A stretch of 64,000 bases of DNA from Candidatus Harpocratesius repetitus (lineage in GTDB: Archaea > Asgardarchaeota > Lokiarchaeia > Sigyniarchaeales > Promethearchaeaceae): NCBI GenBank assembly GCA_021498095.1, contig JAIZWK010000001.1:2405666-2469665 (forward strand), given 5' to 3'. Of this stretch, positions 1 to 64,000 are shown in pieces (the stretch's first letter is position 1; every line of letters starts with the position of its first letter). Position numbers and translations under genes: made by a program. Under the pieces are notes generated by a model. The model saw only the letters and a list, made by a program, of their open reading frames with translations, made no database searches and was not told the DNA's origin.

Positions 1-453
1 CACGTACAATTTGAATTTGTTTCTCTACAATTGTAGTTAATCTTTGTTTTTCCTGAGATTTATATAGATATGCCATTGATTCGTTTGTACTTGATCTTTT
101 CGCAGGTACAATGTCAATATGATATCCTTCACGTTTTTCAATTCTAATAGCAATATTCTTTTGATATGCATTAGGTTCAACGAAAAGTATATAATCTTTA
201 ACAATCATATAAATCTCTTCCAAAAGATGAGGATCATCAAAAGGAAAGTTGCATAAAATATCAATATCATATGAACATTTAATCAGTGTTTTTTTCCATA
301 TGATCCCCCCCAATAATAACTAGGACGAGATAATTCTTTGATTTGATTATTTAAAATTTCAAAATAGTCTCGATCTTGACGCATTTCTTTTTGTTCTTTT
401 TTGCTGATTTTTTATATTTTTACTAGTTCTTTTAGATAATCGGTAATTGCCAT
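1..453 (-). pseudogene. decayed CD-NTase-like nucleotidyltransferase (truncated at window edge)
   Basis: Reverse-strand translation with one in-frame TAA (412-414) and one frameshift at a 7-T run (289-295) reads MAITDYLKELVKI*KISKKEQKEMRQDRDYFEILNNQIKELSRPSYYWGGSYGKK/TLIKCSYDIDILCNF...GYHIDIVPAKRSSTNESMAYLYKSQEKQ; GS(x)nDxD and hDhVP nucleotidyltransferase motifs. Confidence 0.7.
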
Positions 454-534
454 TTCAAATCATCTAATTAGCCATTAACTATATATAATAATCGTTCTTT
501 AAAAATATCATCATTAAACAAAGAGAAAATATTC

Positions 535-1686
535 ATGTCAAAATATCCAACTCCTGCTACTAAGCTTAAAATTACAGCCGATCATGGTGGAAAATGTGCG
601 CTGTGTGGTTTAGGAGGAAAAAAGGTTTATACCAATTCAAAAGAAGAAAACCAGTTGGATTCATTTAATATTGGACAATTTGCTCACATTTATTCTGAAA
701 ATGAAAAAGGACCGCGCTATGATAAGAAGATTCCAGAGTCATTTCTTGCTTCTAAAGAAAATTTCTTGCTCTTATGTACAAATCATCATAATTATATTGA
801 TCAAAATGTGAAAAAGTTTCCCGCTAAAAAATTGAAAAAAATTCGAGAAAATCATGTTGGAAATGTAAGAAAACGTTTGGATTTGAAGGTAATAGAAAGA
901 GTGATTATTATCTTGTTAAGGGATGACTACTTTGGAGGATTGAACACCAGTACCATTCAAAATACTCTTTCTGAAAGTGAAGTAGTTGTTAATTATTTAG
1001 ATTTTCGAACGCAAACCCAAAATTCATCTGAAATTCCATGGCAAGAAGGTTTTCAATATTATACTAATAAATGGAATGAGTTTAAGACAGATTTCTTTGA
1101 AGATTTGAAATCCTCGATAGACTGTTTTCATATTTACGGTATCACTCAAATTCCCTATGTATTCTTTTTTGGATTGTTTTTCAATGATACCCCAAAATTA
1201 TTTGCTCATCAATGGAATCGAGAAAAAAATAAATGGGAAGGTTTTTCTGAAACGGCTCAAAATGATGTTTTCACATCCTCAATAGAAATTCACGATACAA
1301 AGGATATAATTCTAAAAATAGAATTATCGTCAAAAATCAATAACAAAATAATTGAAAAATTAGGCTTGAATCTGAAAAATCAAGCCTCCCTTCAAGTAGA
1401 AGATCCTTCTCGAACTTGGTTAAAATCAATTAACCAAACAGAATCATTCTTAAATCATTACAGGAATTTGATGGATGAAATTAAAGAACGATTACCAGAA
1501 TCGGAAATTCATCTTTTTTATGCCGGACCTGTTCCACCTTTATTCCATATGGCTTCTGCTTATAATCCCCGAATGGATCGACCAATAAATATTTATTATT
1601 ATTTTGTCAATCCTGAAACTAAACTCTCAGAATACAAATTTGTATTTAATTCTGTAGAGATCATGCAAAAATACAATTTTCTTTAG
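535..1686 (+). CDS. HNH endonuclease - SAVED domain protein (Cap5-like CBASS effector)
   Basis: N-terminal CALCG...FAHIYSEN...LLCTNHHNYID HNH pattern; C-terminal SAVED-like segment EIHLFYAGPVPPLFHMASAYNPRMDRPINIYYYFVN. Confidence 0.8.
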   Translation: MSKYPTPATKLKITADHGGKCALCGLGGKKVYTNSKEENQLDSFNIGQFAHIYSENEKGPRYDKKIPESFLASKENFLLLCTNHHNYIDQNVKKFPAKKLKKIRENHVGNVRKRLDLKVIERVIIILLRDDYFGGLNTSTIQNTLSESEVVVNYLDFRTQTQNSSEIPWQEGFQYYTNKWNEFKTDFFEDLKSSIDCFHIYGITQIPYVFFFGLFFNDTPKLFAHQWNREKNKWEGFSETAQNDVFTSSIEIHDTKDIILKIELSSKINNKIIEKLGLNLKNQASLQVEDPSRTWLKSINQTESFLNHYRNLMDEIKERLPESEIHLFYAGPVPPLFHMASAYNPRMDRPINIYYYFVNPETKLSEYKFVFNSVEIMQKYNFL

Positions 1687-1705
1687 AGTAGCAAATCTCC
1701 AATTC

Positions 1706-2473
1706 TCATCTCTGTTTCTTAAAGATCTCACCCCAATATGTGCGATTTAATGCTTGATATGCTTTCTGCTCAATCTCCTTTTTTTCTCTGGAAGTTAAAT
1801 TATCAGTCACAATATTCTGTTTATTTGCGGGATCATAATATTCTCGATCGCAAATATTTCGAGCGATATATTCTAAACATGTTTCTAATTGGATAGAAAG
1901 AGAAGTTCTTGTTATATTCCAACAAGCTAAATGAACCATGATTTCGAGTAAGAATGTAGAGATAGGAACGTTTTTCCGGAATTTCCAGAGTTTTAGCAGA
2001 CGAATTACATCTCTTCGATTATATTTCTCAATTTCATTGATATGTCGATTTAAACTGGTTCGTAAATATTGTTCCGTTTCAGAATTATAGAGATAAGAAT
2101 AATCCGGATCGTGGGAATCTTGAACAGATGGCACAATATCCACATGAAACGTTTTATTGTATGGCAAACACCATGCCACTTTCTTCTTAATTATTTTATT
2201 CCATTCTAAATGAAGTGCATCTTCAACTTGATAAAAAATCTTTTTTATATCCCCAAAATTAGGTTCCCAGATGAGAAACATATCTAAATCATGATATTCT
2301 TTAATCCAAGTATTTTTCTTGAATGATCCAGCCATAAACATACTTGGATGTCCGCCAATAGAGTCATTAATGCATCTTCTGATCCGATCTCGCAATTTTA
2401 ACATACTATCAATTTGAGATTGAGCTGGGTGACTATTTCTTAAAACCTTGTTGAGGAATTCTTCGTCATTCAT
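1706..2473 (-). CDS. CD-NTase-like nucleotidyltransferase (CBASS cyclic oligonucleotide synthase)
   Basis: MAGSFKKNTWIKEYHDLDMFLIW (GS-x11-DLD) plus FHVDIVPS third acidic residue; RDVIRLLKLWKFRKNVPISTFLLEIMVHLA helical region; convergent with the HNH-SAVED gene, 19 bp apart. Confidence 0.8.
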   Translation of the reverse strand: MNDEEFLNKVLRNSHPAQSQIDSMLKLRDRIRRCINDSIGGHPSMFMAGSFKKNTWIKEYHDLDMFLIWEPNFGDIKKIFYQVEDALHLEWNKIIKKKVAWCLPYNKTFHVDIVPSVQDSHDPDYSYLYNSETEQYLRTSLNRHINEIEKYNRRDVIRLLKLWKFRKNVPISTFLLEIMVHLACWNITRTSLSIQLETCLEYIARNICDREYYDPANKQNIVTDNLTSREKKEIEQKAYQALNRTYWGEIFKKQR

Positions 2474-2639
2474 TTTTATTCTCTTATATTCTTTTCACAT
2501 GATGAATATGTGGATTCCAACTATTACTATCGCGATTGATGTGTATACAAGAATGGTATATATTAATTGAAATATTAATAAGAAAAAACTTGCATTATTT
2601 TTTTGGTAATTGCATTATTTATTGAGTTTTACACAAATC

Positions 2640-3761
2640 TCAAAGGTTTTGGAATACAAGACAATAATGATGGTGAACGTTAGAAATATAGGTAGTTGGA
2701 TAACCCCAGATTCCCATAAATTTCTGATCCTGACACCAAATAAATTCTTGTTTTAGAGATAAGTTCTTTCCAAGGATTTTAGCAAAATCCCAAGCGACTG
2801 GTCTCATATTACCTTCTTTATCGCGAATGTTTTGTAATATAATAATGAAATAACCTTCCTTTTCTACAATTTGAGAGATATTTGAGAATATTTCGCTTAA
2901 ATTATTTAAATACTTATCATAATCATCAATATTACCAAAATCCTTTTCATCATCGCTATATTTCTCATCAAAACCTTGTTCAACCCTCTGTTTTAAAGCA
3001 GATTTTACACCTCCTCTTGATGTTCCTAGCATATTCCAGTAAGGTGGTGATGTAACTACACATTTCATCTTAGGTAACTTCATTTCTTTCCATATTTTAA
3101 CAGTATTTCGACAATCATCATTGATAACGATATATTGTGTTTTTGACTCTTCTTTATTAAAAAATGAATCTAAAGTTTTTTGATTGTCAACAGAACGCTT
3201 TTGTGCATAAGAAGCGTATTCCGGATTTAATTCTATGCCGAAACAATTTCTATCTAAATCTCTACAAGCAACTAAAGTCGAACCAATTCCAAGAAATGGA
3301 TCAAAAACCCAATCACCTTCTTTTGAAAAAAATTCAATGAAATGTCGTGCAAGTGCAGGAGGATAACTTGCAGGATGATTTTTAATTTCTTTAGGAATAT
3401 CTGAAGGTTTTCCATCTACTATAAGCCAACTCTTTGTATGTCTTAACCATTCTTTACCTGTTAGATTGTTTAAAGAGTTTCTTTCATCATATTCCCCTTT
3501 TTTTTCACATTTATATTGAATTTCTCTTGTTTCTTTAGCCAAAAGACGAAACAGTTTAGCACTATTAATAAAATCCCCTTTTTCAAAAAGTTTTCTAGTT
3601 TCATTTACTAAATCGAGTATTTCATTATTCTTTCTATTAATTATATCTGAAGAATTGCTTTTAAAATTAGGATTTTTATCAATCTCATCAAGAATTTCTT
3701 TAGGAATAACCCATCTTTTTTGTTTTCCTTTCTTTTTAGAATTCAACTGGTTTTCACTCAT
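2640..3761 (-). CDS. site-specific DNA methyltransferase (N4-C/N6-A type)
   Basis: DPFLGIGSTLVACRDLDRNCFGIELNPEYA (SAM-binding) and VVTSPPYWNML (catalytic TSPPYW). Confidence 0.88.
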   Translation of the reverse strand: MSENQLNSKKKGKQKRWVIPKEILDEIDKNPNFKSNSSDIINRKNNEILDLVNETRKLFEKGDFINSAKLFRLLAKETREIQYKCEKKGEYDERNSLNNLTGKEWLRHTKSWLIVDGKPSDIPKEIKNHPASYPPALARHFIEFFSKEGDWVFDPFLGIGSTLVACRDLDRNCFGIELNPEYASYAQKRSVDNQKTLDSFFNKEESKTQYIVINDDCRNTVKIWKEMKLPKMKCVVTSPPYWNMLGTSRGGVKSALKQRVEQGFDEKYSDDEKDFGNIDDYDKYLNNLSEIFSNISQIVEKEGYFIIILQNIRDKEGNMRPVAWDFAKILGKNLSLKQEFIWCQDQKFMGIWGYPTTYISNVHHHYCLVFQNL

Positions 3762-5410
3762 AATTCATCCCATGTTTGTCCGCTAAAATAGACAATTCTT
3801 TTGTTTATTTGAATTTTTATAGAACTACATTTTTCTATCACATTTTTATCGACCAAATCTTGATAAATTGTGTCTTCTTCCGTCAATTGCATTGGTAAAT
3901 CTTGAATTTTTATCGTTTTTCCAAAATTTTCATTAATTTTTCTATATAAGGATATTTCTTCTGCACTTTTACTTGTCACAGGTATATATGTTGTTTCATT
4001 TAATTTTGATAGATATTCTTTTCCTTTTTCAGTAATTCCTACTATGGATGTAATTTTGTACCCTCTACTTATAATTTCAATTGGATCAGATAAATTATTT
4101 GGTATTTTATCTATACTTTCGACATTATTGGATTTTTTCCACCCTTGTGTTTCAAGATCAATTAATCCGATTGTAAAAGCCCAACCAAACATCCTTCTTG
4201 TGAAATTGTTTACTCTTTTCTTGTATTTATTATATGTGAGAGGAATATAATCTTTAGTTTTATTGTTCCAAATAATATATTTTTTTTGCAAAATTTTGTT
4301 AATTTCTTTAATCCTTTGTTTTTTATTCGGTATTTCCAATAATCTTTCAACTCCAATCAAAGCATTTCTTAAATTTTCAGGTGTTTCCTGCAAAGTAGTT
4401 AGAATATAAAAACCTAAAAGATATTGATGAATTGAAATATTATAACCTTTTTTTTCAAGCTCATTAAGAATCCAGAGCATGATGTAAAAGGGTCTAGCTT
4501 TCATATACATATATTCGGAATAATTTGTTAAATCTTGCTCACAATTAAAAATACCATAATTTACTATCGATTCAGTTAATAATCGTCGTCTTTCCTTTTC
4601 TTTTTGCGAGATATTTTCAAGAGATTCGTAATTATTATCAATAAAATTTCCATCACAGATAATTTCCCCCTTATTTGTAATTTTATAAGAGTAATTAAAT
4701 GTACCCCCTGATTCGCTTACTTCTCTCGTTTTAGACACTAATCCAATATAATTGGCAAAATCAAGGGAATCCCTTATTTCTTCTTTTGAACCGCGCTTAG
4801 TCTTCGAAGATGCTCTTGGAATAAAACTTATGGGAATATCATAAGTGATTTGTTTTAGTAGAGATAAATTACTTGATATATTACTTATGGTATTGTTATT
4901 CATACAAAAATGGGAAATTAATCTAAAAAATGCTTTAGATTCATATGCATTTTTAGGAAAATGCAAAAATGCAAGATTTACTCTTTTATCTGTGTTCTTT
5001 TGCCTATATCTTGGCATATATAGTACTTCAAAAGGATTTGTATATTCAAAAGAATTAAATTTAAAATTATTAAAAAATTTACATATTTCAGAATATATAA
5101 ACGGAGGAAGTGCATCTTTTTTAATAATTGTTTCAATTGGAGTATAAATTCTACGAACTATTGCGAAATTTTGAGTTTCTTCTTCCCAACAAACAGCATA
5201 CAAATATTCATAAGTCTTTGATCGAAGTTCTTTTCGAATTTCTTTTATTTTTTCGCTATTAATAATATTCGTTGATTTTGATATTACTTGTTCATTAAAA
5301 TCATTCAATTGTATTATATTTCCATTAGTTGGAAAACCCTTCTTTTCAAAAAATTTAATTAAATCATCAGAGGATTTTATCATTTTAAATTTTATTTCTC
5401 TCACCTTCAT
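3758..5410 (-). CDS. uncharacterised protein of defence operon, 550 aa
   Basis: Intact ORF; ATGA overlap with downstream methylase (3758-3761) and TAATG overlap with upstream helicase (5410). Confidence 0.75.
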   Translation of the reverse strand: MKVREIKFKMIKSSDDLIKFFEKKGFPTNGNIIQLNDFNEQVISKSTNIINSEKIKEIRKELRSKTYEYLYAVCWEEETQNFAIVRRIYTPIETIIKKDALPPFIYSEICKFFNNFKFNSFEYTNPFEVLYMPRYRQKNTDKRVNLAFLHFPKNAYESKAFFRLISHFCMNNNTISNISSNLSLLKQITYDIPISFIPRASSKTKRGSKEEIRDSLDFANYIGLVSKTREVSESGGTFNYSYKITNKGEIICDGNFIDNNYESLENISQKEKERRRLLTESIVNYGIFNCEQDLTNYSEYMYMKARPFYIMLWILNELEKKGYNISIHQYLLGFYILTTLQETPENLRNALIGVERLLEIPNKKQRIKEINKILQKKYIIWNNKTKDYIPLTYNKYKKRVNNFTRRMFGWAFTIGLIDLETQGWKKSNNVESIDKIPNNLSDPIEIISRGYKITSIVGITEKGKEYLSKLNETTYIPVTSKSAEEISLYRKINENFGKTIKIQDLPMQLTEEDTIYQDLVDKNVIEKCSSIKIQINKRIVYFSGQTWDEL

Positions 5411-8400
5411 TATTTTCTAAAAATTATCATGGATTTCATTTCTAATTTAATATCATCATGCTTAAGTAATTTTGATGTGTATTGGGAAAATTTTTCGGTT
5501 TGATTTTCTAAAAACGCATCAAATTTTTGTATTTCCGAAAGAATTTTATATGGATTTGCAGGGGGATTTTTATTTTTATATTTTTCAATTAATTTATTTA
5601 AAATATCTCTATATTCATTAAGTATTATCTTATTCATAGAAAATGAAAGGAAAAGATGGAATTTTTCCCATAATTTTTTCTGCGCTTGTTTTACTGATTC
5701 AATATTGGTAGTATTTAAGAAATCTGTCATTCTTGGATAAAAATACTTTTTCACTAAAGTGTTTAATTCCGTTTTTTTATTTTCGATTGATTTTTCTTTA
5801 ACTGTATATTTCAAACTATACTTTTTTATGATTTCTTCTTTTTCACTTTTAAAAATCTTTTTAATTTTTTCTAGATCAAGATAATCTTGTTCGGATAGTT
5901 TTCTATCTTTATCTTCTTTATCTTCTTTATCAAAATTAATTAAATCATAAATCTTGATAGATTCATCATTAAAGGAATAACTCTTCTTTATATTATAGTA
6001 GAAATTTTTTAAAAATTGTTCGGATTGTAAATAAGTAATAACTTTAGCATTGAGATCTGATTTAAAAATAGTAAAATATTTCTTTCGATATTTTGGAACG
6101 AACAGATCTCTAAGCTTAATACCAAAAACATCTGTCATTTTTATTAGGAATTTGTCTAAATTACTAAATCTTAGGGCAATATCTTCAGAATTTTCTTGTT
6201 GGAAAGATAGATCTGTAATCTTTTTTATTTTATTTATAATTTCACACATGCTATCTCTTTGATTTTGTATTATATCTAATTGTTCTTCAAGTGTAAGAAT
6301 ACAATATTCAGTCCCTATTGCTAGGGCTATATTCTTTATTTTTGATTTGACTTTTGTTAAAAACCTTTCGAGAAATTCAATATTATTATCAGGAATGAAA
6401 TTTGCGACAAATATATCCTTAATATTAGTAATTCGATCAACTCTTCCAATTCTTTGAATCATTTTTACAGGATTCCAAGGAATATCATAATTAATAACCC
6501 AATCTGCTTCTGGGATATTGAACCCTTCGCTCAATACATCAGTAGAAATTAAAAACTGATTTTTTTTTTCCATTTTAAATAATTCTAAAACATTAAAACG
6601 CTCAGGTTTAGATAATGCTCCGGTTATCAATAAAGAATTTTCTATGTTATCATGTAGATAATGTGCAGTATCTGCATATTGAGTGAAAATTAGGAATTTA
6701 GTATCTGAATGTTTCAAATTGTATCCTTCAAATTTAATCAGTAATCCTGGATTCGAAAGGAATGTTTTTAACAAGAGTATTTTTTCATCAATTTTGAAAA
6801 CATTTGATAGTTTCATTCTTTTTTCTTTATTAATTTCTTGCTGGAAGTTATTTTCTTTAAAAACTAAATAATTTAAGATATTTAGGATATAATCGTATTT
6901 ATCAAGAATTTTATCAAAATCAGTTAATTTTTTAATAGTATTTATAATTTTTTCCATTTTTTTCTTAAAGTTATCATTATTTTCTCTGATTTCTGATAAA
7001 ATATTCTTATACCCGCTACCTAATATTAATTCTATTAAAAATAATTCATTATCAATGAAATAATATATTTTATCATCTGAAATATTTTTAATATTAAATA
7101 GCATATTTTTAATTAAATTCAAATCGTAAAATATTTTAGAGATAACCATAGATAGTTCATCTTCATCTAATTTCAGCAATTCAATCCATTTTTCTGAGAT
7201 TTGGTTCAAATCAAATTCTTCATTTTCATCTTCTTTTAAATTAATTAGAATTTTATCTAAAAGGGTCTTCTGTTCTAAAAATTTAATATTTCCATTATCA
7301 ATATCTTCTTCTTTTTCTTTCTCGTCCTTGCTTTCATGAATTCTATAATGAAAAGAAGAGTATATAAAAATTAAAATCGTCATTTCCGACAATAATAAGT
7401 TTGATATTGAAGTAAAAAAGGAATAGGGAGAACTTTCCAATCTTTTTGCTAAAAAAATGTAATAGAATGTGTGAAATTGAGTATCATCTTTTAATGGATC
7501 AACATGAGGTAAATTTAGGTCCACAATCATATCTCTAGTTTCTTTGAAGAGCGAAGAAAATGATGGATTTTGAATTTTGTATTCAAGAGGTTGTAAAATT
7601 GGATCTTTTATACTAACATCATTATTTTTTATTTGATAATATTCTTTTTTCATCTTTTTCAAATCAAGTCTACTTGTTTGAACAAATAGTGCTTTTCTTA
7701 TCTTTTTTATTTGTTCCTTTTGAGACAACATAATATCTTGATTCATTAAGAGAAATGCTGAAAGTTCATCTTCATTTGTAATTTTCCTCATTGGATTCTC
7801 TATTTTTTTTACAAATTCTGATAATTGGTGATATTCAGCTTCAATATCATTCTGCTTAAATTGATTTTCATCATGGAATATTGATATGATATTATAGATA
7901 TCTATATAGGAATTATTCATAGGGGTTGCTGTTAATAAAATGAATTTCGTCCCAATTTTGGGAATTTTAATCAAATTTTTATAACGATTTGATGTATTGT
8001 TTCTAAAATTATGAACTTCATCTATTAAAACCACATCATAATGTTTATTTATTTCAAAATCTGAAATTCCAAATGAATACATTGAAATAATATCGATTCG
8101 ATGGTCTAAAGGTGATATTTGAAACTCTCTTAGATAATCTTCCCATTGTTTAATAATCCCTGGTGGTAAAATTAATAAAATTTTTATTTCTTTATAGATC
8201 AAATAGTCTGCAAGCAATTTACAAGCGATATAACTCTTTCCAAGCCCCACTGAACTTGTAATCATAACTCCATTAAAATTCTTCAAAATTTCTTTAGCTC
8301 GTTGATAATCTACTTTCTGAAATGGCAATAATTCAATTTTCTCTTCAAGTAAGTATTCTTTGTTCCAATCTAAAATTTGTTGGATTATGAATTTTTTTGG

Positions 8401-9123
8401 ATGAAAATATTTCCATTCTACTTTTTTTTTTTTTTTTTTAAATTTCGGTGTTGATTCGATAATTCGCAAGATTTTATCATTATAGTCTTGTGAAGATTGC
8501 CACAATTCATGAAAATAATTTGTTAGCCACTGATTCTCTTCCTTAGAATTAAAAACGGCATTTAATTCCACATTAGTTCTTAAACCTGATGTAGATAAAT
8601 TAGAAGAGCCGAAAATCCCTTTATCATCTAAAGTACCACCAAATTCTTCAGGTAAAACCCTATGAAATAAATATAGTTTTGTATGAAGTTTAGATTGGTC
8701 AAAAATTTTCACTTTTATTATCCCATCTTGAATATTTTCGTAAAATGAGATTAATCCATCAAAATTTTTATCTGATAATGAAATGATTTCATCTTTAATC
8801 TTAGAATACAAGGTTTTACTATTATACCTAGGAATATGAGAATATTTCAATGTCGATTTTGTAAGTTTATCGGTGTGATCTCCGATAATCAATAAAAATG
8901 GTGCTGAAGTTCCATAAAGTTCGATATAAGATTCATTATCGATACGATTTAAATTGATTTTTTCATATATTTCATTATAACCGGATAAAAAAAAGAACCC
9001 AGTTGCAATTTTCACTTCTTTACAACCTTGTAAATATTTTTTTATCACATCCCCTAATTTGATTTTTCTATTATCGATAAAAGTTGGAATATCAATTAAT
9101 TCAGAATTTACTTTTGAATTCAT
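5410..9123 (-). CDS. PLD-like (HKD) nuclease fused to SNF2/SF2 helicase
   Basis: KLHTKLYLFHR...GIFGSSNLSTSGLRTNVELN (PLD/HKD); MITSSVGLGKSYIA (Walker A), VVLIDEVHNFRN (DEVH), LLTATPMNN, STDVLSEGFNIPEADWVINYDIPWNPVKMIQRIGRVDRI (motifs V/VI). Confidence 0.88.
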   Translation of the reverse strand: MNSKVNSELIDIPTFIDNRKIKLGDVIKKYLQGCKEVKIATGFFFLSGYNEIYEKINLNRIDNESYIELYGTSAPFLLIIGDHTDKLTKSTLKYSHIPRYNSKTLYSKIKDEIISLSDKNFDGLISFYENIQDGIIKVKIFDQSKLHTKLYLFHRVLPEEFGGTLDDKGIFGSSNLSTSGLRTNVELNAVFNSKEENQWLTNYFHELWQSSQDYNDKILRIIESTPKFKKKKKKVEWKYFHPKKFIIQQILDWNKEYLLEEKIELLPFQKVDYQRAKEILKNFNGVMITSSVGLGKSYIACKLLADYLIYKEIKILLILPPGIIKQWEDYLREFQISPLDHRIDIISMYSFGISDFEINKHYDVVLIDEVHNFRNNTSNRYKNLIKIPKIGTKFILLTATPMNNSYIDIYNIISIFHDENQFKQNDIEAEYHQLSEFVKKIENPMRKITNEDELSAFLLMNQDIMLSQKEQIKKIRKALFVQTSRLDLKKMKKEYYQIKNNDVSIKDPILQPLEYKIQNPSFSSLFKETRDMIVDLNLPHVDPLKDDTQFHTFYYIFLAKRLESSPYSFFTSISNLLLSEMTILIFIYSSFHYRIHESKDEKEKEEDIDNGNIKFLEQKTLLDKILINLKEDENEEFDLNQISEKWIELLKLDEDELSMVISKIFYDLNLIKNMLFNIKNISDDKIYYFIDNELFLIELILGSGYKNILSEIRENNDNFKKKMEKIINTIKKLTDFDKILDKYDYILNILNYLVFKENNFQQEINKEKRMKLSNVFKIDEKILLLKTFLSNPGLLIKFEGYNLKHSDTKFLIFTQYADTAHYLHDNIENSLLITGALSKPERFNVLELFKMEKKNQFLISTDVLSEGFNIPEADWVINYDIPWNPVKMIQRIGRVDRITNIKDIFVANFIPDNNIEFLERFLTKVKSKIKNIALAIGTEYCILTLEEQLDIIQNQRDSMCEIINKIKKITDLSFQQENSEDIALRFSNLDKFLIKMTDVFGIKLRDLFVPKYRKKYFTIFKSDLNAKVITYLQSEQFLKNFYYNIKKSYSFNDESIKIYDLINFDKEDKEDKDRKLSEQDYLDLEKIKKIFKSEKEEIIKKYSLKYTVKEKSIENKKTELNTLVKKYFYPRMTDFLNTTNIESVKQAQKKLWEKFHLFLSFSMNKIILNEYRDILNKLIEKYKNKNPPANPYKILSEIQKFDAFLENQTEKFSQYTSKLLKHDDIKLEMKSMIIFRK
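8422..8439 (-). repeat. homopolymer A18 (coding strand) inside helicase ORF
   Basis: 18 consecutive T on + strand, read as six AAA Lys codons (KFKKKKKKVEW). Confidence 0.95.
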
Positions 9124-10109
9124 TTATTTCACATTTTTAATTGGAGCGATATTATCCTTTATTTCTTATTTCTTTAAAGTCTTACTTTGGCTTCTTCTCT
9201 TTATAATAACATTATTTTACATTCAATTCAGAGATTTGATCTAACATTAATTGAAATATCTCTCTCTTCGTTGTTTTGGTCAAATAATCTATCATTATTT
9301 TTCTATACTGATATATTCGACGTTAAATTATTTACATTTAAATTTAGAAAAAAAACTCTCACATCCATCTAATTTCGGAAGTAAAACAGATTCCAATTGA
9401 ATCTTATAACCAATTTCTTAAAATAATGATACAAATGCAAAAATATTTTTGAATTTTTGGTTGTCATCTTAAATCATTTTAACTTATTTTTAATGATATA
9501 TGTTGACAAAATCCGATTTAATTGTTATAATAAATCAATGCAGAGAAATTGCTTATTTTTAAATAACTTGATAAAACCATATCAAATCATTATATGGAAT
9601 GATATATATGGAAAATTCTAAGTAAAAAAATAAGCTAGTCAGTTAAGAGAAGTTAAACCATCCCCCGTTTCTTTTCGCACCATCAGATATTCAGAAAAAC
9701 AAAAAATGCAAGGAATTATTTTAGAATTTTATCATAATTACCGGAGTAATACATTAACCTATCTAAATTGCTTGGGTGGGGAATCCCTTTTAGAAGATTG
9801 CTTGATGGTGCTACTCGAACACTCACAAGAAGTTATAAAGTACCTTCCATAAGCAAATCCGATTTCAGAAAATAAAGAAACGAAAAAATTAGAATATAAA
9901 CTTCATAAATTTCAAACCTTGAAAAAAAGGGAAATAAGATAATTCTTACTTTGATTTGAAAATTCATCAATTTTTGGTTTAAAATCAAAAATTAATTACT
10001 CAAACTCATAAAATTTTTTTTATATGAAACATTATTGCTTTCAACTACTGTAAAATATTCTTATCTTTATTATTATTTTACATGGTTTTAAACATAATTG
10101 GTGAACATT

Positions 10110-10565
10110 TTGGCTCGAATGCATTCACGTAAGAAAGGAAGTTCGGGGTCTACTCGACCAGCAAAGCTAGAAATTTTGCCATGGTTCCCTCACAATGCCG
10201 AAGAAGTTGAAGCAAAAGTCATCGAATTGGCAAGGAAGGGGGAGTCCATGTCTCGGATCGGAATTGAGCTTCGAGATAGTTTTGGTACACCCTTAGTAAA
10301 AATAATTACTGGAAAGAAGATTTCCCAAATATTGCGGGAAAATGATCTTCTTCCGAAGATTCCTGAAGATGTGCTATTTTTGTCGCGAAAAGCGGTAAAT
10401 ATCCGCCATCATTTAGAAGAGAATAAGAAAGATTTAGAAGCCCGAAAGGGATTAAATCGGACAGAATCGAAAATACGTCGCTTAGTGAAATACTATCGAC
10501 GGAAGGGAGTGTTGCCCCCTGATTTTAAGTATGATCCGGAGAAGATCAAGATTTTCCTCCGATAA
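10110..10565 (+). CDS. rps15: 30S ribosomal protein uS15 (S15), archaeal
   Basis: ARMHSRKKGSSGSTRP...WFPHNAEEVEAKVIELARKGESMSRIGIELRDSFGTPLVK; likely TTG start at 10110 (MARMHSRKKG) rather than the track's 10098. Confidence 0.95.
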   Translation: MARMHSRKKGSSGSTRPAKLEILPWFPHNAEEVEAKVIELARKGESMSRIGIELRDSFGTPLVKIITGKKISQILRENDLLPKIPEDVLFLSRKAVNIRHHLEENKKDLEARKGLNRTESKIRRLVKYYRRKGVLPPDFKYDPEKIKIFLR

Positions 10566-10585
10566 GCGAACGGTGATGAAAAAAT

Positions 10586-11458
10586 ATGTCAAGTAGAGCT
10601 CATAAAGGTCGAAAAGGCAAGCGTGCGCGAGGAAAAACCATTGATAGTTGGAAATCCAAAGAATGGTATGAAGTTTTTGCTCCGAAAGCCTTTAAAGAAG
10701 CATTTTTAGGGGAAATTCCGTCATCCACTCCCGATTCTTTAGTAGGGCGGACCATCGAAATTTTATTGTATGATTTAACCAAAAATTTTAAACATACAAC
10801 TATTAAGCTTAAATTTAAGATTGTTGATGTTCAAGGAAAGCGTTGTAATACAGTTTTCTTTGGACATGAATTGACTCGAGATTTTGTAAGGTCTTTGATT
10901 CATAGAGGTTCAAGCCGAGTGGATGGAATTTTCAACTATACTACCGCCGATGGTGTTGTTTATCGGGTAAGTACATTTGTTGTTACTCGACGGCGTGCGA
11001 AGAGGTCTCAGAAGTTAACCATTCGGAAGATAATTCATGATGTTTTACAAGAATTTGCCAAAAATATGACGCATGAGAAATTTATTCAAGGTGTGATATA
11101 TGGTAAGTTTGCGTTAAACATTAAGAAGATTGCAAAAACAATTTATCCACTTCGGGAATGTCAAATTCGGAAAGTGAAAGTAATCAGTATTCCTGAAGGA
11201 GTTACAGATCAAATTGAAGTAAGCGATCAAGAAGAATTTGATGAAGTTGAGATAGAATTAAAAGAGCATGGGAAAACGGTAAAGGCAAAGAAACATCAGA
11301 AGCATCACGAGCATGAAGCCGAAGAAGGAGAAATGGGTGAAGGTGAAGGTGCTGCTGATTCTGAGGGATCTGAAGCCGTGGAACCAAGTGAAAGCAGTGA
11401 AAGCAGTGAAACAGGCGAAAGTACTGATTCAAGCAACTCAGAAAAATCAAATGAATAA
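10586..11458 (+). CDS. rps3ae: 30S ribosomal protein eS1 (S3Ae) with acidic/Ser-rich C-terminal extension
   Basis: SKEWYEVFAPKAFKEAFLGEIPSSTPDSLVGRTIEILLYDLTKNFKH...RECQIRKVKVI typical eS1; tail rich in E/S. Confidence 0.93.
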   Translation: MSSRAHKGRKGKRARGKTIDSWKSKEWYEVFAPKAFKEAFLGEIPSSTPDSLVGRTIEILLYDLTKNFKHTTIKLKFKIVDVQGKRCNTVFFGHELTRDFVRSLIHRGSSRVDGIFNYTTADGVVYRVSTFVVTRRRAKRSQKLTIRKIIHDVLQEFAKNMTHEKFIQGVIYGKFALNIKKIAKTIYPLRECQIRKVKVISIPEGVTDQIEVSDQEEFDEVEIELKEHGKTVKAKKHQKHHEHEAEEGEMGEGEGAADSEGSEAVEPSESSESSETGESTDSSNSEKSNE

Positions 11459-11811
11459 TTTGAACCAATACATTGAACCAATATATGACGTTTCAAGTAG
11501 ATAGATCGAAATACAAAGACAAAGACAAAAACAAAAACAATTCACGTCTTTTTTTTTATTTCTGTTTTTATAATCATAAATTTGCTAATTAGATGGGTAA
11601 AATCTGCGAAGTTTTAAAATGCGTGAGAAATCTGAACAATATAAAAATTCTCACTCTAATTAATTTTGAATTGCGTAATAATCGGATAGAATAAAAAAAT
11701 ATGCAAGAATGAGCATGTAAGAATGAGTATGCAAGAATGAGAAGGATTTAGTTTTCAAGAAGAGTTTTTCATGTTCAAAATTTTTAGTTCAAGGTTTCAA
11801 TTTCATAGTTT

Positions 11812-13272
11812 CTATTCTCGATTTTTAAGATGGGGTGTTGTTTTATCGAAATAGATGGAATTTGATGGCACATTTTCATGTATTATTGTATTACTTCCAA
11901 CATGAGCATAAGAGCCGATGGTTTTTCCAGGCATAATACTGACTTGAATACCTAGCTGTGCATGATCTCCAACAACAGTGCCTAATTTACGGCGCCCAGT
12001 ATTAACCCGTTTACCCTTTATTTCCATCATAATATTTTGTTTATCTAATCGTAAATTGGCAGTAATTGAACCACAACCAAAGTTCACATGTTCTCCAATG
12101 ATACTATCTCCGATATACGAGAGATGTGGAATTGCTGAATGATTCATAATTATAGATCCTTTAATTTCGGAACCGTTTCCAACTTTACAATAGTCTCCCA
12201 AAACTGTATATGGGCGAAGGTATGCATTTGGTCCAATAACACAGTTCTTTCCAATTACAATAGGGCCTTCTAAATAGCTACCTGATTTTATTATCGAATT
12301 TTCACCTAATACTACCGTACCGTGTATAGTGACGAAATTTTCAACGTTTCCACCGTTATTTATTAAACGAGGAGAGGGCAGGGTTGTTTTTGTTGTGGGT
12401 TCGCCTGGAAGTTTGTTAAGAAGATACTTAGTTGCTTCTAAAAGTTGCCATGGATGTCCTACATCACTCCAAAATGAATCAGAAATATTAAAAACATGGA
12501 AAATATCACCTTCATTAATTCGGACGGTAATGGCATCTGTTAATTCATATTCTCCTCGAGAGGATTTTGGTATTTGTCTTAAAGCATCGAAAATTGTGGA
12601 TGAAAAAATATACACTCCAGCATTTGCAAGGTTCCCATATCGATCATCAGGTGGTTTTTCAATAAGTTTTTGCAAAATACTTCTTGAATCAACTTGTAAA
12701 ATACCCCATTTAGTAGGATCTGGCATTGATTTGGCAGAAATCACTCCGTCATATTTTTCTGAGATGTAGTCTAATTGAATTTGTTGATATATACGTGGAT
12801 CCATGAATAAATCACCGTAAATCAACATAAATGGTTTGTTGTCAGCAAATGATTCGGCTAATTGAGTTGCATGGCCTGTTCCTAGAAATTCCTTTTGGTC
12901 AAGATAAGAAATTTGAAGACCAAGTTTAGATTCTCCGTTTCCATAAAAATTCTGAATTTGTTCCTTTTTATATCCCACGATAAGTAATATTTCTTTAATT
13001 CCAATATTTTTAAGGGCTTCAAGTGTGTGAGAAAGTAAGGGTTTTCCACCAATGGCAATAAGTGGTTTGGGGCGTGTTTCTGTAAGTGGTGCTAAACGTT
13101 TTCCGAAGCCTGCTGCCAAGATTACAGCTTTAGAAACAACTTTACGTGATTTTTGTAATGGTTGAGAATTTTGGTTAGATTGAGAATGCTGGTTGGATTG
13201 AGAATGCTGGTTGGATTGAGAATATCGGTTGGATTGAGAATTTTGGTTTGACTGATTCGATTTTTGTGTCAT
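11812..13272 (-). CDS. bifunctional sugar-1-phosphate nucleotidylyltransferase/acetyltransferase (archaeal GlmU-like)
   Basis: KAVILAAGFGKRLAPLTETRPKPLIAIGGKPLL; C-terminal left-handed beta-helix hexapeptide repeats; N/Q/S repeat N-terminus. Confidence 0.9.
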   Translation of the reverse strand: MTQKSNQSNQNSQSNRYSQSNQHSQSNQHSQSNQNSQPLQKSRKVVSKAVILAAGFGKRLAPLTETRPKPLIAIGGKPLLSHTLEALKNIGIKEILLIVGYKKEQIQNFYGNGESKLGLQISYLDQKEFLGTGHATQLAESFADNKPFMLIYGDLFMDPRIYQQIQLDYISEKYDGVISAKSMPDPTKWGILQVDSRSILQKLIEKPPDDRYGNLANAGVYIFSSTIFDALRQIPKSSRGEYELTDAITVRINEGDIFHVFNISDSFWSDVGHPWQLLEATKYLLNKLPGEPTTKTTLPSPRLINNGGNVENFVTIHGTVVLGENSIIKSGSYLEGPIVIGKNCVIGPNAYLRPYTVLGDYCKVGNGSEIKGSIIMNHSAIPHLSYIGDSIIGEHVNFGCGSITANLRLDKQNIMMEIKGKRVNTGRRKLGTVVGDHAQLGIQVSIMPGKTIGSYAHVGSNTIIHENVPSNSIYFDKTTPHLKNRE

Positions 13273-13330
13273 TTTTTTACCCTATTTAATATTGTCATGT
13301 TAAATATTGATTAGTGATGATAAGTTTGAT

Positions 13331-14410
13331 TTATTCTTCGTTATCTTTTTCTGATGTTTTTTTCGCACGATCATGCACAAGTTCTGCATTTTCTTCCAAG
13401 ATTTTTCTTTTTTCTTCTTCCAAACGCTTCAATTCCAATTCTTGTTTTACGCGTTCAAGTTCTTTTCGCTTTTCAATTATTTCCTTCTCTTTTTCCAATC
13501 TTTCCTTTTCTTGTCGGAGGCGCTCTTCTTCAATCTTTCGCTGTTCTTCTTCTAACTTTAACTTTTCCAATTCGAGTTTTTTTTCATCTTCTTCTAGTTT
13601 TTCTTTTAAGGCTTTAGATTGAGCTTCTAACTCTCTGCGTTCCAACTCTTCTTGTTCTAGCGTTTTAATATCAACAATTTCCTTTAGAACTTCATCTGCA
13701 GCAATCTTTGCTTCTTCAACACTAGCACGTTTTAATACACCATCTGCATCTTTTTTCAAGACCCTATCTGCAGCAGTAATTAAGAGTTGTTCTTCAGGAG
13801 AAATATCTTCATCAGTTTTCTTTTCAGCTAAGAGTTGTTCTGCCGTTTTCACAATTTCAGTATTACTAGCGCGGATTTCAGATTCGTCTTTTAATAATTT
13901 CAAAAATTTTAAAATCCGGGCTTCAATTTCATTTCGATCGGATTTTCCAACTGTTTGAAGCACTTGAATCGCATTCTTACGAACAAATTCTTCTGGATCT
14001 GAAAGACATGATATTATTAAATCATAGAAAGGAATCATGGAAGAAGGATCAGTATCTGCGACATATTTAAGCAGTCGTAACATGCCTTCCCGTTTTTTAG
14101 GAGAACCATAGCGAATATAATCTTCAACATAGGGAAAAATTAATTTTTTATGGGCTTCAACAAATTTTTTTAAAGATATGATTATGGAATAGCGAATAAC
14201 ATCATCATCAAAATTAAGGATTCCAAGCAGGGATGGCATAATTTTTTCTACAACTTCTTCGGCTGTATCAGTTATGATATTTAAGCTGGGAACGAGATCT
14301 TCAATAAACTTCTGATCCCGTTTATCCAAATTAGTTTTTATTAATTGAACTGCTGCATTATAATCCTTTTTATCTATAAAATTGAAGATTTTTTCCATTG
14401 TGTTTTCCAT
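13331..14410 (-). CDS. HEAT-repeat-like protein with long charged coiled coil
   Basis: N-terminal alpha-helical repeat pattern (SLSDPEEFVRKNAIQVLQTVGK), C-terminal E/K/R-rich coiled coil. Confidence 0.65.
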   Translation of the reverse strand: MENTMEKIFNFIDKKDYNAAVQLIKTNLDKRDQKFIEDLVPSLNIITDTAEEVVEKIMPSLLGILNFDDDVIRYSIIISLKKFVEAHKKLIFPYVEDYIRYGSPKKREGMLRLLKYVADTDPSSMIPFYDLIISCLSDPEEFVRKNAIQVLQTVGKSDRNEIEARILKFLKLLKDESEIRASNTEIVKTAEQLLAEKKTDEDISPEEQLLITAADRVLKKDADGVLKRASVEEAKIAADEVLKEIVDIKTLEQEELERRELEAQSKALKEKLEEDEKKLELEKLKLEEEQRKIEEERLRQEKERLEKEKEIIEKRKELERVKQELELKRLEEEKRKILEENAELVHDRAKKTSEKDNEE

Positions 14411-14586
14411 AATGATTCATTCCCATAGTTGTTTTAATTTTTGCATTTATTTATTGATATTTGATTGATATCTAATTGATATTTGATTGATATGAATGAT
14501 TAAGATCTATTTCAAAGATGTTAATGTTCTTACGATTTTTATTCATGCAATTTACATGATTAAGATTAATAATATTTTGATTTATT

Positions 14587-15579
14587 TTATTGATGTTTCT
14601 TAAATTTCGAATTATCTTGACGTAGAGCGCTGAATTTTTTCAGTAATTCTCGAATTTTGTTATAAGTTAACGCATGAAGTTGATTTTGGTTTAAAAAATG
14701 ATTAAGATTTTGATATTTTAAGGATAAAGTCAAATTATCCTGTGAATCTTCTGCTAATTCAATTTCAAAATAATTTTCTTGTAAAAATTCAAAAAATTTT
14801 ATGAAGAATTGAGTTTCTTCGGAAATATTATCTGAATGCACTTGATTAAATGGTATTTTTATAATTAAGTTAATTTGATGTTCTCCACTAACAATTGAAA
14901 CTCCTTCAAGATCCATTTCTGCACAATATGTATGGAAAACTAGATCTATTATGCTTAAATCTTTTATTATATCTTCTTTTGCATTTACAATTGTTAGATC
15001 AGTGGTAAAATCAGATATAAATATAGCTCCTTCAAACCAAGTTATAATATGAGGTCCAACTATGTCGTAAAGAAAGGTTCCTTCTCGAATGACTTTATCT
15101 TTATGGATAATCCTATCAAAAATCTCTCGATCACCATAACGAAAATCTAAATTTACTGCAGGGATCTTACTATTTTGGATTAATTCATGAAGTTTTTTAA
15201 TATCCGTTTTATAGTATTTGATTATGTTCTTATACATGCGGGGAAACATTATATCAAGAAAATCTTTATTGTAAATGAGTTCGTCTTGTGGTGTGTAGAG
15301 CGTTGTGTTCTTATTCAAATAACGTCGTATGTTATTCACCGCTTGAGAGTAGCAAAACTGGGGAAGATCTTCATATCCTGCTCCTGCCTGCAATCGAACC
15401 TTTAATAAGATCCGTTTAGGGCATTGAGGAGAGAGTACGCATATCATACGGTCATCTTCACAAGCTAAACAATATTCCCGCAATTCTTTAAATAAAAGTT
15501 GATTTAGCTGCATCATGGCTTCTGGAGGCACAATATCTGTAGAAATATAATTAACTAAATCTTGGACATTAAAAACCAT
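14587..15579 (-). CDS. uncharacterised protein, 330 aa
   Basis: Intact ORF in same-strand gene run; no family recognised. Confidence 0.6.
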   Translation of the reverse strand: MVFNVQDLVNYISTDIVPPEAMMQLNQLLFKELREYCLACEDDRMICVLSPQCPKRILLKVRLQAGAGYEDLPQFCYSQAVNNIRRYLNKNTTLYTPQDELIYNKDFLDIMFPRMYKNIIKYYKTDIKKLHELIQNSKIPAVNLDFRYGDREIFDRIIHKDKVIREGTFLYDIVGPHIITWFEGAIFISDFTTDLTIVNAKEDIIKDLSIIDLVFHTYCAEMDLEGVSIVSGEHQINLIIKIPFNQVHSDNISEETQFFIKFFEFLQENYFEIELAEDSQDNLTLSLKYQNLNHFLNQNQLHALTYNKIRELLKKFSALRQDNSKFKKHQ

Positions 15580-15633
15580 GGTGCTAATTTAACCCAAGAA
15601 CTGCTTTCCAAAAAAGTTTACGCTGAAAAATAA

Positions 15634-16965
15634 TTATGTTGCTTTTGGAGTTACTTTTTTGGCAACAATATAACCAATAACACCAAATACTACAAATAAA
15701 GCTGCAATCTGCCATAAAATGTTTATTCCAGAATTATCAAGACCAGAAAGATACTCATTTATTTCTGAACAATCATATATTATTAACTCTGAAATATCTG
15801 GTTTTTGATCACTTTGATCTGTTTGATCTGTTTGATCATTTTGGTCCGTTTGATAACTTTGATTTAATACGAATAAAGTTGTCTTAACTAATCTCATTTG
15901 TCCAAAGTTTCCTTGATCTTCAGTTACATCAACATAATTAGGATAACCATAGATTGGAATTTGCAATAAACATAAACCTGCTGAGTTAAAGCCCCCAAAT
16001 AAAAAACTATTATTAAGTAAAATATGTTCCATTGGAATTGTATCTGTTAAAATATCAATCACTTCAATATGAGAAATGTTTTTTAAGTAAATAGAAAGTA
16101 ACCCAGCATTCTCTGCAGCCAAATAAACAATATCATTATCTAAATCGACAGCTAAGTCTTTTCCATTTATTTCGCTATTAATTAAGCTGGAGTTTGAGTC
16201 ATTAATTTGATCAACAAGAACACTTCTATTAACAGGTATATTCAAATTGGAGAAATCAACAATCCGTAATCCAATACTATCTTCAGCTAAAAATAAATAA
16301 GGTTGGCTGAATTGCATAGAGTTAAATTTATCACAATAAATTCTTCCAATATTTTCAATATTATATAGATTGGAAATGTCAAAATAATAAATTGATTTTT
16401 GAAATTGTGCAAAAAGAAGATTGTTTGATACAATTAAATGAGAACTGCTAATGTTTAATGTTATTGCATTCGTAAGTTCATAATTTATCGGATCTGTAAC
16501 GTTGAAAACTGAAATTCCTTGATTTTCAAGGGAGATAAATAGAAAGTTACCGTTTTCATTAAGCGTCAAAGCAAGTATTGATGAATTCGTATTAATTGAT
16601 GATAATTCAACAGGATTCAAAGAATCAGATATATTAAATATTCTAATTTGCTTATTCTCAGTGGCAATGAATAAATATGAATCCGAAATTTCAAAAGCAG
16701 TAATTGATGAGGAAAATTGCAAAGAATTGGAACGATGGAATATTGCAGAAGAGTCTCCTGCTGCTTTTACTTGGATAACTCGATTATAAGATTGATTTTC
16801 AGATAGATTTTCAGATAGATTTTTAGATAGATTTTTAGATAGATTTTTAGATAAATTTTGAGATTGAATCTGAGAAATAATGAAGAATAAAAGTATAAGA
16901 TATATCACTAAGTTTTTTTTTCGCTTGTTTTTATTCAGAAAAATCTTCCTATTGATGATATTCAT
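15634..16965 (-). CDS. membrane-anchored extracellular beta-propeller-like (LVIVD-type) protein
   Basis: N-terminal hydrophobic signal, repeats such as DSLNPVELSSINTN...ALTLNENGNFLFISLENQGISVFNVTDP, C-terminal TM helix. Confidence 0.65.
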   Translation of the reverse strand: MNIINRKIFLNKNKRKKNLVIYLILLFFIISQIQSQNLSKNLSKNLSKNLSENLSENQSYNRVIQVKAAGDSSAIFHRSNSLQFSSSITAFEISDSYLFIATENKQIRIFNISDSLNPVELSSINTNSSILALTLNENGNFLFISLENQGISVFNVTDPINYELTNAITLNISSSHLIVSNNLLFAQFQKSIYYFDISNLYNIENIGRIYCDKFNSMQFSQPYLFLAEDSIGLRIVDFSNLNIPVNRSVLVDQINDSNSSLINSEINGKDLAVDLDNDIVYLAAENAGLLSIYLKNISHIEVIDILTDTIPMEHILLNNSFLFGGFNSAGLCLLQIPIYGYPNYVDVTEDQGNFGQMRLVKTTLFVLNQSYQTDQNDQTDQTDQSDQKPDISELIIYDCSEINEYLSGLDNSGINILWQIAALFVVFGVIGYIVAKKVTPKAT

Positions 16966-17022
16966 AGCAAAGCATATTAATGAAGCAGAATAAAAAAAAT
17001 AATTGGAAAATGAAGTGAAATT

Positions 17023-18048
17023 TCACCATCGATTTACAGCATGTTCTGCATGTCCAAATAAGCGATCTTCTTTAGAAATATGAAGAATTTCTCCATTATC
17101 CAACACCAAATCTCCTGAAAAATAACCGTATGCTTTTAAAACCTTCATTCGTAAAACAAGAAAATTGGTATCTTCAACCATGACAAATGTGGGATGGAGT
17201 CGCATTTTTACTCGATCGTCATTACTTTCAAAAATCCAATCATCTTCTACATTGGCATGGTTCCAATGATAAGTTACTTCATCTAAATGATGTCCCTTGT
17301 GATTAAAGAAAATCATATTTTTACTGGATTCTGTTCCAAATCCATAATCAAAATTGATACCTAATAAGTTTCCTTTCCATAATCCTGAAGCTGATGCCCA
17401 ATACCATGATGTTTTATAAGGAAACACTGCTCTAGTCCAATCTATACATCCAAAACTCGGGTTTTCTTCAGAAAACTGATATTCTTTTTCACCTACTTTA
17501 AAAGAACCAAAAGCCTGCATACAATTTGCTTTTTGTGCATAAACAAAGTGTTTTGGGTTTTTAAATGGAATAACATTTATCAGTGAGTCCATACCTTTTG
17601 GGTGAAGTAGCTTTATTTCACCACTGAAGCCTTTTCCTCCAAGATAATCAGGAAAATTAAATTTAAAAAGACGGTGATCGTCTTTCTTCAAACATTCCCA
17701 AGATGCATTCTTTATGGAGTATCGAATATCACCAGAATTGCTCGATGGTGGTAAATTCAATTTTCCCTTGGTGAACCATTCTGATTCACTTGCTTCTGAG
17801 GTTTCATGACGTTTGAAATCTAAAAATTGAGCTTTAATGGTTCCTTGATATCCAACATCAAAAATAACCAAAATTAAACCAAATTCATCATTACGAATTT
17901 CATAAAAATCCCATTCCTTAATTCGGAGAGGATTTGCACGAACTTTAGAGCGGTCGTATTGTAATATAAGATCTCGCGCCCAACCTGATTGAATCAAATG
18001 TCCATTACTATCATGTAAAGGCCCTGGTTTTCTAATTTCTGATTGCAT
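17023..18048 (-). CDS. DUF2804 family protein
   Basis: GPLHDSNGHLIQSGWARDLILQYDRSKVRANPLRIKEWDFYEI...LFGHAEHAVNRW. Confidence 0.8.
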   Translation of the reverse strand: MQSEIRKPGPLHDSNGHLIQSGWARDLILQYDRSKVRANPLRIKEWDFYEIRNDEFGLILVIFDVGYQGTIKAQFLDFKRHETSEASESEWFTKGKLNLPPSSNSGDIRYSIKNASWECLKKDDHRLFKFNFPDYLGGKGFSGEIKLLHPKGMDSLINVIPFKNPKHFVYAQKANCMQAFGSFKVGEKEYQFSEENPSFGCIDWTRAVFPYKTSWYWASASGLWKGNLLGINFDYGFGTESSKNMIFFNHKGHHLDEVTYHWNHANVEDDWIFESNDDRVKMRLHPTFVMVEDTNFLVLRMKVLKAYGYFSGDLVLDNGEILHISKEDRLFGHAEHAVNRW

Positions 18049-18116
18049 ATTTATAGTTAGTTAATGAAGTAAAAAATATTTTGATGCGATAAAAGGAAAT
18101 CACTATTTTATAATTA

Positions 18117-20063
18117 TTACTGTGAATTAAAAAAAAGCAATTTATTTGGTTCATCTTTTAATAATTCTAAGTTTTGATAATATTCTCCTTTATCAGCAAA
18201 ATAAAGTAAATTATTTTCCACAATATTATTAAAGAAATGAGTTCCCAGCGAAATATCAGGAATCAAATGATCATGCATTTCTGCAATTTCTCCAATTATG
18301 CTAATTTTATTTATTTCTTCGTATGTAATAGGAACACCCAAATTAGGCGAACTCGTCCCCCATCTGCCTGGACCAATCAGCATGATGTTTTGCGAATGAG
18401 AACAATAATTAAGATTTATATTTCCAATAATACGAGCAATTAGATATTTTTCTTGAATACTTAATTCTGAATAATCATGAGGGGATATATAGATTAATCG
18501 ATCTACAAATACTTTTCGACTTGTACCAATTACTGGCCCTTTAAACTTTATTACTATGTAGGATTGCTCTATATTTTCGGGAGTTTTGATTCCCTTCGTT
18601 TCTTGAGTAACTTGGAATGGACGACATTGAAGTAAATGAATTGTATATTCTTCAAAAGATCGAAAATTAATTGTAAATTCAATATCTACTGGAAAAGAGT
18701 AAGCTTTTTGTAATTCAGATAAAATATCACCGAGATCTTGAAGAACCTTTGAGTTATTTAAAATAGGTGTTAAGGTTAGAATAGAAGTAAACGAATGTTT
18801 CAAACCCAGCTGTTGAGCTCGCCGCTCAGCACCCGGATCAGCAGTAACAAATAAATTAATGGGAATATCAAGATTCATGTGAAAAAATCGATGATAAGGT
18901 ATTGATTCTAATTTGTTAGTTTTTAGATTAAGAACATCGATATAATATTGAGAATATTTTCTAATTTCAGATAAATCTTTTGAAATGCGTAGGTTTGGTG
19001 CATTTAAAGCTACTAAGCAGGTATAATCATCTCCTGTACGATCTACTGCTCGAGTGCCTAATCCGAAAACTAATCTCAAGAAGCCTGAATTTGGGTCTAT
19101 TTTTTCATCCCAAACAAAGGGATTATAAGAAAATCCAACTCCTGCAATGTGAGGAAGAAAATATTGACCATAATCAATGCCTGATACTCTTTGCACTAAT
19201 AGAGCCATTTCTTCATCTTTTACTAATAAATTACGATCTTGGCGATATAACAAAGCTTCTCGGGAAACAGCACTTGCATATATCCGTTTTATTGCTGAAA
19301 TAAAATTTTCTAAACGCTGTTCAGGTGTACCTTGATTGGGACAGAAAATCGTTTCATATTTTCCAGAAAATGAATTTCCGAATGCATCTTCTTGTAAACT
19401 ACTGGATCGAACAACAATTGGTGATTGACCGAAATAATTCAGCATTTCTCGGAATTGTCGAATTATATAGCGTTCAAATTTGCCATTTAAGATTTTTCTT
19501 TGGATGTCTTGCAATCCTTGTAAAAATGTATCTTTATTTGTTAAGCGCTTTCGATCTTCCCAACAATCGTTCAAAATCAAGAATGTATAGAAAAAATGTG
19601 AGCCAATGAAAAATGAATCATGCTGTTCAAGTCTTTCTTTCATCTCTGGCTTATTTTTTCTAATTATTGCTCTTGCAATTAAGAAACCTGATGCTTTTCC
19701 CCCAATTTGACCCGTTCCTATCATTCTTTTTCCGATTTTGATTAAATTTCTTAACGATAAATAGTTAACTGCCAAAATTCGCATTCTATCATCATCGGGT
19801 AAAACCTTGCGAATTAGTTTATTTTTTAACAATTCTATCTTTATTTTAATTTCATTTTCTTGTTCTTGGATATATTCTATACCTTGTTGTAGATTTTGTT
19901 GTTGTTCTTGTTGTAGATTTTGTTGTTGTTCTTGCTGTAGATTTTGTTCTGTTTTCAGTTCTGCATTTTTTTCTAGATTTTGTTCTTCAAATTGATAATT
20001 CGATTCTTTAAGTTTTTCCATCAAATCTTGGGCTTTTTTAAAATCGACGAACCATGAATCCAT
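18117..20063 (-). CDS. PEP/pyruvate-binding (PPDK N-terminal/PEP synthase-like ATP-grasp) domain protein
   Basis: GQIGGKASGFLIARAII...SPIVVRSSSLQEDAFGNSFSGKYETIFCPNQG...VDIEFTINF..YTIHLLQCRPF. Confidence 0.85.
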   Translation of the reverse strand: MDSWFVDFKKAQDLMEKLKESNYQFEEQNLEKNAELKTEQNLQQEQQQNLQQEQQQNLQQGIEYIQEQENEIKIKIELLKNKLIRKVLPDDDRMRILAVNYLSLRNLIKIGKRMIGTGQIGGKASGFLIARAIIRKNKPEMKERLEQHDSFFIGSHFFYTFLILNDCWEDRKRLTNKDTFLQGLQDIQRKILNGKFERYIIRQFREMLNYFGQSPIVVRSSSLQEDAFGNSFSGKYETIFCPNQGTPEQRLENFISAIKRIYASAVSREALLYRQDRNLLVKDEEMALLVQRVSGIDYGQYFLPHIAGVGFSYNPFVWDEKIDPNSGFLRLVFGLGTRAVDRTGDDYTCLVALNAPNLRISKDLSEIRKYSQYYIDVLNLKTNKLESIPYHRFFHMNLDIPINLFVTADPGAERRAQQLGLKHSFTSILTLTPILNNSKVLQDLGDILSELQKAYSFPVDIEFTINFRSFEEYTIHLLQCRPFQVTQETKGIKTPENIEQSYIVIKFKGPVIGTSRKVFVDRLIYISPHDYSELSIQEKYLIARIIGNINLNYCSHSQNIMLIGPGRWGTSSPNLGVPITYEEINKISIIGEIAEMHDHLIPDISLGTHFFNNIVENNLLYFADKGEYYQNLELLKDEPNKLLFFNSQ

Positions 20064-20177
20064 TCTTCTAACTGTAAAATTTAATTCTGGAAGAGGTGTC
20101 TTCTTGATTATTCTGGTTATTGTCCCACTTTCCCGAACAGGCGTAAGTTTTCCTTCTAAACCTTCTGATCGATCCCA

Positions 20178-20771
20178 CTAATGAAGCATGTGGATACTTG
20201 AAGAATGTCTATTTTCGACTTTCTCAGGATAAATATAATAATTGATTGTATTTATATGAGGATAAACATTAATAACAATTTGTGCCGTGTTTTGAATATT
20301 TCTTAATGAATGGGATAAATTTTGATTCTGTAAAAGAGAAAAATAGGCTAATGCTTTCATTTTATGCAAATAGGGACAAATTAATAGAAAGAAATTTGCA
20401 ACCATTACATCACTATACCAATCAACTATGAGATCATTTAGTAAGTCAAAAATATAATAGACATAAGGGCCTTGTTGTTCTATAATTTGAATAATTTGAG
20501 CAACAAAGTCTTCAAAACCTTCAGCAGGGTTCAAGAAAATGGTCGTTGCGGCATATTCATCTTTTATTACTTTTTTCTGATTCCCAAATCGGAAATAAAC
20601 CAAATTACACCTAGATTTATTAGCAAAACGAGCAAAATATTCGACAAATGGAATATAATCATCAATTGAAGAAATTTGCCAAACGAAATTATCGCCTGGT
20701 TTTATCCCTTGTAAAAGAGAATCCAGTTCTTCTAATCCTGTACTAATTTTTTTTTCATCCATACCCCTCAA
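20178..20771 (-). CDS. KaiC/RecA-like protein lacking a recognisable P-loop
   Basis: KISTGLEELDSLLQGIKPGDNFVWQISSIDDYIPFVEYFARFA resembles KaiC N-terminus but Walker A residues absent; in frame with the downstream PEP-binding ORF across one TAG. Confidence 0.6.
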   Translation of the reverse strand: MRGMDEKKISTGLEELDSLLQGIKPGDNFVWQISSIDDYIPFVEYFARFANKSRCNLVYFRFGNQKKVIKDEYAATTIFLNPAEGFEDFVAQIIQIIEQQGPYVYYIFDLLNDLIVDWYSDVMVANFFLLICPYLHKMKALAYFSLLQNQNLSHSLRNIQNTAQIVINVYPHINTINYYIYPEKVENRHSSSIHMLH

Positions 20772-21115
20772 TCACCATATCAACATTTCATGTAAAAAGA
20801 TTTCTCAAACAAATGGGGTTTTCTTAATATTTTGATTCAATCACCTAATGGGTGAAATTTATATGAAATTCATCCGATTTTCCTTTAATTTCAGTTTATA
20901 CTTCCTTTAATTTCACTAATAATTTGATGTGAATTAAAAATTTAAATCTTGATCAATTGATCAGTAAGTGAATTGTCTTGTGCTTTTAAATTGCGAATAT
21001 TTGCTTAAAACTTGATTATATCAAGCAATAGATTTTAAAATAAAAAACAATCTTGAACTTCTGATCTAATAAATAAAAATAAAAAAAATCAATCATGAAA
21101 TAATTAATAAATTTT

Positions 21116-22183
21116 TTAAATGTATTCAACAGTAGTGGTACCGGTTTTCAAGAGATCGCTTAGATTTTTCCTGATTTCATTGACATTCCCAACGTGAAAC
21201 TTAAAAAGATAAATAAACGTAAGTACAATGCTGGGAAATGCAATGATAACAATAAATCCGAATAAATATGCTCCTGCAAGTAAGTACACTTCAGCTGGCC
21301 CTAAACTATGGATATTTTCTTGTAAAGTTTGAATGTTTTGAAGGAGAAATCCATAGCCAAACATTATACCTCCTGTTCCTAAAAATTTCCTTAAAGTTCC
21401 CTTTCGAATTAACAATCCAACATTTTCACTGTTATGGTCAGGATCAATCGATTTTATACAAGCATCCTGCATTATCCATAAGGTTGGAATTAACCAACTC
21501 GAAAGTAGAGGGGAAATAAACACAATAATTATAATTATTTTTAATAAATTTTGACCTTCTTCAACAGTAGAAATAGGGGAAATCCATGTGAAAATCATAC
21601 CTACTAGCGAAGTAATCGCAAGTGATGCGGAAATTACATCAAAAATCCTATTTCCAATATCTTTCATTTTATTTGCATTTAAATTCGTTGGAACGCGTTC
21701 AATATAGTATGTTTTAGTTGGATCATATTTTAAATCCATCAAAAAATTCAAAACTTTCCAGAAAACAGAGATCTTTAATTTTTCCTTTGGTTGTTGCTTA
21801 TTTTTTTTGTTTTTTTTTTCTATATTGTATTTGTAATTTTTAACTAAAGGAACTAAATCGCGCTTAAAAAAAATCATTCCAATTTTCTTCCATAAAATAG
21901 GAATCAAAAAAAAGATGATTGGACTAAGTAATATTGCCCAAATCCCAATTGGTCGAAAGTATAGTAATAATAAACCCACAGTAATTACTGTAAAATAAAG
22001 GATTTTATGTATCACGTTTAGTTTCTCTAAGCGAAATTCGATAATTTTTTCTGCCTTTTCGATAGTATTCAAGTCAGGATTAGAAATTACGAAATTATCC
22101 GCTTGAATAGAATTGTCTGTAATATTATAATTATTATCGCTCATAAAAAATACTGGAATTTTGTTCCTAAAAAATATACTCAA
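21116..22183 (-). CDS. multi-pass membrane protein, unknown
   Basis: Several hydrophobic TM segments; intact ORF. Confidence 0.6.
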   Translation of the reverse strand: MSIFFRNKIPVFFMSDNNYNITDNSIQADNFVISNPDLNTIEKAEKIIEFRLEKLNVIHKILYFTVITVGLLLLYFRPIGIWAILLSPIIFFLIPILWKKIGMIFFKRDLVPLVKNYKYNIEKKNKKNKQQPKEKLKISVFWKVLNFLMDLKYDPTKTYYIERVPTNLNANKMKDIGNRIFDVISASLAITSLVGMIFTWISPISTVEEGQNLLKIIIIIVFISPLLSSWLIPTLWIMQDACIKSIDPDHNSENVGLLIRKGTLRKFLGTGGIMFGYGFLLQNIQTLQENIHSLGPAEVYLLAGAYLFGFIVIIAFPSIVLTFIYLFKFHVGNVNEIRKNLSDLLKTGTTTVEYI

Positions 22184-22196
22184 AAAAATTTTTTTA

Positions 22197-22607
22197 TTAA
22201 AATAATTTATTCAAATAACTTGATTTTTCTTTGATAATTTTAGAAAGAGTATCAATTGATTGTGAAAAATATGGACATATGCGCGCTATGCAAACTGCTT
22301 CTTCTAAATTTGTTTGAAAATCATTGAATGTACAACAGATATGATATTCATCACCGATGACTTCAATTTTTTCCGCATGTATACAACGAGAGCACGGTAG
22401 AACCACTAATGCCAGATTCTCCCTACATTCTAATTTTTCCATGATTCTCAAACTTATTATAAGAACACACAAACAAAATTCATATTGATTCCAATTATTC
22501 CAAAAAATTAATACAAACTTTACAATTTGGTAACAAACTTTTTTTCCATGTATCATTCTATTAATATTAATTAAGATGCCTCTTCGAAATCTCTTGGGAA
22601 TGCCCAA
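22197..22607 (-). CDS. small Cys-rich protein (true start probably internal, MEKLECREN...)
   Basis: CSRCIHAEKIEVIGDEYHICCTFNDF..AVCIARICPYF; annotated 5' end overlaps the divergent gene. Confidence 0.5.
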   Translation of the reverse strand: MGIPKRFRRGILININRMIHGKKVCYQIVKFVLIFWNNWNQYEFCLCVLIISLRIMEKLECRENLALVVLPCSRCIHAEKIEVIGDEYHICCTFNDFQTNLEEAVCIARICPYFSQSIDTLSKIIKEKSSYLNKLF

Positions 22608-24258
22608 TTATGTTCGATATACAAAAACCTTGAAATTACCACGAATTAAGTCTGGTAATTTCCCAAACCGTAGAATTGTTTTGATTTCTGACACTCACAT
22701 AAGTTCAGGAACAAATTCCAGTTTTAATTGCGTGATGTTTCGAAAAGGATTAGAAGAGATTTCTCAAATTCCCGATGTCGACTATATTATTCATCTTGGA
22801 GATCTAACTCATGATGGAACTTATATGGAATATGAAATCGCCTTAGACATGATTAGGAAAATAAATTCGGAGAAATTTTATATCATTCCAGGCAATCATG
22901 ATGCAAGAAATGTAGGTTATTTATTATTTGAAGAATTAGTGGGAAAACGTACTTTTGAAATTGAAGAACCGCATCTTTATATTTTAGGTGTAGATTCGAG
23001 TATCCCAGATCAAAATACTGGTCGAATTGGTTCAAGAGCTTTGGCATATAGTGAAAAAGCTTTTGAAGATCATACAGATCAAATTAAAATTTTCGCTTTT
23101 CACCATCAATTAATACCTATTCCTTATACTGGTAGGGAGCGTTCGGCTATTTATGATGCTGGAGACGCTCTTGAAATGGCACTGCGCACAAATGTTGATC
23201 TAATCTTGAATGGACATCGTCACATTTCTAATATCTATACCTGTTCGAGTGGAACAAGTGATTTAGTAATTTTTAATTCAGGTACTCTTTCTGCAAATAA
23301 GACACGCTATAGAGAATTGTTTACTTACACAGTTTTAGATATCGAAGAAAATTACGCTAAATTTATAACTAAAAAGTTAATGGATGGGAATTATATTGAA
23401 CGAAGACGTTATATTCACCAACGATTTCAGCCATTTCAATTTAATAATATTTCTTCAAATTTAGATGAAAAAGTAAAACCAGATTTAAATTCTATGAAAC
23501 CAATTGCAAAAATTGTTCATGCAGGAAACTCTCATTTTGGTGCTTCTTATTTTCTTTCAGATATTTTCTTACATGCTGTTAGACAAATAAATAGTTGGAA
23601 TCCAGATATTTTTATCTTTACTGGATCATTAACTGGAGGAAATAGAGCAGAAGAATATGAATTAGCAAAAAAGCAACTAGCTGGGATAAAGACTTTGCAA
23701 ATTATACTACCCGGATTTAAAGATTTGACAAAATATGGATGGGATCGATTTTCTAATTATTTTAGTGAAACTGAACCAAATTTTGAAAATGAAAATTTAA
23801 GAATATTAGGATTAAATACTGTGGATCCTCATATTAGCAATGGTGCTGTAGGTAGAAAACGAATGAAAGAAATCACTGAATTTTTTTCAGAGAAAGTCGA
23901 TTCAAAAATAAATATAATTGCAATGAATCACCGTTTAATTCCTTCACCTAAACTTAAGTTTGAAAAGATTCTTGAAGATTCGGGTAGTGTACTAAAGAAT
24001 TTTACCGATCCTAGTAATAATATTAATTTGATCTTGATGGGTAAGAACAATATTGGATTTTCATTACAACTTGAAGAAACAATTCTATCTTTTACAGGTT
24101 CTCTTTCTTCAATTCAATGTGTTCGCCCACATTTTCACACTTTCAATAAAATATACATTTTTTCTAACAGTTCTATATCTGTATATGAACATGTAATTGA
24201 ACATAATAAATCATATCTTTTAGGTCATTTTTGGCAATCCACAACTGCAAGTAGATAA
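22576..24258 (+). CDS. calcineurin-like metallophosphoesterase, two tandem domains (second degenerate)
   Basis: LISDTHISSG, HLGDLTHDG, GNHDARN, FAFHHQL, LNGHRHISN; second half repeats the fold (IAMNHRLIPSP). Confidence 0.85.
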   Translation: MPLRNLLGMPNYVRYTKTLKLPRIKSGNFPNRRIVLISDTHISSGTNSSFNCVMFRKGLEEISQIPDVDYIIHLGDLTHDGTYMEYEIALDMIRKINSEKFYIIPGNHDARNVGYLLFEELVGKRTFEIEEPHLYILGVDSSIPDQNTGRIGSRALAYSEKAFEDHTDQIKIFAFHHQLIPIPYTGRERSAIYDAGDALEMALRTNVDLILNGHRHISNIYTCSSGTSDLVIFNSGTLSANKTRYRELFTYTVLDIEENYAKFITKKLMDGNYIERRRYIHQRFQPFQFNNISSNLDEKVKPDLNSMKPIAKIVHAGNSHFGASYFLSDIFLHAVRQINSWNPDIFIFTGSLTGGNRAEEYELAKKQLAGIKTLQIILPGFKDLTKYGWDRFSNYFSETEPNFENENLRILGLNTVDPHISNGAVGRKRMKEITEFFSEKVDSKINIIAMNHRLIPSPKLKFEKILEDSGSVLKNFTDPSNNINLILMGKNNIGFSLQLEETILSFTGSLSSIQCVRPHFHTFNKIYIFSNSSISVYEHVIEHNKSYLLGHFWQSTTASR

Positions 24259-24260
24259 TT

Positions 24261-24566
24261 ATGCTGACACAAAGAAGAATTTTCTCAATTGGAATAGCGA
24301 TGGTAATCATATTTGGAATAATTTCTGGAGCTACTGGTTATTTTATATTTAGATTCTTTCCAGATTTTTCTATCCATTGGGTTTTAGGAGGTTTTACTTT
24401 TCTATTTTGGTGTTCTTTATTTGTTTATTTCCTACCTAATAATTACCCTTTAGGCCAAAAAAAGGATATTTTACTCAGATCTGGATATTTATCTGTGATA
24501 TTTCTTATATTTTATATCCCGTGTTATTTTCTTGGATTTTCTATTTTTTTCAAAATAGGATGGTGA
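24261..24566 (+). CDS. small membrane protein
   Basis: Three predicted TM stretches; abuts upstream gene. Confidence 0.5.
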   Translation: MLTQRRIFSIGIAMVIIFGIISGATGYFIFRFFPDFSIHWVLGGFTFLFWCSLFVYFLPNNYPLGQKKDILLRSGYLSVIFLIFYIPCYFLGFSIFFKIGW

Positions 24567-24668
24567 TAACAGATTTCTAAAAATAAATTATTTTCAATTA
24601 AATTTCACTCGAATACATTCTTTCAAAAGTCCTTTAAAAGACTAATTTCAAAGTCATTCAAACATTGG

Positions 24669-25877
24669 GTGTTCTATTTCACAATTTTTATGATCTTGAG
24701 TTGTTCTTTTTCGAATTTAATAATGTTTTCTGGGAAGAATAATAACAAATTTTCATCACTTCTCTCATCTCCTCGAGATTTTGATATTATTCAAGATGGC
24801 GAATTTAAAAATTCCTTCATAGTTCTCGATGGAGTTAATCAATTGAAAATTATTTCTCAAAATAATAAAATTCTGGCAGAGAATGTTCTTCAAATTCCTT
24901 ATGTTAGTGATATAGAAATGGGACCTAATAATACAATTTTTATTGTTGATCAATTACAAGATAAAATAATACAAGTTCCACTTTCAAATGTATCACACGT
25001 TCTTTGGCAGTGGAATGCACATAATCCTGCAGATATCAATTGGTCAGAGTGGCTTTCTCATCAATATTGGGATAATAATTCTGTACTATCATTTTCAAAA
25101 AGTGTAAATTCATCTGATTTCTTTTTGGGTATAAGTTCAATTCAATTATTAAATGGTTCACAACAAGCACAAAATGCTTCATCTCTTTTAGTTTGCTGTG
25201 AATCTTTTAACTTTATTTTTGAATTAACTATTTCTGAAACATCTGAAATTATATGGTCTTACGGTAAATACATTAAATATGATTCTCTTGAATCTCCTCG
25301 GGTTGCATTATTAGCTCCAACTTCAGATCTATTTATTGGTGAACGCGATTCTCACCTTATTAGTCGAATTAATTATCCTTCTAGATTTTTAATGTCCTAT
25401 TATTCGCGTACTTTTCCGAATGGTTTTGTGAAAGAAATTCAAGATATCGATTGGATTTCTCAAAACATGATATTGGTTGCATCATTTGGTACTCCTGGTC
25501 TTTCTTTGGTTAATATGAGTTGGCCTTCTTCTTCAAAATCATTTGATTCTTTAGATATTGCCACTCCACAAGCTATAATGCATAATTCTTCCAAGATTTT
25601 TGTTTTAGATGAAAAAAGCTCTTCAATTTATATTTTAGATTCTTATTCTTTTGAAGTGGAGAAACAAATTGGTGAATCTTGGAGAAATTCTCGACTTTCT
25701 TTTGAATTTATTTTCCCAATTGGATATTTAGTTGGTGTATTTTTGTTGATATTTTGGAAATCTCCCCCAATGAAAAGAGATCTATTGATTACAAATATTA
25801 TTTTCTTTGGAGTGATAATTATATTATTTATTCAAAGGCAGACTCTTCTTTATATTCTTTATTGGCATTTTTCTTAA
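24669..25877 (+). CDS. membrane beta-propeller protein (arylsulfotransferase/NHL-like)
   Basis: HNPADINWSEWLSHQYWDN..., FNFIFELTISETSEIIWSYGKY, C-terminal TM helices. Confidence 0.55.
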   Translation: MFYFTIFMILSCSFSNLIMFSGKNNNKFSSLLSSPRDFDIIQDGEFKNSFIVLDGVNQLKIISQNNKILAENVLQIPYVSDIEMGPNNTIFIVDQLQDKIIQVPLSNVSHVLWQWNAHNPADINWSEWLSHQYWDNNSVLSFSKSVNSSDFFLGISSIQLLNGSQQAQNASSLLVCCESFNFIFELTISETSEIIWSYGKYIKYDSLESPRVALLAPTSDLFIGERDSHLISRINYPSRFLMSYYSRTFPNGFVKEIQDIDWISQNMILVASFGTPGLSLVNMSWPSSSKSFDSLDIATPQAIMHNSSKIFVLDEKSSSIYILDSYSFEVEKQIGESWRNSRLSFEFIFPIGYLVGVFLLIFWKSPPMKRDLLITNIIFFGVIIILFIQRQTLLYILYWHFS

Positions 25878-25942
25878 TTTTTGAAAACGCAAAGTTTTTG
25901 GTTTTTTGTATATTTTCATTTAGTATTGGGTGATTAAGACCT

Positions 25943-27166
25943 ATGAAAAAAGTAGAACTTCTTGCGCCAGCCCAAAACAAGAAATCTATCCAAGCAGTTG
26001 CACCATTTGCCAATGCTGTTTATTTTGGAAGTGATGCTTTGAATATGCGAATGAATGCGGATAATTTCTCTTTGCAGGATCTTAAGCCCATTGTTTCTTT
26101 CTGCCATGATTTGAATCTACGTGCTTATTTAACAACTAATGTAATAATTTATGAAAACGAACTTAATTATTTAGAAAATCTATTTCAAACTGCAAAAATT
26201 GCTGAAATCGATGCAGTTATAGTACATGATCTTGCTGCTGTTGAATTAGCGCGAGAAATGGGCATACCTTTTCATATTTCTACACAAGCAAGTGTTTCAA
26301 ATTCTCGTGCTGCAAAATTTTATGAAAAACTTGGTGCAAAAAGAATTATTCTTGCGCGGGAATGTTCTCTTGCTCAAATTAAAGAAATTGGGCAGAAATT
26401 GACAGACGCTGAAATCGAAACTTTTGTTCATGGTGCCCAATGCACTTCAGTTTCAGGAAGATGTTATTTTTCAGCATATGTTTATGACGATCCTGTATGT
26501 TCTGCAAATCGAGGAAGATGTCTACAACCTTGTCGACACAAATGGACTTTGAAGCATTATTCCGGAGTAGAAATCGATTATAGTGAAGGTTTTTTCTTAA
26601 ATTCAAAAGATCTTTGCATGATTGCTCACATACCTAAACTTATTGATGCAAACATTGCTTCATTCAAAATCGAAGGAAGAATGCGAGATCCTCATTATAT
26701 CGAAATTGTTTCCCAATGTTATCGAGAAGCCATTGATGCCACATACTCGGGGACTTTCTCTAAAGAAATGGTTGATTCATGGATGGAAAGATTAGAGAAA
26801 GTTTATAATCGTGGATTTTCAACTGGTTTTTATTTTCAGCGACCTGGCCCTGAAGATATTTCAGTAAATCAATCAGGAAATCAAGCAAAAACAAAGAAAG
26901 TCCAAATTGGAAAGGTGATTGCATATTATCGGGAAGTTAAAGTTGCAAAAATTGCACTTCACACCGGTAGATTACATTTAGGTGATGAAATAGTTTTTGA
27001 AGGATCGAAATTGGGCACTTATTTACGGCAAAACATACAATCAATGCAGTTTAAAACTAAGTCTATTACCGAAACACCCCAAATCCCCCCTAATAGAAGC
27101 GTAATTATTACAACCAAGGTGGATAAACCTGTAAAAAAAGGAGATTGGGTCTACCAATATAATTAG
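25943..27166 (+). CDS. peptidase U32 family protein
   Basis: KKVELLAPAQNKKSIQAVAPFANAVYFGSDALNMR...VHGAQCTSVSGRCYFSAYVYDDPVCSANRGRCLQPCRHKW. Confidence 0.92.
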   Translation: MKKVELLAPAQNKKSIQAVAPFANAVYFGSDALNMRMNADNFSLQDLKPIVSFCHDLNLRAYLTTNVIIYENELNYLENLFQTAKIAEIDAVIVHDLAAVELAREMGIPFHISTQASVSNSRAAKFYEKLGAKRIILARECSLAQIKEIGQKLTDAEIETFVHGAQCTSVSGRCYFSAYVYDDPVCSANRGRCLQPCRHKWTLKHYSGVEIDYSEGFFLNSKDLCMIAHIPKLIDANIASFKIEGRMRDPHYIEIVSQCYREAIDATYSGTFSKEMVDSWMERLEKVYNRGFSTGFYFQRPGPEDISVNQSGNQAKTKKVQIGKVIAYYREVKVAKIALHTGRLHLGDEIVFEGSKLGTYLRQNIQSMQFKTKSITETPQIPPNRSVIITTKVDKPVKKGDWVYQYN

Positions 27167-27293
27167 ATCATATAAATAAGTTATTTTTTATCAGTATTTA
27201 TATCAAAGATCCCTTTGTGATATAATGCAGAACTTTCAATTGTATTTTTCTTATAAAGAATACCTTTTAATTTTAAGTAGATACCCGTTACAT

Positions 27294-28487
27294 ATGAGCG
27301 AAAACTCACGAAAAAAACGATTAAAGGAAATAATTCTGCAACTTCACGCAGGAAAGGATCCTAATAAGCTAAAAGATGTATTTAGAAAGGACTTTGGAAG
27401 TATATCTTCTGATGAAATTGCCGCTATGGAACAAGAATTAATCAGTAATGGAGAATTAACTGCTGAACAGGTAACAAAATTATGCGATTTGCATGTGGAG
27501 ATTTTTAAAGAATCAATTGAAATTCCGGATCATCCAGAATTGAGTCCAGGCCATCCTATTCATACGTATAGGATGGAAAATGTTAAAGCAAAAGATATTA
27601 TTAAAGAACTACGTCAAAACTTCAATCCATCCCTTTTCAAATCTTTAGAACAGATCAAAATCCATTATACTCGCCTAGAAAATCAACTTTTCCCCTTACT
27701 TGAAGAAGTGGGTTTTTCTGGACCTTCTCAAGTAATGTGGGCAAAACATGATGAAGTAAGAGAGATGTTTCGCAACCCAGATACAGTTGATAAAGAAGAA
27801 CTTTATCAGGCAATTGAAGAAATGGCATTTAAAGAAGAAAATATTCTCTTCCCAGCAGCTTTAGATAAATTATCAGAAACACAATGGATAAAAGTAAAAA
27901 ATGGAGAAGAACAAATAGGGTTTGCTTGGGTTACTCCAGGAAATCAATGGAAACCAATAACTCCAGCAACATTACACCAAACTTCAATAAAACCAATATT
28001 GTCGAAAATAAAATCAAAAGACAATACGAAAAATCATAGCTCTTTATCAAATTTAACATCCAACTTAGGTGTTCATTTAGATCTTAATACAGGTACATTA
28101 ACTTTAAACCAACTAGATCTCATGCTTCAACACCTTCCACTCGATTTGACATTCATTGATGCAGATGATAATGTACTATATTATTCTGATACGCCAGAAC
28201 GTATCTTTCCCCGTAGTCCCGGAATAATTGGAAGAAATGTTATGAATTGCCATCCTCCTAAAAGTCAACATATTGTAAAAAGGATTTTGGAATCGTTTAA
28301 GAATGGTAGCAAAGATGTCGCCGAATTTTGGATTCAAATGGGAGGAAAATTCATTTACATTCGATACTTTGCAGTACGCGATGTAAATAATAACTATGCA
28401 GGAACATTAGAAGTTTCACAAGAGATTTCACATCTTAAAACCCTAGAAGGAGAGCGCAGACTGCTGAATTGGGAACAAGATAATTAA
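27294..28487 (+). CDS. DUF438 / hemerythrin HHE / PAS domain protein
   Basis: RKKRLKEIILQLHAGKDPNKLKDVFRKDFG...DHPELSPGHPIHTYRMEN; PAS-like C-terminus; likely Met start MSENSRKKR at 27294. Confidence 0.88.
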   Translation: MSENSRKKRLKEIILQLHAGKDPNKLKDVFRKDFGSISSDEIAAMEQELISNGELTAEQVTKLCDLHVEIFKESIEIPDHPELSPGHPIHTYRMENVKAKDIIKELRQNFNPSLFKSLEQIKIHYTRLENQLFPLLEEVGFSGPSQVMWAKHDEVREMFRNPDTVDKEELYQAIEEMAFKEENILFPAALDKLSETQWIKVKNGEEQIGFAWVTPGNQWKPITPATLHQTSIKPILSKIKSKDNTKNHSSLSNLTSNLGVHLDLNTGTLTLNQLDLMLQHLPLDLTFIDADDNVLYYSDTPERIFPRSPGIIGRNVMNCHPPKSQHIVKRILESFKNGSKDVAEFWIQMGGKFIYIRYFAVRDVNNNYAGTLEVSQEISHLKTLEGERRLLNWEQDN

Positions 28488-28646
28488 GATTTTTTTATTT
28501 TCCATAAATATTTTTTTTAATTTTCTTCAGAACTCTTCAATTTTTATTAATAAATTGCAATATTAAGAAAAGAATTTGATTTTAAGAGTTGGATTTTGAT
28601 ATATTTTAACTAAAAGAAAAAGAGAGAAAAAATTTAAGAAATATTT

Positions 28647-30716
28647 CTATTTCCATTCATAACCGCAATCTTTGCAGTAATATTTTTTACCATATATTGG
28701 TGAACCGCTAATATATGAAATTGGATGTTCACGATCTTCTTTGGTTCCAATATTCTTCGAATTACAGTGTGCACAGATTAGTCGACTATCACTTTGCTCT
28801 GGTTTATTTTCCCGAATTACTGCTTTTACTGGTTCTTCTTCTGCAGGTGCTTCTTCAGATTCTTTTGGTTCACTTTCGACTTTTTGTTTTAATTCAGTTA
28901 CTCCCCGATTCATATAATCTGCTTTGGCAACTCGCACAACAGGTTCAAAACGCTCAAAATTACCAGAACCTTCAGCATCATATGAAAGTATGACTTGATC
29001 TCCTGGTTGCATAATATCTAACATCCAAATAACTTTGGAGGGGTGATTTCCTTCAGATACATTATATTCAGGATTTAAATCACTTGGACTGAAATTAGCT
29101 ACTTTAAAACCTGCAGGGATTGTTTCTTCTATAGCTACATTTTTTAATTCAACTTCACCTGCATTTTTAATCTTAATTTTAACACGAAATTCACCCACAG
29201 AACTTCCAGGTTGAATCGCTTTAGAAGTTTTAAGTTTTCGTTTTGCATATTGAATTTTTACTTCAGGATTCTCATCTGTAAATTCAAATGCATATCCTTC
29301 TGGCAAAGTTTTCGCAAAGGTTGAAATTTTAAGATTATACTGCTCATTTGGTTGAGGATTTTGAGCAACGATAGGATAAGTAATCACTATTTTTGAACCA
29401 GGTAAATATTTCTTTGGTAATTCTGTTAATTTAAAGAAATCCATTTCTATTGTGTGAGGAGTTCCAACATTATGATCATTTGGGCTTATTGTATATTTTA
29501 GGTTTTCTTGTTCAATTTTTGTTATTGTATCTCCATTAGCATCAACTAAGTGTGCATTAATTTCCATTATATCTGGAACATCAAAATCGACTGGAATGGT
29601 ATCAATAACTTTCAATTCGTTAATTGTGGCTGTTCCAACATTAGTAATAGTGTTAGTAATTCTGATATCAGTCTTTGCATTTGCTTTAACTTGTGGAGGA
29701 TTAATATCTTTTTCTACATTTGTTTCTAAAACATTAAACTCAGATGGAACCTTAACAATTTTACCATTAAGTACGGTTTCTACAATATAATTTACAGTGA
29801 AATCAACTTTATGAGAAAATTTAGGCACATTTACTGATTCTAATGAAAATTCATGAACCCATGACTCATTAGGTGGTAATACAACATTTAAATCCAAATC
29901 AATGATTTTATCTTGGATTTCAGTATTATGAATAACTTCTGCTTTAGTAATGGTTAATTCAAAATCCGAATCATTATCGAATTCTAACTCGCATTTCCAC
30001 CAACCAGGTTTAGTATCATCTTCTTCTGAAGAGATTCCAACCATTGTTTCGGTTATTGCTTTTACTTTAGCTGCAATTTTAGATTTCAAAGCATTTGGGG
30101 CAGTATAGGTTACTTGAAGTTCATTTCCATTTTTTATCTTAGAATCTGTAATAGTAGCTCGACCTTCGATTTCAATTTCTGTAGATTCATGAGGTGCTAA
30201 TGAATCAATTATCCACTTTAATTGTCGTGTTTCACCATCATATACTGCATTACCGCTGCTAAATCTTGCGATTTTCACTTCTTTCAAATAATCAGCAAGA
30301 GTTTTTGTGAGTTCAATGTTTCGAATTGGAACATCGATTGTATTGGTTAATGTGATAAATATTGAACCAAAATTCTTGGCATTAAGAGTAAAATTTTGAT
30401 TTAAATCATCAAAATCTTTAGAAGTATCAAATTTTTCTACCACTTCAAGGACAGGTTTTTTCATCTGCGGAATATCATATTCAAAAAGCCAGGTATTTTC
30501 TGGAGCAATTACATTTCGCTCGTAATGGCTTTGAATATTCTTCAATAATTCAGTATCTTGAATATCCAACTCTACATTCCATATTTTATGGGCTGAAGAT
30601 GGATTAACAACTTCTAATTTTCCGTTACAGATTATGGAATCAACCGAATTGTCGGCTTTCAAAACGGTTTCTTCCATTTCTTTAATATTTATATTAATTT
30701 TATCTTTACTTGGCAT
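28647..30716 (-). CDS. large DUF11-like repeat protein with C-terminal zinc ribbon
   Basis: Repeated VxNxGxxxIxxxxVxDTIP-like segments; C-terminal CAHC...YYCKDCGYEW. Confidence 0.65.
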   Translation of the reverse strand: MPSKDKININIKEMEETVLKADNSVDSIICNGKLEVVNPSSAHKIWNVELDIQDTELLKNIQSHYERNVIAPENTWLFEYDIPQMKKPVLEVVEKFDTSKDFDDLNQNFTLNAKNFGSIFITLTNTIDVPIRNIELTKTLADYLKEVKIARFSSGNAVYDGETRQLKWIIDSLAPHESTEIEIEGRATITDSKIKNGNELQVTYTAPNALKSKIAAKVKAITETMVGISSEEDDTKPGWWKCELEFDNDSDFELTITKAEVIHNTEIQDKIIDLDLNVVLPPNESWVHEFSLESVNVPKFSHKVDFTVNYIVETVLNGKIVKVPSEFNVLETNVEKDINPPQVKANAKTDIRITNTITNVGTATINELKVIDTIPVDFDVPDIMEINAHLVDANGDTITKIEQENLKYTISPNDHNVGTPHTIEMDFFKLTELPKKYLPGSKIVITYPIVAQNPQPNEQYNLKISTFAKTLPEGYAFEFTDENPEVKIQYAKRKLKTSKAIQPGSSVGEFRVKIKIKNAGEVELKNVAIEETIPAGFKVANFSPSDLNPEYNVSEGNHPSKVIWMLDIMQPGDQVILSYDAEGSGNFERFEPVVRVAKADYMNRGVTELKQKVESEPKESEEAPAEEEPVKAVIRENKPEQSDSRLICAHCNSKNIGTKEDREHPISYISGSPIYGKKYYCKDCGYEWK

Positions 30717-30988
30717 ACAACAATCACTTTTAATCGTTTAATGGAATTAGCGAGAGGGGTAAAAGGTGCATATTTTACCTTCAAACCAACAACGGGAAAA
30801 ATATGAGAGCATATCATGGATTTTAGACATTTTTGTTTGTGTATTCTGCAAAGTTCTCAAGAATTCCCTATCATGATTAACATTTTCGGCTTTTTAAAGT
30901 TTTATCTAGAGAAAATTCTTAGAAAAAATTTCATAAATATAGAGAAAAAATCCAATTTTTCATTTTTGCTCATTTCTTAGAAAATTTT

Positions 30989-32299
30989 ATGTTAAATCAA
31001 CCAAATTCTATGGAACGTAATGAATCTCCAAATAATTCGCACCAAATTCAGCAAAATCCTTTAAATAAACTTAATCAAAAAAAGAAAAATGTTGAAATTA
31101 AAAATACAAGAATATCCACCGAATCCACAAAAACATTAATCGAACTATTTATTCTTAAAGATATCCAAATTCCAAAATATACCAATGAATTCTGGACCTC
31201 AAAACAAAGACAAGCATCTTCTCTTCACGAAATTTCCTATCGAGCTTGTTTTAAACCTCAATTACCGCGATTTTTCATTAATTTGCTCTCAAAACCAAAA
31301 GATATAATATACGATCCATTCAGTGGTCGAGGAACCACTGTTATAGAAGCAGGAATTTTAGGAAGGAACATTATTCAAAATGATATTAATCCTTTAAGCC
31401 AAATTCTATGTCAACCACGCTTCTTTTTACCTAAGCTTGATGAGATTCAGAAGCGATTAAAAGAAATTCCTATTGATTATTCAGCAAAAGCAGAAATCGA
31501 TCTTTCTATGTTTTATCATAAAAAAACTGAAAGTGAAATAGTTTCTTTAAAAAAATATCTTCAAAAACGAATAGAAAACAAAGAAGAAGATGATATCGAT
31601 AGATGGATTAGAATGGTAGCAACTAATCGTCTAACTGGGCATTCACAAGGCTTTTTTTCAGTTTATACATTGCCCCCTAATCAAGCTGTCTCCCAATCCA
31701 GTCAAATTAAAATCAACAAGAAACGAAATCAAACTCCTGAATACAAAGAAATTTTCTCCCGAATACTAAAGAAATCAAAATCTTTATTGAGAAATATTTC
31801 AGAAATCCAGAAAGAAAATTTAGAGAAAACAGGAAGAAAGGGAATTTTTTTATCGAAAAACGCTAAAGACACAAATGAAATTGAAAATGATAGTGTTCAG
31901 CTTATTGTAACCTCTCCACCATTTTTAAAAGTAGTTGATTATTCAAGCGATAATTGGCTACGATGTTGGTTTAATTCGATAGATACAAAATCAATATCCG
32001 AAAAAATTACCGTAACAAGTTCTATTGATATATGGGTAAATGAAATGACGAAAATATTTTACGAATTCTACCGCATTGTAAAACCTAACGGTTGGATTGC
32101 TTTTGAAGTTGGAGAATTAGATAAGGGAAAAATTAATTTGGATGAGATTGTGGTTCCTATCGGGAAAAATACAAGCTTCACACCCAAAGCTATAATAGTT
32201 AATCAACAATCATTCACAAAAACCTCGAATATTTGGGGAATTAAAAATAACAAACGAGGGACAAACACTAATAGAATTGTGCTATTTCAAAAGACATGA
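30989..32299 (+). CDS. DNA methyltransferase (orphan)
   Basis: YDPFSGRGTTVIEAGILGRNIIQNDINPLS and LIVTSPPFLKVVDYSSDNWLRCWF. Confidence 0.85.
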   Translation: MLNQPNSMERNESPNNSHQIQQNPLNKLNQKKKNVEIKNTRISTESTKTLIELFILKDIQIPKYTNEFWTSKQRQASSLHEISYRACFKPQLPRFFINLLSKPKDIIYDPFSGRGTTVIEAGILGRNIIQNDINPLSQILCQPRFFLPKLDEIQKRLKEIPIDYSAKAEIDLSMFYHKKTESEIVSLKKYLQKRIENKEEDDIDRWIRMVATNRLTGHSQGFFSVYTLPPNQAVSQSSQIKINKKRNQTPEYKEIFSRILKKSKSLLRNISEIQKENLEKTGRKGIFLSKNAKDTNEIENDSVQLIVTSPPFLKVVDYSSDNWLRCWFNSIDTKSISEKITVTSSIDIWVNEMTKIFYEFYRIVKPNGWIAFEVGELDKGKINLDEIVVPIGKNTSFTPKAIIVNQQSFTKTSNIWGIKNNKRGTNTNRIVLFQKT

Positions 32300-32954
32300 T
32301 ATTATTTTGATTAAGTGCTTTACATAACCACTCAACCATTGCTATACATGAACCTTAATTTCAAATTTAATGGAAAATATTTATAGAACATTATTTTATC
32401 TTCATAAAACAAGCATTTCAAGGCGAACTGGTTCAATATTGTTGAATTACAGTAGAATTATAGTTGAATTTTCTTTTTTTTTTTAATTTAACATTTATAA
32501 TTTATCGATGATTTATTTTTCAAATTTTTGAAATTTTATTCTTTGATGAAATTATTCTCAACAAAAAGCAAGAATCTTAAAGACGATAATTCAAAAAAAG
32601 TATTTTATTCAAAATTCATTCTCTATATTTTTATTTATAATATTTTCAAGAAAAACAAAAATAATGACATCTCTTTTTATAAAATCAAAAAGGTGAAACA
32701 TCAAGAGTAATTGATAATTATTAAAAAAACCAAATTCAAAATTTCAATTTTTTGAAAGATTTAAATAATCAAGTTTCCTAAATATGATACAATTAGTGCA
32801 CTAATTATTGAAGGTCAATTTAGCTTTATAAACAGATATTGTATGATCCATAAAAAAGCAAAATCAGTGGACATTCTCCACGAGGGGCTTTTTAGGACAC
32901 ATTATCATCAAATTCTATCAGTATTTTTTTTTAAGAAAATGGTGAAATCTAAAA

Positions 32955-33985
32955 TGAGTTTAATAAAATATACAATAAGGAGGCTAATTGCACTAATCCC
33001 GATTTTACTTGGAGTAATGTTCCTAACTTTTTGGTTAGCCCAATTAATGCCTTCCGATCCTTGGACTTTAATGGCTGGGGAACGTTTAACTGATGCTCGG
33101 AAAAAATATATAGAAGAGCAAAAACAAAATTGGGGATATTATGATCCTATTTTAACCCAATTTCTAATTTATATGAAAAATCTATTTTCGGGGGATTGGG
33201 GTAATACAATTGCAGTTCTTCCAAAAGATACTCCTGTATGGGATATAATAGCATTAAAATTCCCAAAAACATTTGAGATAACAATTCTCTCAGTAAGTAT
33301 TGCAACTGTTGTAGGTATTTTTGCAGGAATATTCTCTGCTGTTCATCGAAATCAATGGTCTGATACAATTATTCGATTCTCTGCCTTAGTTGGAGTTGCA
33401 ATTCCTGTATTTTGGTTAGGAATGATTCTACAATTTATATTTGCGGTGAAATTGGGCTGGTTAGATGCAACTGGGTATCAAGGAATTCAATACATTACAT
33501 ATAAAACTGATATTACAGGATTAAGACTTTTAGATTCTTTTATTAAAGGTGATTTTGATGTCTTTAAAGATACAGTTTTGCACCTTATCATGCCTGTATT
33601 TGCTTTAAGTTTCATTTCAGTTGCAGGAATTACACGACAAACCCGTTCAAGTATGCTTGAAGTATTAGAATTGGATTACATACGAACTGCCCGAGCAAAA
33701 GGATGTTCTGAACATCAAGTTATCTACAAACATGCATGGAGAAACGCACAAATAACTACAATTACAATTGTTACTTTAAGTTTTGCAGGGTTACTTGGTG
33801 GAGCGGTATTAACAGAAACAACTTTTGCTTTAAATGGTATGGGAATGATGACACTCGATGCAATCAACAGTCAAGATTATTTCTTAATCAATGCAAGCGT
33901 ATTCCTAATGACCATCATCTTCGTACTTGCAAACTTAATTACAGACATACTATATGGAGTCGTGGATCCACGAATCCGATATTAA
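32955..33985 (+). CDS. ABC transporter permease, DppB/OppB-type
   Basis: MSLIKYTIRRLIALIPILLGVMFLTFWLAQLMPSDPW; EAA-loop TARAKGCSEHQVIYKHAWRNA; start refined to 32955. Confidence 0.9.
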
Positions 33986-33999
33986 GGAGGCTCTAAAAA

Positions 34000-35015
34000 T
34001 GGAAGATGTTAAAGTTACTAACATTGAAGCGAAGTTATATAAACCAGAACCTTTTGAGAAACAAATGTCAGAAATAACTAAAAAATACTTAGGATTTTTG
34101 TTTGTTCCTGGAATGAAAAGTCGAGAATTAGAAAGACGACATGAAATGTTGACACGTTTTAAAAGTAAACGAAGATTTATTACCAAATTAAACAATCCTC
34201 TGACAATTTTTGGGTTCTTTATAATATTTATTGTGGTTACTTGGGCTGTTTTTGCCCCTTTAATCACAGTATTTGATTATGATATAGAAATTACCGGTAT
34301 TGCTGAGGGAATTACTCCATGGTCTGCACCAAATTATTTACACCCCTTAGGAGTCTCTAAATTTGGGCGTGATGTATTAGCAAGGTTGATATGGGGTGCG
34401 AGATCGTCACTTACTATGGGTTTATTCTCGATTATCATTAGTGTCACATTAGGAACTTTACTTGGAATCTTCTCCTCTTATCAAGGAGGAATAATTGATA
34501 ACATCATCATGCGAATAGTTGATATTATTATGGCTTTTCCTGGATTGATTATTGTAATCATCTTGATTTCAATATTGAATCCAAGTATGGAAACAATCTT
34601 ACTTACATATGGTATTTTAGGGATTCCGGGATATACAAGATTAATTCGAGGAACCGCACTCCAAGAAAAGAATAAAACCTATGTCGAAGCTGCAAAAGTG
34701 GCAGGAGCTAACGATTTAAAAATAATGTTCAAGCACATTCTTCCAAATTGTTTAGCACCAATAATTGTTGCATTTACATTTGATATAGGAGGAATTATTT
34801 TAAGCTTAGCCGGCCTATCATTTCTTGGCTTCTCTGATAGTTCATTAGTAGAATGGGGAACGGATATTAATTACGCTCGAAATCATATTTATGATGCACC
34901 TTGGGCAGCTTTTACTCCAGGTTTTGGAATTCTGTTGACTGTTTTAGCCTTTATGTTAGTAGGTGATGGATTACGGGATGCCTTAGATCCTCGATTACAA
35001 GGGAGAAAAAATTAA
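34000..35015 (+). CDS. ABC transporter permease, DppC/OppC-type
   Basis: HPLGVSKFGRDVLARLIWGARSSLTMG; EAAKVAGANDLKIMFKHILPN; AGGAGG just upstream of ATG at 34000. Confidence 0.9.
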
Positions 35016-35245
35016 ATTTAGAAAAAGTTCATAACACAACTATTTAAGGTGTTTTAAAACCATCTATACCTTTTTTCTTTTAATTATTAAGCCATTTTGG
35101 TTCTTTGGAAACAAATTTTCTCTTTACTTTATGTCATGTATTACTACTTAGTATCTATATTGCATTCTCTTTTAAGTAGACTAAGATCTTTGATAGTTAT
35201 TGTCAATATTTAAGAATTTTACGTATATTTGTATTTTTATTTATT

Positions 35246-35569
35246 TTATTCCATTTTTCTTCTTTCTTTTATTTGATCTAAAAAAACTTTTGGATTTACA
35301 TAGAATAAAATAAACGGCATTAAAGTTATAAATAATCCCAATCCAAATTCAGTGCAAGTATATAATACTCTTATAGGTTGTGAATCGATAACATGGCGTG
35401 AAATTATTTGTAAATTTTCAAGCTCTTTAAGTCGGATTGAAAGTGTTTTTGAAGAAATTTTTTCAATATGATTCTTTATTTCATTATAAAATGGATTTTT
35501 TAATGTAACAATAGCATTAACGATTTGTATCACCCATTTCTTTTGAATTAACTGAAATATTCCATGCAT
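35246..35569 (-). CDS. HxlR-like winged-helix transcriptional regulator
   Basis: IQKKWVIQIVNAIVTLKNPFYNEIKNHIEKISSKTLSIRLKELENLQIISRHV. Confidence 0.7.
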   Translation of the reverse strand: MHGIFQLIQKKWVIQIVNAIVTLKNPFYNEIKNHIEKISSKTLSIRLKELENLQIISRHVIDSQPIRVLYTCTEFGLGLFITLMPFILFYVNPKVFLDQIKERRKME

Positions 35570-35822
35570 TGCATTATTTTCAAGATCAATAATTGCATGT
35601 GATTTCGGTTCAAAATTATGCTCGTTTAGTCCCTTTATGATTGCTTTCTGAAGTTGTGGATATAATTGAATTAATTCTTTCCATACTGTTTGAAATCTTT
35701 CTTGATCAATTCCAGAAACGGTTGATACGATTTTAAATTCCTCCCAATTAGGTTTCTGCGCAGAAATCTACTTACAATGATGAATCTTTGATATTTATTA
35801 AATTACCCTTATTCAGATAATT

Positions 35823-36467
35823 ATGATTCCTGCATCTGATTGGTGGAATATTATCAGTAATTATGGATTATCGATTTTTCCGATGCAATTTATCAATTTT
35901 GCATTGGGTTTTGTTTTAGTTGTTTACTTTTTAGTCAAAAAAAATGAACTTGCTAGCCGATTATTGAAATGCTATTTTGTTTATGCATTTCTTTGGATAG
36001 GAATTATCTTTTTCTTTCTATTAGGAAAAGATTTACCCGCATACATTATACAAACTTCGCTCTTTTCTTTATTAGGGATACTATTTGCAATAGATTTCAA
36101 ATGGAATAGAATAGTTTTTAAAATACCTCAAGGAAAAACTAAGAAAACACTATATTTTGTGTTGTTAGTGTTAGTATTTGCTTATCCATTAATTGGTTAT
36201 CTATTAGGTGGCCATTCTTACCCAAAATTAATAATTCTCGGATCTTATCCATGCCCAACCACAGCATTAGCTTTAGTCTTGATTTCTGGAAATAGTCGAA
36301 AAATCGATTGGAAAATATTCCTATTACTTCTTATTTGGGCAATTCCTTTTCCAATCTTTATTCAGATTCCACAATTTGGAGTATATGAAGATATAATTAT
36401 GTTATTAAGTGGATTGTATTCAGCTGGTTTATGGATTTACGATAAAAAGCCCATCCTTCAAAACTAA
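35823..36467 (+). CDS. DUF6064-like membrane protein
   Basis: Seven TM-like segments; YPLIGYLLGGHSYPKLIILGSYPCPTTALAL. Confidence 0.65.
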   Translation: MIPASDWWNIISNYGLSIFPMQFINFALGFVLVVYFLVKKNELASRLLKCYFVYAFLWIGIIFFFLLGKDLPAYIIQTSLFSLLGILFAIDFKWNRIVFKIPQGKTKKTLYFVLLVLVFAYPLIGYLLGGHSYPKLIILGSYPCPTTALALVLISGNSRKIDWKIFLLLLIWAIPFPIFIQIPQFGVYEDIIMLLSGLYSAGLWIYDKKPILQN

Positions 36468-36488
36468 TTTTTTATTTTCCTTTCTCTC

Positions 36489-37556
36489 TTAAAATGCTTT
36501 TTCAAATGGAAGAAGATTGAAAAGAAAATCTATTTTTGAGGTAAAAGTGGCATAAATACTCAAATCATCCAATTTTTCCTTTAAAGCCTGGTTAAAATTT
36601 TTGATGAACTGGGCTAATATGTTTTTTATTATTTTTTCAATTCCGAAAAACATTTTATTTACCAATAAAATCGCACAGATGGATCGATTTTGAACTGATT
36701 TGTAATCTAATAGAAAAATTCGGTCTCCAAAATATAATTGTTTGATTTTTGATTGAGTACAGGCAATCTTTTGCTGAATAATGGTGGAAGCATGAAAACT
36801 TGGTTCTAAAAGTTGAACATCTTTTCCGAGTTTAAATAAAACCATTCCACTTTCAGCATCTATAATAAGAAACTGGAATACTTTAATTGAATTTATGAAT
36901 ATCGACTTTGGATAGCGTAAATATAAAAATGTTGTTATTGAGAATCCAATAATTAAAAAAACTTCGCGTAAATACATGAAATGAAAAATTTTCACAAAAG
37001 CTTCCCTTAAAAATGCAATAATAAAACCCATTAAGATATATTTTTGATAGTTCTTTTCTTTGGTTAAGGTATTTTTATTAAAAGATTGAGTATAACGGTA
37101 AATTAATATTCCGACAATAGATCCTAAAAAAATGCCAATAAAAATGCTCATGATCGAAGTAAATTTCAAGATCCAACCATAATTTAATGAATATTCAATA
37201 ATCCAAGGTGAGTGGATGCAATTTCCCAATAAAAAAGCAGAGTATATTGAAATAAAAAAGAAATTTCCTGTTAATTTTTCTTGTTGAAGTGTTTCGATAA
37301 AAAAAACGAATAGAGGCATGCTAACAAACCAGCAAATAACACGACTTTCCATTAATATCAGTGCGATTTCAGGTCTTGATGAAGGAATAAAGAATGTAAT
37401 TAAGTAAAATAAGTCATTTAGAAAGAATAAAATAAGAAATATCGACTTAATTAGACTAGGAAAAAAATTAGTTTGTCGAAAATGCATTTGAATTGCTATA
37501 ATAAGGATTATTTCAATAAATAATATCCAGACTAGCAGTAAAAAACTGAGGAACAT
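36489..37556 (-). CDS. 7TM sensor-like membrane protein with C-terminal longin/roadblock-like domain
   Basis: N-terminal hydrophobic helices; C-terminal FQFLIIDAESGMVLFKLG...IKQLYFGDRIFLLDYKSV...FIKNFNQALKEKLDDLSIYATFTSKIDFLF. Confidence 0.55.
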   Translation of the reverse strand: MFLSFLLLVWILFIEIILIIAIQMHFRQTNFFPSLIKSIFLILFFLNDLFYLITFFIPSSRPEIALILMESRVICWFVSMPLFVFFIETLQQEKLTGNFFFISIYSAFLLGNCIHSPWIIEYSLNYGWILKFTSIMSIFIGIFLGSIVGILIYRYTQSFNKNTLTKEKNYQKYILMGFIIAFLREAFVKIFHFMYLREVFLIIGFSITTFLYLRYPKSIFINSIKVFQFLIIDAESGMVLFKLGKDVQLLEPSFHASTIIQQKIACTQSKIKQLYFGDRIFLLDYKSVQNRSICAILLVNKMFFGIEKIIKNILAQFIKNFNQALKEKLDDLSIYATFTSKIDFLFNLLPFEKAF

Positions 37557-38208
37557 ATACCATATTCATGAAAAAGTACGTTAAAGTTTTAGGATTCGAA
37601 ATTGAATAATAATGCGAAAATTGTAACGTGTTTATTTTTTCCTGAACAAATCGGATCAAAAAAATTTTTGCCGCGAATAAGTCAAAGATTTCTACTCTCT
37701 TCACGGCTGAATTTTAAATTATAATTATCGAATCATCTGGAAAGAATAGAAAAAATTGATATTTAGGTTTGTGAGTAAAATTAAAAGAAAAACGATTGTT
37801 TTATGAGGCTTTAGTAATTTTTTTTAATTTAATCAAAATCTATCTTTTGAGCCAATTTTCATGACAATACTTCCATGCATCCAATTATTATTTGAGTCGG
37901 TATTTTTACAATCTTAAATTCGATTAATAATTTCATATTTTTATCATTTTTCTTTGAATTATTGACTTAATCTTATTTTTTTTCTTTAACTATCTTTCGA
38001 CAAATTTAAAATTAGGATAGATTTGGGGATTGTGGAAAATTTAGAGAAGATTTTCGGATTTCCTTCAATTCTTTGAATTCTGCTATAACCTCTTATATAA
38101 AGGTTTTTTATATTTGCATTTTTCATCGAAAAGATTCTTAAGCAAAATTTCATCCTTAACTTTACGGTCTATTTTATATTTCTTATTTTCCACATTTTTA
38201 GGCCTTTT

Positions 38209-38865
38209 TTAGGGAATGACAAAAATTTGTTCTGCTAATTGTCTGTCTATTGCAAACCTGGAATCTTTTATCGTTAAAACTTGATTATATTTATTTCGAC
38301 ACGAGATCTCAATCCTTTGTCCAGGATATATTCCCAGGGCTATTAATTTATAGAACATTTTTTCATTTTTCAGAGAAATCCGATAAATCGTTGCATAGGG
38401 AAGAGTAAATTTTGACAATGGAATGCTATCTATATTACTTAATTTTTGAGTAAAAATGATTTTTTCAATGTCATGATTCGAAATCATATGTTCAAGAATA
38501 TGGGCGATTTTATGCTTGTTTATTGATGGAGTTTCTGTTTGAAAAGCAGATTCGATGGCTTCATATTTTCGCAAAATGCCCTTTCCTATTTCTTGTCCCT
38601 TTTCTAATAAGATAATCCATCCATTATCTATAATTATTAGATTTTGATTTTCCATTATTGTAAGTATTCGCCCCAATTTTTTCGAATCTGGGCAAATTTT
38701 TTTTAAAAGATGAAGTTGTATTTGTTTTTTTTCTTCTTGTACAATTGCTCGTAAAATATCTTCGCCTAAATCTTGCAATTCGGACCAAATTAAATCAAAT
38801 TTCTTTGAATTTCGACTAAATCTTCGTTGTCTTTGTCTTCTTCGTTGGAAACGATGTTTTGGCAT
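38209..38865 (-). CDS. DtxR/MntR-like metal-dependent regulator with C-terminal FeoA/SH3 domain
   Basis: KHKIAHILEHMISNHDIE (DtxR dimerisation-like) and FYKLIALGIYPGQRIEISCRNKYNQVLTIKDSRFAIDRQLAEQIFV (FeoA). Confidence 0.7.
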   Translation of the reverse strand: MPKHRFQRRRQRQRRFSRNSKKFDLIWSELQDLGEDILRAIVQEEKKQIQLHLLKKICPDSKKLGRILTIMENQNLIIIDNGWIILLEKGQEIGKGILRKYEAIESAFQTETPSINKHKIAHILEHMISNHDIEKIIFTQKLSNIDSIPLSKFTLPYATIYRISLKNEKMFYKLIALGIYPGQRIEISCRNKYNQVLTIKDSRFAIDRQLAEQIFVIP

Positions 38866-39096
38866 TTTTTTCTCCTTTTTTTCATGATAAAATTTCTTAG
38901 AAATATTAAAAAACTAAAAAATTAAAAAAGTAAAAATTGTTAAAACTGCTAAAACTGCTAAAAAAGAGCCGAGAAGTTAATCTTAATAACATTTTCGATG
39001 AACAACATTTGTCAACATCTGTATTATTGAAGTGAACTTCTCGCTCATGAATAGAAATTATATGATTAATCTTTATTTCCTATAATCTTGATTTTA

Positions 39097-39570
39097 TCAC
39101 ACTTTTTCAAAAATTATATATTTTTTCTTCCAAATTCTCAAAACGGGCAGATTAATAAAGAAAAGCATCATCTCCAGATGGAAACCTGAATACCAATTCC
39201 ATCCCTCAAAATTCATTTGAATCAAAAGATCGAGAATTTGGCATCCATAGATAAGGATACTTAATCCACCAATTCCTAATAATAGAAATCCCCCTCCAAT
39301 AATGAAACTATATGCTTTTGATGGATTTAATTTCAAATTCGTTAGTGCACTGATATAAATTATTAATGATAGCACCATAATAAAGAGTCTAATTAGAAAA
39401 TCTGGCCAACTTCCGGTTATTTCGGATAAACCGATAGGATCTAGTGTTTCACCGGATAAAAATGGGATTTTAATCCATAAAGATAATACTTCTAAGGCAA
39501 TAATCAAACATATAAAGAATAGATTAAGGACTGCAATTAGCTTCATTATTTGTGGATAATTTTCTTTCAT
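39097..39570 (-). CDS. small 4-TM membrane protein in feo locus
   Basis: Start overlaps stop region of feoB at 39570; hydrophobic helices. Confidence 0.55.
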   Translation of the reverse strand: MKENYPQIMKLIAVLNLFFICLIIALEVLSLWIKIPFLSGETLDPIGLSEITGSWPDFLIRLFIMVLSLIIYISALTNLKLNPSKAYSFIIGGGFLLLGIGGLSILIYGCQILDLLIQMNFEGWNWYSGFHLEMMLFFINLPVLRIWKKKYIIFEKV

Positions 39571-41555
39571 TAGAAATATACACCTCCGATTAATTGAACC
39601 AAAAATGCCATAAAATAGGCTAATCCTAATCCATAAAGAACACTAAATATAGTCCATTTCTTAGAGCCTGTTTCTTGATAAATAGTACCGAGAGCTGCAA
39701 CACAAGGGGTGTAAAGTAAAATAAATACTAAAAAGCTGTAGGCAATTACTGGAGATGAACCAAATTCCATGAATATTGTTGGACCTAAACTTGGTAAAGA
39801 TTCACTAACTCCAAGCATTAATGCAAAAGCGGAGATCACAACTTCTTTTGCGATAAATCCAAAAATAATTCCGATAACAGCAATAACGCCGAAATGTAAA
39901 GGGCTGAAAATAGGTTGAATGAATTTTCCAAATGTATAAAGATATGATTCATTCGGCGAACTTCCTAAAGGAAATACTTGCAAAAACCATAGAATAATTA
40001 CGGTTACTAATATGATTTTACCAGCTTTCTTAAGAAATTCACGACCCCGTTCCCACATATGAATTACGGTATATTTCACAGTTGGAAAACGATAGTCTCC
40101 TAATTCTAATAAAAATAGGCTTCTTTCACTTTTCAGAACAAATTTTTGTAGAATAAGAGCCATAGAAATGCCGACTATTATACCTAATAAATATAGACTG
40201 AAAACTATACCCCCTGCATTTTCTCTCCACACCACTCCTGCTATTAAGATATAAACGGGCAATCTAGCGCTGCATGAGATATTTTGATTTATCATTATCG
40301 TCACTAAACGATCTTTTTCCGATTCAATTGAGCGGGCGGACATTATTGCTGGAATATTACACCCAAAACCAAGTATCAAAGATACAAAAGATCTTCCATG
40401 CAATCCTAACTTGTACATAAAACGATCCATCACAAATGCGGCTCGAGAGAGATATCCTGAATCTTCTAAAAATGATAAAACAAGAAACATCAAAAAGATG
40501 TTGGGTAAGAAGATTATTATCGAACCAAACCCATTAATCAAACCATCAACAAGAAATGAACTTAATAGCGATTCTCCTAACAGATTTATAATCAGAACAC
40601 CTAGCTTTTCTTGAATAAGTTCAATTAAACTCATAAATGGGGTTGCAACTTGAAATGTAAATTCAAACATAGCCCACAAGATAACCAAAAATATTGGAAT
40701 TCCAAGATATTTATCTAAGAAAAATTGATCTAAAAATCCACTAACACTAAAATGATTTCTTGGACTTTTATAGCAGTTTTTAATAATTTCACTTATATAT
40801 GAATACCTAGCGCTTGCTAATAAAATTCTATCCTCCTTTTTAACAAGTTTTTCTATATCACCTATTATTTTTTCTCCATCTGGGATTTCTCTTATTTTTT
40901 CAAAAACTTTTTCATCTTTTTCCAAGATTTTGATTGAAATCCAGCGTAAGTTATCATCTTTTTGAAATTGATCATACTTAGTCAGAATATCTTTAATTTG
41001 AGTTATGCGACTCTCAATTTCTTCATCATATAAAACTCTATCATCCTTTAACGAAGACGATTTCAATTCTTGTTTAATTAGCTTTTTTAAATCTGATATT
41101 CCTTCATCATTGATTGCAGCTGTGGAAATCACCGGACTTTTTAAATACTTCTCCAGTTTTTTTAAATCAATTTGAATTTTTTTTTTCCGAACAATATCCA
41201 TCATATTTAATACAAAAATAACCGATACATTGATTTCTTTTAAAAGAAGTCCTAAATACAAATTTCTTTCTAAATTTGTCGCATCGAGAATATCAATAAC
41301 AAGTTGTGGAGAATCTTCTAAAATATAATTTCGTGCAATTAAATCATCAATCGCAGTGGCTGTTAAGGAATATGTTCCTGGAAGATCCACAACAGTAATA
41401 TTATCCATTTTTCCAGTTTTTTTTTCAACCGTTACTCCAGGCCAATTTGCAACATGGGCTTTGGAACCAGTTAATGCATTAAACACAACTGTTTTTCCCA
41501 CATTAGGATTTCCTATTAAAGCTATTGTCTGCTCACTCACGAATTTCCACCTCAA
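39570..41555 (-). CDS. feoB: ferrous iron transport protein B
   Basis: IALIGNPNVGKTVVFNALTGSKAHVANWPGVTVEKKTG...DLPGTYSLTA; GFGCNIPAIMSARSIESEKDRL; likely GTG start (VSEQTIALIG) just inside the track start. Confidence 0.95.
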   Translation of the reverse strand: MRWKFVSEQTIALIGNPNVGKTVVFNALTGSKAHVANWPGVTVEKKTGKMDNITVVDLPGTYSLTATAIDDLIARNYILEDSPQLVIDILDATNLERNLYLGLLLKEINVSVIFVLNMMDIVRKKKIQIDLKKLEKYLKSPVISTAAINDEGISDLKKLIKQELKSSSLKDDRVLYDEEIESRITQIKDILTKYDQFQKDDNLRWISIKILEKDEKVFEKIREIPDGEKIIGDIEKLVKKEDRILLASARYSYISEIIKNCYKSPRNHFSVSGFLDQFFLDKYLGIPIFLVILWAMFEFTFQVATPFMSLIELIQEKLGVLIINLLGESLLSSFLVDGLINGFGSIIIFLPNIFLMFLVLSFLEDSGYLSRAAFVMDRFMYKLGLHGRSFVSLILGFGCNIPAIMSARSIESEKDRLVTIMINQNISCSARLPVYILIAGVVWRENAGGIVFSLYLLGIIVGISMALILQKFVLKSERSLFLLELGDYRFPTVKYTVIHMWERGREFLKKAGKIILVTVIILWFLQVFPLGSSPNESYLYTFGKFIQPIFSPLHFGVIAVIGIIFGFIAKEVVISAFALMLGVSESLPSLGPTIFMEFGSSPVIAYSFLVFILLYTPCVAALGTIYQETGSKKWTIFSVLYGLGLAYFMAFLVQLIGGVYF

Positions 41556-41754
41556 TTTTCTGGCATTCTTCTTTTCTTAAAGAGAGTGAATAATTCTTAA
41601 TTTCAAATTCGAAAGGATCTCCAACAGGTGCTTTTCGAATTAGTTTTATTTCTGAACCTGGGATTAATCCCATTTCTAAAAGGCGATGTAAATCGGAATC
41701 AACTTTTTTAATGATTCCTATTTCTCCAATCTTCAATTCTGACAACAAAATCAT
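41533..41754 (-). CDS. feoA: ferrous iron transport protein A
   Basis: LSELKIGEIGIIKKVDSDLHRLLEMGLIPGSEIKLIRKAPVGDPFEFEIKNYSLSLRKEE. Confidence 0.92.
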   Translation of the reverse strand: MILLSELKIGEIGIIKKVDSDLHRLLEMGLIPGSEIKLIRKAPVGDPFEFEIKNYSLSLRKEECQKIEVEIRE

Positions 41755-41810
41755 GGTATAACCTCAAGTTTAGATAAAATCGAAATTTAGCTTTATTTAT
41801 CTAAACTTTT

Positions 41811-41824
41811 TTAGGCGTGTCTAA
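41811..41824. promoter_or_regulatory. candidate DtxR-family operator TTAGGCGTGTCTAA
   Basis: Near-palindrome in feoA/FeoC divergent region; shares 12 of 14 positions with the site at 41992-42005. Confidence 0.6.
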
Positions 41825-41991
41825 TAAAAATTAGTTATATTATTATTTAAAAGTTTCTTTTTGATTGTTATAGGAATAACAGAGATTTTTATTCAGAATT
41901 ACTTAAATATTAAATGTATTAAAATAAAATACATCAAAATTTAATCAGCCGGAAAACTTAAAGAATATTATTAAATAAAAATATATTATTA

Positions 41992-42005
41992 TTAGACATG
42001 TCTAA
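41992..42005. promoter_or_regulatory. candidate DtxR-family operator TTAGACATGTCTAA (perfect palindrome over the ATG of the FeoC-like gene)
   Basis: Exact 14-bp palindrome; ATG start codon at 41998-42000 at its centre. Confidence 0.6.
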
Positions 42006-42306
42006 AACAAAAAAGAAGATCCTACTAAATCGAGATTTAATCCCTAAAATTCTTCAGCATATTGAAAATGCAGGTATCATCGATCTTGAACGAATAGTTA
42101 TTGATTTTGATATAACACAAAATCTTTTGAATATGATTCTCGAAGATTTAATTAAGGAAAATCTTATAGAAACGATTGATGATATAAAGACAAATTGTAA
42201 TTTAAATTTAAAATGCTCTCATTGCCCGTTTGCAAAAAATTGTGGAAATACAATCAAAAAACGATATTTATTAAAGAAATCATCTGTTGATCTCATCAAC
42301 TATTAG
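41998..42306 (+). CDS. FeoC-like winged-helix protein with Cys cluster
   Basis: wHTH-like N-terminus, CSHCPFAKNCG cluster; divergent from feoAB. Confidence 0.65.
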   Translation: MSKTKKKILLNRDLIPKILQHIENAGIIDLERIVIDFDITQNLLNMILEDLIKENLIETIDDIKTNCNLNLKCSHCPFAKNCGNTIKKRYLLKKSSVDLINY

Positions 42307-42635
42307 TGAAAGAATTTTAAAATTCAAAATAATTATGCTTTTCACGCTTTTACCTTAGCCTATAAACCCAATATTCCATGGTTACGGTCATTAATGACCG
42401 TATGTCAATATCTTGAACAATCGGGGTTGTACCCGAAATTTTTTTAGCATTTAATAGGAGAGAAATCAAGTTTTTACTTTTATTTTATACCATGTTTTTC
42501 CTATATCTTGACATGTTTTTCTATAAAATTTTTTAAAGGTTAAGCATGAAAAAGAAAATTTGAAATAAATATATGAGAAAGAATAAAGGATAGAATAAAT
42601 TAAAGAATAAACGAATAAAAGAAAATGGCATAAAA

Positions 42636-43634
42636 ATGAAGAACCACAGCGAATGGTTGATGAATTATTTTAACAATATTTACAACGATGATAATTATAC
42701 AGATGAATATGATGACGATGATTATGAAAGATTTCCACTCGCTCCTGAGGATGAATATCCTTTCGGGTTTCAATACGGGCTTCCACTTCCAATTAATATT
42801 CCAACCGATGATTTCGGCGTTCCCCTTCATCCGTATTGGCGTTTTTACCACTATGAGCGCCTACTCGACCCGAAATCGCTTTCTCCCTGCTTCATTCCTT
42901 CAAGGATCTATTTTCCATTTCCCGAACCTATTCCTCACAAAGCTGAATATATTTTTAAGGTCATGCACTATTTCTGGGTGATGGGAATCGATCTACGGCA
43001 GTATCCATGCGATTACAGTTTTAAATGGTATATCATGCCGTTTCCTTCTTCCGAAATAGTGCCCCGAGCCCGAGACGGCTTACCCGAGTCAAATTTCTGG
43101 TTAGCATTGTATTTCGTACGGCAAGTCCGACCCAATTTTCCGATTCCAGCTTATGATAAAAACGGCTATCCAGTTTTTGAAAACGGATTTGATGTAATAA
43201 ATGATAATTATCCAGAAGAGCGAAAGGCAATACTTGACTTTTTTTATAAAAAGATGGAATTTGATTCTCAATCTTTAGAAATAAACTTTATTTTAAGTTT
43301 TATTGAAAGACCGGATAAGGATATTAAAACGTATACCTATTCCGAAATAGTCGGCAAATTCCCCAAGCTCGAGATTCCGTTCAATCCGCCCACCATTCCC
43401 GATATGGCGTTTGCATACATCAAAATCAACAGTTCGGTTGAAGATGTTTCTCTTGATCCTAATTCATTTCCTCATGGATTTACGGCTCGACATCGGAAAC
43501 TTCTGCTGATGTTGGCTACACCTTCAATTCTTACGCTTCTACAGGAAAATCTGCCTTCCAGCGATCCACTGATTCAAGATATTTTGCAGAAATTTAAGAA
43601 AAAGCTGCCTAATTCTCCTTATTCGATTATGTAA
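42636..43634 (+). CDS. orphan acidic/aromatic-rich protein, 332 aa
   Basis: Long ORF with apparently higher GC than neighbours; no family recognised. Confidence 0.6.
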   Translation: MKNHSEWLMNYFNNIYNDDNYTDEYDDDDYERFPLAPEDEYPFGFQYGLPLPINIPTDDFGVPLHPYWRFYHYERLLDPKSLSPCFIPSRIYFPFPEPIPHKAEYIFKVMHYFWVMGIDLRQYPCDYSFKWYIMPFPSSEIVPRARDGLPESNFWLALYFVRQVRPNFPIPAYDKNGYPVFENGFDVINDNYPEERKAILDFFYKKMEFDSQSLEINFILSFIERPDKDIKTYTYSEIVGKFPKLEIPFNPPTIPDMAFAYIKINSSVEDVSLDPNSFPHGFTARHRKLLLMLATPSILTLLQENLPSSDPLIQDILQKFKKKLPNSPYSIM

Positions 43635-44155
43635 ATATTTTAAAAATTTTTTAATTCAGCAATTTTAAAACAATACTTACCAAAAGAATCTGAATTTTAA
43701 CAGGATGATTATAATAGTTTATTCAAACTGCTTAAAGGGGAAAAAATAACCGCCGAATTTAAAAGATAGATGCATGTATTCCGCCTTTTTACTTTAGGGA
43801 TGTAAACCATGAGGTTAAGTCAAATGAGCAATAACAAGTTTGCGTTGCTTTTTTTAGATCTTCTCATGTTTTATCATAAAATTTTTTAGAGGTTAAGTTT
43901 AAAATTCTTCTTAATTCTTTCTTCTAATTCTCTCCCAATTTTATTTCTTTATCAATTTCTTCTGATTCTTCTGATTCTTCTGATTCTTCAGATTCTTCAG
44001 ATTCTTCTAATTTGTCATTTGTTCTATTAATTTTATCTATTTTTTCACGAATCTCTTTCTTTTCTATTTTCTTTTCAATCATTTCCTTAATAACACTCTA
44101 AAAACTATCGGAATTTATTAATCTACTCTAAATTTAACTTGTATATTTTGAAAAA

Positions 44156-45592
44156 GTGATATGCATGGAGGAAATTGATTGTAATGATAATGATTCGTCA
44201 AAATTATCTTCAAAAAATAAATATCTCCAAAACTATGAAGAAAAACAAAAATTACATGGTGAATATGAACTAATTATTAATCATCCATATGAAAATGCTA
44301 AGGAATCTTTAAAAAATAATCAAATAAAAACCCAAATCAAATCAAAATCTCAAATCAAATCAAAATCTCAAATCAAATCAAAATCTCAAACCAAATCAAA
44401 ATCTCAATTCTCACCGAATTTTATCAAATCTAATTTAACTTTTTCTGATTTTCTCTCAATAATTGCAAAGGAAGAAATTAGCTATCCAAATCAAGGAGAT
44501 TCAAGATCTTTTCAAGAAGTTACTCCTATCCGTAAAATAAAAGTAAAAAGTAAACAAACACCTTATTTAGACGGAAAAATTATACCGGATTATCGACTCT
44601 CTAAAAATCAACAAAAAAAGCTTATAGATACTCTAGAAAATAACATTCCTCCAAGCATTAACCCAAAATATAAACGACAGATAACAAATGGAACAATCTA
44701 TATGTGCTATTGTCATCTAAACGGAAAACCTTATTTTGGAGAAACATATCGTTCTTTGACTCAAAGATGGAAAGAACATCTTAAAATCTATAAAAAAGAA
44801 AATCAAGTTACCCGATTTAATCGCGCTTTGCGTAAATATCATCCAGAAAATTTCTCCTGTAATGAAATTCAGATAATTGAAAAATGTAGCGTATGGACTT
44901 TGAAACGTGCAGAAGCTTTCTACTCTGTAAAATTTAATACATTAAATCCCAATTGTGGCTATAATATGACATTAGATGGTCCAGGTGGTGTAAATACAGA
45001 TGAACAAAATGAAAAAATATCAAGAGGTTTAAAAGGTCGTTTAAGAAAAGAAGAAACTAAACAAAAAATATCAAAAAGATTAAAAAATCGACCAAGTCCA
45101 ATGAAAGGTAGAAAACAAACTCCAGAACATATTAAAAAAAGAGTTTCTAAACTGAAAGGAAGAAAACCATCAGAAATAACAAGAAGAAAAATTAGTAATA
45201 GCCTCTCTGGACCTAATCATTTCCTTTTCAACACTCACTTGCCTGAATCTTGGAGAAAAAATATAAGTAAAGGAAGAAAAGGAATAAAAAATTCATTAGA
45301 AAGTCTTGCTAAAATACGAGAAACAAAAAGAAAGATCTTTTATCAAAAAAATTTTGGTTTAAATCCAGATGATCTTGAATTTTTTGAAAGTCAAATTCAA
45401 CAAATTGATGAAAAATTGCGTGATTTCATATATCAAGGTAAAGAACTTCAATGTATTGCTGATTTGATGAAAATAGATATAAACACATTAAGAAACTATA
45501 TTTCTCGTATATATGGTCAAAGAAGTATACGTCTGGCTCGAAATATTGAAAAGAGAAAAAGGAAATCAACAGGCATAAATCAAGAATTATAA
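44156..45592 (+). CDS. GIY-YIG homing endonuclease-like protein with NUMOD3 motifs
   Basis: GTIYMCYCHLNGKPYFGETYRSLTQRWKEH...; repeated NUMOD3-like KISRGLKGR, KISKRLKNRPSPMKGRKQTPEHIKKRVSKLKGRKPSE. Confidence 0.85.
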   Translation: MICMEEIDCNDNDSSKLSSKNKYLQNYEEKQKLHGEYELIINHPYENAKESLKNNQIKTQIKSKSQIKSKSQIKSKSQTKSKSQFSPNFIKSNLTFSDFLSIIAKEEISYPNQGDSRSFQEVTPIRKIKVKSKQTPYLDGKIIPDYRLSKNQQKKLIDTLENNIPPSINPKYKRQITNGTIYMCYCHLNGKPYFGETYRSLTQRWKEHLKIYKKENQVTRFNRALRKYHPENFSCNEIQIIEKCSVWTLKRAEAFYSVKFNTLNPNCGYNMTLDGPGGVNTDEQNEKISRGLKGRLRKEETKQKISKRLKNRPSPMKGRKQTPEHIKKRVSKLKGRKPSEITRRKISNSLSGPNHFLFNTHLPESWRKNISKGRKGIKNSLESLAKIRETKRKIFYQKNFGLNPDDLEFFESQIQQIDEKLRDFIYQGKELQCIADLMKIDINTLRNYISRIYGQRSIRLARNIEKRKRKSTGINQEL

Positions 45593-45744
45593 ATCAAGAT
45601 ATTAAAGCCAATTTTGCTAAGTTTCATTCAGCTCCTTATTTTCATAAAAAAGGGCAGAAAAGTATGAAAAAAAAAGTGAAAAGAACTCGAAACATCAAAA
45701 CGAGTTTTTACGAGCCCTTTTAGAAATATAGTATAATAGGAATT

Positions 45745-47766
45745 TTAGAATTTGATTTCGCCGAGCTTCTTACGCTCATCAATCAAATGTTGCACCACTT
45801 CTGGATTTGCCAAAGTCATTGTGTTCCCAATATCACTCTGGGTCGCAATTGCCTTCAAAACACGACGCATAATCTTACCAGATCGAGTCTTGGGTAAAGC
45901 ATCTGAAAACATAATGATTTCAGGATAGACTGCAGGTCCAGCTGTGGTTCGAACATGCTTCTGAATCTCTTTCTTCAATTCCTCGGTTGGTTCCACACCA
46001 GTCATCAAAGTAACATAGGCAAAGATGGTAGAACCTTTTACAGGATGAGGATAAGGACAAACTGCACTTTCTGCTACTGCCTCATGGGAGTTAATTGCAG
46101 CCTCAACTTCAGCAGAACCTAATCGGTGTCCAGAAACCTTGATAACATCATCAGAGCGCCCTAAGATGAAGTAATAGCCGTCATCGTCAATTTGGGCATA
46201 ATCTCCAGTGAAGTAATGTCCTGGGAATTTGGTTAAGTAAGTTTTGACAAAACGCTCATGATCGCCCCAAACAGTTCGCATTAAACCAGGCCATGGCATG
46301 TCGTAGGCAAAATAAGCTTGAGTCATACTTTTAGTGACCTTGTTGCCATCTTCATCCAATAAAACGGGATTGATTCCAAAGAAGGGGAAGGTACAACTTC
46401 CAGGTTTCATAGGAGTGATAGCTCCTAAATTGACCATCATGTACGACCCGGTTTCTGTCTGCCAGTATGAATCAACAATAGGTCGACCGACTGGTTTTTC
46501 ACCGGTGGTTCCTTTCCCTACCACTTCCCAATACCACTTCCACTCCGGCCAATTGCACACTTCGCCAACAGTTCCAAGCATTTTAAGTTTAGAAAGGTCA
46601 AATTTGTTAACTGGTTCTTCTCCGTATTTCATTAAAGCACGGATAGCAGTTGGGGCGGTATAAAAGTGAGTAACACCGAGTTTTTCACAGATTTCCCAAA
46701 ATCGACCTTTGTGTGGCCATGTTGGGACACCTTCATACATAACAGTTTTAGCTCCAAGAGCGAGTGGACTGTAAATGATTTGTGTGTGTCCTGTGATCCA
46801 TCCGATATCTGCGGTGCAGTACCAAACGTCGCGTCCTTCGACTGTGTCACCTTTTAAGTCAATTAAACAGGAATAGTCCCATACATATTTGTTTGTGGAC
46901 ATACCATAAACTAAGTATCCTGCAGTTGTGTGCACGACACCTTTAGGTTTGCCGGTGGTTCCACTGGTGTATAAGATGAATAATGGATCTTCAGCGTCCA
47001 TAGGTTCGCATGGGCATTCAGTAGATTGTTCTGCCACTAAAGCGGTGAAATCGACATCTTTTTCATATTTGTAAACGTTTTCATCACCAGTGACTTTAAC
47101 AACTGCCACATGTTCGATTGATGGACATGTTTCGATGATGCCTTTTAAGTTATCTTTCATAGGTCGTGGTCGACCGGCGCGCATAACTTGATCGGCAACG
47201 ACTAATACTTTACATTGGCTATCATCAATTCGGTCTTTTACAGATTCAGCACTGAATCCACCGAAAACGATAGAGTGGATAGCACCAATACGTGCACAAG
47301 CAAGCATGGTTATGGCTAATTCAGAGACCATGGGCAACCATAAGCAGACTCTGTCCCCTTTTTTAATTCCTAATGATTTTAAAGCGTTAGCGGTTTTGCT
47401 TACAGCATCTTTTAATTCGGAGAAGGTGAATTCTTTTAAAGTATCATCTTCACCCATCCAGATGAGTGATTTAGCATCCCCATAGCCTTTTTCAACCCAG
47501 CGGTCAACACAGTTGTAACAAACGTTTAATTTTCCGCCTACAAACCATTTTCCAACAAAATCTTCAGGGGTAGAGCCGGTCCAAACTTCTTTATATGGTT
47601 CAAACCAGTCGACCATTTTAGCTTCTTCCGCCCAGAATTCTCTTGGATTTTCGACGGATTTTTTCCACATTTCGCGGTATTGATCCATTGATTTGATACG
47701 CGCGTTTTCAGCGAGTTCAGGCAATGGATAATAGATTTTTTGTTTTTCTTTATCAGATTCAGACAT
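45745..47766 (-). CDS. acs: acetyl-CoA synthetase (AMP-forming)
   Basis: YTSGTTGKPKGVVHTTAGYL, ADIGWITGHTQIIYSPLALG, LPKTRSGKIMRRVLKAIA; start refined to MSESDKEK. Confidence 0.95.
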   Translation of the reverse strand: MSESDKEKQKIYYPLPELAENARIKSMDQYREMWKKSVENPREFWAEEAKMVDWFEPYKEVWTGSTPEDFVGKWFVGGKLNVCYNCVDRWVEKGYGDAKSLIWMGEDDTLKEFTFSELKDAVSKTANALKSLGIKKGDRVCLWLPMVSELAITMLACARIGAIHSIVFGGFSAESVKDRIDDSQCKVLVVADQVMRAGRPRPMKDNLKGIIETCPSIEHVAVVKVTGDENVYKYEKDVDFTALVAEQSTECPCEPMDAEDPLFILYTSGTTGKPKGVVHTTAGYLVYGMSTNKYVWDYSCLIDLKGDTVEGRDVWYCTADIGWITGHTQIIYSPLALGAKTVMYEGVPTWPHKGRFWEICEKLGVTHFYTAPTAIRALMKYGEEPVNKFDLSKLKMLGTVGEVCNWPEWKWYWEVVGKGTTGEKPVGRPIVDSYWQTETGSYMMVNLGAITPMKPGSCTFPFFGINPVLLDEDGNKVTKSMTQAYFAYDMPWPGLMRTVWGDHERFVKTYLTKFPGHYFTGDYAQIDDDGYYFILGRSDDVIKVSGHRLGSAEVEAAINSHEAVAESAVCPYPHPVKGSTIFAYVTLMTGVEPTEELKKEIQKHVRTTAGPAVYPEIIMFSDALPKTRSGKIMRRVLKAIATQSDIGNTMTLANPEVVQHLIDERKKLGEIKF

Positions 47767-48073
47767 ATTCGTCAATCTCACTAATGTTGATTTGAAAAAT
47801 CGACACAGCCTCAAGGAGGCTTAGTTACTTAGCGGGAGAATAACGATGCTCACGCTAGGTACTGTTGTATGTAAAAATGCATTCATTCAAATAAAAAGCT
47901 TGTGGGTTGAAATTTTATAATTCACTCAAAAGCACGAAAAAGTGTGGATAGTTTAGGTGGGTGGAGGAAATTTTGGGAGGGATGTGACCATAAATGCGAA
48001 AATTAGAGAAAAACTAAAAAAGACGTAAACAAAAAAAATAAACAGAACAGCAAGAAAAAAAAGTAAATATAAT

Positions 48074-48160
48074 GAAATTAATCGAAAACAAAAACGAAAT
48101 TAATCGAAAACAAAAACAAAATTAATCGAAAACAAAAACGAAATTAAACGAAAACAAATG
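48074..48160. repeat. 22-bp tandem repeat, about 4 units (gaaattaatcgaaaacaaaaac)
   Basis: Direct reading of units at 48074, 48096, 48118, 48140. Confidence 0.9.
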
Positions 48161-48463
48161 AAAATAGATGAAAATAAATATAATTACTTAAAAGAAGAAT
48201 TGAATAGCAGATAATGAAAGAAAGAATAAATTATTAAATCGGAATCGGCTAATTGGATTTAAAATAAGATTTTTCATTTTTTTATATGTTTAGATAAAAT
48301 ATTATAGAGAGAGTGAAATAATGTAGAAAAAAGAGTATTTGAGACACTATGAAATTGATAAAAATTAATAAAAATTGATAATAATTGATAAAAATTGATA
48401 AAAATTGATAAATTTTTTTTAAAAGTTGTTTCTGATAAACAATAAAAAAGGATTTCTGAGAAT

Positions 48464-48811
48464 ATGATAACAACTAATTCAAAGTATTTTTCTAAATATT
48501 TTTCAAATAATTTTTATAATTACCTGATTAGAAATAAGCCAAAAGAAATAGGATTAAATGAGATAATAGAGGGGGGTAAGTTAACGGATTTTAATTTTAA
48601 AGAGTTTTATGGAATCGATAGTCTTATTGAAAATCCGAAATCTTTTTCCAATTTGGAGATTTTTATTTTTGATTTATTAGAATCCTTTGCTGATCATTTT
48701 CGTTATAAAATTATTGGATCAATTTCAGATGGTGAAATTTTGATTCAAAATCGAGAAGACGATACACTTCTAAAGTTTAATTTTATTAAAATTTATGGAA
48801 ATGAAGAATGA
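48464..48811 (+). CDS. hypothetical protein, 115 aa
   Basis: Intact ORF, no family recognised. Confidence 0.5.
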   Translation: MITTNSKYFSKYFSNNFYNYLIRNKPKEIGLNEIIEGGKLTDFNFKEFYGIDSLIENPKSFSNLEIFIFDLLESFADHFRYKIIGSISDGEILIQNREDDTLLKFNFIKIYGNEE

Positions 48812-48896
48812 AGAATAAAGAATGAACTGGATAAAATATAAATTGTTAATATTAAATATTTACAAAGAGTCTTACCACAAATCGAATAAAGAGCGA

Positions 48897-49442
48897 TTAT
48901 TTCCATTGAGTTCCTTTTAAGAAAAACCATACATCCGCTGCAACGGCGTATTTATTCGAGTCCAGTGTTGTTATCCATTTTAACATCTGTCGTGGTGTTT
49001 TCCAGAAAAATTGAATATCTTCAGTATCGTCCATCTGTGTGCTGCCGACATTCTTTTCATCTACCAATAATTTAACCCAAAACGTTGTTTCATTACTTAT
49101 TCCTGCACTTTTAGGGAATGGTCCGCTGATTTCCTCTATTTCGCCTGTATATCCTGTTTCTTCTTTAAGTTCACGCAAAGCGGCTTGTGCTGGACTTTCT
49201 CCACTATCAATTAATCCAGCAGGAAAACTAATTTCATTTTTCTCAATTGCCACTCGTGGTTGAGAGATAAACAAGATATGACCATACTGCCGAGATTTAC
49301 AGATAAGTGTGACAACACCATGGGAGTGATTTCGACAAACATAGTTCCATTCTTGTTCTTTATTGTTTTTGTCGATATATTTAGTATTGCGGAGGCATAG
49401 CCATTTGGTGGTGAAAATATCCTTTCTGGCAATAATTTTCAT
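48897..49442 (-). CDS. Nudix hydrolase
   Basis: GLIDSGESPAQAALRELKEETGYTGEI (Nudix box). Confidence 0.93.
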   Translation of the reverse strand: MKIIARKDIFTTKWLCLRNTKYIDKNNKEQEWNYVCRNHSHGVVTLICKSRQYGHILFISQPRVAIEKNEISFPAGLIDSGESPAQAALRELKEETGYTGEIEEISGPFPKSAGISNETTFWVKLLVDEKNVGSTQMDDTEDIQFFWKTPRQMLKWITTLDSNKYAVAADVWFFLKGTQWK

Positions 49443-49945
49443 ACTGTAGGTATTTCCGTCTATGATACTTATATGCTTTCAGTATTCTCAATATGATAAT
49501 TTTTTACTGATAAAAATTTAGAAAAGGATTTAGAAAAGTATTCTGATCTGATAAAGTAAAAATATAGAGAGAAATGAAGAAGAAAACGGAATGAAGAAGA
49601 AAAAGAAAAGAAAAGGAATGAAAGAAGCGAATTGATGAATAAAAAGAAGAAAACTAAATAAAATATTGCAATCACTGAAGAACTAAGGAATAAAATTGAA
49701 GACATTTTCGACTAATTTATCTGCTTCTTTAAAATTAGAGATATTGTTTGGATTTTCCAAAAATTGCCAAAATTTCTTCGTGAAATCATTCAATATCAAA
49801 TCTAAAGCAAGATAAGAAGATAAAAAGAAGATTATAATAGAAATTCACAGAAAATGAAAATATAATATTATTAGGAAATCAAAGAACAAAAACCTATTAT
49901 ATTTTTAAATTCACCAAAATCTACGTAATCAAAAATTAAAATATG

Positions 49946-50398
49946 CTATTTATTTTCCATTTTTTGGACTAATTGGGGAAATAATTTAACGATCTCCTTA
50001 TTTTTCTGAATTTCTTCCAACCAGCAATCTTCAAGATCGTCTTCTATTTTTAAGTTTCTTTCTTTAATTGTCTGAATAGTAGGAACATAAATATATGCTT
50101 CTTGAGCTGTACCATCAAGTAATTCTACCGAAATTTTCTCTCTAGTGAAAAGACCTGTTTCTACACCTTCATATACATCTAATTTTGCAACATGTGAAGG
50201 ACTGAGGGAAAAGACTAAAGCATAAAATCCGAAATTTTGTGGATCCTTTAATATAAAGGGAAAAATGGTATCACCCATCCAAATTCGCCGATAATTTCGC
50301 ACAATGCACACTTTTACGTCTGTTGATTTGAGATAAGTTTTATTTGGAATAAATGTTCCATAGCCTACAATGTAAATCGGCGAATCATTTGAATTCAT
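49946..50398 (-). CDS. gamma-glutamylcyclotransferase-like (AIG2/GGCT) protein
   Basis: PIYIVGYGTFI...GFYALVFSLSPSHVAKLDVYEGVETGLFTREKISVELLDG. Confidence 0.75.
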   Translation of the reverse strand: MNSNDSPIYIVGYGTFIPNKTYLKSTDVKVCIVRNYRRIWMGDTIFPFILKDPQNFGFYALVFSLSPSHVAKLDVYEGVETGLFTREKISVELLDGTAQEAYIYVPTIQTIKERNLKIEDDLEDCWLEEIQKNKEIVKLFPQLVQKMENK

Positions 50399-50621
50399 AC
50401 TAAGACATAAGCCTTGGCGATATATATTTGTTATTTTGCAAATTACAAAAAAAAGATGAAATACAGCAATAGTGAAAATAAGATAGATATTACTAAAATA
50501 ATTGAGACTGATTTGTGAAAATCTATATGAATATTAATAATAATCCAATAAAATCCATTTTTTTTATTTAATTTTGTCTTTGCGAGAATTAAATTTATTT
50601 AAGTAAACTTAAATATTAAGA

Positions 50622-51107
50622 TTGATTAATCATTTTAAGATGGGTCAAACTGATTCTTTACTTCAAAAATGGTTAGAAATTGTTATACGTCTGTCAATGC
50701 ATAATGTAGTTCTCTTTTCAAAAAAAAGGAATTTATCCATATCTCAAATTAGCGCATTGATGTATATCCATCGTCAAAATCAATGTGGAATTTCACATCT
50801 AGGGAGCAATTTAGGGATAACAAGTGCAGCTGCCAGTCAAATGCTAGATCGATTGGTTAAGCAGCAATTTATTACAAGACAAGAAGATCCAAATGATAGA
50901 AGAGTAAAGAAACTCACTTTGACAGAAAAGGGAAAAAAAATTTTAAAAAAAAGTTTTCAAGCCCGTCAATACTGGCAAAAAGACCTTATTAAAATGCTAA
51001 CCCCTGAAGAAGAACAAAAGGTACAAATTGCACTTAAAATTTTGATCCATAAATCAGAAGATCTTGTTCAACCCCAAAAACACAAATGCAACGATGATAT
51101 TCGCTAA
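50622..51107 (+). CDS. MarR family transcriptional regulator
   Basis: GISHLGSNLGITSAAASQMLDRLVKQQFITRQEDPNDRRVKKLTLTEKGKKIL. Confidence 0.92.
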   Translation: MINHFKMGQTDSLLQKWLEIVIRLSMHNVVLFSKKRNLSISQISALMYIHRQNQCGISHLGSNLGITSAAASQMLDRLVKQQFITRQEDPNDRRVKKLTLTEKGKKILKKSFQARQYWQKDLIKMLTPEEEQKVQIALKILIHKSEDLVQPQKHKCNDDIR

Positions 51108-51201
51108 ATTAATAGATTAAAATAAGCACTATAGAAATAAATAAAAAAGCACTACAGAAAAGCAATTATCCAAATAAACATAATATAAGAGATATCAAAC
51201 A

Positions 51202-53448
51202 ATGGTACATATAACAAAATATGCTAAGCCCTATCTGCCGATGATTTTAATTGCAGTTGGGTTGCTTTTTGCCCAAGCAAATTTTGATTTGGCTTTACCA
51301 GATTATTTCTCAAGAATTGTAAATGTTGGCATTCAGCAAAATGGAATTGAAGACGCAGTTCCAATTGCAATTCGAGAAAATCAAATGAATCACACATTCC
51401 TCTTTATGAGTAAAGAAAACAAATCTGTAGTTTTGCAGGCATATGAATTAAAAAGCAACAACTCTGCAGATTTTATGGAATATGTGGAAGAATTTCCACT
51501 TCTAAGAAATGAATCACTGTACATACTTACTCAAGATAATGATACAATTCATGAACAATTGAATTCAGTGATGGCAGATGTTTTATTGGTGGTTTTTACT
51601 CTTGAACAAATTCAAGCGAATTCAACAGAAATTCAAAATCAAAACATGAATTTATCTATTGGTTTTGATATGTCTAAAATCCCACCTGGAATGGATCTTT
51701 TCACTTTTCTAAGTCTTCTTCCTTCCGAACAACTTATGGAAATAAGAGACAGTATAAATCAAAAATTGTTGAGCTTGGGTGAAGATATGATCAAACAAGC
51801 AGCTATTTTTGCAGTGAAAGCAGAATATGAAGCCATTGGAATAGATACTGACAAAATACAAATGGATTATATAATGCGCATCGGAGGATTAATGCTTCTT
51901 CTTACACTGCTTTCAGCAATTTGTACTGTAATTGTAGGGTATCTTTCAGCAAAGACTGCGGCGGGAATGGCCAGGGATCTACGTACAGATGTTTTCAGAA
52001 AGGTAGAAAGTTTTTCAAACGCAGAATTTGATCAATTTTCAACAGCCTCATTAATTACTCGAACAACAAATGATATTACACAAATTCAGTTAGTAATGAT
52101 AATGCTAATACGTCTTGTTGTTTATGCACCGATTTTAGGAATAGGAGGAATAATTCGGGCATTTGCCAAGGATGCATCCATGTGGTGGTTGATTGCAATT
52201 GCAGTTGGATTTTTAATCAGCTTAGTTCTAATTATTGTTAAAATTGCATTGCCAAGATTCAAGAGTATTCAAAACTTAGTTGACCGTCTGAATTTGATCG
52301 CGCGTGAAAATCTCTCAGGTATAATGGTAATTCGAGCTTTTAATATGCAACAATTTGAAGAAAAGCGATTTGATGGTGCAAATGCAGATTTAACGGGAGT
52401 AAGTCTTTATGTTAATCGTGTTTTAGTTCTGCTGATGCCAGTAATGATGTTTACTATGAATGCACTAGCAGTAGTGATTATTTGGGTTGGATCTCATAGA
52501 GTTGCGGATGCAAATATGCAAGTTGGAGATATGATGGCATTCATGCAGTATGCAATTCAAATTGTGATGGCATTTCTAATGTTATCAATGATGTTCATAA
52601 TCTTACCCCGTGCCACCGTTTCTGCCAGCAGAATTGCAGAAGTTCTATCTACAGAACCTACAATCAATGATCCAACGGAACCTAAAACTTGGCAAAAAGA
52701 TTTTCAAGGTAAAGTAGAATTTGACAATGTTTCATTTAAATACCCTGGTGGTGAAGAGTACGCTCTAGAAAAAATCTCCTTTACTGCCAATCCAGGTCAA
52801 GTAACCGCCTTTATTGGTGCAACTGGTTCTGGAAAATCGACATTAATTCATTTACTGCTCAGATTCTATGATGTAACTGAAGGTGCCATTAAAATCGATG
52901 GAATTGATATCCGGGATGTCACCCAACATTCTTTAAGAGAAAAAATCGGATATGTTCCACAAAAAAGCGTTCTCTTTTCTGGTACTATTGGTTCTAATTT
53001 AAAATATGCAGATGAAAATGCAGATGATGATACTTTGAACACAGCAATATCAATTGCTCAAGCGAAAGAATTTGTTGAATCTTCTCCCGAAAAATATAAC
53101 ACACTTATAGCTCAAGGTGGAATAAATGTCTCAGGAGGACAAAAACAACGATTGGCAATTGCACGTGCACTAGTAAAAAAAGCACCAATAAATATCCTAG
53201 ATGACAGTTCTTCTGCCTTAGATTTTAAAACAGATGCTGCTTTACGACATGCTTTAAAGCAGGAAATGGGAAATAAAACGCTTTTTTTGGTTACACAGCG
53301 AGTCTCTTCTGTAATGAATGCAGATCAAATTATAGTGCTAGACGAAGGAAAATTAGTCGGAAAAGGTACTCATCGAGATTTACTTGAAACATGTGAGATT
53401 TATAAAGAAATAGCACTTTCACAACTTGCATTGGAGGAACTACAATGA
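51202..53448 (+). CDS. ABC multidrug exporter half-transporter 1
   Basis: GATGSGKSTLIHLLLRFYD, NVSGGQKQRLAIARAL, NILDDSSSALD. Confidence 0.93.
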   Translation: MVHITKYAKPYLPMILIAVGLLFAQANFDLALPDYFSRIVNVGIQQNGIEDAVPIAIRENQMNHTFLFMSKENKSVVLQAYELKSNNSADFMEYVEEFPLLRNESLYILTQDNDTIHEQLNSVMADVLLVVFTLEQIQANSTEIQNQNMNLSIGFDMSKIPPGMDLFTFLSLLPSEQLMEIRDSINQKLLSLGEDMIKQAAIFAVKAEYEAIGIDTDKIQMDYIMRIGGLMLLLTLLSAICTVIVGYLSAKTAAGMARDLRTDVFRKVESFSNAEFDQFSTASLITRTTNDITQIQLVMIMLIRLVVYAPILGIGGIIRAFAKDASMWWLIAIAVGFLISLVLIIVKIALPRFKSIQNLVDRLNLIARENLSGIMVIRAFNMQQFEEKRFDGANADLTGVSLYVNRVLVLLMPVMMFTMNALAVVIIWVGSHRVADANMQVGDMMAFMQYAIQIVMAFLMLSMMFIILPRATVSASRIAEVLSTEPTINDPTEPKTWQKDFQGKVEFDNVSFKYPGGEEYALEKISFTANPGQVTAFIGATGSGKSTLIHLLLRFYDVTEGAIKIDGIDIRDVTQHSLREKIGYVPQKSVLFSGTIGSNLKYADENADDDTLNTAISIAQAKEFVESSPEKYNTLIAQGGINVSGGQKQRLAIARALVKKAPINILDDSSSALDFKTDAALRHALKQEMGNKTLFLVTQRVSSVMNADQIIVLDEGKLVGKGTHRDLLETCEIYKEIALSQLALEELQ

Positions 53449-55364
53449 TCAGATCACCAAATTCTCCTTTAAAATCAATACAAAATCCCTCTAAAAACTC
53501 TACAGAAAAACCTTCTAAAGGTCCAAGTGGTTTTCGTAGCAGGCAACATTCTATGATGATGAGTGGAGAAAAAGCAAGGAATTTTAAACAAACCATGCGA
53601 AATCTAGGCCAATATTTACGAGAATATCGATTTCAAATTTGGATTGTAATTTTCTTTGCAATTCTTTCAACAACTGCGAGTATTGTTGGTCCAAAAATTT
53701 TAGGAAAAGCTACAACATCCTTATTTGAAGGAATAATCACAGAATTAAACGGAACAGGTACCATTGATTTCGGTTATATTGGTTTAATTGTTGTTGTAAC
53801 TCTGTTACTGTATGCAATATCTATGCTTTTCGCATATATTCAAGGATGGATAATGGCAAAAGTTTCTACCATTGTGGCATATAAATTTCGAAGGGATATT
53901 TCGCAGAAAATTAATAGACTTCCATTGAAATATTTTGATAACACCACTCAGGGTGAAGTACTTTCAAGATTAACAAATGATGTTGATACAGTTAATCAAA
54001 CATTAAGTCAAAGCATGTCCCAAATAATAACTTCAGTTGTTACAGTAATTGGAGTATTAGTTATGATGTTCACTATAAATTGGATAATGACATTAGCTTC
54101 TTTGATTATCATCCCCCTATCAATGGTTTTCATCAGTTTCATCATCAAAAAATCACAAAAATACTTCAAGCAGCAACAGGATGAACTCGGACATGTTAAC
54201 GGCCACGTAGAAGAAATGTATGGAGGTCATGTTGTTGTCAAAGCTTTCAATGGTGAAGAAAGAAGTATTCAAGAATTTGATAAACACAATAATTCGTTAT
54301 ATGGTGTAATGTGGAAATCACAATTTCTTTCTGGATTGATGATGCCATTAATGCGTTTTATTGGTAATTTAGGTTATGTAGCAGTAGTTATTCTTGGCGG
54401 ATGGTTGGCAAGTATTGGAAGCATTTCAGTGGGAGATATCCAGGCGTTCATTCAATATGTGCGCTCATTCACACAACCTATGTCACAATTGGCAAATATA
54501 TCCAATGTTCTTCAACAAACAGCCGCTGCAGCTGAACGAGTCTTTGAATTTTTATCTGAGGAAGAAGAAACACCAGATACACCTAATCCAATAAAAGTTC
54601 CAGAAGTAATGGGAGAAGTAGAATTTCAACATGTGCATTTCGGTTATACACCCGATAAAATAATTATCAAAGATTTTTCAGCTAAAGCAAATCCAGGGCA
54701 AAAAATAGCTATTGTTGGTCCAACAGGAGCAGGAAAAACTACAATGGTTAAATTACTAATGCGGTTCTACGATTTGAATGAAGGTGCCATTTTAGTTGAA
54801 GGTCATAACATTACAGAATTTACTCGACGGGATTTACGTTCAATGTTTGGAATGGTACTGCAAGATACCTGGTTGTATAATGATACAATCATGGAAAATA
54901 TTCGTTATGGGAAACCTGATGCTACAGATGAAGAAGTCATTGCTGCAGCAACTGCGGCTCATGTGGACCATTTTATTCACACATTACCAGGAGGATATCA
55001 AATGGTTTTGAATGAAGAGACAACTAACTTATCTCAAGGACAAATGCAGCTTTTAACGATTGCCAGAGCGATTTTAGCCAATCCAAAGATTCTCATTCTG
55101 GATGAAGCCACGAGTTCAGTAGATACACGCACAGAAATATTGATTCAAAAAGCGATGGATAAATTAATGGAAAATCGAACAAGCTTTGTAATTGCACACC
55201 GATTATCAACCATACGAGATGCAGATTTAATTTTAGTTATGTGCGATGGAGATATTATAGAACAAGGTTCTCATGAAGAATTGTTGGCTAAAAAAGGATT
55301 TTATGCAGATATTTACAACAGCCAATTCGAGCATATTCCTTTACTGAGCATAAACCAAAAATAA
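53445..55364 (+). CDS. ABC multidrug exporter half-transporter 2
   Basis: GPTGAGKTTMVKLLMRFYD, NLSQGQMQLLTIARAIL, LILDEATSSVDT; 4-bp overlap with half-transporter 1. Confidence 0.93.
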   Translation: MIRSPNSPLKSIQNPSKNSTEKPSKGPSGFRSRQHSMMMSGEKARNFKQTMRNLGQYLREYRFQIWIVIFFAILSTTASIVGPKILGKATTSLFEGIITELNGTGTIDFGYIGLIVVVTLLLYAISMLFAYIQGWIMAKVSTIVAYKFRRDISQKINRLPLKYFDNTTQGEVLSRLTNDVDTVNQTLSQSMSQIITSVVTVIGVLVMMFTINWIMTLASLIIIPLSMVFISFIIKKSQKYFKQQQDELGHVNGHVEEMYGGHVVVKAFNGEERSIQEFDKHNNSLYGVMWKSQFLSGLMMPLMRFIGNLGYVAVVILGGWLASIGSISVGDIQAFIQYVRSFTQPMSQLANISNVLQQTAAAAERVFEFLSEEEETPDTPNPIKVPEVMGEVEFQHVHFGYTPDKIIIKDFSAKANPGQKIAIVGPTGAGKTTMVKLLMRFYDLNEGAILVEGHNITEFTRRDLRSMFGMVLQDTWLYNDTIMENIRYGKPDATDEEVIAAATAAHVDHFIHTLPGGYQMVLNEETTNLSQGQMQLLTIARAILANPKILILDEATSSVDTRTEILIQKAMDKLMENRTSFVIAHRLSTIRDADLILVMCDGDIIEQGSHEELLAKKGFYADIYNSQFEHIPLLSINQK

Positions 55365-55374
55365 TAGTATTTTT

Positions 55375-55924
55375 GACTATTTTTAAGAATGAAGGATCAA
55401 TTAAGAGAAGCCTTATTTTTTAAATTATTTCAATATTATCGTTCAAAAAAATCTCATTGACAATTTCATTGAAGTTTTAGAGCAAAACATACACTATTTT
55501 AAAGCTTATGACAAAGAAAAGTAGGAATATGCATAAATTGATATTTTTATAAAACTCTCAAACTGGCAAAAATATGTTTTCCGCAGTTACAGTTGCTATA
55601 AAGGAAATACAAGACTATTTGTGACAAAAGTTTTATTAAATTATCTGGCGGAGAATATTAATAGTAGGATTAAGACTCGCGTGCATTAAACTGGTCCTAA
55701 AACACCTGAGGGTTTAGAACAGCGACTTCAGGCATATATTACAATCACAAATGAACCCAAAATCTTATAAATTACCATTGTTTCACACCGATTTAGCCCA
55801 AAAATGCTCTTTAATGAGTGGAATAATTCAGGAATTAAACGATTATTTCAATTAAACGAAAAATGGGGGAAAAAAATTCAAACCGAGGTGTTAGTGAATT
55901 GATCCTTCGTAATTAAAAATAGCC
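55375..55924 (+). mobile_element. internally deleted IS derivative (IS-A1) with TIRs and 8-bp TSD
   Basis: Left TIR gactatttttaagaatgaaggatcaatt, right TIR (rc) ggctatttttaattacgaaggatcaatt; GTATTTTT at 55367-55374 and 55925-55932; residual transposase ENINSRIKTRVH*TGPKTPEGLEQRLQAYITITNEPKIL. Confidence 0.8.
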
Positions 55925-55932
55925 GTATTTTT

Positions 55933-56125
55933 ATTTTTTCATCTTTTTTTCAAATACCATATATTTCTTTTATTCTCATGCGATTAATGTTCATAAGAAG
56001 AATTATCAGAAATTTTTCTATTATCCTTAAATTACTTACTGCAATAGCACATCTCTATTAGCTGAACATAAAAAAAAAACTGCGAACAATCGATCCAGCA
56101 AATTATAAATAAATACCCATGAAAA
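55933..56125 (+). pseudogene. duplicate of acyltransferase upstream region and 5' end (paralog of about 61990-62165)
   Basis: catgcgattaatgttcataagaagaattatcagaaattttt...gcacatctctattagctga... nearly identical to 62025-62155; reading frame broken. Confidence 0.75.
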
Positions 56126-56153
56126 TAATAAATTTTGAATTTTTAAATTCGAT

Positions 56154-57069
56154 GATGAATTTTCAAGTCGAAGGATAAATTAGAAGATTACTCATTTTTC
56201 TTTTTTCATCTCACATTTTAACACACCAATATATCCAACAAAGGAGATTTTAGAATTTTGGTATTTAGGAATGAATATTGAAAGTTATGGCGAATAGTAA
56301 TTGAGTCCAATATCGTCGGATTATTTTGACAGATGATGCAGGCTCGAATTCGCTTCTCGATACTCTCGACCGTTTTCGGCACTGTTAATACAAGAAAATT
56401 CGAAAGCAAACTATTTTTATGTTCTGCAAGATTATTTTGGATGTGTTTTAATGCGTAAAGATGTATAACTTCTGCTAACGCTGCGCCAACAGCAGGAGAA
56501 ATTTCTTTACCAACTCATACCGTTTTTCGGTACGGATCAATTTTTGCATAGCCCCGTTTTCCCTTGTTAAATACGGTGCGAAATCTTTTTCGGCCTCGTT
56601 TTTTCTTCACTTTTGAAGATTGCTTTTTCTTATTTTGATTGTTCTTTACTTCTTTCGGTCTACCTCGCTTCTTTTTAAGCTGATGGTTCAAATTTTCAAT
56701 TTTCTCTGTGTAAAAATATTTCTTTTTCGCTCTTTTTTTGGCAAAATCTGATTTCACTCCAATTGTGGTAGTGATTCGATTGTTTTTTTCGTAGTTAAAT
56801 CTTTCAATCACAATGTCTTTATAGGTTTTTTTATGTTTGTGCATAATTAGGGTTATTGGGCGATTTAGATTCTTAACACAAGCCCGAGTTCCATTCCAAG
56901 CATCTGCTGTAAGAACTTCAATCCGTTCTTGTGAGTTAGAATCCGCTTCCAAGATTACATCACGAATATCTTCCCATTTACGTGTTTCAGAAACTTTTAA
57001 GCCTAATACTTTATGAGTAGAATATTATGTACCCAAATTCGAAATTCTTCTTCAACTTGAAAATGCATC
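56154..57069 (-). mobile_element. degenerate IS element (IS-B) with DDE transposase fragment
   Basis: TIR-like ends gatgaattttcaagtcgaagg (56154) and rc gatgcattttcaagttgaagaag (57047-57069); ORF 56515-56952 (VLTADAWNGTRACVKNL...KRGRPKEVK) homologous to IS-A2 transposase. Confidence 0.65.
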
Positions 57070-57241
57070 CAAATGTTTATATATATGACTATGACTAATA
57101 TATATTGTAAACTTTATGTTTACATTTAAACAAAACAAATTACTCCATATTAATTTGAATTTAAATATCAACTAAAATTTTTTAATATCAATTAGAATAT
57201 TTAAATGATATGAAATAGGAGGAATATAAAAGGTGAATTTA

Positions 57242-57835
57242 ATGGAAGAAAAGTTTCCGATTGAAAAAATTCGTGAACTTTTAAAAAATGGAATGCCTTT
57301 GAATGAAATTATGTCAAGAGTTATGAAAATTGGTGCCGAAATTGTTGAAAATTTTGGCCATAAAGACTATAGTAGCCCAATGGAACTTTTTAAAGAAATA
57401 CAAGATGGAACTTCTCCTTTAAATAAAATTGAAGGACAATTATCACCTGTTATTCAAGATCAAAAAACAAATGTTTTTGCTGTAAAAGTTTGCCCAATGA
57501 AAAAAATTATGCAAGAAATGTCGAAAGGTGATGAATACGACCAAAACGTAAATTCTGTTTTAGATGATTTTCATCTAAGAGAAAATGAAACATCAGGAAA
57601 TTATAGTGATATTGGTTGTTATATTCAACAACAAATTAGACAAATGCTTATTTCTTCGTTTACTTTAAACGGTAAATATGATTTTAATTTAATTCATTTA
57701 GGGTGTGATAAAGGAAAAGGGAGAAATATCAGCGAAGGTGATGTTGAAGCAATCAAAATGGACCGAGAAATGCTTTCAAAACTTTTGGATGAAAATGACT
57801 GCGTTTATGCAATTTCTGTAAAGGAGGGGCAATAA
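57242..57835 (+). CDS. hypothetical protein, cassette gene 1
   Basis: ggaggaatataaaaggtg SD-like upstream; MEEKFPIEKIRELLKNGMPLNEIMSRVMKIG; no family recognised. Confidence 0.7.
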   Translation: MEEKFPIEKIRELLKNGMPLNEIMSRVMKIGAEIVENFGHKDYSSPMELFKEIQDGTSPLNKIEGQLSPVIQDQKTNVFAVKVCPMKKIMQEMSKGDEYDQNVNSVLDDFHLRENETSGNYSDIGCYIQQQIRQMLISSFTLNGKYDFNLIHLGCDKGKGRNISEGDVEAIKMDREMLSKLLDENDCVYAISVKEGQ

Positions 57836-57836
57836 A

Positions 57837-58136
57837 ATGAGTGAATCAACCTTAAAAAAGGAATTATTTTATAAAATTGTTGAAGTATTAGAAGAGAAAA
57901 TTTCCATGTCAGCTTATTATACTGTAGAATTAGCATGTCAAAATATAAATAAAACTCCTGAACAAATAACAAAAGAAGATTTACCGAATGTTGTTAATGC
58001 TATCTTAGATATCTACAAAGAATACTACCCACATCGAGTTGCTGATGTTGGAAATCATCTCTCTATGGCATTATTACAAAAATTTGATATAAAAAGGAAA
58101 AAACGACGACGAGGTTTTGTCTTTTTCAAAAGGTGA
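57837..58136 (+). CDS. hypothetical small helical protein, cassette gene 2
   Basis: Starts immediately after the stop of gene 1; basic C-terminus KRKKRRRGFVFFKR. Confidence 0.65.
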   Translation: MSESTLKKELFYKIVEVLEEKISMSAYYTVELACQNINKTPEQITKEDLPNVVNAILDIYKEYYPHRVADVGNHLSMALLQKFDIKRKKRRRGFVFFKR

Positions 58137-58588
58137 TAATAATGTGGGTTTACCTTGTAATTGACAAAAATGGAATTCCTATAATTCAATATCCACTGTT
58201 AGATGATACAAACATCGATGGTCAGATGAAAATGAATACTATTTTACTTTCAGGATTATTAAGTGCATTAAATACTTTAAGCATTGAAGCAACTGGAGAA
58301 ACTATTTCAAAAGTAAATTTTGGATCAATTCAAGCAGTAATCTCTCGTGATAAAAATAAATGTCTTCATGTAGTTTTTGGAGAAGAGAATATTCCTATTG
58401 AAATACTTCGAGAAATTCATATACAAGCTAAAGACACGTTTTTATTATCAATGAATAAATTTAGGTCAGATGATGAGTCATTTAAGTCACTTGATTCAAA
58501 TGAAATGCAAAATGATGTAAGAGATTTGTTCGCTCCAATATTCTTTTTATACAAAAAAAAAATCTTGAATTATAATAAAATTAACTAA
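58133..58588 (+). CDS. longin/roadblock-like small protein, cassette gene 3
   Basis: WVYLVIDKNGIPIIQYPLL...LLSGLLSALNTLSIEATGETISKVNFGSIQAVIS pattern; ORF overlaps gene 2 by 4 bp (ATG alternative at 58142). Confidence 0.6.
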   Translation: MIIMWVYLVIDKNGIPIIQYPLLDDTNIDGQMKMNTILLSGLLSALNTLSIEATGETISKVNFGSIQAVISRDKNKCLHVVFGEENIPIEILREIHIQAKDTFLLSMNKFRSDDESFKSLDSNEMQNDVRDLFAPIFFLYKKKILNYNKIN

Positions 58589-58622
58589 TGATAACATCTT
58601 ATTTAAGTATTTGGGTTGGTTA

Positions 58623-58730
58623 GGTATGGTCTTGTCTAAAAAATGTAGAGAGACCTGCTAACGGCTTAACGTGTTGGTGCTATTGTACCATGGCTGATGA
58701 ACCGATAATATCGGTTGACTAACTGATACC
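58623..58730 (+). ncRNA. candidate structured RNA (four-helix)
   Basis: Closing GGTAT/ATACC with three internal hairpins GGTCT/AGACC, GCTAAC/GTTGGT and ACCGATA/TATCGGT, followed by T8; locally elevated GC. Confidence 0.35.
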
Positions 58731-58747
58731 ATTTTTTTTCAAGTACT

Positions 58748-60359
58748 TGCAATTTTTAATTACGAAGAATCAATTCATTGAAGCCTCGGTATGAATTTTT
58801 CTTCTTTTTTTCTTCTTTTTTTCCTCTATTTTTCCTTCAATTGAAATTATTGCTTAATTCTTGAATTGTTCTATATATTAAATAGAATTATTGGGCGAAA
58901 TAGGTGTGCAACAATGGTAATTCCTAAGATTTCTGGTTTATTTCTGGCGATAATAAATGCCCGAAGTCGCTGATCTAAACCCTCAGCTGTTTTAGGAACA
59001 GTTAAATGAACACAAGTCTCAATCACACTATTTATATTCTCCGCTAGATTATTTGATATAGATTTGTGCCAAAATTAGTCTTGTGTTTCCCTAAAAGCAG
59101 CTGCAACTGTGGGAAGCACATCTTTTGCCAATCTTAGAGTTTTACGAGAAGGGTCAATTTTTGCATATTTCCGTTTTCCTCTGTCAAAAATTGTAAAGAG
59201 TCCTTTCCGTCCTCGCTTTATTTTTGGTTTTTGGTTTTTTCTTTGTTTTCCTTGCCCGTTTTTCACTCCTTTTGGTTTTCCCCTTTTTTTTGATATTGGC
59301 ACACTCAAATCATCTTTATTCTCTAGGCAAAAGTATTCTCACTTTCGCCGTTTTTTAAAAAAATCGGTTTTAAGACCTATTTTAGTGATTATCCGCTTCG
59401 TATTTTCATAGTCAATATGCCAAATAACGGCTTTATCATAGGTTTTTTTTTGTTTGTGAATTACTAAGGTAATATTACGCGTCAAATTCTTGCTCATTGT
59501 TTGTGTAGCACCCCATGCATCGGCAGTAATTACCTTTATCGGTAATTTTGTATTTCGATTCGCTTCTTCAAAAACTTCATGGATGTCTTTTTCATTCCGC
59601 GTTTTTGAAACCTTTATTCCGAGGATTTTATGAGTAGTATAACCCGTGAACATTATAATATACAACGCTACACCGTATATCCGAATGAAAGTTTTATCTT
59701 CTGCAACTGCAGTATCATTCGTTAATTCCACAACCAAATTTTTTAATCCCTGAAGATTTGAGATTGTTTTCTCTATCTTAAAACGCAAATAGCAAATGAG
59801 AGCATCAGAAACGCTATATTTTTCGGCTATAGCACTCTGACTGATTTTTCCTTCCATGATTTCTTTTGTCATCTTACCGAGCATACTGTCAAGCACTTTT
59901 TTGACACCTCCAGATGTAGTCAAAGCAAATTGTCGGGCAGTATTGTGTGTTTTATTGAATAAACATTAAGGATTTTTACACTAATAATATTGAACTCTTC
60001 TACCTTTCCGTTTATGAGTGCATATACTCCGACGACAGCAGAGCGACATTCTGGGCATAAAACAGGTATTATTTCTAGAATTCCTTCCCTTCCATCTTCG
60101 AAATTAATGCATAATGGCACGAATAATGGAAGATATTCCTTTTTAGGGCATCCTACCATAGGATAACACTTGATCAATGTGATTTAAACATTTTCAAAAC
60201 ATCGGTTTGCGAACTGACTTGAAATAGATGCTTAAGGTATTGTACACTTTGCATATAAATTTCAACTAGGTTGCCAAAAATAAATATTTGAAAGATAATT
60301 TGGGAATAATTTAGAAAATATTGCTTCTCTTAATTGATCTTTTATCCTTAAAAATAATC
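58748..60359 (-). mobile_element. full-length IS element (IS-A2), transposase decayed by stops/frameshifts
   Basis: Ends match IS-A1 TIRs (tgcaatttttaattacgaagaatcaatt; rc gattatttttaaggataaaagatcaattaagagaagc); ORFs 60177-59920, 59923-59339, 59308-59075 plus ENINSVIETCVHLTVPKTAEGLDQRLRAFII. Confidence 0.8.
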
Positions 60360-60511
60360 AATTCTATTCTTAATTTGTATTTTAAAAATAAATCTAAAAT
60401 ATGTTAAATAAATAAGAAATGACTGATTTCTGGTAAAATTTAGAGAAAGATAGTACAAATGATTAAATCTTGCGGCTCTTTATAGTTTTTTCATCACAAT
60501 GTAGTTATAAG

Positions 60512-60822
60512 TTACTGAAATTTTTCTATCCTGAATTGTTTTAAACCCCTCTGTATTATTGACAAAATCTTCTGTGGTGATTGGGGATGTGTTCTAAGTA
60601 GAATTACTCCAAATGGTTTCATTTTTTGATTAAAAACTAAATAACCAAAATCTTTATCTAGTGAAATAATAATTCTTTTATATTTTCTACTAATTTTTAT
60701 AATCTTTTATCCTTAATTCCTCTAAATTTTTCACTTATTGATATAACATCATATCCTGTATCTTTTAACGAAAGATAAACAGATTTAGGAATATTCTCAT
60801 CTAAAAGAAATTTAAAATTCAT
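60512..60822 (-). pseudogene. DUF5615 PIN-like toxin, frameshifted
   Basis: MNFKFLLDENIPKSVYLSLKDTGYDVISISEKFRGIKDKR/IIKISRKYKRIIISLDKDFGYLVFNQKMKPFGVILLRTHPQSPQKILSIIQRGLKQFRIEKFQ across one frameshift. Confidence 0.75.
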
Positions 60823-61155
60823 CAAATTCAACATCATAATTGAGGATATTTTATCTTTTTTAATTTAAACGCTTTTTTGAATATCATTCATATATTTCCG
60901 ACTTAATTCTGAAATATCGCAATTCTTTTTTTGTCGAACTCGATTTTTTCAAAGAATTTATTAAAAATTTACCATCCTCTTTATAAATTCTTCAATTTGA
61001 TGTCGATTTTATCATAATTTTTGAATTACATATCTTAAATTTGGCACCTTGGTAAAATCGACAAAAAATAAGGAAGGATATTTTAGATTTGAGTCGGAAG
61101 AATTAAGATGATGAGATGAAAAAATTCGAATCTTTGAAATTTAAAATACCCTCAA

Positions 61156-61377
61156 TTAAGCTTCAATCTTGAAAATCTGTTCTTCACGAATACTTTTCGT
61201 GGCATAATGTAAAACGGCCAAAATATCTTCTTTTGTAATATTATATTCATCTTGAATTTTATCATAAGACCAATCTTGCGCTAATAATTCCAAAATAAAA
61301 TCTACTGAAAGACGAGTGCCTTTAATACATGGTTTTCCGACACAAATAGAAGGATCAATAATAATTCTTTTAGACAT
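61156..61377 (-). CDS. DUF433 antitoxin-like protein
   Basis: MSKRIIIDPSICVGKPCIKGTRLSVDFILELLAQDWSYDKIQDEYNITKEDILAVLHYA. Confidence 0.9.
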   Translation of the reverse strand: MSKRIIIDPSICVGKPCIKGTRLSVDFILELLAQDWSYDKIQDEYNITKEDILAVLHYATKSIREEQIFKIEA

Positions 61378-61782
61378 ACAATTAACTAATTTAAACACGA
61401 TAATATAAATTTCACTTTTAGTCCTTCAGTTTAAATTATAAATTTAAGGTAGATTTTGTTAAAATTCTTCATAAAAAAAGTGTACGGGATGATATCTATC
61501 ATATAATTGATTCAATCATCTTTATTGCACATAAAAAATTCCTTTTCAAAAAATAATCTCGAATGAACGCTTCAATTTATCTTCATAAGTTCTGATATAC
61601 TATAGATAGAATTGAATATGGTGCTTTTTTTCTGAATATTTCCTTCAACTGGCGCTTTAATATACAAACCCTTGAATCTTGACGACATAAAATATCCGTT
61701 AAGAATAGAGTGCTTGTTTTTTAAAAGAACACAGAAATTAAAAGAAAATAATTGCTGTTATATCTATTTGTTTATTGGATTA

Positions 61783-61969
61783 TCGATAAATCTTTATAAT
61801 TGCACACCGATTATTAACTATACGAGATGCAGATTTAATTTTAGTTATGCGTGATGGAGATATTGTGGAACAAGGTATTCATGAAAAATTAATAACCAAA
61901 AAAGGATTTTATGCAGAAATTTACAACAATCAATTCGAGCACATTCCTTTATTGAACATACTCCAATAA
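61783..61969 (+). pseudogene. 3' fragment of ABC exporter (paralog of 55173-55364)
   Basis: attgcacaccgattatt..gagatgcagatttaattttagttatg...gatattgtggaacaaggt...; matches end of half-transporter 2, rest of gene absent. Confidence 0.85.
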
Positions 61970-62091
61970 TAATAATATATTTTATTTCTTCATCTTTTTT
62001 TCAATTACCATATATTTTATTATCATGCGATTAATGTTCATAAGAAGAATTATCAGAAATTTTTATTATTATCCTTAAATTATTTACTGCA

Positions 62092-63501
62092 ATGGCACAT
62101 CTCTATTTAGCTGATCAAAAAAAAACCCGTGAACTATCTATCCAGCAAATTACCCATAAAAAGAAAACCCCTAATAAACAATCTGTTAGAGACAAAAAAG
62201 CAGAGCAAAGTTGGGGTGATACTATGGGAGGTATTTTGAGAATTATTAAATGGATTGATCGATATAAGATCTATCGTTTAGGAAAATTTCGTTCAATGTC
62301 AGCTTTGAATGCATGGGGACATCTACTAGGAAAACTTGTTTTTGGTAGTTCATCCAAAATCCAGAGAAGGGTTAAGGTAAGCTTACGAGCACTGTATCCA
62401 AATGCAAGTCCAAAAGCAATTCACACTATGTTCAATACTCATGTGAAATACATGGGTATGTTATTAATGGATATTATTTTTAGACTTCCTTTTCTTTGTG
62501 ATTATCCTCCAGGCGAGCAAGTTAAGGAATTAAATTATATCAATTTTGAAAGATTGGAAAAGGTACTTGAGAAAGGAAAGGGTGCAATTGTCCTTATCTT
62601 ACATCTCGGAGAACACTTTCATAATCCTCTTGGTGTTTTTATTCACCCTAAAAAATATAACATGTCTGTTGTCGCCAGTATTAAAAACCTTCCGATGTAT
62701 GAATTTAATAATCGCCCTCATTTTGATAATCTATATATTTACGCTAGTACAAAATTTGCAAAAATATCTAAGATACTTCAGAAAAACTTGACAAATAACC
62801 ATGCTTTAGTCATGTATCATGATTATTCATCCAAAACTCAGTTGAAAGTTCCATTTATTGCAGGCAAATTACCTTTTCTGATTAACACACCACAAAGTTA
62901 CATTAGGCTCCATCGACTTACAGGAGCAGAAATTCTTCCATTGATTACAGTTCCTGAAGGTGTGTTTGGAAAATCGAAACTTTTCTTTTTAGATAATACA
63001 AGTATAAAAAAAGTATCTGAAAAATATTGGAATGCTCCATCAGAAGAATTTCATGGCAGGATGTCTACAGAGATAAATCGAATAATGTATCCATGGGTTC
63101 GAAAATATGCACCTTGGTGGGAAGAACTCATGCGTCTGGCTGGAATGAGAAGTAAAGATGAATTAAAGATACCTGCAAACATAACTTTAGAAGAATTCTT
63201 AACAACAATAAAAGGCAAAATGCAATCTGTTATCTCAGGTAGTTGGGAGCCAGATAGACAAGATGAGCAGATCCTTCAAAAGATTGAAAATGCGTTTCAA
63301 AGTGCATTTGAGAAAATAAAATCACCAAAATCTATATTCCGACCACATAAATCGGTTATTCGCTTATCTCTCATGACTGGAATGGAAGAATTACAAAAAA
63401 TGGCAAAAATTGTTCAGCAAGAATGTCGAAAAAAAGGAGAATTAGAATTGGAATCTATTTTTGCCAAATTATCTGAAGAATTTAAAGCTTTAACCCCATA
63501 A
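62092..63501 (+). CDS. LpxL/HtrB-like lysophospholipid acyltransferase family protein
   Basis: GKGAIVLILHLGEHFHNPLGVFI...NHALVMYHDYSSKTQLKVPFIAGKLPFLINTPQSYIRLHRLTGAEILPLI. Confidence 0.65.
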   Translation: MAHLYLADQKKTRELSIQQITHKKKTPNKQSVRDKKAEQSWGDTMGGILRIIKWIDRYKIYRLGKFRSMSALNAWGHLLGKLVFGSSSKIQRRVKVSLRALYPNASPKAIHTMFNTHVKYMGMLLMDIIFRLPFLCDYPPGEQVKELNYINFERLEKVLEKGKGAIVLILHLGEHFHNPLGVFIHPKKYNMSVVASIKNLPMYEFNNRPHFDNLYIYASTKFAKISKILQKNLTNNHALVMYHDYSSKTQLKVPFIAGKLPFLINTPQSYIRLHRLTGAEILPLITVPEGVFGKSKLFFLDNTSIKKVSEKYWNAPSEEFHGRMSTEINRIMYPWVRKYAPWWEELMRLAGMRSKDELKIPANITLEEFLTTIKGKMQSVISGSWEPDRQDEQILQKIENAFQSAFEKIKSPKSIFRPHKSVIRLSLMTGMEELQKMAKIVQQECRKKGELELESIFAKLSEEFKALTP

Positions 63502-63552
63502 AGAATGAAAGTCTGTTTTTCATGTTTATATAATGATGCTTGCAGGCTCATT

Positions 63553-64000
63553 TTATTTCTTTTTTGATTTATCTGATTTTTTAACTTTTTCTGCTTTTAG
63601 ATGTAGGGCGTTAATTTGCTCTTCAGATAGATCTAAAGGTTTTTCTAATTTTTCAGGATGTTCTATAAAATCCTGCAAAATATCTAATGTCCTACCCCAA
63701 TAAATACCGTCAGCAATTCGCTCATCCAAATTGAAATTCAAATCCATAACTCTATGCACTTGCACCTCACCTGTTTCTTGATTCACTACAGTATCTTTAT
63801 GAATTTTTCCAATCACTGCAAAAATGGAAGTTGTACCCATCTCAAAGAGGTGATGAAAAACTGCATGCATGTTTAAGGACCCTAAATGAGCTAAATATAC
63901 AGTAGAATACATGGGCAAATCTTTTGTTATTGAATGAACAGGATGATTCATTTTATCCAGTTTCCAAATTACTTTAATGAGCAATTTTATAAACCAACGA
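63553..64000 (-). CDS. 2-oxoacid dehydrogenase E2-like acyltransferase catalytic-domain protein (5' end beyond window)
   Basis: YSTVYLAHLGSLNMHAVFHHLFEMGTTSIFAVIGKIHK...VMDLNFNLDERIADGIYWGRTLDILQDFIEHPE; frame open through window edge. Confidence 0.75.
   Translation of the reverse strand, partial: RWFIKLLIKVIWKLDKMNHPVHSITKDLPMYSTVYLAHLGSLNMHAVFHHLFEMGTTSIFAVIGKIHKDTVVNQETGEVQVHRVMDLNFNLDERIADGIYWGRTLDILQDFIEHPEKLEKPLDLSEEQINALHLKAEKVKKSDKSKKK

What the first reader, a model, noticed from the sequence alone, without database searches (positions are those of the whole stretch)
2640..9123. Coupled PLD-nuclease/SNF2-helicase + unknown 550-aa + DNA methylase operon
Three minus-strand genes with TAATG and ATGA overlaps form one transcription unit next to CBASS. 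Helicase, PLD nuclease and methylase are the ingredients of DISARM-like or R-M-like systems. Here, however, PLD and helicase are one 1237-aa protein, there is no DUF1998-type gene, and the middle 550-aa protein has no family I recognise. It may be an undescribed variant restriction system.
Basis: partly seen in the sequence, partly recalled or inferred. Interest (0 to 1): 0.65.

Follow-up and report, generated by a model that had tools for sequence, protein, structure and literature searches.

The report
Archaeal restriction operon with swapped partner
An archaeal DNA-cutting motor that elsewhere almost always comes with one big DNA-marking enzyme is here coupled to a previously unseen 550-residue protein and a small borrowed DNA-marking enzyme, most likely a rebuilt restriction-modification defence against foreign DNA.

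Summary
Three minus-strand genes overlap (TAATG, ATGA) and encode a PLD-SNF2 protein (1237 aa), a 550-aa protein without any family match, and an N6/N4 DNA methylase (373 aa). The PLD-helicase fusion itself is not new. It is the 'HKD+Snf2' family, and in 107 of 123 catalytic-motif-positive loci that I collected it lies within 6 kb of one large (~1050-1250 aa) Eco57I-type methylase. The window's helicase groups with archaeal members of that two-gene system, but its large methylase is missing. The first ~90-130 residues of the 550-aa protein are a divergent copy of the missing methylase's N-terminal domain: a profile of that domain, searched against the whole genome, gives this gene as its best hit. 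So the 550-aa protein looks like an adaptor/specificity subunit, and the methylase looks recruited from a common lineage of stand-alone methylases. The exact three-gene set was found nowhere else. An 18-A run, the longest A/T run in the genome, lies between nuclease and helicase; slipping by one base stops translation, so the system may be phase-variable. Best reading: a new variant of an ATP-dependent R-M-like system. It is not DISARM. Function is inferred, not shown.

The parts
5410..9123 (-). PLD nuclease - SNF2-type SF2 helicase fusion, 1237 aa, restriction/translocation subunit (HKD+Snf2 family)
   Evidence: ORF; Pfam; PADLOC PDLC01075 E 2.5e-44; alignment; tree
8494..9123 (-). PLD nuclease domain (about residues 1-210), HxK + GSxN + E active-site motif
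   Evidence: Pfam PLDc_2 128-208; invariant H147, K149, G172, S173, N175, E186
6274..8361 (-). SNF2-like helicase core (about residues 255-950) with long insert between the two RecA halves
   Evidence: Pfam Helicase_C, SNF2-rel_dom, ResIII; invariant motifs
8422..8439 (-). A18 homopolymer (T18 on + strand) inside the gene between nuclease and helicase; candidate slipped-strand phase-variation switch
3758..5410 (-). 550-aa protein, proposed adaptor/specificity subunit; no described family
5006..5410 (-). N-terminal ~90-135 residues of the 550-aa protein: divergent copy of the N-terminal domain of the large Eco57I-type methylase partner
2640..3761 (-). DNA methylase, 373 aa, PF01555 type with motif I (DPFLGIGST, residue 154) before motif IV (TSPPYW, residue 237); modification subunit, probably recruited from a stand-alone methylase lineage
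3276..3302 (-). methylase motif I, DPFLGIGST (SAM binding)
3036..3053 (-). methylase motif IV, TSPPYW (catalytic)

Best explanation
An ATP-dependent restriction-modification-like system, derived from the two-gene 'PLD-SNF2 helicase + large Eco57I-type methylase/specificity protein' system by replacement of the methylase half. The PLD-SNF2 protein would be the cutting motor: a PLD dimer forms the nuclease site and the SNF2 part hydrolyses ATP on DNA. The 550-aa protein would be the specificity/adaptor subunit: its N-terminal domain, inherited from the lost large methylase, docks on the motor, and its remaining ~400 residues read the DNA site. The small methylase marks the same site in the host. 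Unmarked incoming DNA is then engaged and cut. An A18 tract between nuclease and helicase may switch the motor on and off. Shown: gene order, domains, intact motifs, family linkage elsewhere, absence of the large methylase here, N-terminal similarity of the 550-aa protein to it, and the A18 run. Inferred: complex formation, site recognition by the 550-aa protein, that methylase and nuclease share a site, cutting, and switching.
For: Operon structure. Helicase family and intact motifs. In 107 of 123 HKD-positive loci a large Eco57I-type methylase lies within 6 kb, in 77 within 400 bp. The window helicase groups with archaeal two-gene members (SH-aLRT 97 with four rows, 99 with thirteen). The 550-aa N-terminus matches the N-terminal domain of those methylases: 14.4 bits, E 0.0012 against 702 other ORFs, above all 1000 shuffles; an alignment made without the window protein finds this gene as best hit in its whole 4.36-Mb genome, E 0.005, runner-up 0.14; hhalign P 0.0006; above all 2000 shuffles and all non-methylase N-termini. 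Restriction-like use of the family: a Lactococcus plasmid pairs helicase and methylase with an inverted TaqI_C specificity fragment and an Mpi-type invertase. The PLD domain of a relative hits RE_NgoFVII. CglI/NgoAVII show that PLD plus SF2 ATPase restriction works (PMC4267653).
Against: The three-gene set is known from one genome only, so co-evolution of its parts cannot be tested. The N-terminal similarity is statistically modest and rests on one sequence. No structure supports it (AF2 pLDDT 34 for the whole protein, 51 for the N-terminus with seven rows; Foldseek no match). DNA recognition by residues ~150-550 is a guess from sequence appearance; a direct test against RE_AlwI found nothing, but its control was empty too. 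The methylase's recognition site is unknown. The A18 length could be an assembly error.
Confidence: 0.55

Rival explanations
1. A decaying two-gene system: the large methylase degenerated to a remnant (the 550-aa gene keeps its N-terminal domain), the nearby small methylase is a chance or protective neighbour, and the A18 run is a sign of decay.
For: The similarity covers only the N-terminus; the methylase core and TaqI_C-type region are absent; the helicase branch is long (1.32); an A18 run in a coding frame is unusual.
Against: All three frames are open over 1237, 550 and 373 codons with tight start/stop overlaps and intact PLD, helicase and methylase motifs; the 400 C-terminal residues of the 550-aa protein form a continuous open frame rather than a scrambled methylase.
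Confidence: 0.17
2. Two co-located units: the 550-aa protein and the methylase form a Type II-like R-M pair (550 aa = restriction endonuclease), and the PLD-SNF2 protein acts alone, for example as a SauUSI-like or accessory nuclease.
For: A methylase next to a rapidly evolving ORFan is typical of Type II R-M (own knowledge); the relatives of this methylase are not linked to PLD-SNF2 genes.
Against: No nuclease motif was seen in the 550-aa protein and no Pfam, PADLOC or NCBIfam endonuclease match; its N-terminus matches the helicase partner's N-terminal domain, which ties it to the helicase; overlaps join all three genes.
Confidence: 0.15
3. A DISARM or BREX-related (BR type 2) variant.
For: Weak helicase-domain matches to DrmD and HmaA; BR type 2 has an HKD-Swi2/Snf2 helicase plus N6-methylase (PMC12839542).
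Against: No DrmA, DrmB (DUF1998), DUF499, DUF1156 or DUF3780 gene among the genes scanned; best family is HKD+Snf2; the DrmD hit is far below the NCBIfam cut-off (104 against 610 bits).
Confidence: 0.05
4. A modification-dependent (Type IV-like) nuclease: the helicase-nuclease with the 550-aa reader attacks modified phage DNA, and the methylase has another role (for example mismatch-repair linked or regulatory).
For: SauUSI is a PLD-SF2-reader enzyme of that kind (PMC7913695); some close methylase relatives lie next to MutS.
Against: No SRA or other known reader domain; the family elsewhere is paired with methylases, which suggests protection of self.
Confidence: 0.08

Closest known systems
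HKD+Snf2 (PADLOC PDLC01075) helicases paired with a large Eco57I-type methylase: the two-gene system of haloarchaea, methanogens, Lactobacillales and many MAGs
   Same: PLD-SNF2 fusion with the same order and invariant motifs; DNA methylase next door; the N-terminal domain of its methylase is recognisable in the 550-aa protein
   Different: The ~1050-1250-aa methylase (often with a TaqI_C-type specificity end) is absent; a 550-aa protein plus a 373-aa methylase of another class take its place
CglI / NgoAVII R-M (PMC4267653)
   Same: PLD nuclease, SF2 ATPase and separate methylase; three genes; ATP-dependent cutting is the proposed mode
   Different: There the PLD is fused to a B3 DNA-binding domain and the helicase is separate with a Z1 domain; the methylase is a C5 enzyme
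SauUSI Type IV enzyme (PMC7913695)
   Same: N-terminal PLD followed by SF2 ATPase in one chain
   Different: C-terminal SRA reader of 5mC and no methylase; no SRA domain detected here
BREX-related type 2 systems (PMC12839542)
   Same: HKD endonuclease at the N-terminus of a Swi2/Snf2 helicase; DNA methylase
   Different: They carry a DUF499 ATPase, an N6-methylase of their own kind and DUF3780; none is present here
DISARM
   Same: PLD, SNF2-like helicase and methylase activities in one locus
   Different: Separate PLD (DrmC), DrmA helicase and DrmB (DUF1998) define it; none is here

Membership tests
HKD+Snf2 helicase family | PLD (HKD) domain fused N-terminal to SNF2-type helicase, motifs intact | tested here: met
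   PADLOC E 2.5e-44, best stretch residues 15-827; invariant motifs; tree
two-gene HKD+Snf2 / Eco57I-methylase system | adjacent large Eco57I-type methylase | tested here: not met
   Operon holds a 550-aa protein and a 373-aa PF01555 methylase instead; 107 of 123 other loci do have it
two-gene HKD+Snf2 / Eco57I-methylase system | N-terminal domain of the archaeal-clade methylase partner | tested here: met
   Found at residues ~7-96 of the 550-aa protein; modest significance
CglI/NgoAVII R-M | PLD-B3 endonuclease separate from DEAD-Z1 ATPase | tested here: not met
   PLD and helicase are one chain; no B3 or Z1 match
CglI/NgoAVII R-M | C5 cytosine methylase | tested here: not met
   PF01555 N6/N4 methylase with TSPPYW
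DISARM | DrmA helicase, DrmB (DUF1998), DrmC stand-alone PLD | tested here: not met
   No such match in the operon or the flanking genes scanned; DrmD match only at domain level
BREX-related type 2 | DUF499 ATPase, DUF3780, its own N6-methylase (DUF1156, own knowledge) | tested here: not met
   No match in the three genes and CBASS neighbours scanned
SauUSI-like Type IV | C-terminal SRA-type reader on the PLD-SF2 chain | tested here: not met
   No SRA match in the 1237-aa protein
Type ISP R-M | nuclease, helicase, methylase and specificity domain in one chain | tested here: not met
   Three separate genes
functional restriction-modification system | methylase protects the site that the nuclease attacks | not testable with these tools
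   Needs methylome and restriction assays

The most novel reading that the evidence does not exclude
A new architecture of ATP-dependent restriction in which specificity has been moved from the methylase into a separate adaptor that both docks on a PLD-SNF2 motor and reads DNA, with the methylase recruited from a stand-alone lineage and the motor phase-varied by the longest A/T homopolymer in an archaeal genome.
Probability: 0.3. Interest if true: 0.7.

Novelty: new variant of a known kind. Interest (0 to 1): 0.5.

Why it matters
It appears to catch a restriction-type system that has swapped its modification and specificity half while keeping its cutting motor, which bears on how new specificities and new R-M types arise. 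It also gives the 550-aa protein a first testable identity (adaptor with the partner methylase's N-terminal domain) and offers a candidate for homopolymer phase variation in an archaeal defence gene.

Tried and rejected
Homologues of the 550-aa protein: none convincing in 228 genomes of its phylum, 398 genomes of the phylum of a Nitrososphaera locus, 394 of the phylum of a Methanoculleus locus (repeated weak hits to P-loop/KaiC-like proteins and one winged-helix-like protein, judged spurious), plasmids, phages, IMG/VR, GTDB r220 contigs (the last two reach close relatives only). AlwI/BstNBI-like recognition domain: suspected from memory, nothing by RE_AlwI in the own genome, but the control was empty too, so not excluded. 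Homology of the whole 550-aa protein to the large methylase: no, only the N-terminus. An all-methylase profile was too diverse and gave weaker, inconclusive scores; the archaeal-clade profile gave the signal. AF2 of the 550-aa protein alone: pLDDT 34, useless. AF2 of its N-terminus with seven rows: pLDDT 51, alpha-beta-beta-alpha-beta-beta order only, no Foldseek match. A large methylase elsewhere in the same genome (near 1.247 Mb) gave no hit to the N-terminal-domain profile and has relatives in other genomes of the family; rejected as the missing partner. Literature search found no paper describing this pairing under the terms tried.
Full report
1. The observation. The window holds three overlapping minus-strand genes at the stated coordinates: a PLD-SNF2 protein (5410-9123, 1237 aa), a 550-aa protein (3758-5410) and a methylase (2640-3761, 373 aa), joined by TAATG and ATGA. 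The first carries PLDc_2, SNF2-related and Helicase_C domains, the last N6_N4_Mtase, and the middle one nothing. PLD and helicase catalytic residues are invariant in an 11-member alignment including the window. The neighbouring ribosomal genes at 10.1-11.5 kb look archaeal to me (uS15, eS1; recognition, not tested), and CBASS genes follow downstream.

2. The helicase is a member of a known family with a regular partner. Its best defence-library match is PADLOC 'HKD+Snf2' (E 2.5e-44). tblastn found relatives on haloarchaeal, methanogen, Thermococcus and Lactobacillales plasmids; the usual neighbour is a ~1150-1200-aa methylase. A survey of viral, GTDB, plasmid and own-phylum loci gave 123 loci with an HKD motif; 107 have a large Eco57I-type methylase within 6 kb, 77 of them within 400 bp, and several of the 16 others end at a contig border (near-duplicates not removed). 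Pfam on examples gives Eco57I, MmeI_Mtase and in several cases a TaqI_C specificity domain. On Lactococcus plasmid pJM1F the pair is followed by an inverted TaqI_C fragment and an Mpi-type invertase, the arrangement expected if recognition is switched by DNA inversion; this supports a restriction-modification role for the family.

3. The window lacks that partner. In the tree the window helicase (long branch) groups with a Methanothermococcus plasmid, a Pacearchaeota MAG and two genomes of its own phylum (SH-aLRT 97), then with haloarchaea and a Leptospiraceae MAG (99); these relatives have the large methylase nearby. The tree is a quick one and the long branch calls for caution.

4. What the 550-aa protein is. 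No homologue was found in about 1000 archaeal genomes, plasmids, phages, IMG/VR or GTDB contigs, so it is effectively known once. Its N-terminus, however, matches the N-terminal domain of the archaeal-clade methylases. A profile of five such domains scores it 14.4 bits, E 0.0012 among 702 ORFs, above every one of 1000 shuffles; ten variants of the profile all ranked it above every shuffle. An alignment built without it (A4) and searched in six frames over the whole 4.36-Mb genome gives this gene as best hit (E 0.005; next 0.14), directly beside the helicase. hhalign gives P 0.0006. A wider profile puts it above 2000 shuffles (the best shuffle was close, 15.3 against 15.9 bits) and above all non-methylase N-termini, E 0.001. 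The alignment can be carried on to about residue 135, but the scored part ends near residue 96. The rest (~150-550) shows no match; one weak hit to a winged-helix-like protein around residues 210-304 is the only hint of DNA binding. Structure prediction was uninformative.

5. The methylase. Relatives at E <= 1e-15 occur in 105 of 224 genomes of the phylum. Motif I (residue 154) precedes motif IV TSPPYW (residue 237), and the Pfam match falls in two stretches, as expected for a permuted enzyme. Close relatives (51-61% identity) with the same N-terminal extension stand apart from PLD-SNF2 genes, some of them next to MutS. Recruitment from this lineage is the simplest reading. TSPPY is commonly seen in m4C enzymes (own knowledge); the modified base is not determined.

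6. A possible switch. Eighteen A (T18 on the plus strand, 8422-8439) lie in codons 229-235, between the nuclease and the helicase. It is the longest A/T run in the genome: only six runs of 15 or more exist, 0.008 of 18 or more are expected per 64 kb by a first-order model, and about 100 homologous genes have at most 9. Loss of one A stops translation directly after the run (234 aa, nuclease domain alone), gain of one at 259 aa. Phase variation is plausible but depends on the assembly being right.

7. Mechanism. The simplest model is an ATP-dependent R-M-like complex: PLD-SNF2 as cutting motor, the 550-aa protein as docking/specificity subunit with the inherited N-terminal domain, and the small methylase as protector. 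It would work like Type I/ISP and CglI/NgoAVII enzymes (PMC4267653) without being a member of either: PLD and helicase are fused, B3 and Z1 domains are missing, and the methylase is not C5. SauUSI (PMC7913695) shares PLD-SF2 but not the SRA reader. DISARM and BR type 2 (PMC12839542) fail on their defining genes. No step of the mechanism has been shown biochemically.

8. Verdict. Real operon, known motor family, new partner arrangement: a new variant of a known kind. Interest 0.5, limited by a single occurrence and by the lack of a structure.

Noticed in passing
window 8422-8439: A18/T18 homopolymer inside the PLD-SNF2 gene, the longest A/T run in the 4.36-Mb genome; candidate phase-variation tract.
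   Followed up: partly
L309 (NZ_CP016750.2), 1737-10230: Lactococcus two-gene system followed by an inverted TaqI_C specificity fragment and an Mpi-type DNA invertase: probable specificity switching by inversion.
   Followed up: no
window 1-2473 and L077 6406-12473: Type II-like CBASS: JAB (Cap3-like), ThiF/E1 (Cap2-like), a SMODS/DncV-type cyclase (289 aa), a second apparently truncated cyclase (L077 9822-10313, matching only part of PDLC00803), a further full-length SMODS cyclase (1706-2473) and a divergent SAVED-HNH effector (535-1686). Looks like a duplicated or partly broken CBASS cassette.
   Followed up: partly
L074 1057-5066; L075 4327-8102: PF01555-type methylases of the window methylase's clade lie directly beside MutS genes in related genomes (a paralogue also lies in the window's own genome, G000:C1 1022924-1024042): possible link between DNA methylation and mismatch repair in these archaea.
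   Followed up: partly
L306 6553-9714 (G000:C1 near 1.247 Mb): Large Eco57I-type methylase (1053 aa) in the same genome with relatives in other genomes of the family, without a PLD-SNF2 neighbour in the 16 kb read.
   Followed up: no
L068 7905-12973: The closest relative of the window methylase (61%) is divergent to a 909-aa N6_Mtase + Type_ISP_C protein without a helicase domain, followed by another SPPYW-type methylase: an unusual Type ISP-like fragment locus.
   Followed up: no
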